A stretch of DNA of 28,089 bases, from positions 1-28,089 of the IMG/VR virus record IMGVR_UViG_3300047440_000443; one strand, written 5' to 3'. Numbering within the stretch: position 1 is the stretch's first letter; each line of letters starts with the position of its first letter. Below, in pieces: positions 1 through 28,089 of this stretch. The notes beneath the pieces are model-generated. The model was not told where the DNA came from, ran no database searches, and worked only from the letters and a program-made list of their open reading frames with translations. The position numbers and the translations under genes were made by a program. Source of the DNA: a virus.

Positions 1-926
1 TCGTAGGCCAGGCGGCCCTCGAGGCGGCGGAACTCGGTCACCAGGTGATCGACATGGGCACGGACGCGCACCTGTGGCGGCAGCCGCTGCAGGGACGCGG
101 GCGGTGTGACGAGCTGCGCGAGCGCAGTCGGGTCGGCCGAGATGTACTTGAGAAACGCGACGGCGTGCGGGCTGTCGTAGACGAGCTCGCCGATGATGTG
201 TACGGGCCCCGGCGTCTGCCCGGTGCGGCGCGCGTGGTCGAGGCCGCCCAGGTTCTTGGCCTCGTCGGAGAGCCCGGTGGCGAACGCGGGATCGTCGGTG
301 GCCGCCGTGGTCAGCCGTTCCCGAAACGCCTGGTCGCGGGCGACGAGCGCCTCGTGCCGCTGCTGCTCCGCCGCGCGCTGGCCCTGGACGGCGGCCTGTT
401 CCGCCTGCAGTTGGTCCTGCAGGAACAACGTTTGCGCGGCGTTGTATTCGGGGTAGGTGTCGAAGTCGTCGATCTTCGGCGCATCCGGCCGGGCCAGGTA
501 GCGCGCGGCGCGCTGTTTCTGGGTTTCCGGCGCGGGCTGGCCGTTCGGCGGCTGGCCGTTCGGCGGTGACTGACCGTTCGGCGGTTGGCTCGCGTCCGGC
601 CGCGCGGTGCGGCTTTCGAGCTCGCGCAGGCGTTGCTCCTGCTGCGCGATCCGCCGTTCGTAGTCGTTGATCGCCTGCTGGCGCTTCGAGACCGCGCGCT
701 CGCTGGTCTCGCCGTCGGGACTCGCTGCCGGCTGCGTGGGTGCAGCGGGCCGCGTGACTTCGGGGACCGACTGACCTTGCCGTTTGGCGACGTGCGCTCG
801 ATCGAACGCGCCGAAATCGCCGACGTCGGCCGCCGCGCGCTCTGCGCTGACAGTCGCCGGGGCGGACGGGGCATCGGTCGAGGCCGGCGGCTGCGCGGAT
901 GCAACGCCGGGGACGTCGTCTGGCAT
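1..926 (-). CDS. putative head scaffolding protein (C-terminus outside window)
   Basis: An open frame of 308 codons starts at ATG 926 and runs off the left edge. The protein begins MPDDVPGVAS and has a disordered Pro/Ala/Ser-rich first 75 residues. A Gln/Glu/Arg-rich probable coiled coil follows at about 78-108, then tandem PNGQ repeats at about 115-131, another helical Gln/Ala stretch at 160-200 and a more ordered C-terminal part. It lies two genes downstream of the portal, where P22- and HK97-type phages commonly encode a scaffold, and its low-complexity helical make-up fits. No catalytic motif is visible. The assignment rests on position and composition, not on a recognised family signature. 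The start has no good Shine-Dalgarno; a hairpin leader lies directly upstream. Confidence 0.6.
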   Translation of the reverse strand, partial: MPDDVPGVASAQPPASTDAPSAPATVSAERAAADVGDFGAFDRAHVAKRQGQSVPEVTRPAAPTQPAASPDGETSERAVSKRQQAINDYERRIAQQEQRLRELESRTARPDASQPPNGQSPPNGQPPNGQPAPETQKQRAARYLARPDAPKIDDFDTYPEYNAAQTLFLQDQLQAEQAAVQGQRAAEQQRHEALVARDQAFRERLTTAATDDPAFATGLSDEAKNLGGLDHARRTGQTPGPVHIIGELVYDSPHAVAFLKYISADPTALAQLVTPPASLQRLPPQVRVRAHVDHLVTEFRRLEGRLAY

Positions 927-935
927 CAGGTGCTT

Positions 936-980
936 GCCAGTCTGCGAAGACGCCCCGGCGGGGCGCAACCATTATTTCGG
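936..980 (-). promoter_or_regulatory. structured leader element, copy 1 (two hairpins)
   Basis: Read on the minus strand, the 71-nt gap between the gene ending at 998 and the ATG at 926 holds a GC hairpin (951-965, stem CGCCCC/GGGGCG, loop of 3). A second small hairpin follows (940-951, GTCT/AGAC). The same arrangement with the same flanking bases (AATAATGGTTGCG before, AGACTGGC after) recurs at 4523-4566. It probably acts in the mRNA leader. Confidence 0.55.
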
Positions 981-997
981 CAGGCGGGGTGCGGGCG

Positions 998-1333
998 CTA
1001 GGCGTCGGCGGTGTCGAGCACCATCCGCACGGCCGCGTCCTTCGCCTCGAGGAGTTTGCGCAGCGCCACCGTGCGCTCGGGATTCATCGGGTAGGTTGCG
1101 ACTAAGTGCTCGGCCAGCTCGCAAAACGGCTTGCTCGCCTCCTGGAGCTTCGGCGGCAGGTGATCGTAGACGAAGAACTGCAGAATCCGGTCGTGTGGCA
1201 TCTCCGCTCCCTTCATAGTCCACAGCACGCGCGCCAGCGCCTCGTCATCAGCGCCCGTCCACGGTCGCACGTCAAACTCCCGCACGAACCGGATGGCAAT
1301 CCCGGTCTGCGGATCCCTCAGGATCTCGCTCAC
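998..1333 (-). CDS. hypothetical protein following the portal
   Basis: 111 residues starting at GTG 1333, whose first bases overlap the portal stop (GTGA), so translation is probably coupled to the portal. The protein is soluble and mixed alpha/beta. The N-terminal part (MSEILRDPQTGIAIRFVREF) looks like beta strands and the C-terminal half is helical. No motif or family was recognised. Position between portal and scaffold-like gene suggests a morphogenesis accessory role; this is inference only. Confidence 0.75.
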   Translation of the reverse strand: MSEILRDPQTGIAIRFVREFDVRPWTGADDEALARVLWTMKGAEMPHDRILQFFVYDHLPPKLQEASKPFCELAEHLVATYPMNPERTVALRKLLEAKDAAVRMVLDTADA

Positions 1334-3816
1334 GGCGTGAACGCCTCCGGCGCCCCCCCGTTCGGCACCAGCGGGGCCTGTAGCGGCTGGCTCGCCTCGG
1401 CCTGTGCGGCTTCCCGTCCAGCCTGCCGCACCGCGTGCCGCGCCTCCGCGGCCCCCAGCGCCGCTTCGTGCGCGTGCCCCTGCGCCGCCATCCGCACTTC
1501 ATGCGCCGCCGCGACGGCATCCGCCGCGAGCTCGTGCTGCTGCGTCCCGACGCGCGCCCGTTCCTCGGCAAACAACCGCATCGCGTTCTGGAGCGTCTCG
1601 TACTTCGCACTGAGCGCGGCAACGGCCAGCTTCGTCTCGTTCGCTTCGTGCGCCCGCTGGCTGTCGCCCTGCTCCTGCAAGAGCGCAATCTGCTGCTTGC
1701 TCTGGAGCTCGCCGGCCTTACCCTGCGCCGCCTGCTGCGCCTGCTGGAGCGCCTGCGTGAGCTGCTGCACCTGCGCCTGGAGCGACGCGACCTCGGGCGA
1801 GACCGGTTCGCCCGTCGCGCTCTTGAACTCGGGCGGCTCGATGAGGTCCGCAATCGCATCGCCCATCGGCCCGAGGTTGCGCATGCGGATCGCCCGGGCA
1901 AAGACCGCACTCGCCACTTTCGGCCCGGCCAACTGCGCCACCATCCCGAGGTTCTGCACCAGCGTCTCGGTGAAGTCTTCCGCGGCGTCGCGCTCACTGT
2001 CGCTCGACGGCGCGCTCGAGACGGTCACGAGGTAGTCGCCCTGCGTGCTGACGCTGTCGGGGTCGCTCGGGTCGTTGATCCGCGTGGTGACGGCTTCGCC
2101 GGCCGCGCCCATCGTGCCCGTCTCGCCCGTGTAGTCGTAAATCTCCGCGGCGAGGTCTTCAAAGATGATCCCGACGCGGCGAATCATCGACTCGTAGCTG
2201 TGGACGAAGTGATACGTCCCGGCCGCCGCGGCACTGTCGATGCTCTTCAGGGCCGCGCCGCTTTTATCGTTGATCCGCTGCGCCTGCGTCGGCAGGAAGT
2301 TGCTGCCCATCGCCGCTTGAATCGCGCGGCGATAGCCTTCCTTCACGGCCTGGAGCCCTTGCAGATATTCGCCCTGGAGGTAGTCGAGCCGTTGCGGTGG
2401 GGGCAGCGGCGCCTCGCCGCTCGCGGGCGTGCGCATCAGGTAGAACAGGACCGACTTCGGCGTATGCGTCGAGTCTTCCCACTCCTGTTGGTGGCGCCCG
2501 AGCTGCCCTTCGACCGCCATGATCGGACTCTTCGGCACCATCGAGAGCACTTCGAGCTCCTGTGAACAGCAGTAGCAGTAGGCTTTCCACGGGTCGCGGC
2601 CGAAGCGGGTCATCGACAAGATCTTGCGTTTGACCTGGCCCCCCTCGGGCACGTACAGCACCTTGCCGTAGCAGGAGACGATCGGGATGTACTTCCCCGG
2701 CCAGTCTTGCTCGTGCAGGATGTCGAGGCCGTCGGTGAGGTACAGCCGAACGGTCGGGTCATCGACCGTCCGCAGTTCGCGGACGACGGTCCAGCCTTTC
2801 GGGCGCCAGACCGCCTCGAACTCGTCCTCAAACACGGCCTGTGGTCGTGGCGGCGGTGGCCCTTGCGGCGGTGGTGGCCCCTGCGGCGGCAGACCCGGCG
2901 GCATCCCGACTCCCATCGGCGGCAGACCCTGCGGCAAGCCGCCGCGCATCATCGGCACGCCGGGCGGCATCCCCGGGGGCGGCGCCATCCCGGGCGGCAA
3001 GCCGGGCAGTCCCGGCGGCGGAGACGGTCCCGCGGCCGGCCCGGTGATCGGCGGGAACCCCCGCAGCGCCGGCGGCCCGACGGGCGGCGGCGGCGCAATC
3101 AGCAATAGGGGCCGCGGCTTCGTCGTCAGCGCCCAGTACTCGGCGAGCAGCTCCTGGTCACCCGCAATCCAGCCCGTCGGCTTGCCCCCGGCCGCGCCGG
3201 TCCACTCCAGATCTTCGCTGCTCGAGGCCGCGTGCGTTTTCGTTTTCTTCGGCAGCAGGACGTCGCGCTTCTTCGCCTGTTCGGTGCGCGAGCCCCACTC
3301 GAAGACGAACGCGTACTGCATGTCGCTCGCGTCCGGCTCTTTGGCATCGAAGTCGAGCAGCACCTTGTCGGGGTCGGGGATCGCCTCGATCCAGATTTCC
3401 TGATTCGGCGACCGCGGCGACGAGTACTTCGTGGTCACCCGGCAGTAACCGTAGCTGCGCTGGATGGCGTTTTCGGCCGCGGTCAGGTAGGCCACTTCGG
3501 CGTGGCTGCGGTATTCAACCTCGCGGGCCTTGTCCTGATACCAGCGCGCCCCGTCGTCATTCGCCCCGTTGCCGACGGGCGCGAACTTCATCCCGCGGGG
3601 GTTCGCGCGCAGCGCGTTGATCACGTGGTTGAAGTACTGGCCCATTTCCTCGGGCGCAATCGTCGGGCGGTTCTTGCGGAGCTTGCGGTCGTCGTCGTCC
3701 CACGGGTCGCCGCCGACAAAGCGCATGTCTTTCTCGGCCTGGTCGCGGATCTCCTGCCAGTTCGCCTCCGAGTAGGCTTTGCGCTCGAGCAGTTCTTGGA
3801 CGAGGGCGTCGGGCAT
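1330..3816 (-). CDS. P22-like portal protein
   Basis: 828 residues, ATG at 3816 overlapping the preceding stop (ATGA). The N-terminal region (about 15-175) matches the P22-type portal pattern: a helical start, the segment RPTIAPEEMGQYFNHVINAL (50-69), then AEVAYLTAAENAIQRSYGYC. Portals form the dodecameric ring at one head vertex through which TerL pumps DNA. Residues about 235-326 are an unusual insertion made mostly of Pro and Gly with repeated MPPG/GLPP motifs. The portal fold resumes at about 328 (VFEDEFEAVWRPKGWTVVRE). The C-terminus (about 655-810) is Gln/Ala-rich and probably a coiled-coil barrel, as in P22 gp1. The P22 portal itself is about 725 residues; the insertion and long tail account for the extra length. 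Confidence 0.9.
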   Translation of the reverse strand: MPDALVQELLERKAYSEANWQEIRDQAEKDMRFVGGDPWDDDDRKLRKNRPTIAPEEMGQYFNHVINALRANPRGMKFAPVGNGANDDGARWYQDKAREVEYRSHAEVAYLTAAENAIQRSYGYCRVTTKYSSPRSPNQEIWIEAIPDPDKVLLDFDAKEPDASDMQYAFVFEWGSRTEQAKKRDVLLPKKTKTHAASSSEDLEWTGAAGGKPTGWIAGDQELLAEYWALTTKPRPLLLIAPPPPVGPPALRGFPPITGPAAGPSPPPGLPGLPPGMAPPPGMPPGVPMMRGGLPQGLPPMGVGMPPGLPPQGPPPPQGPPPPRPQAVFEDEFEAVWRPKGWTVVRELRTVDDPTVRLYLTDGLDILHEQDWPGKYIPIVSCYGKVLYVPEGGQVKRKILSMTRFGRDPWKAYCYCCSQELEVLSMVPKSPIMAVEGQLGRHQQEWEDSTHTPKSVLFYLMRTPASGEAPLPPPQRLDYLQGEYLQGLQAVKEGYRRAIQAAMGSNFLPTQAQRINDKSGAALKSIDSAAAAGTYHFVHSYESMIRRVGIIFEDLAAEIYDYTGETGTMGAAGEAVTTRINDPSDPDSVSTQGDYLVTVSSAPSSDSERDAAEDFTETLVQNLGMVAQLAGPKVASAVFARAIRMRNLGPMGDAIADLIEPPEFKSATGEPVSPEVASLQAQVQQLTQALQQAQQAAQGKAGELQSKQQIALLQEQGDSQRAHEANETKLAVAALSAKYETLQNAMRLFAEERARVGTQQHELAADAVAAAHEVRMAAQGHAHEAALGAAEARHAVRQAGREAAQAEASQPLQAPLVPNGGAPEAFTP

Positions 3817-4037
3817 CAGCGGGATCCCCAGACTAGCCAGCGCAGGCGCCGCCAGAGGGACATGTCGCGGTGCGCCACGAAGTCCCGGTAGACCTCTTTG
3901 ACGTGCGCGTCGTTGATGTTGCCGCCGCCTTCAGTGATCCGCAGGCGGGTATCGAGGCGTGCCCACTCCTTCGCACATTCGTCACGGAGCGTGGCGACCT
4001 GCTCGTCCAGCGGGACCGCGGACTCCGAAACGCCCAT
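3816..4037 (-). CDS. small hypothetical protein preceding the portal
   Basis: 73 residues from ATG 4037 (MGVSESAVPLDEQVATLRDE). The frame is open further upstream, but this ATG overlaps the stop of the preceding gene (ATGA) and the upstream stretch is Arg/Ala-rich out-of-frame composition, so this start is chosen. The middle is a helical, charged segment. The C-terminus is basic and aromatic (SLWRRLRWLVWGSR) and could touch membrane or DNA. The stop overlaps the portal start. No family recognised. Confidence 0.75.
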   Translation of the reverse strand: MGVSESAVPLDEQVATLRDECAKEWARLDTRLRITEGGGNINDAHVKEVYRDFVAHRDMSLWRRLRWLVWGSR

Positions 4038-4249
4038 CAGCGGCGCATCCGTGGCACGCGGGGGACCACGACCACCGCACGCGGCGCGACAGGCGGCGCG
4101 ACGCGCGCGAGCGCCTCGCCGACCGACGGCCCGCGCACCACGGCCACGGGCGGCAGCGGCGCCGCGGGGCGGCTGACCGGCCCCACCGGGATCGGCGCGC
4201 GCACCGCGACCGGCACGACACGACGGGGCGGGATCATGATTCGGGGCAT
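4037..4249 (-). CDS. small Pro/Val/Arg-rich hypothetical protein
   Basis: 70 residues of very low complexity (MPRIMIPPRRVVPVAVRAPI at the start), almost all Pro, Val, Ala and Arg, with no acidic stretch. It is called real because it fills the gap exactly: it starts 2 nt after the previous gene and its stop overlaps the next start (ATGA). GC-rich DNA can generate such frames by chance, so some doubt remains. No function can be assigned. Confidence 0.5.
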   Translation of the reverse strand: MPRIMIPPRRVVPVAVRAPIPVGPVSRPAAPLPPVAVVRGPSVGEALARVAPPVAPRAVVVVPRVPRMRR

Positions 4250-4251
4250 GG

Positions 4252-4515
4252 CTACACCGTCTGGCTAAAGACGCGATCCGTGCAGCCGCAGCGCAGCACC
4301 GCGCCGCCCGGCTCATCGAACTTGGCCGCCAGGTGAATGATCGGATCGGGGCACGTCAGCTGCCCGCACTTGAGCATCAGCCGGTCGCCGTGGACGTTGA
4401 AGTCCTTCGCGCAGCGGTCGAGGTGTTTGCGTTCGGCGAGCGTCCACACGACGCGCTGCCGCGTGGAAATCAGGTAGGTGTCGGCATCGAGGGAAGCGCC
4501 AGCGTGCAGGCCCAT
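4252..4515 (-). CDS. hypothetical Cys-rich protein (possible Zn binding)
   Basis: 87 residues from ATG 4515 (MGLHAGASLDADTYLISTRQ). Cysteines in RCAKDF, KCGQLTCPDP and LRCGCTD, with nearby histidines, could form a zinc site. The spacing is not a classical ribbon. The preceding 61 nt carry the second copy of the hairpin leader also found before the scaffold-like gene. No Shine-Dalgarno is visible. Confidence 0.65.
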   Translation of the reverse strand: MGLHAGASLDADTYLISTRQRVVWTLAERKHLDRCAKDFNVHGDRLMLKCGQLTCPDPIIHLAAKFDEPGGAVLRCGCTDRVFSQTV

Positions 4516-4522
4516 CGGTCGG

Positions 4523-4566
4523 GCCAGTCTGAAAGACCGCCTGCGGCGGGCGCAACCATTATTCGG
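4523..4566 (-). promoter_or_regulatory. structured leader element, copy 2 (two hairpins)
   Basis: On the minus strand this holds hairpin 1 (4537-4549, CCGCC/GGCGG, loop GCA) and hairpin 2 (4527-4537, GTCT/AGAC). AATAATGGTTGCG precedes them and TGGC follows. Stem sequence differs from copy 1 at 936-980 while pairing is kept. The downstream ATG (4515) lies 11 nt after hairpin 2, compared with 13 nt in copy 1. Confidence 0.55.
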
Positions 4567-4576
4567 GCGGGAGGCG

Positions 4577-4720
4577 TTAGAGCCATCGGCTCAACTGCCA
4601 CGCGAGGGTAAACCGGCTCGTCGTGTAGCTCCAGCATCCAAACGGGCCGCGCTCGAATCCGGCTGAGCATCTCCACGGACGCGTGAGCGTCAGGGTCTTC
4701 GCGCCGAGACGGATCCTCAT
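4577..4720 (-). CDS. small Trp/Arg-rich hypothetical protein
   Basis: 47 residues from ATG 4720 (MRIRLGAKTLTLTRPWRCSA), rich in Trp, Phe and Arg. It fits between the gene ending at 4737 and the next leader. A competing frame (4470-4733, TTG start) covers the same DNA but has shadow-like composition and overlaps the next gene by 46 nt. The assignment is by fit and composition; no family is known. A weak AAGGG lies 13 nt before the ATG. Confidence 0.45.
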   Translation of the reverse strand: MRIRLGAKTLTLTRPWRCSAGFERGPFGCWSYTTSRFTLAWQLSRWL

Positions 4721-4736
4721 AGTTAGACCGCAACCC

Positions 4737-5003
4737 TTATTCGGGAGCGGCGACCTGATGCGGCCCCGCATGCCCGGCTGCCAAGCTACACCGCGCCTCC
4801 GGTCCCCCCGCCACAACCGGCGTCCGCGCGCCGCACCGGGCCTGCTCATCGGAGAGACCGAAGAGTTCGGGCAGCAGCTCCCGCGCCGCCTCTTCATCGA
4901 TCGCATCCGCCAGTTGCCGCGCCGCCTTCGCAATCGCGTCGGCTTCACTCATGCCACGAGCGATATCGGCCATAACCGAGAAGTAGGTGGGGAACGTCGC
5001 CAT
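4737..5003 (-). CDS. hypothetical helical protein
   Basis: 88 residues from ATG 5003 (MATFPTYFSVMADIARGMSE). The ATG shares bases with the previous stop (TAATG), which fixes the start. Residues 10-50 form an Ala-rich acidic helix pair. The C-terminal part holds Cys and His (RCGARTP, ARCSLAAGHAGPHQ) that could bind a metal. Function unknown. Confidence 0.7.
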   Translation of the reverse strand: MATFPTYFSVMADIARGMSEADAIAKAARQLADAIDEEAARELLPELFGLSDEQARCGARTPVVAGGPEARCSLAAGHAGPHQVAAPE

Positions 5004-5233
5004 TATTCGAGCGGCTGTCGGGGATTCGGCATCGCAAACGGCCCCAACTCGAACGCCTCGACGGGAATCATGAATTCTTCGGTCTTGACGCGGTTGGCGT
5101 TCGCGACGATCGTCGCGGCCACCTCCGCCGTGAACCGGCCCGCCTCGGCGAGGGTCGGCGCGTAGCCGTGACGGCTCGCCTTCCACCACGCCTGATGTTC
5201 AATCGACCAGATGACGTAGCGCGGGGGCATCAT
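5003..5233 (-). CDS. small hypothetical protein
   Basis: 76 residues starting at ATG 5233 (MMPPRYVIWSIEHQAWWKAS). A second ATG follows at once; the first overlaps the upstream TGA. GAGG a few bases before supports initiation here. The sequence resembles short phage proteins that open with an RYVIWS-type beta strand and contain a central helix (EAGRFTAEVAATIVANAN). No function recognised. Confidence 0.75.
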   Translation of the reverse strand: MMPPRYVIWSIEHQAWWKASRHGYAPTLAEAGRFTAEVAATIVANANRVKTEEFMIPVEAFELGPFAMPNPRQPLE

Positions 5234-5580
5234 GAACCCTCGTCGGGATTCGGCCGCGTCCACGGTGTCTCTGGCTGGCGGCGATCGTACCGCTTGCCGT
5301 CGAGCAGAATGAAATCAGAAACCTCGGTCGCCTTCTGTTCCACAAGCGCGGCGAACAACTGCGCCTTCTGGTTGTAGAGCGCATAGACCACCGCGATTAA
5401 CGCCTGCTCGCGCGTCAGCTCGCCCCGATCGACCAACACCTCGGCATGTCGCATCGCGGGCTCCACGAGGCAGAGCGGGCGCAACGCATCCCAGGTCAGG
5501 CCCGGTTGATCGACGGGCAAATCGACGGGCGGAAAGAAGCGCCACTTCTTCTCGTCTTCGTCCCATGATTGTTCACTCAT
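5230..5580 (-). CDS. hypothetical protein at a divergent junction
   Basis: 116 residues from ATG 5580 (MSEQSWDEDEKKWRFFPPVD). Acidic N-terminus, helical middle (MRHAEVLVDRGELTREQALI) and charged C-terminus. Its start is only 18 nt from the start of the divergent antitoxin gene at 5599, so their promoters must overlap. It is the first gene of the minus-strand run leading to the portal. No family recognised. Confidence 0.75.
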   Translation of the reverse strand: MSEQSWDEDEKKWRFFPPVDLPVDQPGLTWDALRPLCLVEPAMRHAEVLVDRGELTREQALIAVVYALYNQKAQLFAALVEQKATEVSDFILLDGKRYDRRQPETPWTRPNPDEGS

Positions 5581-5598
5581 GTGCTACTCTAGTATCAC
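5581..5598. promoter_or_regulatory. interrupted palindrome between divergent starts
   Basis: The 18-nt gap reads GTGCTAC-TCTA-GTATCAC, an inverted repeat with one mismatch in 7-nt arms. It lies exactly between the ATG codons of the minus-strand gene at 5580 and the antitoxin at 5599. This is a plausible operator for the Phd-type antitoxin, which usually represses its own operon. Confidence 0.45.
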
Positions 5599-5868
5599 AT
5601 GCGGACTGAACTTGTCACCACCCTGAAACGCCGCGCCACCGAAGTCCTCGACCAACTCGCCGCCGATCGCGAGCCCGTGCTGATCACCCACCACGGCCTG
5701 CCGAGCGCGTATCTGGTGGACGTCGAGAGCTACGAGACGCTCCAGCGGCGGATGGCGATCCTGGAAGGCATCGCCCGCGGGGAGCGGGCCCTGGCCGAAG
5801 GACGGATCCTCTCCCACGCGGCCGTGGAACGACGGATGCAGAAGCGGCTGGCTCGTTGGCGGAAGTAG
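5599..5868 (+). CDS. Phd/YefM-family antitoxin
   Basis: 89 residues (MRTELVTTLKRRATEVLDQL). The N-terminal 60 residues show the Phd/YefM pattern: an amphipathic helix, the strand-turn PVLITHHGLPSAYLVDVESY, then a helix. The basic helical C-terminus (RRMQKRLARWRK) would wrap the toxin. In this family the N-terminal half dimerises and binds operator DNA, and the C-terminal half blocks the toxin. The stop overlaps the toxin gene by 13 nt. The pair lies antisense to its neighbours inside the late operon, as an inserted stability or defence cargo would. Confidence 0.85.
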   Translation: MRTELVTTLKRRATEVLDQLAADREPVLITHHGLPSAYLVDVESYETLQRRMAILEGIARGERALAEGRILSHAAVERRMQKRLARWRK

Positions 5869-6161
5869 TCTGGACGGAGCCGGCGGAGGCCGACCTCACC
5901 GCCATCGCCGACTACCTCGCGCTCGACAATCCCGACGCGGCCGCCGCTCTCGTGCAGCGCGTCCTCGCGCACATGCGGCAGTTGGCCCGCTTCCCCCGCA
6001 GTGGGTCCGTGCCGCCGGAGCTCCCCGGCGGCCGGTATCGGCAGATCGTCGAGCCGCCCTGCCGAGTCTTCTATCGAGTGGAACAGAAACAGCGGGTCAT
6101 CATCCTCCACGTCATGCGGAGCGAGCAGCGGCTCCGGCCGACCCTCCTACGGCTGCGCTAA
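5856..6161 (+). CDS. RelE/ParE-superfamily toxin
   Basis: 101 residues with a TTG start (LAEVVWTEPAEADLTAIADY), overlapping the antitoxin stop. The features are those of ParE/RelE: N-terminal strand VVWTEPAEADL, two helices (to about residue 45), the RFPRSG turn, and C-terminal strands YRQIVEPPCRVFYRVEQ and RVIILHVMRSEQR. ParE members poison gyrase and RelE members cut mRNA in the ribosome; the sequence alone does not decide which. It converges with the small membrane-protein gene ending at 6174. Confidence 0.85.
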   Translation: MAEVVWTEPAEADLTAIADYLALDNPDAAAALVQRVLAHMRQLARFPRSGSVPPELPGGRYRQIVEPPCRVFYRVEQKQRVIILHVMRSEQRLRPTLLRLR

Positions 6162-6173
6162 GCCGCGGCCACG

Positions 6174-6317
6174 TCACACGAGGAACAGCGTCGCGATCCA
6201 GAACGCCAGCCCCGCGCTTTGCAGGTTGACCCGCGGCGGATTCGGCACGCCGAGCGCGCTCAGCACGAAGCACACGAAGCCGAAGACCAGACAGACGAGC
6301 CGCAGTGAGGGAATCAT
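6174..6317 (-). CDS. small two-helix membrane protein
   Basis: 47 residues (MIPSLRLVCLVFGFVCFVLS at the start). A strong AGGAGG lies 7 nt before ATG 6317, which fixes this start although the frame is open further upstream. Two hydrophobic segments (about 4-21 and 33-47), joined by a PNPPR turn, predict a membrane hairpin with almost no soluble part. Such proteins in phages can be holin-like or host-modifying. Nothing here identifies a lysis role, and no endolysin is adjacent. Confidence 0.7.
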   Translation of the reverse strand: MIPSLRLVCLVFGFVCFVLSALGVPNPPRVNLQSAGLAFWIATLFLV

Positions 6318-6351
6318 CGGTGTCCTCCTGTCCTTCCTGTTAAGGCCGTCA

Positions 6352-6786
6352 CTACCGATCACCCGCCGTCGCGCCATCGGTGCTCTCGACGTCTGCTCGA
6401 TCGCCCGTGTCATTCAGGTTGCGATTTCGCCGCTCCCGCGCATATTTCGCCAACTCGACCAGCTTGTGTTGAGTGTCCGGCTCGCGCAATTGGTCCTCGA
6501 AATAGATGCCCAACCAGAGCTCCGTGTCGGGGCGGTCGGTTGTGAAGATCTCTTGGTCAACGCATCGCACCGGCTCGACCCACCGTGAGGGATTGACCCC
6601 GTGCGGCGGACGCTTTTCATCTTGATCGTCTTCCTCATCCTCGCCGACCTCGTTATTCCAAAAATCCACAAGTGCCAGCGCTGCAATCCGTTCACAGTAA
6701 TAGCCCGGCGTAGACTCCTCGCGCGTCGCGAATACGTCAACCATCGGCGCACTTGTCGGCATGATTTGGCGAATAAACTGTGCCAC
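6352..6786 (-). CDS. hypothetical acidic protein after TerL
   Basis: 144 residues starting at GTG 6786, three bases after the TerL stop. The middle is very acidic (EVGEDEEDDQDEKRPP), followed by a helical segment (DTQHKLVELAKYARERRNRN). No motif recognised. Its place between TerL and portal suggests packaging or head completion, but that is context only. Confidence 0.7.
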   Translation of the reverse strand: MAQFIRQIMPTSAPMVDVFATREESTPGYYCERIAALALVDFWNNEVGEDEEDDQDEKRPPHGVNPSRWVEPVRCVDQEIFTTDRPDTELWLGIYFEDQLREPDTQHKLVELAKYARERRNRNLNDTGDRADVESTDGATAGDR

Positions 6787-6789
6787 CGC

Positions 6790-8280
6790 TCACCCCCACG
6801 TGCTGCTCACCGGCCGCGCCTGCCGCCGGACCTCGACCGTCGGCCGCGGCGGCGCGACCGCCTGCGCCCACGTCAACACAAACCCGTCCGCGTCGTCCGG
6901 CGACGCCTCGCCGCGCTTCTGTAACGACTCCTTGCTCTCGATGACCACGCGCCCGCGGCGGTTGATGTGGAACCCCGGCACGCAGAGCTGATCACAGAGC
7001 GTGTCCTCGTCCGGCAACGTGCCGAGTAACAACCACTCTTTCGCACGTCCGTACATATAAGCGCGCATGTTCTCGAAGTGACTGTCCGGCGACGCGCCAC
7101 CGAAGTTCACCTCATAGACGTTGTCGTAGCCGAGCGCCTGGAGCCGCACGACAATCGGCGACCCGAACGCGCTATCGACGAACAGCGCCGCGAGCTGGTG
7201 CCCCGGCCGCCGGTCGCTCAGGAGCTCCGCGCAAATCCCGATCCGCTGCGACCGATCCGGGTCCGCCTCGCCGGGAATCCGAATCGGGGCCCGCGGGTTG
7301 CCGTCCAGCCCGCGCCGAAACCGGATCACGTTCCACGCCTTGCCGCCGCCGGAGACGTCGAACCCGGCCACGAGCGGCTCATCGTCCGCCGCCTTGAACG
7401 ACCGCTTGCGCGCCGCCTGCACCCGCAGCGTATCGATGTACTGGAGCTCCGACGCGCGCGGCGGCAGCCCGAGCACACGCACGCGCCACGTATCGCTGTC
7501 CTCGCCGTAATCCTGCAGAATCTGGTCAAGCAGCGCCTTGTTGGTGAACCGCGACAGCCGGGCATCGACGCGCCGATGGTTCCAGCGCCCGGCGACGTCG
7601 CCCTGGCACACGCGGTAGAAGTACCCCGTGTTGCGGACGAGCTGCCCCCACGCGAAAAACATCGGCTCGCCATCGGTCAAGCCGCCGGGGTCCGCCGTCG
7701 TCCAGATGCGGTCGTCCACTTCGCTCGCCTCGTCGAACAGGTACCACGACGTCGAGGTTTTCGCGTGCTGCCCGGCGAAGCTCTGCGCGTTCTCGGGCCG
7801 GCAGGTTTGCGGGATCAGCTTCCACGACGCCGGCCGCCAGACGGAGTAGATGCCGGTGGCCTGGATGTGGAACCAGTGCGCGGTGAGGCAGCGCCCGAGC
7901 CACGCGCAGATCGCCGCCCAGGTGCGCTCTTTGAGCTGCGTATTCGTCCCGGCCGTCACGGTGCCGATGCTGTCCGGCCGCGTCGAGAGAATGAACGCCG
8001 CGAGCATCCCGCCAAGGCTGCTCTTGCCGGTACCGTGACCGCTGCTTTCCGCCATGCGGATCGGCAGCACAGCGTCGTGCCCATTGAACCCACGGGCGCG
8101 AATCTCGGCGCCGAGCGATTCGAGAAACTCGCGCTGGATGGCGTCGGGGCCGGGTTCGTCGGCGAGCGGCGTGGCCGGCTCACCCCACGGAAAGCACTGC
8201 AGGACGAAGGCGAGCGGGTCGGCGTAGCAGGACGCGACGAGATCCTGCAGCGCCTCTTCGTCGGTCTGCGTGGCGGTCAT
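6790..8280 (-). CDS. terminase large subunit (TerL)
   Basis: 496 residues from ATG 8280, which overlaps the previous stop (ATGA); an upstream in-frame ATG (8340) lies inside the preceding gene and is rejected. TerL is the ATP-driven motor that cuts concatemeric DNA and pumps it through the portal. The ATPase domain shows Walker A GHGTGKSS (81-88) and Walker B YLFDEASE (180-187). The RNase H-like nuclease domain has acidic residues at expected places: D308 in AGFDVSG, D369 in LFVDSAFG and the SPDDADG cluster (460-466). Length is normal for the family. TerS lies three genes upstream and the portal downstream, so the packaging block is complete. Confidence 0.93.
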   Translation of the reverse strand: MTATQTDEEALQDLVASCYADPLAFVLQCFPWGEPATPLADEPGPDAIQREFLESLGAEIRARGFNGHDAVLPIRMAESSGHGTGKSSLGGMLAAFILSTRPDSIGTVTAGTNTQLKERTWAAICAWLGRCLTAHWFHIQATGIYSVWRPASWKLIPQTCRPENAQSFAGQHAKTSTSWYLFDEASEVDDRIWTTADPGGLTDGEPMFFAWGQLVRNTGYFYRVCQGDVAGRWNHRRVDARLSRFTNKALLDQILQDYGEDSDTWRVRVLGLPPRASELQYIDTLRVQAARKRSFKAADDEPLVAGFDVSGGGKAWNVIRFRRGLDGNPRAPIRIPGEADPDRSQRIGICAELLSDRRPGHQLAALFVDSAFGSPIVVRLQALGYDNVYEVNFGGASPDSHFENMRAYMYGRAKEWLLLGTLPDEDTLCDQLCVPGFHINRRGRVVIESKESLQKRGEASPDDADGFVLTWAQAVAPPRPTVEVRRQARPVSSTWG

Positions 8281-8477
8281 CGCTTCCCAGTTCGGTCGGA
8301 CAACGTCAGACGCGGATGGGCCTTCCGCCAATCCTTCCATTCACGCGCATCCATCACCGCGCCAATAACCTCGGTCCCTCGAGTAATGACTTGCCCGCCA
8401 CGGCGAGTTCCAGCCAATAGGATCAATTCTGTCCGTTCCGCATCCGTCAGCACACGCGCAAACCACTGCGTGATCAT
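8277..8477 (-). CDS. small hypothetical protein before TerL
   Basis: 66 residues from ATG 8477 (MITQWFARVLTDAERTELIL), coupled at both ends by ATGA overlaps. The N-terminal helix is followed by RRGGQVITRGTEVIGAVMDA, probably a short beta hairpin, and a basic C-terminus. Unlike its neighbours its codon use is less GC-biased. No family recognised. Confidence 0.75.
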   Translation of the reverse strand: MITQWFARVLTDAERTELILLAGTRRGGQVITRGTEVIGAVMDAREWKDWRKAHPRLTLSDRTGKR

Positions 8478-8797
8478 TTCGTCCCGTCCCACACCACGAC
8501 ATAGGTCCGCCCGCGAATCACCCGCTCCTGTCGCGGCGGCACGGCGGCGGCCTCGCGCGCCGCACACGCCGCCGCCACCTCGTCGGCCAGCGCCTGCCAG
8601 CACGCGGAACACAGACTCTCGCGGGTGTCCGCCGCCGCCCCGCAGCGCCGGCAGTGCCGCGTCGTCGGCGTCTGCGGCACGTAGCTGCCGAGCACCCGAT
8701 CGCACTGGCGGCAGAGCCATAGCGGCGACTGGCCCCACCGCACCCCGCAGTGCCGGCAGCGCGTGCGATTCTGCGACCAGCGGGGGGCCTCGGGCAT
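8474..8797 (-). CDS. zinc-ribbon protein with four CxxC knuckles
   Basis: 107 residues from ATG 8797, preceded by an AGGA about 7 nt away. Four CxxC pairs at C14/C17, C29/C32, C49/C52 and C63/C66 suggest two stacked zinc ribbons. A helix (70-85) and a basic C-terminus (ERVIRGRTYVVVWDGTK) follow. Zn-ribbon proteins of this size bind DNA, RNA or protein. Placement between the terminase subunits suggests a packaging accessory or HNH-like remnant, but no HNH residues are seen. Confidence 0.75.
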   Translation of the reverse strand: MPEAPRWSQNRTRCRHCGVRWGQSPLWLCRQCDRVLGSYVPQTPTTRHCRRCGAAADTRESLCSACWQALADEVAAACAAREAAAVPPRQERVIRGRTYVVVWDGTK

Positions 8798-8808
8798 ACT
8801 GGTCCTGC

Positions 8809-9042
8809 CTACGTCGGGGTAATCCAGAGCGCCTGTTTCGCGCGCCGCACGACGCCCACGCCCGTCAGATACGCTTTCGGCTGACACGCGCGCACGCCCT
8901 TGAACACCGTCTGGACCGGCACCGCGACATGCACCGCCGTCGCCACGCGCCACCGCCCGCGCCAGACGACGGCCCAGACGCGCGCATCAGCGCGATCGAG
9001 GCGGTCGACGCAGAGCAGGAAGGGAGCCGGCGCCGCGCTCAT
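8809..9042 (-). CDS. small hypothetical protein after TerS
   Basis: 77 residues from ATG 9042 (MSAAPAPFLLCVDRLDRADA), overlapping the TerS stop (ATGA). Mostly beta-strand-like with Trp and Val runs (VWAVVWRGRWRVATAVHVAV). No motif recognised. Confidence 0.7.
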   Translation of the reverse strand: MSAAPAPFLLCVDRLDRADARVWAVVWRGRWRVATAVHVAVPVQTVFKGVRACQPKAYLTGVGVVRRAKQALWITPT

Positions 9043-9593
9043 CTCGATCCCGCGCTGTTGCGTTCCGCCAGCAACTGCGCGCCCCGCTGCCGCGCCGCCG
9101 CAATCTTCTCCCCGAGCGTCACTTCACCGCTGACCTCGATCCGATCGACCAAGAGCGCGAAGTGCCGCGCCAGGTCGTTGAGCGCCCGCGTCTTGTCCCA
9201 GAACTTGACCTTGAGCACGCGGTCGACCTTGCCGTCGCCGGCCGTCGCGTTCTTCATGATGACTTCAAGGCTCGCAATCGACGCCGCGACCTCGGCCGGC
9301 AACTCGTGAATTGGGCGCAGATTCCCGTGCGCGTCGAGCAGGTCTTGGACGTTCGAGAAGCCGAGCCGGCGGTATTCCTCGAGGACGCGATCGGCGGTCA
9401 GCCCAGCCTTTTCGACTTTCTGCGCTTGCTGCCGTTGAATGACGGCCTGGATGTGAGCATTTGTGAGCAGGCGATAGCCCTGCTCTTTGGCGGCTTTCGG
9501 GCTGTAGCCGCAGCGGATCGCGGCCTGCGTGGCGTTCAAATCAACGAGATACTCCGCGACGAACCGCTGTTGTTTCGGGGTCAGGGCTTTCAC
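9039..9593 (-). CDS. terminase small subunit (TerS)
   Basis: 184 residues. The start chosen is GTG 9593 (encoding MKALTPKQQRFVAEYLVDLN), placed just after the GAGGAG at 9598-9603; a longer frame lacks such support. The N-terminus is the Terminase_2-type helix-turn-helix: LTPKQQRFVAEYLVDLNATQ, then AAIRCGYSPKAAKEQGYRLL. The middle holds the oligomerisation helices. TerS recognises the packaging site and activates TerL. Confidence 0.9.
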   Translation of the reverse strand: MKALTPKQQRFVAEYLVDLNATQAAIRCGYSPKAAKEQGYRLLTNAHIQAVIQRQQAQKVEKAGLTADRVLEEYRRLGFSNVQDLLDAHGNLRPIHELPAEVAASIASLEVIMKNATAGDGKVDRVLKVKFWDKTRALNDLARHFALLVDRIEVSGEVTLGEKIAAARQRGAQLLAERNSAGSR

Positions 9594-9594
9594 G

Positions 9595-9843
9595 TCACTC
9601 CTCGAGCTTCCTGAGAATGCCGCGGATCTCGTCGACACTCGGTAGCGCCGCGTCCATGCGCTGGCATTGCGCTTCGACTTCTTCCAGGCGGGCGGCGGCC
9701 TGCCAGCACGTATTCGCCCGGGCGGCCGCGCGGGCTTTCAGATCGTCGCGGTCGGTCGCCAACGCTTCCTCGTCGTGCCACTTCGCCACGCGGCGCAAGC
9801 GCTTCACCAGCACATCGGTCGGCTGCGGCACACGCTCGCTCAC
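9595..9843 (-). CDS. small helical protein before TerS
   Basis: 82 residues, GTG start at 9843 within a GTGA overlap. The sequence is helical and charged (DEEALATDRDDLKARAAARA, then RLEEVEAQCQRMD), probably a coiled coil. Its end supplies the Shine-Dalgarno for TerS. No family recognised. Confidence 0.75.
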   Translation of the reverse strand: MSERVPQPTDVLVKRLRRVAKWHDEEALATDRDDLKARAAARANTCWQAAARLEEVEAQCQRMDAALPSVDEIRGILRKLEE

Positions 9844-10070
9844 CGTCGATCCTTGGCTTCACTCACGCGCGCGGCGTACTCGGCGGCACTCTCGGCGCGC
9901 GCCCGTTTGAGCGTCGCGAGCAGCTGCGGCCGCACGGCGGCCGGCACCTGGCCCGCTAGCAGATCCAGTCCATCCTGATAACTCACGACCAGCCAATACG
10001 CGACGCGGCCCTCGGCGTGGAGCTCGTCACGACGGGCAGCCACGATGCGCGGGTCCGGCTTGATACGCAT
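9840..10070 (-). CDS. small hypothetical protein
   Basis: 76 residues starting at ATG 10070 (MRIKPDPRIVAARRDELHAE). An ATG at 10088 is in frame, but 10070 is preferred because it overlaps the stop of the 45-residue gene upstream (ATGA) and follows an AAGGG. Soluble, mainly helical, with a basic C-terminal helix (LKRARAESAAEYAARVSEAK). Function unknown. Confidence 0.75.
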   Translation of the reverse strand: MRIKPDPRIVAARRDELHAEGRVAYWLVVSYQDGLDLLAGQVPAAVRPQLLATLKRARAESAAEYAARVSEAKDRR

Positions 10071-10207
10071 CAGACCCTTGAGACCCATGAGACGCCTGAG
10101 ACGTCTCGCGGGCGGCGGCGTCCTCTCAACGCCGCAGGATTACCGCGCCACCAGGTCGCTTCCCGCGCCCGATGCCCGCCGCCGCCCGCGAAGGCTGGGA
10201 GGTCCAT
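10070..10207 (-). CDS. 45-residue protein with C-terminal VSx repeats
   Basis: A short frame from ATG 10207 to TGA 10070, with ATGA overlaps at both ends. It reads MDLPAFAGGGGHRAREATWW and ends DVSGVSWVSRV. The repeated VS codons come from a 9-bp tandem repeat that also contains the stop codon and runs into the next gene's start. Filling the gap exactly is the main support. The composition is Arg/Gly-rich and no function can be given. Confidence 0.5.
   Translation of the reverse strand: MDLPAFAGGGGHRAREATWWRGNPAALRGRRRPRDVSGVSWVSRV
10071..10106. repeat. 9-bp tandem repeat across a gene junction
   Basis: Four units of 9 bp on the plus strand: cagaccctt, gagacccat, gagacgcct, gagacgtct. They encode the (V-S-x) repeat at the end of the 45-residue protein and stop just at the start of the next gene. 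Confidence 0.7.
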
Positions 10208-10428
10208 CAGGGTTGCTCATCGAGATCGAACAGCGGCAATTCGCCCGCGTCCCGCGCCGCGGAGCGCATCCGCCCCATCAGCCCGTCGGCCTCCTCCTGC
10301 AGTTCCTTGACGTGCGCCTTCGCAAGCGCAATGTCGCCCAGCTTGATCGCCAGTTGCCGCTCGAGCGTGGCAATCTGGCTGAAGCGCCGGGCCGCGCGTT
10401 CCTGCGTGATATTGCTGGTGCGACTCAT
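10207..10428 (-). CDS. small coiled-coil protein
   Basis: 73 residues from ATG 10428 (MSRTSNITQERAARRFSQIA). A long helix with heptad-like spacing covers about 8-58, then comes an acidic tail (GELPLFDLDEQP). Both ends are coupled by ATGA overlaps. It looks like a partner of the next coiled-coil protein (10425-10646). No family recognised. Confidence 0.75.
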   Translation of the reverse strand: MSRTSNITQERAARRFSQIATLERQLAIKLGDIALAKAHVKELQEEADGLMGRMRSAARDAGELPLFDLDEQP

Positions 10429-10646
10429 TCGGCCACTCCCTTCCTGCGTTCGACCTCGGCCGCGAGATCGCGTTGGACTTCGAGGACGCGCAGCATCTTC
10501 TCGTCGGTCTCCTCAATGTCGCGGGTCGCCGCCTGGACGCGGTCCAAGGAGTGCTCGCGTTGCACGACGAAGAGCGCCCGCAGCCGCTCCAAACTGGCGA
10601 TGAGGTCGCGTAATTCGTCCGCGTGCTGCTGCTGCAGGGGGGTCAT
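10425..10646 (-). CDS. small coiled-coil protein
   Basis: 73 residues from ATG 10646 (MTPLQQQHADELRDLIASLE), helical almost throughout, with a basic end (VERRKGVAE). The ATG overlaps the RusA stop. Neighbouring genes of similar size and make-up suggest a two-part helical complex; this is inference. Confidence 0.75.
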   Translation of the reverse strand: MTPLQQQHADELRDLIASLERLRALFVVQREHSLDRVQAATRDIEETDEKMLRVLEVQRDLAAEVERRKGVAE

Positions 10647-11143
10647 GGCAGGGCCTCCGCGAACAAGGGCAGCGGCAGCGGCGCCGCCGGCACGCGCAGC
10701 GGCTGCACGCCGGCCGTCGCCTCGACCCGCACGTCCACCCGTGGCGCTTCACCCAGCCCCGCGTAGAACTTGCCGACCACGGCTTCGACGACCTGCGCAT
10801 CGTCGCCGTAGACGACCTGGCTGAGCGCGTCCCCGATGCACCGGGTCAGCTTGTCCAAGTCCGGCGCGGTCAAATGCGCCACGGGGCGGCGCTTCGGGAG
10901 CGACTTGGGCCGCGGCAGGTAGAACCCGACCGTGAGCCGCACGGGGCTCGCGTAGAGGACCGCCTGCTGCTCGAGCGGCACCGCGTGCAGCGCGTGGCTG
11001 GCGCCCTCGGCGACGAGCTGCTGCCACGACTTCACGTTGCGGTTGCTCTCGGTGACGATCGGAAACTTCATGCCGCGGCCGAGGAACGGCTTCATGTTGC
11101 CTTTCGGCTTCGCGACGCCGTAGACCGTGAACGCGAGCGTCAT
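10643..11143 (-). CDS. RusA-family Holliday junction resolvase
   Basis: 166 residues from ATG 11143, overlapping the previous stop. The RusA signature is clear: an early strand with GVAKPKGNMKPFLGRG, the acidic motif PDLDKLTRCIGDALSQVVYG (94-113) and D114/D115. These aspartates bind metal in RusA. The enzyme cuts four-way junctions and can debranch concatemers before packaging. It works naturally with the RecT/exonuclease pair at 16810-18332. Slightly longer than E. coli RusA (about 120) owing to a Pro-rich C-terminus. Confidence 0.9.
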   Translation of the reverse strand: MTLAFTVYGVAKPKGNMKPFLGRGMKFPIVTESNRNVKSWQQLVAEGASHALHAVPLEQQAVLYASPVRLTVGFYLPRPKSLPKRRPVAHLTAPDLDKLTRCIGDALSQVVYGDDAQVVEAVVGKFYAGLGEAPRVDVRVEATAGVQPLRVPAAPLPLPLFAEALP

Positions 11144-12186
11144 CAGAGCCGCGTCCCATCCGGCCGGCGACCGCCGTTGCCGTAGCCCATCACGGTCATC
11201 AGGCCCGGCGCGTTGCCGCACTCGAAGCCCTTGAGGTTCCCAATGTCTTCCGTCGCTAATCGGCCATCGCCGTCGTAGCCGTTTGCGAACTGGTTGGTCG
11301 CGATCGTCTCCCAGACGGTGACGTCGATCGGATGGCCGCGCCCGCTGTCGCTCAGTCCCCACAGCCCGCCGGGCGCCAGCCGGTCGAGACAATCCGTCGT
11401 CCTCGCCGCCATCATGCCCGCCGTCCAGGCGGGATCGCACTGATAGAGCACGCCGTCGACTTTGCCAAAGTTGGCGCGCCAGAAGTCCGTGGGGGTCTCG
11501 TCGTTCGGTTGCCAGCTGATGTAGTGCGGGAAGAAGTGCAGCATGATGCGGCAGCGTGTCCCGATCAGCGCCGCGTCGTGATCGATCATCGCGCGCACGA
11601 TCTCGGGCGACCAGTGATTCATTTCCCACGCGGGCGATTCGATCTGCATCGCGCCCTCGGCCAGCAGCCGTTCGATGAGCGCATCGGGCGCGCTGAGATC
11701 CGGCGGCGTTGGCGTGTAGTACTTGCTGCGCATCAGGTGATGCACGTTCAGCCCGGCCTCGCGGCAGCGCACGCTCATCGAGACGTAGTCGTCCTCGCTC
11801 GTGGCGAACGCGAACGAGTCCTGCGGCGAGATGGAAATGTGCGTGTACCCGTAGTCGCGGTGCAGGCGCAGGATCACGGCTTCCCAGTCGCGGCCGTAGC
11901 GATCGAGGAAGTAGGTTAAGACCCGATTCTGCGCGGGTCCGCTGGCCCCGCCAGGCACCGCCGGCAGGCCGGGCACCGTCAGCCCCCACGCATCGCCGCG
12001 CCACCAGCGCACGTCCGCCGTAGCTGGGGGTTCGGCGCGCAGCTCGGTGTAGACCGGCAGCGGCGCACCCGTCTCCGCGTCCGTCGTCTGCGTGTCGAAC
12101 GGCGGCAACGGCGGCCGCACGACGATCACGGGCGGCGGCGGCTCGATCACGGACGACAGGAACGGCCAGGTCGCGGCGTAGCTCAT
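11143..12186 (-). CDS. putative TIM-barrel protein, glycosidase-like
   Basis: 347 residues from ATG 12186 (overlaps the previous stop). A Pro-rich start (to about 35) is followed by WRGDAWGLTVPGLPAVPGG and then what looks like alternating strands and helices: YTHISISPQ, AGLNVHHLM, QIESPAWEMNHW, RIMLHFFPHYISW, VDGVLYQCDPAW, LWGLSDSG and VTVWETIATNQF. It ends with VMGYGNGGRRPDGT. The pattern suggests a beta/alpha barrel, with glutamates in PAWEMNHW and VTVWETI as candidate catalytic acids. Similar barrels act on glycans. No family was identified with certainty. Such a protein would be expected with tail genes, yet it lies next to RusA. Confidence 0.55.
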   Translation of the reverse strand: MSYAATWPFLSSVIEPPPPVIVVRPPLPPFDTQTTDAETGAPLPVYTELRAEPPATADVRWWRGDAWGLTVPGLPAVPGGASGPAQNRVLTYFLDRYGRDWEAVILRLHRDYGYTHISISPQDSFAFATSEDDYVSMSVRCREAGLNVHHLMRSKYYTPTPPDLSAPDALIERLLAEGAMQIESPAWEMNHWSPEIVRAMIDHDAALIGTRCRIMLHFFPHYISWQPNDETPTDFWRANFGKVDGVLYQCDPAWTAGMMAARTTDCLDRLAPGGLWGLSDSGRGHPIDVTVWETIATNQFANGYDGDGRLATEDIGNLKGFECGNAPGLMTVMGYGNGGRRPDGTRL

Positions 12187-12404
12187 CGCGGCAATCCCTC
12201 TCCGACATACTCAAATTTGCGCTCGAATGCTGCGCGCGGCATGTAGCAGCACCGAACGGTCCCCGCCCATTCAGGCTCGACACGTAATGGGATGTAGGCG
12301 ACCGCTTCTTCGCCACTCGTGTGTTCACGCATTAAGAGCAGGAATTGATAAAACATTCCCACCCCGGTGTGACCGTCGATCTTTCTGTAAACGCCTGTTC
12401 TCAT
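12183..12404 (-). CDS. small hypothetical protein, DUF1653-like
   Basis: 73 residues from ATG 12404 (MRTGVYRKIDGHTGVGMFYQ), AGGTTGAG just before the start. The strand pattern, with VAYIPLRVEPEWAGTVRCCY and then MPRAAFERKFEYVGE, resembles small SH3-like DUF1653 proteins, but the match is weak. Stop overlaps the next gene. Confidence 0.65.
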   Translation of the reverse strand: MRTGVYRKIDGHTGVGMFYQFLLLMREHTSGEEAVAYIPLRVEPEWAGTVRCCYMPRAAFERKFEYVGEGLPR

Positions 12405-12422
12405 GGCTCAACCTGCGGGCGG

Positions 12423-12472
12423 CTACTCGTTCGGGATCACGTCAAGAACGGCCAGGCGGCGGCGTAGGTCAT
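12423..12472 (-). pseudogene. remnant: start of one gene joined to the end of another
   Basis: At 12472 an ATG overlapping the previous stop opens MTYAAAWPFLT and then stops. The same 5' sequence opens the gene at 12186 (MSYAATWPFL). The 3' part, in another frame, encodes VIPNE and a stop, matching the end of the gene at 12949 (TIPNE, stop). The join lies at GCCGTTC, which also occurs near the end of the 12949 gene. This looks like a gene copy deleted internally through a short direct repeat. Confidence 0.5.
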
Positions 12473-12933
12473 TCGGACGCCTCGACCACGACCTGCTCTT
12501 TGAGTAGTTCGACTGTATTTTGAAACGCTCTCTCGAGGAGTTCCGGCCCGAGCTTGAGCGGATAGACGCTGCCGCTGCGCGCCATGCCCGCCATGACGCA
12601 ATCGGCGATGTAATCGAGCACGTCGATCAGATTCACATCGACCGGCGTCCCGTCGGGTTGTTCGAGATGATGACGGTTCAGTTTCCGGTGTCGGTCCCAC
12701 CACCCCGTTTGCGCGAAGCCCGTTACGAAATCCGCATGGAAGCCATCGATGTCCGTCAACTTGTCAGGATCGTGATTCGCCTGCGCCTCCGCGATGGCGT
12801 CGATGAAGAAGTCGAGCGCCCGTCGCACATCGCGGATGTGTTGATCCGAGCTCTCGTAGAGCGTGTCTTTCGTGACGTTCGCAAAGTCGCACGTCCGCGT
12901 GTCGGCAGTCGGAGAAGGCCTGATAGAGATCAT
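12469..12933 (-). CDS. conserved phage protein, DUF5662-like (His-rich)
   Basis: 154 residues from ATG 12933 with a strong AAGGGAG 6 nt upstream. It contains a histidine pattern ANHDPDKL, GFHADF and HRKLNRHHLEQ, then the conserved-looking segment LIDVLDYIADCVMAGMARSG. This resembles short helical DUF5662-type phage proteins, possibly metal-binding with an HD-like core. The name is from memory of the pattern and is tentative. No reaction can be assigned. Confidence 0.65.
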   Translation of the reverse strand: MISIRPSPTADTRTCDFANVTKDTLYESSDQHIRDVRRALDFFIDAIAEAQANHDPDKLTDIDGFHADFVTGFAQTGWWDRHRKLNRHHLEQPDGTPVDVNLIDVLDYIADCVMAGMARSGSVYPLKLGPELLERAFQNTVELLKEQVVVEASE

Positions 12934-12948
12934 TTCTGGCTCCCTTGG

Positions 12949-13374
12949 TCACTCGTTCGGGATCGTCTCGGTGAACGGCACCAGATACACGTTCCCGGCG
13001 CGGCCCAGCGGCGCGAAGATGATCCGGTCTGCCCGCTTCAGTCCGGTTTCGTAGGGCCCTTGACTGTCCGGCGGCCGCGTCTCGACCGTCCCGTCCGGCT
13101 GCACCGACAGCACCGTGTCCGCGCCGACCGGATACGTCACCGTCACGAGGTCCCCGTCGAGGATGTTGATCTGGTGCGGGCCAATCGCGACGACGTCGAG
13201 CATGATCGGCGCGTCCTCGTCGGCATCCGCTGTCGCCGCACTCGGGCGTAACGCGGCGCGAATCGCGGCCGCCAGCACCGTGCCGACAGGGTGCGCCTGC
13301 GCGGGGTCATAAGGCACGGTCACGACGACGGCGATCACGGACGGGCGCGGGCAGCGGGTAGGTCGCGAATCCAT
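12949..13374 (-). CDS. hypothetical protein
   Basis: 141 residues from ATG 13374, 7 nt after AAAGGA. Residues 13-141 look like a beta-rich domain (DVVAIGPHQINILDGDLVTV, GNVYLVPFTETIPNE). The first 12 residues (MDSRPTRCPRPS) are unlike the rest. In another frame the same bases read FATYPLPAP, resembling ATWPFLSS of the gene at 12186. This suggests an indel near the 5' end with use of a new start. Confidence 0.7.
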   Translation of the reverse strand: MDSRPTRCPRPSVIAVVVTVPYDPAQAHPVGTVLAAAIRAALRPSAATADADEDAPIMLDVVAIGPHQINILDGDLVTVTYPVGADTVLSVQPDGTVETRPPDSQGPYETGLKRADRIIFAPLGRAGNVYLVPFTETIPNE

Positions 13375-13386
13375 TCAACGGTCCTT

Positions 13387-13770
13387 TCACTTCAGGCCCA
13401 CGAGGATCGACGATGGTGTGGGGAGTTCCACATCGGTCGGGCGCCACCAATGCAGCGTGTGCGGGTGGTTGTTCACATACTCGGACTCGCGCGGATAGAA
13501 CTGCACGCACACATCCTCGGCATCCCAGAACTGCTGCTTTACGAACGCCATTTCTTTCCACGTCGGCGTGCGCTGTTGCTCGCCGAATGGGCGATAGGCG
13601 TGGACGCTGACGTGTTCCCAGCCCTCGCCATCGCTGGCGATAATCGCCAGCATCCAGCCTGATTCCGGCGACGGCAGGCGAAAGGCACCGTTGTTGCCAT
13701 CCGCTGCTGTCGTCTCCAGGCCGTGCATGGCATCCAGCCAGCGCGCCGATTCAGGCACATGGAAACTCAC
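13387..13770 (-). CDS. DUF7694 domain protein
   Basis: 127 residues from ATG 13770 (ATGA overlap). The C-terminal half fits the DUF7694 pattern: WEHVSVHAYRPF, PTWKEMAFVKQQFWDAEDVC, VQFYPRESEYVNNHPHTLHW, then RPTDVELPTPSSILVG. The family is common in phages and prophages and has no known activity. The conserved Trp, His and Tyr residues suggest a binding pocket. Confidence 0.8.
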   Translation of the reverse strand: MSFHVPESARWLDAMHGLETTAADGNNGAFRLPSPESGWMLAIIASDGEGWEHVSVHAYRPFGEQQRTPTWKEMAFVKQQFWDAEDVCVQFYPRESEYVNNHPHTLHWWRPTDVELPTPSSILVGLK

Positions 13771-13976
13771 GATCGCCTCGCCATCGTCAGCACCCGCGAC
13801 ACCGCCGCGCCCGTCTCGACCGCGGACGCCCGCTGCCGGATCCGTTCCGCCGCCTCGCGCCGCGTCTTCATCTTCACCGGCAAGGTTTCATCCGCGCGGT
13901 CATAGCGCACCCGCGGCGGCACGATCAACGTGTCGATCAGCGCGTCGCCTTTGTGCCAGCGGCCAAACAGTCCCAT
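13767..13976 (-). CDS. small basic hypothetical protein
   Basis: 69 residues from ATG 13976 (MGLFGRWHKGDALIDTLIVP), Arg-rich C-terminal helix (KMKTRREAAERIRQRASAVE). Lies 3 nt after the previous stop and overlaps the DUF7694 start. Could bind nucleic acid; no family recognised. Confidence 0.7.
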   Translation of the reverse strand: MGLFGRWHKGDALIDTLIVPPRVRYDRADETLPVKMKTRREAAERIRQRASAVETGAAVSRVLTMARRS

Positions 13977-13979
13977 GCG

Positions 13980-14591
13980 TCAGCCCTCCTCGCCTGGCTG
14001 CCGTTCGCCGACGACTTCCCCCACGATCACCGCGAGCGCGTCGAACAACGTCCGCGGCGCCCGCCGCCGGAGCGCGAAGAACACCTCCCGCGCCGCATAC
14101 CAGCGCGCGAGTTCTTCCCCGTGCGCCCAGTGCCCGACGATCTCGACACGCGACGTCCGCGGGTTGAATGCGCGCTCGAACTCATCCGGCCCGAATTCCG
14201 TTGGCACATACCGCAGCGGGCGATTGGTCAGGCCGGCCGCGTAGCACAACACGCAGAAGCATGGCGGCTCTTCGTAGGCCAGCGCGTGCGCCCGCGCGAG
14301 CTCGTCGGCCTCGTCGATGGACATGGTGCGGCGATCCGCGGGACACGTAGGCGCGGCCGTGCGCGAGAGCTCGCCGAGCCAGTCGGCGGCCTTCGGGAAC
14401 GTCCGCAGCGTTTCGATGCAGCGCTTGCCGGCAGTGATGACGTGGTCGATCGGATGGGCGTCGAGGATTTTGAAATACGTGCGCGTGAGGTCGTCGCGCT
14501 CCTGCGGCGGCAGCTTGAGCCGGAACGCGGTAATGACGCGCCCAAAGGCTTTCTCGAACGTTGCGAAATCGAAGTCGGTCATCGACGTCAT
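13980..14591 (-). CDS. possible replication accessory (helicase-loader-like) protein
   Basis: 203 residues from ATG 14591 with AAAGAG upstream. The N-terminal half is helical, with a pattern (RTYFKILDAHPIDHVITAGK, then FPKAADWLGEL) resembling phage helicase-loader/G39P-type proteins. The C-terminal part holds PPCFCVLCYAAG, a possible metal site, and a helix-rich end. It is the first gene after the repeat-bearing non-coding region, a typical place for a replication gene. The assignment is weak. Confidence 0.55.
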   Translation of the reverse strand: MTSMTDFDFATFEKAFGRVITAFRLKLPPQERDDLTRTYFKILDAHPIDHVITAGKRCIETLRTFPKAADWLGELSRTAAPTCPADRRTMSIDEADELARAHALAYEEPPCFCVLCYAAGLTNRPLRYVPTEFGPDEFERAFNPRTSRVEIVGHWAHGEELARWYAAREVFFALRRRAPRTLFDALAVIVGEVVGERQPGEEG

Positions 14592-14706
14592 CCCGAACTC
14601 TTTTTCACCACCGTTTCGCCGACGGTGCGGGGGGCGCGGGGCGCAGCCCTGAGCGACCGCCGCGACCGTCTTCGTTGATCCTGATTTGAGGCACCGGCGT
14701 GCGGGC

Positions 14707-14736
14707 CAGAGCCGCGCGCTTGTGGCGCGCTCTCTG
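14707..14736. repeat. GC-rich inverted repeat
   Basis: CAGAG plus GCGCGC on the left pairs with GCGCGC plus CTCTG on the right, with a short TTGTG loop and a small internal mismatch. Strong stem-loop, not followed by a T-run on either strand. Confidence 0.6.
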
Positions 14737-14829
14737 TCCCGCTAATGGCTAGTACCACCACGTACTTACGAAGAGAAGACGTACCGTGCTAATTAGCTAG
14801 TACTGATTTGTTCTTTAACAGAGGTCGCC

Positions 14830-14944
14830 AAAAAAGACCGCTCCGTTATGCGGTTTGTGACGCCTCCAAGACCTGAAAAAAGACCGCGTCGTTATGCCGG
14901 TCGTTATCGCCCGCAAGACACCAAAAAAGACCGTGTCGTTACCG
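14830..14944. repeat. three tandem 46-47 bp repeats with AAAAAAGACCG cores
   Basis: Cores start at 14830, 14876 and 14923 (plus strand AAAAAAGACCG then CGTTA and G/C). The spacers are also similar (CGCC..CAAGAC). On the minus strand each core becomes GCGGTC or ACGGTC followed by six T, with an upstream segment that can pair with it (for example GACCG/CGGTC at the second). They may be origin iterons or three serial terminator-like hairpins after the gene ending at 14962. Confidence 0.7.
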
Positions 14945-14961
14945 TCTGCGAGATACCTCCG

Positions 14962-15318
14962 TTACCGCCTCCGAGCGGCCGGGGCGGCCTCCGGTTGCCC
15001 GTTTCGAACGCGATAGTGACGCTGCGTCACCGCCCGCCGCTCCGAGTCGCGGATCACCTCGTCGAGCGTCGTGTTGTGCCAGCCGTCCGCCTGTAACGTG
15101 AAGTGCGACATGATGGCGCCGCGGAGCTGTTTCCACCGGCGCGGGTCGCCGCACGCTTTGGCTAATACCTCCTCGTTGTCGGGGAGCGGCCCCCCGCGCA
15201 GTTTCCCCTCGTCGAGCAAATTGCGGTAGGCGCCTTGCTGCTCGAGGGTCATGTCCATGTAGGCCTGACTCTGACGCCACCGATCGATCCACCACCAAAA
15301 CCCTGTGAGACGCGGCAT
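14962..15318 (-). CDS. YdaU (DUF1376)-like replication-associated protein
   Basis: 118 residues from ATG 15318. The pattern FWWWIDRWRQSQAYMDMTLE, then QGAYRNLLDEGKLRGGPLPD and the dGWHNTTLDEVIRDSERR end, matches DUF1376/YdaU domains. These form the N-terminal part of phage replication initiation proteins in lambdoid and other phages. Here the domain stands alone without the usual DnaC- or DnaB-type extension. Its place directly before the repeat region supports a link to replication. Confidence 0.75.
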   Translation of the reverse strand: MPRLTGFWWWIDRWRQSQAYMDMTLEQQGAYRNLLDEGKLRGGPLPDNEEVLAKACGDPRRWKQLRGAIMSHFTLQADGWHNTTLDEVIRDSERRAVTQRHYRVRNGQPEAAPAARRR

Positions 15319-15323
15319 TCTGC

Positions 15324-15587
15324 TCAGCTTTCTGTCGCCGTCACCGACGACATGGATTTCTGCGCGGTCTCGGCGCCGTCGAGCAGCGGGGCGCCCTTGC
15401 GCGCTGGTCGCGTTTCCTGTTTTGCCGTCTCATGTGAGGTCGTAAAACCGGAAGTGGCGCGCTTCGCCTTCGGCGCCCGGCGCGCGAGAATGCCACGGGC
15501 AATCGTCAAGACCACCTGCGCCTGCTCGAGCGGCGCCGTCTCGAAGAACACGACGACCTGGTCGGCGGGGTGCGTGCGTCGGCTCAT
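15324..15587 (-). CDS. small hypothetical protein
   Basis: 87 residues from ATG 15587 (ATGA overlap). The first half is a beta/alpha unit (ADQVVVFFETAPLEQAQVVL); the second is basic and disordered (KAKRATSGFTTSHETAKQET). No family recognised. Confidence 0.7.
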   Translation of the reverse strand: MSRRTHPADQVVVFFETAPLEQAQVVLTIARGILARRAPKAKRATSGFTTSHETAKQETRPARKGAPLLDGAETAQKSMSSVTATES

Positions 15588-16051
15588 GCGGCCTCCGTCT
15601 GTTGATGGAGCCGCCAGGCCGGGTCCGGGTCTGAAATCCGCAACTGGTAGTGCTCGAGCGCGAACGCCCGCGCCTGCTCGATGAACGCCCAGAAGTCGTC
15701 GCTGTGCAGCTCCGACGTGCTGCGGTAGACGACCACGGTGATCTCCTCGCCGGTCGCGGGGCTGACATGCGTGACCGGGTGTCCGAGGAACCGGGCGCAG
15801 AGCCACCCGTGGAGGTCGTCTGGCGTCAGCCGGGCCGCCTCGGCGAGCTGCTTCACCACGACGGCCCGGTAGTACTTCCGCAGTTTCACGACGCGCAGCG
15901 CGTCCTCGCCCGCGGGTTCGACGGTGAGGACGATCCCGCCATTGCGCACCGTCTTGAGCTCGGCGGCGGTGGTGACCTTGTCGTCGAGGCGGATGACGCC
16001 GTCGGTCACCACGCCTGTTGAGACCACCGCCGCGGAGCTCGGGCGCTTCAT
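15584..16051 (-). CDS. NinB-like recombination-associated protein
   Basis: 155 residues from ATG 16051 (overlaps the previous stop; a longer frame upstream is rejected). The sequence shows GVIRLDDKVT, then a beta segment, LRKYYRAVVVKQLAEAARLT, then DDLHGWLCARFLGHPVTHVS, and ends with STSELHSDDFWAFIEQARAF. This order resembles phage proteins annotated as NinB/Orf-like, which help RecA-independent recombination. It lies in the same operon as RecT and the exonuclease, which supports the idea. Moderate confidence. Confidence 0.6.
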   Translation of the reverse strand: MKRPSSAAVVSTGVVTDGVIRLDDKVTTAAELKTVRNGGIVLTVEPAGEDALRVVKLRKYYRAVVVKQLAEAARLTPDDLHGWLCARFLGHPVTHVSPATGEEITVVVYRSTSELHSDDFWAFIEQARAFALEHYQLRISDPDPAWRLHQQTEAA

Positions 16052-16275
16052 GCGGCCTCCTGAATCCAATCGAGCAACTGCTCTCGATTCATCAGATAAA
16101 GTGCGCGAATCATCTCTTCGCCAAGCGGCTTCACATGTGCCTTGAGAGCATTGCGCTCGGCGAGAAGGGCGAGGTAGCCGTTGGCGAGGTCGCGCTCGTA
16201 GTGGGGCCTCCCCTGATTCAGCGGTGCCTCAGAGAGATTTTTCGCCAGCGCCGTTAGTTCCTGCTCGTCAGTCAT
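16048..16275 (-). CDS. small helical hypothetical protein
   Basis: 75 residues from ATG 16275 (MTDEQELTALAKNLSEAPLN), coupled at both ends. Helical and charged; the C-terminal half (MIRALYLMNREQLLDWIQEA) is amphipathic. No family recognised. Confidence 0.75.
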   Translation of the reverse strand: MTDEQELTALAKNLSEAPLNQGRPHYERDLANGYLALLAERNALKAHVKPLGEEMIRALYLMNREQLLDWIQEAA

Positions 16276-16793
16276 GCTTGAACCCCACCGATACCGTCGC
16301 GCCATCCAACTAACCGCAACCAGTCCCGGTAATCCGCCCATGCCGTGGTCACAGCCAGCGAGCCGGGAAAGATGTCGATGAACTCATCGTCGGCCTGTAG
16401 ACCGAGTAGATCGAACACCCACCGGCAGAACGGCTCAGGTTTCGCACCAGACAACCCGCGCTTGAGGGTGATGCTGGCCGAGGTCCAATCCCGAGTCGTC
16501 GGCTCCGTACGTCCACGCCGCCTCCCACCGCGCCAGATCACTGGTTCCCACGCATAGGCTGGATTCACCCCAGGCTTGAAACTCGCGAACGGCTTCACCC
16601 ACGCGGCCACCCGCACATCTGGCGGGCACATCGGCAGTAACGCACGGAGGGATGGCGACGAGCACGACAGCGCCCACCCATCCGGAAACTCAGCTTCAAG
16701 GTGCGCGATCAACAGCCGATGGTTGACTTCGCTCCCGCCATAGTGCCGTTTCGACTGCCCGGCATACGGTGGGTCGGCGTACGCCACGCGCAT
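16272..16793 (-). CDS. DNA methyltransferase (N4/N6-type, permuted order)
   Basis: 173 residues from ATG 16793. The catalytic motif DPPY is at 7-10 (VAYADPPYAGQSK). Near the C-terminus come KPEPFCRWVFDLLGL and EFIDIFPGSLAV, like the FxGxG AdoMet site found after the DPPY motif in beta-class enzymes. It would modify an amino group of adenine or cytosine. No nuclease partner is nearby, so it is probably an orphan enzyme protecting phage DNA from restriction or marking it. It is small for the family, and motif I has Ser-Leu (FPGSLA) in place of GxG, so activity needs confirmation. Confidence 0.75.
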   Translation of the reverse strand: MRVAYADPPYAGQSKRHYGGSEVNHRLLIAHLEAEFPDGWALSCSSPSLRALLPMCPPDVRVAAWVKPFASFKPGVNPAYAWEPVIWRGGRRRGRTEPTTRDWTSASITLKRGLSGAKPEPFCRWVFDLLGLQADDEFIDIFPGSLAVTTAWADYRDWLRLVGWRDGIGGVQA

Positions 16794-16813
16794 CAGCCTG
16801 CCTGCTCAGTCAT
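16793..16813 (-). other. six-codon micro-ORF linking two genes
   Basis: ATG 16813 overlaps the exonuclease stop (ATGA), reads MTEQAG, and its stop TGA overlaps the methyltransferase ATG (TGATG). Its first bases (ATGACTGA.GCAGG) resemble the start of the gene at 16275 (ATGACTGACGAGCAGG). It may be a gene-start remnant or simply a coupling minigene. Confidence 0.4.
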
Positions 16814-17466
16814 GCCGCCTCCCGCCCTTGCGCGACCCGCGCCAGCGCTTCGACCTCGGCCACTTCCCGCTCGACCTCGGTCAAGAACATCCGCACCACG
16901 AGCTCGTAGGCGCGGCGCTGCGCGTCGTCCATCGTGATCCGCGTGATCTTCAGCCGCAGCCCCTCGGGGAACCGCGGGTCGTAGCTGACGAAGTCGCACC
17001 ACGACGCCTCTGACAGCCAGAGGTTGTGCTGACACTGGCGGAGATACTCGAGCGGCACCTCCCCGCGGAGGTATTCCAGGTGCGTCGCGGATTTCGGCAC
17101 CTTGAGCTCGAGGATGCCCTGGTAGCCGTCGACCTCGCCGTCGAGCGAACAGCCCGCCATGAGCGACGGATGCATCAGGAAGCCCGAGCGGCGCGCCAGG
17201 TTGCCCGTTTCCGCCTCGTACGCGCGAAAGGCGTTTTCCTCTTCGTCGATCCCGCGCTGCATGTCCTTACTGACGAACACGTCTTCCTGCGACTGCCCGG
17301 TGACGCGCTCGAGCATCAGGCGCACGCGGAGATTGCGGCGCCCGGCGGCCTCGCCGTTCTTGACCGTCGCGAGCATCGCGCCCGCGCACGAGCCCGTGAG
17401 ACGGCCGAGTCGGGCGGCGTACCACTCGGGCGACCGCTGCGGCATGGTCAGGATGGTCGCGATCAC
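16810..17466 (-). CDS. YqaJ-family exonuclease (lambda Exo-like)
   Basis: 218 residues starting at GTG 17466 within a GTGA overlap with the recT stop. The YqaJ/lambda Exo nuclease core is visible: the SPEWYAARLGRLTGS motif (12-26), the QRGIDEEENAFRAYE helix (70-84), GCSLDGEVD with D109, and LELKVPK with E120 and K122. This is the PD-(D/E)xK active site. The enzyme digests 5' ends of double-stranded DNA to give 3' tails for the adjacent RecT. Length is typical. Confidence 0.88.
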   Translation of the reverse strand: MIATILTMPQRSPEWYAARLGRLTGSCAGAMLATVKNGEAAGRRNLRVRLMLERVTGQSQEDVFVSKDMQRGIDEEENAFRAYEAETGNLARRSGFLMHPSLMAGCSLDGEVDGYQGILELKVPKSATHLEYLRGEVPLEYLRQCQHNLWLSEASWCDFVSYDPRFPEGLRLKITRITMDDAQRRAYELVVRMFLTEVEREVAEVEALARVAQGREAA

Positions 17467-18332
17467 GAGACCACCTCGCCGACCTGCACGGCCGCCTGGT
17501 CGACCGCGTCGCCGCGGGCCTTCAAGCTGTCCCACGATTCCGGCTCCGTCGCCATCAGGAACTGGCGCAGCGTCGGCTGGGCGTCCTTCCAGGCTTTGGA
17601 GAGCGCGGCACCGCCGGCGTTCGCCGCCGCGACGAGCACGCTCATCCAGTCGTCGTAGCCCTCAGGGCGCACGAGCCCGGGGCCGCTCTCGGCCGGCGTC
17701 GTGGCCTGCACGGTGATCGCCCGCTGCCCGTCCATCTCCTCCTCAGTCGCGATCCCGCCGACCTCGTCGGGGAAGGCTTCGCGCAGGCCCGCGGCCTCGG
17801 CGCACTTCGTGAGCATCTGCACGGGCGCCTTCGACCAGCGCGCATTCGCCTTGCCGTCGCGCTTCGTGGCGACGACTTCGGCGAACAACACGCGCACGGG
17901 ATACTCGGCCCGCTGCGCGATCGTCGCGTTCCAGCGGTACATGACCATCTCGCACCAGGCGGGGGCCTTGACGCCGGCCAGCTCGATCTCCGGGCCGTAC
18001 TCGGCTTTGCTGTGGCCGAGGTATTCGCCGGTGCGCTGCGCGGTCGTGCGGAGCTCGTAGACGCCGGGCATGACGACGTCGCGCCACTCGTATTTGTCGC
18101 CGACTTTCACTTCCATCGGGACGATGTGGCAGGGCTTCTTGAGCGGGTCGAGATTGCGCGATTTGCAGTAATCCCAGACGAGGAGGACGGATTCGCCCTT
18201 CGCGCCCGGGTACAGGGAATTCATGAGCGTACGCCACTGGGCTTCGTTGATATTGCGGCGCGCGACCGGCTCGGGGAGCGCGGGCGCTTTGGTGACTTCT
18301 GTTGCGACGAGTTTCATATCTGGTGAATCCAT
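17463..18332 (-). CDS. RecT/Bet single-strand annealing protein
   Basis: 289 residues from ATG 18332; a second ATG at 18317 is possible. The sequence QWRTLMNSLYPGAKGESVLL, WDYCKSRNLDPLKKPCHIVP, then YEWRDVVMPGVYELRTTAQR and GKANARWSKAPVQMLTKCAE matches the RecT/Bet family core (roughly residues 30-200). It coats single-stranded DNA and anneals it to homologous strands, working with the exonuclease. The C-terminal 80 residues are variable and Ala-rich, as usual. A 6-bp GC hairpin lies in the leader. Confidence 0.9.
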   Translation of the reverse strand: MDSPDMKLVATEVTKAPALPEPVARRNINEAQWRTLMNSLYPGAKGESVLLVWDYCKSRNLDPLKKPCHIVPMEVKVGDKYEWRDVVMPGVYELRTTAQRTGEYLGHSKAEYGPEIELAGVKAPAWCEMVMYRWNATIAQRAEYPVRVLFAEVVATKRDGKANARWSKAPVQMLTKCAEAAGLREAFPDEVGGIATEEEMDGQRAITVQATTPAESGPGLVRPEGYDDWMSVLVAAANAGGAALSKAWKDAQPTLRQFLMATEPESWDSLKARGDAVDQAAVQVGEVVS

Positions 18333-18362
18333 AGCCGTCGGCTCCGCCGATCAAGGTGATGA

Positions 18363-18379
18363 CCGGGCGTCCTGCCCGG
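18363..18379. repeat. perfect GC hairpin before recT
   Basis: CCGGGC, five-base loop, GCCCGG. It sits in the 62-nt gap between the genes at 18395 and 18332 and could shape the mRNA leader or stabilise it. No T-run follows on the minus strand, so it is unlikely to be a terminator. Confidence 0.6.
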
Positions 18380-18394
18380 CCTGGTGTTGCGTGA

Positions 18395-18622
18395 TTACCG
18401 CTGCGTGTCGAGCCGTTCCGCTGTGACAATCCGCCCGCCGGCGAGCGTAAAGCTGATCGCCGCCGCCCCCTTGGCCGCCGTCGCGTCCACGCGGACCACG
18501 GTGCCATCAGGCAAGCGATAAGGCGCGAGCTCCCGCGCGTCCGGCCCCGTGGCCGCCGCCGGTGCGCTCGGCCGCTCGGCAGACGCGTGGAAGGATTGCG
18601 AGAGGAAGGCGACCGCGTTCAT
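18395..18622 (-). CDS. small hypothetical protein
   Basis: 75 residues from ATG 18622 (ATGA overlap; the frame extends further upstream but that is rejected). N-terminal helix MNAVAFLSQSFHASAERPSA, a disordered link, then a beta domain (YRLPDGTVVRVDATAAKGAA, ITAERLDTQR-type end). No family recognised. Confidence 0.7.
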   Translation of the reverse strand: MNAVAFLSQSFHASAERPSAPAAATGPDARELAPYRLPDGTVVRVDATAAKGAAAISFTLAGGRIVTAERLDTQR

Positions 18623-18990
18623 AACGCCCTCTCGTCGTTCCAAAGGTCGTGCGCCTGTTCGGCCGCCGCATCGCGGCGCCGCTCCTCGTCACAGTCGTCG
18701 CAGTACGTGGGCGGCGGCATGTCCTCCCCTTCCCACTTCGCCCCGCAGTTCTGGCAGCCGGCTTCGCGCGCCCACTGCTCCTCCTCCTGTGCCCGCCAGT
18801 CGGCAAACTTCGCCAGCAGGTCGGCGTCGTCGTAGCGCCGCGCGTCCTGGGGAAGCCAGCGCAGGAACGCCTCCGCGCGTTCGTCCGCGGCGTGGGCGCC
18901 GTTCTCGTGGACGAGCGGCCCGAAGGCCACCTCGCTGGTCGAGCAGTAGAACACGCAGGTGTCGCCGTTATCGAGAATCCGCACGCTCAT
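18619..18990 (-). CDS. Zn-ribbon-containing early protein
   Basis: 123 residues from ATG 18990, ATGA overlap. The N-terminus MSVRILDNGDTCVFYCSTSE and an acidic helical region precede a C-terminal zinc ribbon (GCQNCGAKW and TYCDDCDEER). It may be a small transcription or DNA accessory factor of the early operon. No specific family recognised. Confidence 0.75.
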   Translation of the reverse strand: MSVRILDNGDTCVFYCSTSEVAFGPLVHENGAHAADERAEAFLRWLPQDARRYDDADLLAKFADWRAQEEEQWAREAGCQNCGAKWEGEDMPPPTYCDDCDEERRRDAAAEQAHDLWNDERAL

Positions 18991-19229
18991 CGCGCCACCT
19001 CGTCGGTGCCGAACACGTCGGCGCCGGTCTTCCCCGCGTAGGGGTCCGCCGCCAGATACGCCTGGCACGCCGCGCACGTCGGCTCGTTGCTCGAGGCCGT
19101 CGCCGCGATCGTCTCGCCGCACACCGCCTGCAGCCGCCGCGGCGCCTGGCCGCGGAACACCCGCGCCTCGATCGCGAACCACGGCACGTAGTGCGTGGCC
19201 GCGTCCTGTCTGCTCTCGTTGAACACCAT
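18987..19229 (-). CDS. first early-operon protein, Cys-containing
   Basis: 80 residues. The start is fixed at ATG 19229 by AAGGAG (19238-19243) 8 nt before it. The protein has VCGETI and PTCAACQAYL, a probable Cys3 zinc site with a nearby His (THYVPWF). It is the first gene after the promoter at about 19286-19315. Function unknown. Confidence 0.75.
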   Translation of the reverse strand: MVFNESRQDAATHYVPWFAIEARVFRGQAPRRLQAVCGETIAATASSNEPTCAACQAYLAADPYAGKTGADVFGTDEVAR

Positions 19230-19285
19230 CTCATTCGCTCCTTGCGGTCGACCGGCGCGTCGTGCGCCGCTCACTCACAAGAACA

Positions 19286-19319
19286 ATCTTACCAAAACCC
19301 CCCCCTTACGGTCAAGGGG
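19286..19319 (-). promoter_or_regulatory. early promoter with operator-like repeat over -35
   Basis: On the minus strand TTGACC (19310-19315) and TAAGAT (19286-19291) are spaced 18 bp, close to the sigma70 pattern. An inverted repeat CCCCTT-N6-AAGGGG (19302-19319) covers the -35 box. It is well placed for the early operon whose first gene starts at 19229. Confidence 0.65.
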
Positions 19320-19336
19320 TGAATATGAAAAGGCCA

Positions 19337-19349
19337 TAACCCCGGGTTA
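19337..19349. promoter_or_regulatory. palindrome TAACCC-C-GGGTTA
   Basis: A 13-bp palindrome with perfect 6-nt arms, 11 bp before the ATG of the plus-strand gene at 19361. It lies between that gene and the early promoter, so it may be an operator for either. Its consensus differs from the TATCC-type sites further right. Confidence 0.45.
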
Positions 19350-19360
19350 AGATATGAAGC

Positions 19361-19594
19361 ATGGCCAAGAAGCTCCCGCCGCAGGTGGCGGCGTATTTTC
19401 GGAAGCAACGCCCACAGAAGGAACTCCCGCCGGACGTGTTGGCCTATTTTCAGAAGCAGGGCGCCAAAGGTGGAAAGATCGGGGGGGCCAAGTCCTGGGC
19501 CGCCATGACGCCCGAGGAACGGTCGGCGCGGGCCAAGAAAGCCAGCGACGCGGCCGTCGCCGCCCGGAAAGCCAAACGCAAGACGAAGCCCTAG
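19361..19594 (+). CDS. small basic KGG-type protein
   Basis: 77 residues (MAKKLPPQVAAYFRKQRPQK). It has two copies of a LPP.V.AYF.KQ motif (5-16 and 22-33), then GAKGGKIGGAKSWAAMTPEE and a Lys/Ala-rich tail (ARAKKASDAAVAARKAKRKT). The Gly-Lys-Gly plus Lys/Ala tail pattern occurs in small basic proteins of many GC-rich bacteria. It probably binds nucleic acid. Transcribed away from the early operon. No Shine-Dalgarno is visible. Confidence 0.7.
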   Translation: MAKKLPPQVAAYFRKQRPQKELPPDVLAYFQKQGAKGGKIGGAKSWAAMTPEERSARAKKASDAAVAARKAKRKTKP

Positions 19595-19612
19595 CCCGCG
19601 GCTCATCTGATT

Positions 19613-19643
19613 CATCCCTAATCCCCAATCCCCAATCCCTAAT
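19613..19643. repeat. short CCCTAATCCCC/CCCAATC repeats
   Basis: Tandem units ATCCCTA, ATCCCCA, ATCCCCA, ATCCCTA, ATCGC lie in the gap between the plus-strand gene at 19594 and the stop of the minus-strand gene at 19639. A related piece (CCAATCCCTAATCCCCAA) lies at about 23682-23702. Short dispersed repeats of this type occur in several GC-rich bacterial chromosomes. Confidence 0.6.
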
Positions 19644-20142
19644 CGCAGTACTCGCGGCTGTAGTCCCGCCACGGCACCCAGCCATCGCGCGCCGTGAAAA
19701 ACCCCCAGTGCCGGCGGACACGAAACCGAACGACCAGCGTCCACGTCGGGCGCACGAGCTCGAGGCGGTGCGCCCATTCCGCCGGCCGGTAGAGCACCGA
19801 GAACCGCGGGCGCCACGACCGACGCAGGACTGCGCGGCCGACCACACGCAGCTCGCCGGTGTAGGCCGACTCCCGCTCCTGCGTCCATTCCCAGTAGCCG
19901 CTCGAGAGCAACACCGTCACGAACGACCACGGGTGATCGTGCAGGGCGCGGTCTTCATCGCTGGTGTGCAGGTGATGCAGGTAGACCCCGAAGAGGCGCG
20001 TCGCGACCAGGTGATAGCGCGTCAGCAGCGGGCCGTTGGCGGCATCGCACGATGGGATCACGCGCTTCGAGAACCAGCGTCGCGGAGCCGACGCTTCGTC
20101 GGGAGGCATGACGGGCCGCAGCGGCGTCATCAACGTCGTCAT
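19639..20142 (-). CDS. cupin-like protein (HDHPW type)
   Basis: 167 residues from ATG 20142 (MTTLMTPLRPVMPPDEASAP). The core resembles a small cupin: YLHHLHTSDEDRALHDHPWS, then FVTVLLSSGYWEWTQE, with a later H in AEWAHRLELV, plus VVRFRVRRHWGFFTARDGWV. The histidines (HDHPW, AHR) could bind a metal. Phage and island proteins with this pattern are usually hypothetical. Two operator-like palindromes lie directly upstream, so it may be controlled by a phage repressor and serve during lysogeny or induction. Confidence 0.7.
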   Translation of the reverse strand: MTTLMTPLRPVMPPDEASAPRRWFSKRVIPSCDAANGPLLTRYHLVATRLFGVYLHHLHTSDEDRALHDHPWSFVTVLLSSGYWEWTQERESAYTGELRVVGRAVLRRSWRPRFSVLYRPAEWAHRLELVRPTWTLVVRFRVRRHWGFFTARDGWVPWRDYSREYCD

Positions 20143-20146
20143 CGCA

Positions 20147-20162
20147 TATCCCTAACGGGATA
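20147..20162. promoter_or_regulatory. operator-like palindrome O1
   Basis: TATCCC-TAAC-GGGATA, perfect 6-nt arms, 4 bp before the cupin gene's ATG. The same format recurs at 20747 and, less perfectly, at 20669 and 23217. Confidence 0.6.
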
Positions 20163-20177
20163 ATTCATCACGGCCAA

Positions 20178-20192
20178 TATCCCTATCGGATG
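20178..20192. promoter_or_regulatory. operator-like site O2 (imperfect)
   Basis: TATCCC-TATC-GGATG, one base short of the O1 format. The centre is about 30 bp (three helical turns) from O1, and the site overlaps the stop of the excisionase-like gene. Confidence 0.4.
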
Positions 20193-20401
20193 CGCCGCAG
20201 GCCGCCGAAGCGCGGACGCTGCCACTCGTTGCGCAGGTAGGTGTCGACCAGGTCGGCACGGTAGCGAATCACGCGGCCGAGGCGCGGCTTGATCTCCTCG
20301 AGGAAGGGGAGCTTGCCTTCACGCTTGAGCTTTGTGAACGAGGCGCGGCTCATCTGGATCCGCTCTCGGATCTGCTGCGCGGTGTAGCAGGCGGCGCTCA
20401 T
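20183..20401 (-). CDS. excisionase-like / MerR-type HTH protein
   Basis: 72 residues from ATG 20401 (ATGA overlap). It begins MSAACYTAQQIRERIQMSRA and continues SFTKLKREGKLPFLEEIKPR, a short winged HTH of the excisionase/HTH_17 type. Such proteins bend attachment-site DNA for excision or act as small regulators. Transcribed with the Cro-like gene and opposite to the integrase, as often for phage excisionases. Confidence 0.8.
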   Translation of the reverse strand: MSAACYTAQQIRERIQMSRASFTKLKREGKLPFLEEIKPRLGRVIRYRADLVDTYLRNEWQRPRFGGLRRIR

Positions 20402-20637
20402 GCCGGCACCGCGTCCGCGTCGGCGGCCTTCGGGCGCGCCTTTGTGCGCGGCGGGCCGAACTCAATCGACATCGGATCGACGCCAAGGGCCTTCCCGAGC
20501 GCCACCACCGTGGCCAGTGAGGGCCGGGCGTCCTTGTCGTTTTCCAGGCGCGAGATGCTGTTCTGGGCGACTTTGCTCTTCTTCTCGAGCTCTTCTTGCG
20601 TCAGGCCGAGACGCTTGCGCGCCGTGCGAAGGTGCAT
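20398..20637 (-). CDS. Xre-family regulator (Cro-like)
   Basis: 79 residues from ATG 20637, with GGAGG 7 nt before. A canonical Xre HTH spans about 3-56: RTARKRLGLTQEELEKKSKV, then AQNSISRLENDKDARPSLAT and VVALGKALGVDP. The C-terminus is a short basic tail. Divergent from the repressor at 20774, with two operator-like sites between them, like cro against cI. Confidence 0.85.
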   Translation of the reverse strand: MHLRTARKRLGLTQEELEKKSKVAQNSISRLENDKDARPSLATVVALGKALGVDPMSIEFGPPRTKARPKAADADAVPA

Positions 20638-20668
20638 CCCCGTTCCTCCCTAGCTCAAGCGGAGGCTA

Positions 20669-20684
20669 AATCCAGATATGGATA
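20669..20684. promoter_or_regulatory. operator-like palindrome O3
   Basis: AATCC-AGATAT-GGATA in the region between the divergent Cro-like and repressor genes. It matches the 16-bp format of O1 and O4 in its ATCC/GGAT arms. Confidence 0.5.
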
Positions 20685-20746
20685 GCTGTCAACCACATGA
20701 CAAATCCCTAAATAAATATGGAAATGTCGTGCAAGAGGTAGCTCGA

Positions 20747-20762
20747 TATCCGGAATCGGATA
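20747..20762. promoter_or_regulatory. operator-like palindrome O4 at the repressor start
   Basis: TATCCG-GAAT-CGGATA, perfect 6-nt arms, 12 bp before the ATG at 20774. TACTAT just downstream (20761-20766) could be a -10 box producing a leaderless mRNA, as for lambda cI. Confidence 0.6.
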
Positions 20763-20773
20763 CTATTATCGCT

Positions 20774-21424
20774 ATGACGTGGCTGGAAATTCGTGCGCAC
20801 TTGGCTGCGAAGCACGCCCGGGCCCAGGCGACCGGCGTGACGCAGCAGGCGATCGCGGAGCGCGGCGGGATCGCAGGACAGAACACCGTCTCGCGTCTCC
20901 TCTCTAATGACAAGCTCGGCCCGTCGGTCGAGATTTTCGTCCGCGCAATCGAAGGGCTGGGGATGTCCGTCGCAGAGTTTTTCAGTGAGCTCGAGCAGCA
21001 AGGCAGTGTCGCACCGCGTGAACGCTCGATCGCGGAACGGCTGCGGACCCTCGAGCAGCGGCTGGACGCTCTCAATCGTTTGGTGTCGTCGTCGCCAGAT
21101 CCCGGCGCGCAGGCACCGCCTGGCAACCGAGACGAGAGGCCTTCATATGACCGTACTGCGCTTTCCTCAGACGTCGTCAACCACACCTATCTCGCCGCCT
21201 GGCTCGAGCGGCAGCAAATTGAAGCCATCATGCAAGCGGCTCGCGAAAGCCTCTTATTCACGCTCGCACGCCGCGATGCCCGAGTGGCGCTCATGGGTGA
21301 CTGCGATGGAACGGTACCTGTGCCGCATCCCCCCGGGCGAAGCGAGCCTCGTCGTCGACGAGCTGCGCGACACGCTGAATCAACTGCAACGCCGACACAG
21401 ACGAAAGGGAAGGGCGCTCAATGA
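20774..21424 (+). CDS. Xre-type phage repressor
   Basis: 216 residues from ATG 20774. An upstream ATG (20678) in the AT-rich control region is not used here. The HTH lies at about 23-70: TQQAIAERGGIAGQNTVSRL, LSNDKLGPSVEIFVRAIEGL and GMSVAEFFSELE. A coiled coil follows (about 84-104), then a linker and a helical part (about 135-170). It has no visible LexA/cI-type peptidase motif. From about 21300 the frame becomes Arg/Pro-rich and another frame has better codon use, though this frame's stop overlaps the integrase start (ATGA). It is a paralogue of the repressor at 22760. Confidence 0.75.
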   Translation: MTWLEIRAHLAAKHARAQATGVTQQAIAERGGIAGQNTVSRLLSNDKLGPSVEIFVRAIEGLGMSVAEFFSELEQQGSVAPRERSIAERLRTLEQRLDALNRLVSSSPDPGAQAPPGNRDERPSYDRTALSSDVVNHTYLAAWLERQQIEAIMQAARESLLFTLARRDARVALMGDCDGTVPVPHPPGRSEPRRRRAARHAESTATPTQTKGKGAQ

Positions 21425-21455
21425 AGAAGCTGAAGGGAATTCGACCTCGCGGTAA
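21306..21455 (+). CDS. possible small protein overlapping repressor end and integrase start
   Basis: 49 residues in the frame offset from the repressor (MERYLCRIPPGEASLVVDEL). It has third-position GC typical of coding DNA over 21306-21400, where the repressor frame does not. It overlaps the first 35 bases of the integrase gene. It is either a small gene or the true end of the repressor reached by a frameshift. Confidence 0.4.
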   Translation: MERYLCRIPPGEASLVVDELRDTLNQLQRRHRRKGRALNEEAEGNSTSR

Positions 21456-22533
21456 GAAGTGGGAGGCCTACGTCCGCGTCGCCGGGAAGCTGGTGACGGA
21501 GACGTTCGACGAGCTCGACGTGGTGAAGATACGCGCTTGGCAGGAGCAGCAGCGATCGACCGTCGCGCCGCCGGCGGCGAAGGGCACGCTCACGGAAAAA
21601 GCAGAGGAGTACTTCGAGAAACCAAAGGTCGCGGCGCAGCCCTACGTCGACCAGAAGAAGGCGCACGTACGGTTGTGGCTCGACAAACTCGGATGGGACA
21701 CGCCAATCGATGCCATCACGCGCGACCAGGTCGAGCAGATCATTCAGGACTGGCTCAAGGTGTTGAAGCCGGCGACGGTCTACCATCGGCGCTCGTCGCT
21801 TCTGGGCGTGTTCATGTTTGTGTACGGGACGCACGCGGAGAATGTCGTCCTCGACACGACCGTGCCAGCGGCCTGGACGCCGCGGGACCAATCGGTCGAC
21901 TACTCGACGCTCGCGAAGATTCTCGACACGATGCCGACCGAGCGCCTGGTGAAGAAGGGGATTCGGCAACCGTCCACCGCGCGACTCGTGAGCGCCGTGT
22001 TGATGCACACCGGCGTGCGCGGGTGTGACCTGTACGAAGTCCGGCGCCCGCACGTCGACTGGCAACGTGGAACCGTGCAGATGCCGCCGACGAAAAAAGG
22101 CCAGGGCGGAGAATGGTGGACGTGCGTGCTCACCGACGAGGGACTCGCGGCGATGCGCGCGTTCGACGCCGCCGGTCTATACGGCAAGTTCTCGCCGGCC
22201 GCGGTCAGTCGCAGCTACAAGCGCGCGTGCCGCAAGGTGCTCGGCCACGAGACGCCCGTGCATCTCTACTCGATGCGGCACAGCGTCGGGGCGGATGTAT
22301 TGCGCGAGGGCGACACGGCGACGGTGGGGCGCGTGCTCGGGCACGCCCCGGGCTCGCGGATGTCGGAACAGTATTCGAAGGGCGCGCACGCCGAGGTCGA
22401 TCGGCGAGTGATCAACGCAATGGCGGCGGCGCGGAGAGCCGCGGTGCGGGGCGGCGAAGCCAAAAAAGTTGGCGGAAAAGTTGGCGGCTTTAGTAAGACC
22501 CGCAAACGCAGCAAGTTGCGGCGCGTGTCATAG
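21421..22533 (+). CDS. int: tyrosine recombinase integrase
   Basis: 370 residues from ATG 21421. The N-terminal arm-binding region (about 1-50) is basic, followed by a core-binding helical domain (about 55-150). The catalytic domain has R200 in HTGVRGCDLYEVRR, Lys at PPTKKG (225/226), YSMRHS with R286 and H287, H308 in VLGHAPGSRM and the nucleophile Y318 in SEQYSKG. The tail is Lys/Arg-rich. It would join attP with the 3' end of a tRNA-Gly gene. The attachment core starts at the stop codon itself, so the gene's end is part of the recombination site. Confidence 0.93.
   Translation: MKKLKGIRPRGKKWEAYVRVAGKLVTETFDELDVVKIRAWQEQQRSTVAPPAAKGTLTEKAEEYFEKPKVAAQPYVDQKKAHVRLWLDKLGWDTPIDAITRDQVEQIIQDWLKVLKPATVYHRRSSLLGVFMFVYGTHAENVVLDTTVPAAWTPRDQSVDYSTLAKILDTMPTERLVKKGIRQPSTARLVSAVLMHTGVRGCDLYEVRRPHVDWQRGTVQMPPTKKGQGGEWWTCVLTDEGLAAMRAFDAAGLYGKFSPAAVSRSYKRACRKVLGHETPVHLYSMRHSVGADVLREGDTATVGRVLGHAPGSRMSEQYSKGAHAEVDRRVINAMAAARRAAVRGGEAKKVGGKVGGFSKTRKRSKLRRVS
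22464..22487. repeat. attP arm-type sites, integrase side (two copies)
   Basis: Two adjoining copies of AAAAGTTGGCGG within the 3' end of int (22464-22475 and 22476-22487). The same word occurs on the other side of the core. Confidence 0.6.
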
Positions 22534-22579
22534 GCTTCCCAAGCCTTGGACACGGGTCCGATTCCCGTAGCCCGCTCCA
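22531..22579 (+). other. attachment core: 3' part of tRNA-Gly(CCC)
   Basis: The segment reads as the 3' half of a tRNA: anticodon arm AGGC-TTCCCAA-GCCT (anticodon CCC), T arm ACGGG-TCCGATT-CCCGT, then AGCCCGC and TCCA. No matching 5' acceptor strand (GCGGGCT) lies upstream, so it is not a complete tRNA gene. Phages that insert in tRNA genes carry such a copy so the host gene stays intact. Confidence 0.8.
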
Positions 22580-22605
22580 CTCAAAAATCCTTAGAACATT
22601 CAATA

Positions 22606-22639
22606 AAACACCCGGTTTCTCGAATGAAACCGGGTGTTT
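22606..22639. terminator. bidirectional intrinsic terminator
   Basis: Perfect 13-bp stem (AAACACCCGGTTT / AAACCGGGTGTTT) with an 8-nt loop. T or A runs on the ends serve both strands. It lies between the converging int and repressor genes. Confidence 0.85.
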
Positions 22640-22692
22640 GGACGTACGCGTGATCGGGCTAAGAAGGGCTAGTCGATGCTGGGAGCGTGGGG

Positions 22693-22738
22693 AAAAGTTG
22701 GCGAAAAAGTTGGCGGAAGTTGGCGAAAAAGTTGGCGG
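22693..22738. repeat. attP arm-type sites, far side (four copies)
   Basis: AAAAGTTGGCG(G) at 22693, 22705 and 22727, and the shorter AAGTTGGCG at 22717, in the same orientation as the pair inside int. Spacing about 10-12 bp, one helical turn. Confidence 0.6.
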
Positions 22739-22759
22739 GTCTGCAAGCCTTGAATACGG

Positions 22760-23203
22760 TCAGCGGCGCTTCTTCGGCGCTGCGACGGTGCCAGTACCCG
22801 CGAGCTCACAGATCCGAAGGATCATCTGCCCAGCCTTCAAGACCCGGGCCCGCTCCGCGTCGGTGGCATCATCGGCTGACGAGCGAGGCGCATCGGTCGG
22901 TCGCACATTCGCGGCCCGCGCCCAGGGCGGCTCGACAGCCGGCATGAACTGGTCCTCGATCGCGGCGAAGAAGTCGGACGGTTTCACCCCGAGACCAATC
23001 AGCCCGCGGACGAGGACCTCGACGCGCGGGCCCTGGTTCTTGCCATTCAAGATGCGCGACACAGCATTCTGCCCTGCGAGGCCCCCATGCTTCGCGACCT
23101 TCGCTTGCGTCGCGCCGTGCGCCCTGGCTCTCCGACCGACCGGCTTGATCGCGGCCCAGCGCCGCGTGTAATCGGCGCGGATCACCTTCCAGACATCACC
23201 CAC
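22760..23203 (-). CDS. second Xre-type repressor, paralogue of 20774
   Basis: 147 residues from GTG 23203 (a GTG at 23185 is also possible). The HTH region (TQAKVAKHGGLAGQNAVSRI, LNGKNQGPRVEVLVRGLIGL, GVKPSDFFAAIEDQ) parallels that of the gene at 20774, with shared GG.AGQN.VSR and GP.VE..VR..GLG. It is shorter, without the long C-terminal extension. An operator-like site and TATACT lie before it. It converges on int, opposite to the other repressor. It may control integrase, lysogeny or superinfection. Confidence 0.8.
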   Translation of the reverse strand: MGDVWKVIRADYTRRWAAIKPVGRRARAHGATQAKVAKHGGLAGQNAVSRILNGKNQGPRVEVLVRGLIGLGVKPSDFFAAIEDQFMPAVEPPWARAANVRPTDAPRSSADDATDAERARVLKAGQMILRICELAGTGTVAAPKKRR

Positions 23204-23216
23204 CTATTGCCGAGTA

Positions 23217-23232
23217 TATCTATGGCTGGATA
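23217..23232. promoter_or_regulatory. operator-like palindrome O5
   Basis: TATCTATGGCTGGATA, an imperfect version of the TATCC-N6-GGATA format, 14 bp before the second repressor's GTG and overlapping a TATACT box on the minus strand. A possible weaker half site lies at 23311-23326 (TATCCG-TTTA-AGGCTA). Confidence 0.5.
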
Positions 23233-23406
23233 TTCCAAATTAGCAACTCAAAAACGCATAAAGTGCGGCGGCGATTGTGTGCCAGTTTCTGGACTATATC
23301 GTTTGCGGAGTATCCGTTTAAGGCTACAACTAGGCGCATCTATATGGTCAAGGCGATGGCCCACACACAAGCTCAAGGTCCGCCCGCCGCGGCCGATTAG
23401 CCCGAC
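23233..23406. other. 174-bp control region between divergent genes
   Basis: Less GC-rich than the surroundings and without a gene. It should hold the promoters of the second repressor (minus) and the secreted protein (plus). A possible operator half site lies at 23311. No clear -35/-10 pair with good spacing was found for the plus strand. Confidence 0.4.
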
Positions 23407-23646
23407 ATGAAAAGCACGACAGTGGTGGTGGGTCTTCTTCTCGCGGTGATACTGACAACAACACTGGCCGCCGCCCAGTACCCGGGGCCGTATCCGGGCG
23501 GGCAGAAGCGCACCGCGTGGTATGTGGTGACGTTCGCCGGGGCGCCCGTGGCCGGGCCGTTCGCCCTGCTCAGTGAGTGTCAGGACATGGCGACGTACAT
23601 GTCCAAGCGCTATGGCAACGTGAGCCAGACCTGCCAGAACAAGTGA
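23407..23646 (+). CDS. small secreted protein (possible lysogenic-conversion cargo)
   Basis: 79 residues. A classical signal peptide, MKSTTVVVGLLLAVILTTTL plus AAA, is followed by a probable cut before QYPGPYPGG. The mature part is about 56 residues and has two cysteines (C58 and C76), likely a disulfide. Exported small proteins in the lysogeny region often change the host surface or block superinfection. This is inference; no family was recognised. It is transcribed opposite to the neighbouring repressor. Confidence 0.7.
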   Translation: MKSTTVVVGLLLAVILTTTLAAAQYPGPYPGGQKRTAWYVVTFAGAPVAGPFALLSECQDMATYMSKRYGNVSQTCQNK

Positions 23647-23771
23647 AGGCGCGGCGCGAGCCGGACGACCAGGCGCCCGAGGCCCAATCCCTAATCCCCA
23701 ACTCACGCCTCGACCCCGCCGCCGGTCGCGGCGCCTGCGCCCGGTCTGGCGGCCCTGACGGCACCCTGCGG
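23647..23771. other. intergenic stretch with dispersed repeat
   Basis: GC-rich, no gene. Holds the second CCAATCCCTAATCCCCAA piece (about 23682-23702). No T-run hairpin was seen for either converging gene. Confidence 0.5.
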
Positions 23772-24026
23772 CTACAGCCAGAAATCGTCGTTCGAAATGC
23801 CAAAGCGCCGAAGGCAGGCTTTCAGCGTGCCGAGGCGCACCTCGTCCCCTTCGTGATGGCACTTGATCGGATAGGAGCGGGGCTTGCCGGTCGCAGGATC
23901 GAGCTGGAGGAAGAGCCGTTCCGAGCCCTTGCCGCGGCCTTTGTTTTCCCACACGCCGAACACTTCGAGACGGCGCCGCAGTTCCCGGTACGGGAGGGGG
24001 TGCGGCTGGACGCGCGGCCCGGTCAC
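23772..24026 (-). CDS. hicA: HicA-type toxin
   Basis: 84 residues from GTG 24026, in a GTGA overlap with the antitoxin stop. The HicA double-stranded-RNA-binding-like fold is suggested by LPYRELRRRLEVFGVWENKG, then RLFLQLDPATGKPRSYPIKC and HHEGDEVRLGTLKACLRRFG. H in KCHHEGDE is the expected catalytic histidine. HicA cuts mRNA. Here the antitoxin comes first, which is less common than hicA-hicB. Confidence 0.75.
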   Translation of the reverse strand: MTGPRVQPHPLPYRELRRRLEVFGVWENKGRGKGSERLFLQLDPATGKPRSYPIKCHHEGDEVRLGTLKACLRRFGISNDDFWL

Positions 24027-24379
24027 GATTCGGCGGATTGGACCGACAACTCTTGCACCAGATAGGCGGGGCCATCCTCCGGCGCGTGCTCCGAGGATCC
24101 CGTCAGATCCACGGTGCGCTGCCCGGTCGGTTTGGCATGCGCGAGTTTTTGCCAGTCCTCGGCCGGCGCCGGGACGAAGACGGACTCCAGGTTGTTCGTG
24201 TCCCGGCCGTACAGGTACTGCGCCCGGATCAGGTCGCAGATGTCGTCCATCGCCTGCTCCACCGTGTCCGCGTCGGTCACAATATCCATCGGCAGGCAAT
24301 GGGCTTGATATCCCGTGTCGGTCTTGGTCACGAGCACCTGCAGAATCAGATCAGTGTGGGCCGGGTCAGACTCGGGCAT
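24023..24379 (-). CDS. hicB: HicB-type antitoxin
   Basis: 118 residues from ATG 24379, with GGAG close before. The RNase H-like HicB core is suggested by LILQVLVTKTDTGYQAHCLP and MDIVTDADTVEQAMDDICDL. No obvious C-terminal HTH or ribbon-helix-helix is seen, so self-repression may use another regulator. It neutralises HicA by direct binding in known pairs. Confidence 0.7.
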   Translation of the reverse strand: MPESDPAHTDLILQVLVTKTDTGYQAHCLPMDIVTDADTVEQAMDDICDLIRAQYLYGRDTNNLESVFVPAPAEDWQKLAHAKPTGQRTVDLTGSSEHAPEDGPAYLVQELSVQSAES

Positions 24380-24553
24380 CGCTCCGAGTCACGCTAGCAA
24401 GGGCGCATCGTCTCGGCAAGAGCAGGATGTAGTGCTGCCGGCCTGAAGGGTCCACCAGTTATCCACACGGCAGCTGGACCGGACGCGGACGTGGCGTCCT
24501 GGGGCCGTTCTGGCGGCCCTGGCGACCTCCTACCGCGCGTCGTCGACACCCAG
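24380..24553. other. 174-bp intergenic region with a consensus DnaA box
   Basis: No gene seen. TTATCCACA (plus strand, 24459-24467) is an exact DnaA box. It is a single copy, with no neighbouring boxes or AT-rich unwinding element, so its role is uncertain. The promoter of hicB should lie here. Confidence 0.5.
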
Positions 24554-25288
24554 CTACGGGGCCAGCGTGTTGTACGTGACGGTGAAGTCGACAAACGTCC
24601 CGTTGCCGAAGATATTGAGGAACCCCATCGACGCGCCCGCCGCCGTCAGCCCGATAAAGTCGATCGTCGTGGTGCCCGAGGCGACGGCGCCGACGTGCGC
24701 GAACGACACCGCCCCCGTGATGACGCTGCCGACCACCGCCGACGTGCGCCCGTTCACGGCGAACGGCAAGCCGTCAATCTCGAACGTCGAGCCGGTGCCG
24801 ATGGTGCTGACGGTGAGCTGGCCGCGCGCAAAGACCAGCGCGCCCACGCGCACCCACGAGCCCTCGCGCGTCGTGTAGGTCGTCGTGCCGCCCAAGGTCG
24901 GGATCCACGTCCCGGTGGTGACCACCGAGGCGGCGGGCGTGCCCGCCACGTTGTCGGCCGTGCGCAGCACGGTGCCGTGGCCCGGCGGCGTGCAGGGCAG
25001 CTCGTAGACGAACTTATAGCCGGTGCCGGGGACCAGATAGGCCGTGAAGCGGCCCGCGGTATCGGTGCGGATCGGGTTCGTGTTGGCCGTGCCGAGGTTG
25101 TCGCTGTAGGTGGCGATCGGGGTCGTCGTGCCGGCGCTGTAGGTCCAGACGCAGGCGTTACTGACTTTGTCGCCGTTGTTGTTGAAGACCGTCTGAAAAG
25201 GGGGCGGACTAAGGCTATACGTCTGCGCGGCGAGCGGGGCCGGCAGGGCGAGCAACAGCAGCGCGAGGGCCGCAGATCGTATCGTCAC
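24554..25288 (-). CDS. tail fibre/spike-like protein with signal peptide
   Basis: 244 residues from GTG 25288 (GTGA overlap, GGAT upstream). It opens with a hydrophobic signal-like segment (MTIRSAALALLLLALPAPLA, then AQ). Residues 30-95 match the tail-spike/fibre neck pattern: FNNNGDKVSNACVWTYSAGT, TTPIATYSDNLG, NPIRTDTAGRFTAYLVPG and YKFVYEL. The rest (GTWIPTLGGTTTYTTREGSW and beta-rich repeats) resembles receptor-binding C-terminal domains. The signal peptide is odd, because tail proteins assemble in the cytoplasm. Confidence 0.75.
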   Translation of the reverse strand: MTIRSAALALLLLALPAPLAAQTYSLSPPPFQTVFNNNGDKVSNACVWTYSAGTTTPIATYSDNLGTANTNPIRTDTAGRFTAYLVPGTGYKFVYELPCTPPGHGTVLRTADNVAGTPAASVVTTGTWIPTLGGTTTYTTREGSWVRVGALVFARGQLTVSTIGTGSTFEIDGLPFAVNGRTSAVVGSVITGAVSFAHVGAVASGTTTIDFIGLTAAGASMGFLNIFGNGTFVDFTVTYNTLAP

Positions 25289-28068
25289 AGGAGATCCTTC
25301 CAGAGCGAGACGCCGCCCGACTGGAGGCGCTTCATCAGTTCGTTGATCGCGTGCGGGTTGCGATCGATCGTGAACGTGCCGTCACCGGGCACCGAGATCT
25401 TCAACTGGCCCGCGCCGCGGGTGCGACTGACCGTCGAGGCGACCGCGTTCTTCGCCGCGCGCTCCACCTCGCCCGGCGTCATGTTGCGCGCGTTGATCGG
25501 ATACTGCCCGATGGGCGTGGACGCGGGCACGCCGGCGATGACGTCCGCCGCTGGGCCGAGGTCGCGCCCGTGCATTCCGGTGCCGCCGCCGTACCAGCGC
25601 ACGGCGCCGCCTTTATCCCAGTACGCGACGGGCTCCCCGTCGAGCAGAATGTTGCCGCCGGCACTGCCGCGGCGCTGCGTCGTGATGTCGCCAAACCCGG
25701 CGGCGTCCCGCGCGCCGTTCAGTTCCTCCGTCAGCGTCTTCATCACGCGCGCTTGCACGGCCGCGCCCGACTTCAATCCCTGCGTGTCGATGACGCGCGC
25801 AATCTGTTGTGTGACGGTCTGGGCGGCGTCGGTCGGCGTGTCGGCTGGCGTCGTGGGGGCCACCACGGTGGCGGCGGCCGGTGTCGACGCGCGGGTCCGC
25901 TTCGCCTTCGCGACTGGCGCCGCAGGGGCCACACCGGCATTTGTCGCGTCGATAAACGCGGACTCGGCGCGGTCAAAGGCCTGCTGGGATTGCGTGAACG
26001 CGCGCCGCGCCGCGAGGAACGTCTCGTCGTCAATCGTGCGGGCGCGATAGGCTTGCTGCGCCTGATCGAACGTGGCCGAGGCGGCGCGGGCATCCGCGCG
26101 GGCCTGGTCATAGACGGCGGCTGGTGAGGCCGGCGCCGTTGCGACCAGTGCGGGCGGCTCGACCACCGCGGCCACAGGCGCGGACGGCGCGGCGAGCCGT
26201 GCGTCGGCTTCCGCTTTCATCCGCGCCGCGGTTGGCCCGCTCGGCGTCTTCAGTTCGCCGCGCACGTAGCGCGCATCGAGGGCCGCCTGCACCGCCTCGG
26301 GCGTCGGCGTGCCCAACCGGGTCGCCAGGTCCGCGGCGAGCTCCTCGCGCGTCGGCGCGGCCACCGGAGCGGCCGCGGGCGGCGGCGTAAGGACGCTCGG
26401 CACGGCCGCATCAGCCGCAGGGGCGCCGGTGGTCTCCATCCAACGCGCGATCGCCGCTTTCGGCGTCAGCCCCTCGTTGAGCACGAACGCCGCGGCCTCA
26501 TCGGTCTGCGCGGGCGTGAGGGGAACATTGAGGCGCCGCGCCGCGATCGCGACCTCACTCCCCGCCCGCGTCGGCGACATAATCGAATCGCGCGGGCCGG
26601 GCACACGCACAGGGGCCGGCGGCACCGGTGGCGCCTCGAGCGCGGGCCGGCCGGCGTCCATCCATTGCTGAATCGCCCGCGGGGGCGTGCTGCCTTGCTG
26701 GAGAAATTCCGCCGCGGCCCGCGCTTCGTCGAGCGTCATCGGCACCTGGAGCCGGCGCGCGGCCAAGCCGACCTCGTTCAGCGCCATCTGCGGCGACATG
26801 ATCGGCCGCGGGGTCGGGGGGGCAGCCACCGGAGCGACCGACACGGGACCGGCGGGTGCCGGCACCGGGGCCACGGGCGGCGCGGCCACGGCGGGCGGCG
26901 TCGAGACGCCCACGGGCGCCACGGCGGGCGTGACGGCCGCGGCCGGGTGCGTCTGCTGCACGATCCGGCTCGCGGCCATCTCGCTCAGCCCGGTTTCTTC
27001 GAGCGCGGCCTGGAACGCCGCCGGCGTCATCGTCGCGGCGTTCCCCACGAGCGCGGCGCGGGCCTGCATCCGCTCGACGTGCAACGCGGCCACCGCCGGG
27101 CCACCGTCGGCGCCCGCCGCCTGCACACTGGGCCAGACCGCCTTGAGCTCGCCGTCACTGATCGGATAGCCGGCTTGTTCGGCGGCCTGGCGCAAGGCCC
27201 CCTGCGACTCGCCCGGACCCCAGCGGCCCGTCACGCGCAGCGACGGGGCCGGCGGACGGGGCACGGCCGCGGGGGCGACCACCGTGGTCGTCGCGGGCGG
27301 TTCGACCGGTGCGGGGGCAGGCACCGGGGTCGCCCTCGCTTCGGCGATCGTCCGGGCCGCGAGCGCGTCCTGTGCCGTTGCTGGCCGGCTCGTGACAGGG
27401 GGCACGGCCGGCGCCTGGGCCGCGGCGGCCTGCGCGGCGCCTTGCGCTCGGCCTTCGGCGATGATGCGGTCGATCCGCTCCGCGACCGATTCCTCGGGTG
27501 TCGCAACGGGAGGCGCCGACGCAGACGGGACGCGTTCCGCGGCGGTGGCCTCGGCCGCGCGCTGAGACGCGAGCGCCTCGCCGGCCGCGTCGATCAGCGT
27601 CCCCGCCGCGCGCAGCCCGCGGAACCCGGGCACATGCGACAGGGCCACTTTGCCGGCGGTGACGAGATTCTGCGGCGTCGCCTTCGCGCCAACATAGCCC
27701 GCGCCCAGGCCGACGGCGTCTTCGACGAGTTGCGCCTGGTCCTCCGTGAGCCCGGCGGCCACCGCGAGTTTTTTGGCCGGCGGCGCCGCGATTATCGTGG
27801 CGGCGGTGCCGGTGGCGAGCGCGGACCCGGTGGCGACGGGCGCCGCCGCGAGCGCGCCGAGGAGCTCGGGCGCGACCATCGGCGCGGCGGTGACGGCCGC
27901 GCCCGTGGCGACCTGATGCGCGCCCTTCGCATAGTTGCCCAGATAGAGATTCGTCAGGCCTTGCACGACGGCGTGCGGGCCGGCCTTCCCCCACTCATCG
28001 ACTTTGTCGTGCAGCCATTGATACGGATGGTCGGTGAAGTAGTCGAGGATCGGCCCGATGCCGGGCAT
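25285..28068 (-). CDS. large Ala/Pro-rich probable internal virion protein
   Basis: 927 residues from ATG 28068; the frame stays open to the window edge, so the true start may be further out. The N-terminal 60 residues look ordered (GPILDYFTDHPYQWLHDKVD). An Ala/Gly-rich hydrophobic stretch (about 55-110) and long Pro/Ala linkers follow. Two copies of a helical module lie at about 415-520 (IMSP..A..EV..AARRL.VP, then ...P..AI..WM). The C-terminus is ordered (KISVPGDGTFTIDRNPHAIN). Size and position just before a tail protein suggest an ejection or internal virion protein. No catalytic motif was seen. Confidence 0.65.
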   Translation of the reverse strand: MPGIGPILDYFTDHPYQWLHDKVDEWGKAGPHAVVQGLTNLYLGNYAKGAHQVATGAAVTAAPMVAPELLGALAAAPVATGSALATGTAATIIAAPPAKKLAVAAGLTEDQAQLVEDAVGLGAGYVGAKATPQNLVTAGKVALSHVPGFRGLRAAGTLIDAAGEALASQRAAEATAAERVPSASAPPVATPEESVAERIDRIIAEGRAQGAAQAAAAQAPAVPPVTSRPATAQDALAARTIAEARATPVPAPAPVEPPATTTVVAPAAVPRPPAPSLRVTGRWGPGESQGALRQAAEQAGYPISDGELKAVWPSVQAAGADGGPAVAALHVERMQARAALVGNAATMTPAAFQAALEETGLSEMAASRIVQQTHPAAAVTPAVAPVGVSTPPAVAAPPVAPVPAPAGPVSVAPVAAPPTPRPIMSPQMALNEVGLAARRLQVPMTLDEARAAAEFLQQGSTPPRAIQQWMDAGRPALEAPPVPPAPVRVPGPRDSIMSPTRAGSEVAIAARRLNVPLTPAQTDEAAAFVLNEGLTPKAAIARWMETTGAPAADAAVPSVLTPPPAAAPVAAPTREELAADLATRLGTPTPEAVQAALDARYVRGELKTPSGPTAARMKAEADARLAAPSAPVAAVVEPPALVATAPASPAAVYDQARADARAASATFDQAQQAYRARTIDDETFLAARRAFTQSQQAFDRAESAFIDATNAGVAPAAPVAKAKRTRASTPAAATVVAPTTPADTPTDAAQTVTQQIARVIDTQGLKSGAAVQARVMKTLTEELNGARDAAGFGDITTQRRGSAGGNILLDGEPVAYWDKGGAVRWYGGGTGMHGRDLGPAADVIAGVPASTPIGQYPINARNMTPGEVERAAKNAVASTVSRTRGAGQLKISVPGDGTFTIDRNPHAINELMKRLQSGGVSLWKDLL

Positions 28069-28089
28069 GGCCGTGACGACACGATCGGC

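Follow-up and report, generated by a model that had tools for sequence, protein, structure and literature searches.

The window analysed here is the whole 28,089-nucleotide stretch of the IMG/VR virus record IMGVR_UViG_3300047440_000443. It carries two 41-bp elements of the form AATAATGGTTGCGC-N18-CAGACTGGC, both on the minus strand and each directly upstream of a head gene (Table 1). Copy 1 precedes a scaffold-like gene, and copy 2 precedes g87, which opens the portal operon. The gene order of this operon is g87, g166, the P22-type portal and g111, with overlapping ends, and copy 1 lies about 20 nt past the g111 stop codon. The g87 gene adjoins the portal gene in distant relatives too. Pfam and PHROG gave no match for g87, and comparison of its predicted structure with solved structures gave no match with E <= 0.001.

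Table 1. Coordinates of the elements and genes discussed in the text.
Feature	Position	Strand	Remarks
Scaffold-like gene	1-926	minus	Continues beyond the window; start codon at 926-924 without an SD; PHROG 8865, E 9e-5
Element copy 1 (scaffold operon)	936-976	minus	Sequence, 18-member alignment
Copy 1, 3' block CAGACTGGC	936-944	minus	
Copy 1, -10-like hexamer CAGACT	939-944	minus	Putative function
Copy 1, variable spacer	945-962	minus	
Copy 1, 5' block AATAATGGTTGCGC	963-976	minus	
Copy 1, -35-like hexamer TTGCGC	963-968	minus	Putative, from conservation and spacing
P22-type portal gene	1330-3816	minus	Part of the operon behind copy 2
g87, conserved Cys-rich 87-aa protein	4252-4515	minus	Opens the portal operon; start codon without an SD
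Element copy 2 (g87-portal operon)	4523-4563	minus	Sequence, 18-member alignment
Copy 2, 3' block CAGACTGGC	4523-4531	minus	
Copy 2, -10-like hexamer CAGACT	4526-4531	minus	Putative function
Copy 2, variable spacer	4532-4549	minus	
Copy 2, 5' block AATAATGGTTGCGC, as in copy 1	4550-4563	minus	
Copy 2, -35-like hexamer TTGCGC	4550-4555	minus	Putative, from conservation and spacing
Incomplete third copy, consisting of the 5' block AATAAGGGTTGCGG	4728-4741	minus	Ahead of a 47-aa ORF (4577-4720)
Zinc-ribbon protein gene	8474-8797	minus	DZR_2 E 7.5e-4, below cut-off; between small and large terminase subunit genes

The first-pass annotation had described this region as a duplicated two-hairpin leader before two late genes. 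The duplication is real and so is its placement. AATAATGGTTGCG has two exact matches in the window (964-976 and 4551-4563), and a generalised two-block pattern matches twice where 100 shuffles gave an expectation of 0.00. The start codons of both genes lack a Shine-Dalgarno (SD) sequence, as had been stated, with the ATG 13 nt (copy 1) and 11 nt (copy 2) after AGAC. Measured from the -10-like hexamer, which lies 18 nt from the -35-like hexamer in copy 1, the start codon is 12 nt away in copy 1 and 10 nt away in copy 2. A possible third, decayed copy had also been pointed out. Its 5' half is indeed present and is identical to the 5' block of two related contigs (L026 and L029), but no 3' block follows it. 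The region around this half copy, from the toxin-antitoxin pair to copy 2 (4577-5600), is a swap region with unrelated genes in close relatives.

Searches of IMG/VR by pattern, by portal and by g87 profile yielded about 25 contigs of one phage group, all from uncultured (soil) phages, with 18 distinct elements upstream of g87 or the scaffold gene. The elements of L062 and L063 were located by reading the sequence. Portal relatives among named phages were all below 60% identity (best 29%), and no cultured member of the group was found. The 18 homologues share the motif AATAA[T/G]NNTTG[C/T]G[C/G], N17-18, [C/G]A[C/G]ACTGG, and the invariant columns (n=14) are A1 A2 T3 A4 A5, T9 G11 G13 and A34 A36 C37 T38 G39 G40. 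The GC-rich spacer is the least conserved part of the element in sequence, yet its length is fixed at 18 nt, except in one lineage with 17 nt in both copies (G001; L033/L034).

The motif is highly specific in its placement. A two-block matrix built from the first 15 elements holds 38.3 bits, and real sites score 36-45, whereas no other position exceeded 11 on either strand of the scanned sequences or of their reversed versions. All 22 IMG/VR contigs matching the strict pattern have the motif before g87 or the scaffold gene. Genomes that span both loci contain it exactly twice, once ahead of the small gene that opens the portal operon and once ahead of the scaffold gene, as seen in G001 (38.4-kb contig, two sites) and G014 (36.4-kb contig, one site per locus). 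The strict pattern gave 3 unrelated matches in GTDB genomes, against a chance expectation of about 4 in 257 Gb by our own estimate with equal base frequencies, and no host was found by this route. A first, broader pattern also matched 8 contigs that are rich in AT and come from a single, unrelated type of phage; these have no CACACTGG block and were set aside as chance matches.

Close relatives show only 20-31% identity upstream of the element versus 94-97% downstream, with the 5' block shared exactly. Because homology breaks at its upstream edge, the element belongs to the downstream operon or gene. Both flanks are shared between L022 and L014, and the spacer and -10-like block differ. In the more distant relatives L027 and L035 the element is absent upstream of the scaffold gene, and the gap between that gene and the portal operon holds a GC hairpin with a run of T behind it, resembling a terminator.

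The two blocks stand at fixed spacing upstream of late genes and are oriented with the gene, as in late promoters. Their distance of 18 bp, bridged by a spacer of free sequence, is the geometry of a promoter. We consider each element to be, with a probability of about three in four, a phage-specific late promoter used by the host RNA polymerase together with a phage-encoded activator or other specificity factor. Host RNA polymerase would contact the -35-like TTGCGC and the weak -10-like CA[C/G]ACT 18 bp apart, and the invariant AATAAT just upstream may be an activator site or an UP-like contact. The predicted transcription start is about 6-7 nt past the -10-like block, and the products would be nearly leaderless mRNAs of the scaffold and g87-portal operons with a 5' UTR of 3-7 nt. 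In this way the element would probably turn on virus assembly genes late in infection. TTGCGC retains the TTG of a -35 element and CACACT retains A2, A4 and T6 of a -10 element. Together they are a poor sigma-70 match, and a consensus scan (TTGACA-16/18-TATAAT, at least 9 of 12) reported only a site at 5618-5591 and neither element, so that neither is a canonical sigma-70 promoter.

The positions of the start codons are consistent with the promoter reading. In 15 elements the start codon lies 9-13 nt after the -10-like block and has no convincing SD, and in the three in which it lies 27-34 nt away, AAAGG or CAGG precedes the ATG. This relation fits a start codon shifted against a fixed transcription start. 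Other SD-less starts lie 6-10 nt after [G/T]ATACT (5580, 20774 and 23203 in the window; 17846 and 14606 in L054; 6808 in L025). Over six sequences, [G/T]ATACT stood 5-12 nt before the start in 7 of 31 cases versus 8% for permuted hexamers, which lends the promoter reading modest support. On the other side, a predicted leader of 3-7 nt is not strictly leaderless, and strong dyads occur in some elements, with a p of 0.01 when the folds of 15 elements are combined.

Two further features of the window concern other SD-less starts. A sigma-70-like promoter, GTGACA-16-GATACT, at 5591-5618 on the minus strand lies 10 nt before the start at 5580 and covers the beginning of a Phd/ParE toxin-antitoxin pair in divergent orientation (5599-6161, plus strand), an arrangement also present in G001. 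A palindrome, TATCCGNNNNCGGATA, occurs near [G/T]ATACT and SD-less starts of HTH genes, at 20747-20762 in the window, where it is perfect, and at 14617-14632 and 15282-15297 in L054. It is possibly a repressor operator; looser matches to it were not clearly above chance.

A protein-binding site of another kind would yield much of the same conservation. The element could be a DNA site that is itself no promoter, either an operator or activator site for another promoter or a recombination site for cassettes. The very strict conservation, which includes the TGG after the -10-like block, is compatible with such a site, as are the mosaic junctions at the upstream edge of the element and inside the spacer and the half copy heading the cassette of the 47-aa ORF. 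However, the fixed orientation, the closeness to start codons and the relation between SD and distance are not expected of a recombination site, and no other promoter match was found at the places of the elements. We consider a DNA site of this type unlikely.

A structured RNA leader that controls translation or processing of both downstream genes, as the first-pass annotation proposed, now appears very improbable. Both window copies are able to fold into a GC hairpin plus a GTCT/AGAC hairpin. The earlier observation of stems that pair alike despite different sequences holds only loosely, as the registers differ between the copies, with stem columns 13-17/21-25 in copy 1 and 16-19/23-26 in copy 2 of an ungapped alignment. 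The window copies fold no better than with their own spacers shuffled (fractions 0.34 and 0.48), and RNAalifold found zero consensus pairs on 15 or 18 homologues. The eight proposed pairs in the copy 2 register were retained in 43.8% of cells versus 44.2% in shuffles. In the copy 1 register (15 sequences) retention was 56.3% versus 52.7%, with 45 of 500 shuffles as good. Most homologues lack the GTCT/AGAC hairpin, the start codon lies at a variable distance, and the spacer is the least conserved part while its length is constant. A covariance model with the proposed pairs does recover the homologues and gives more bits than a pairless model; the two were scored in different modes and their bits are not comparable, so the pair counts decide. 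L036 and L047, with their strong dyad GTGTGCC-N5-GGCACAC, account for most of the combined fold signal, and there is a similar dyad in L062 and the L063 scaffold copy; this could be a lineage-specific operator. An Rfam search of 700-5300 found no family at the elements and one sub-threshold match elsewhere. The homologues thus show no conserved, covarying pairs of the kind that mark a structured cis-regulatory RNA. A leader peptide, suggested by the ATGGTTGCGCC with which both window copies begin, is almost certainly wrong because half of the elements (9 of 18) have no ATG there, and conservation is lowest in the would-be coding part.

Among three two-copy genomes, comparison of the 5' blocks within each genome gives a single difference overall (mean of 6.4 under the null; 2 of 504 assignments did equally well), and the spacers within a genome are no more similar than random. 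G014 has AATAATACTTGTGC twice, G001 has AATAATTG twice and the window has AATAATGG twice. L026 and L029 both have AATAAGGGTTGCGG; they come from the same metagenome and may belong to one genome. Matching 5' blocks with non-matching spacers indirectly suggest a trans factor that co-evolves with its site, and we regard selection by a common reader as more probable than gene conversion limited to a 14-bp tract. Sigma70_r2 and Sigma70_r4_2 gave no match over the cut-off in G000, G001, G002 and G014, genomes which may be incomplete.

The zinc-ribbon protein encoded between the terminase genes is a candidate for this factor, as a lead only. Its gene is present in all 11 motif-bearing sequences that cover the terminase interval. 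It is missing from the motif-less L025/L067, in which the two terminase matches stand about 220 nt apart; this close relative (large terminase 84% identical) is the sole negative case, and the L025 contig ends before the scaffold gene. The second Cys4 cluster of the protein is lost in G001 and L028, and its predicted structure (pTM 0.34) was too weak for a fold search. A possible but doubtful fuller account is that an undescribed zinc-ribbon activator reads AATAAT-NN-TTGYG, co-evolves with it and makes the nearly leaderless mRNAs of the portal and scaffold operons.

Late activators with zinc fingers are known as Ogr/Delta in P2/P4. If a small phage protein that binds zinc through Cys4 were the late activator here, it would resemble them by analogy only, and unlike in P2/P4, a search with Ogr_Delta (PF04606) gave no match in four genomes of our group. 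Phage 7-11, which is phiEco32-like, has late promoters of the form GTAAtg-16-aCTA and the phage sigma SaPh711_gp47 (PMC8948821). As in 7-11, where host RNA polymerase works with a phage factor (PMC8948821), a bipartite phage-specific consensus lies upstream of late genes here. The sequences and spacing are different, however, with eight promoters in 7-11 and two here, and no sigma was found in our genomes. Mu (C protein, PMC4461284) and P1 (Lpa, PMC8198154) have a few late promoters that need a phage activator, and the activator site of Mu is just upstream of the -35 (PMC4461284). The motif here is unrelated in sequence to those of Mu and P1 as far as compared, and the activator is a candidate only, a zinc-ribbon protein and not a C or Lpa protein.

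Cluster K mycobacteriophages have many copies of the SAS, GGGATAGGAGCCC, and the ESAS with 17-bp inverted repeats (PMC3203893). Like these, our elements are short conserved sequences directly before start codons in one phage group, with a consensus that varies by subgroup (PMC3203893), but there are two bipartite copies per genome, which does not agree with the description of SAS/ESAS (PMC3203893). In mycobacterial leaderless promoters, transcripts begin exactly at ATG or GTG (PMC4633059). They are similar in that the promoter immediately precedes a start codon that has no SD (PMC4633059), whereas the leader here is predicted to be 3-7 nt. The element belongs to none of the families tested, since it has no phage sigma, Ogr, canonical sigma-70 or SAS/ESAS match. 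Bipartite late promoters are a known kind, and this sequence family appears undescribed in a non-exhaustive search of the literature.

The elements provide a precise, searchable late-promoter motif for a phage group with P22-type portals. They also give a caution, as GC-rich promoter spacers mimic hairpins when just two copies are compared. With two copies in one genome, the co-evolution of factor and DNA can be tested within that genome, and the elements suggest that structural genes of these phages use starts that lack an SD and are nearly leaderless.
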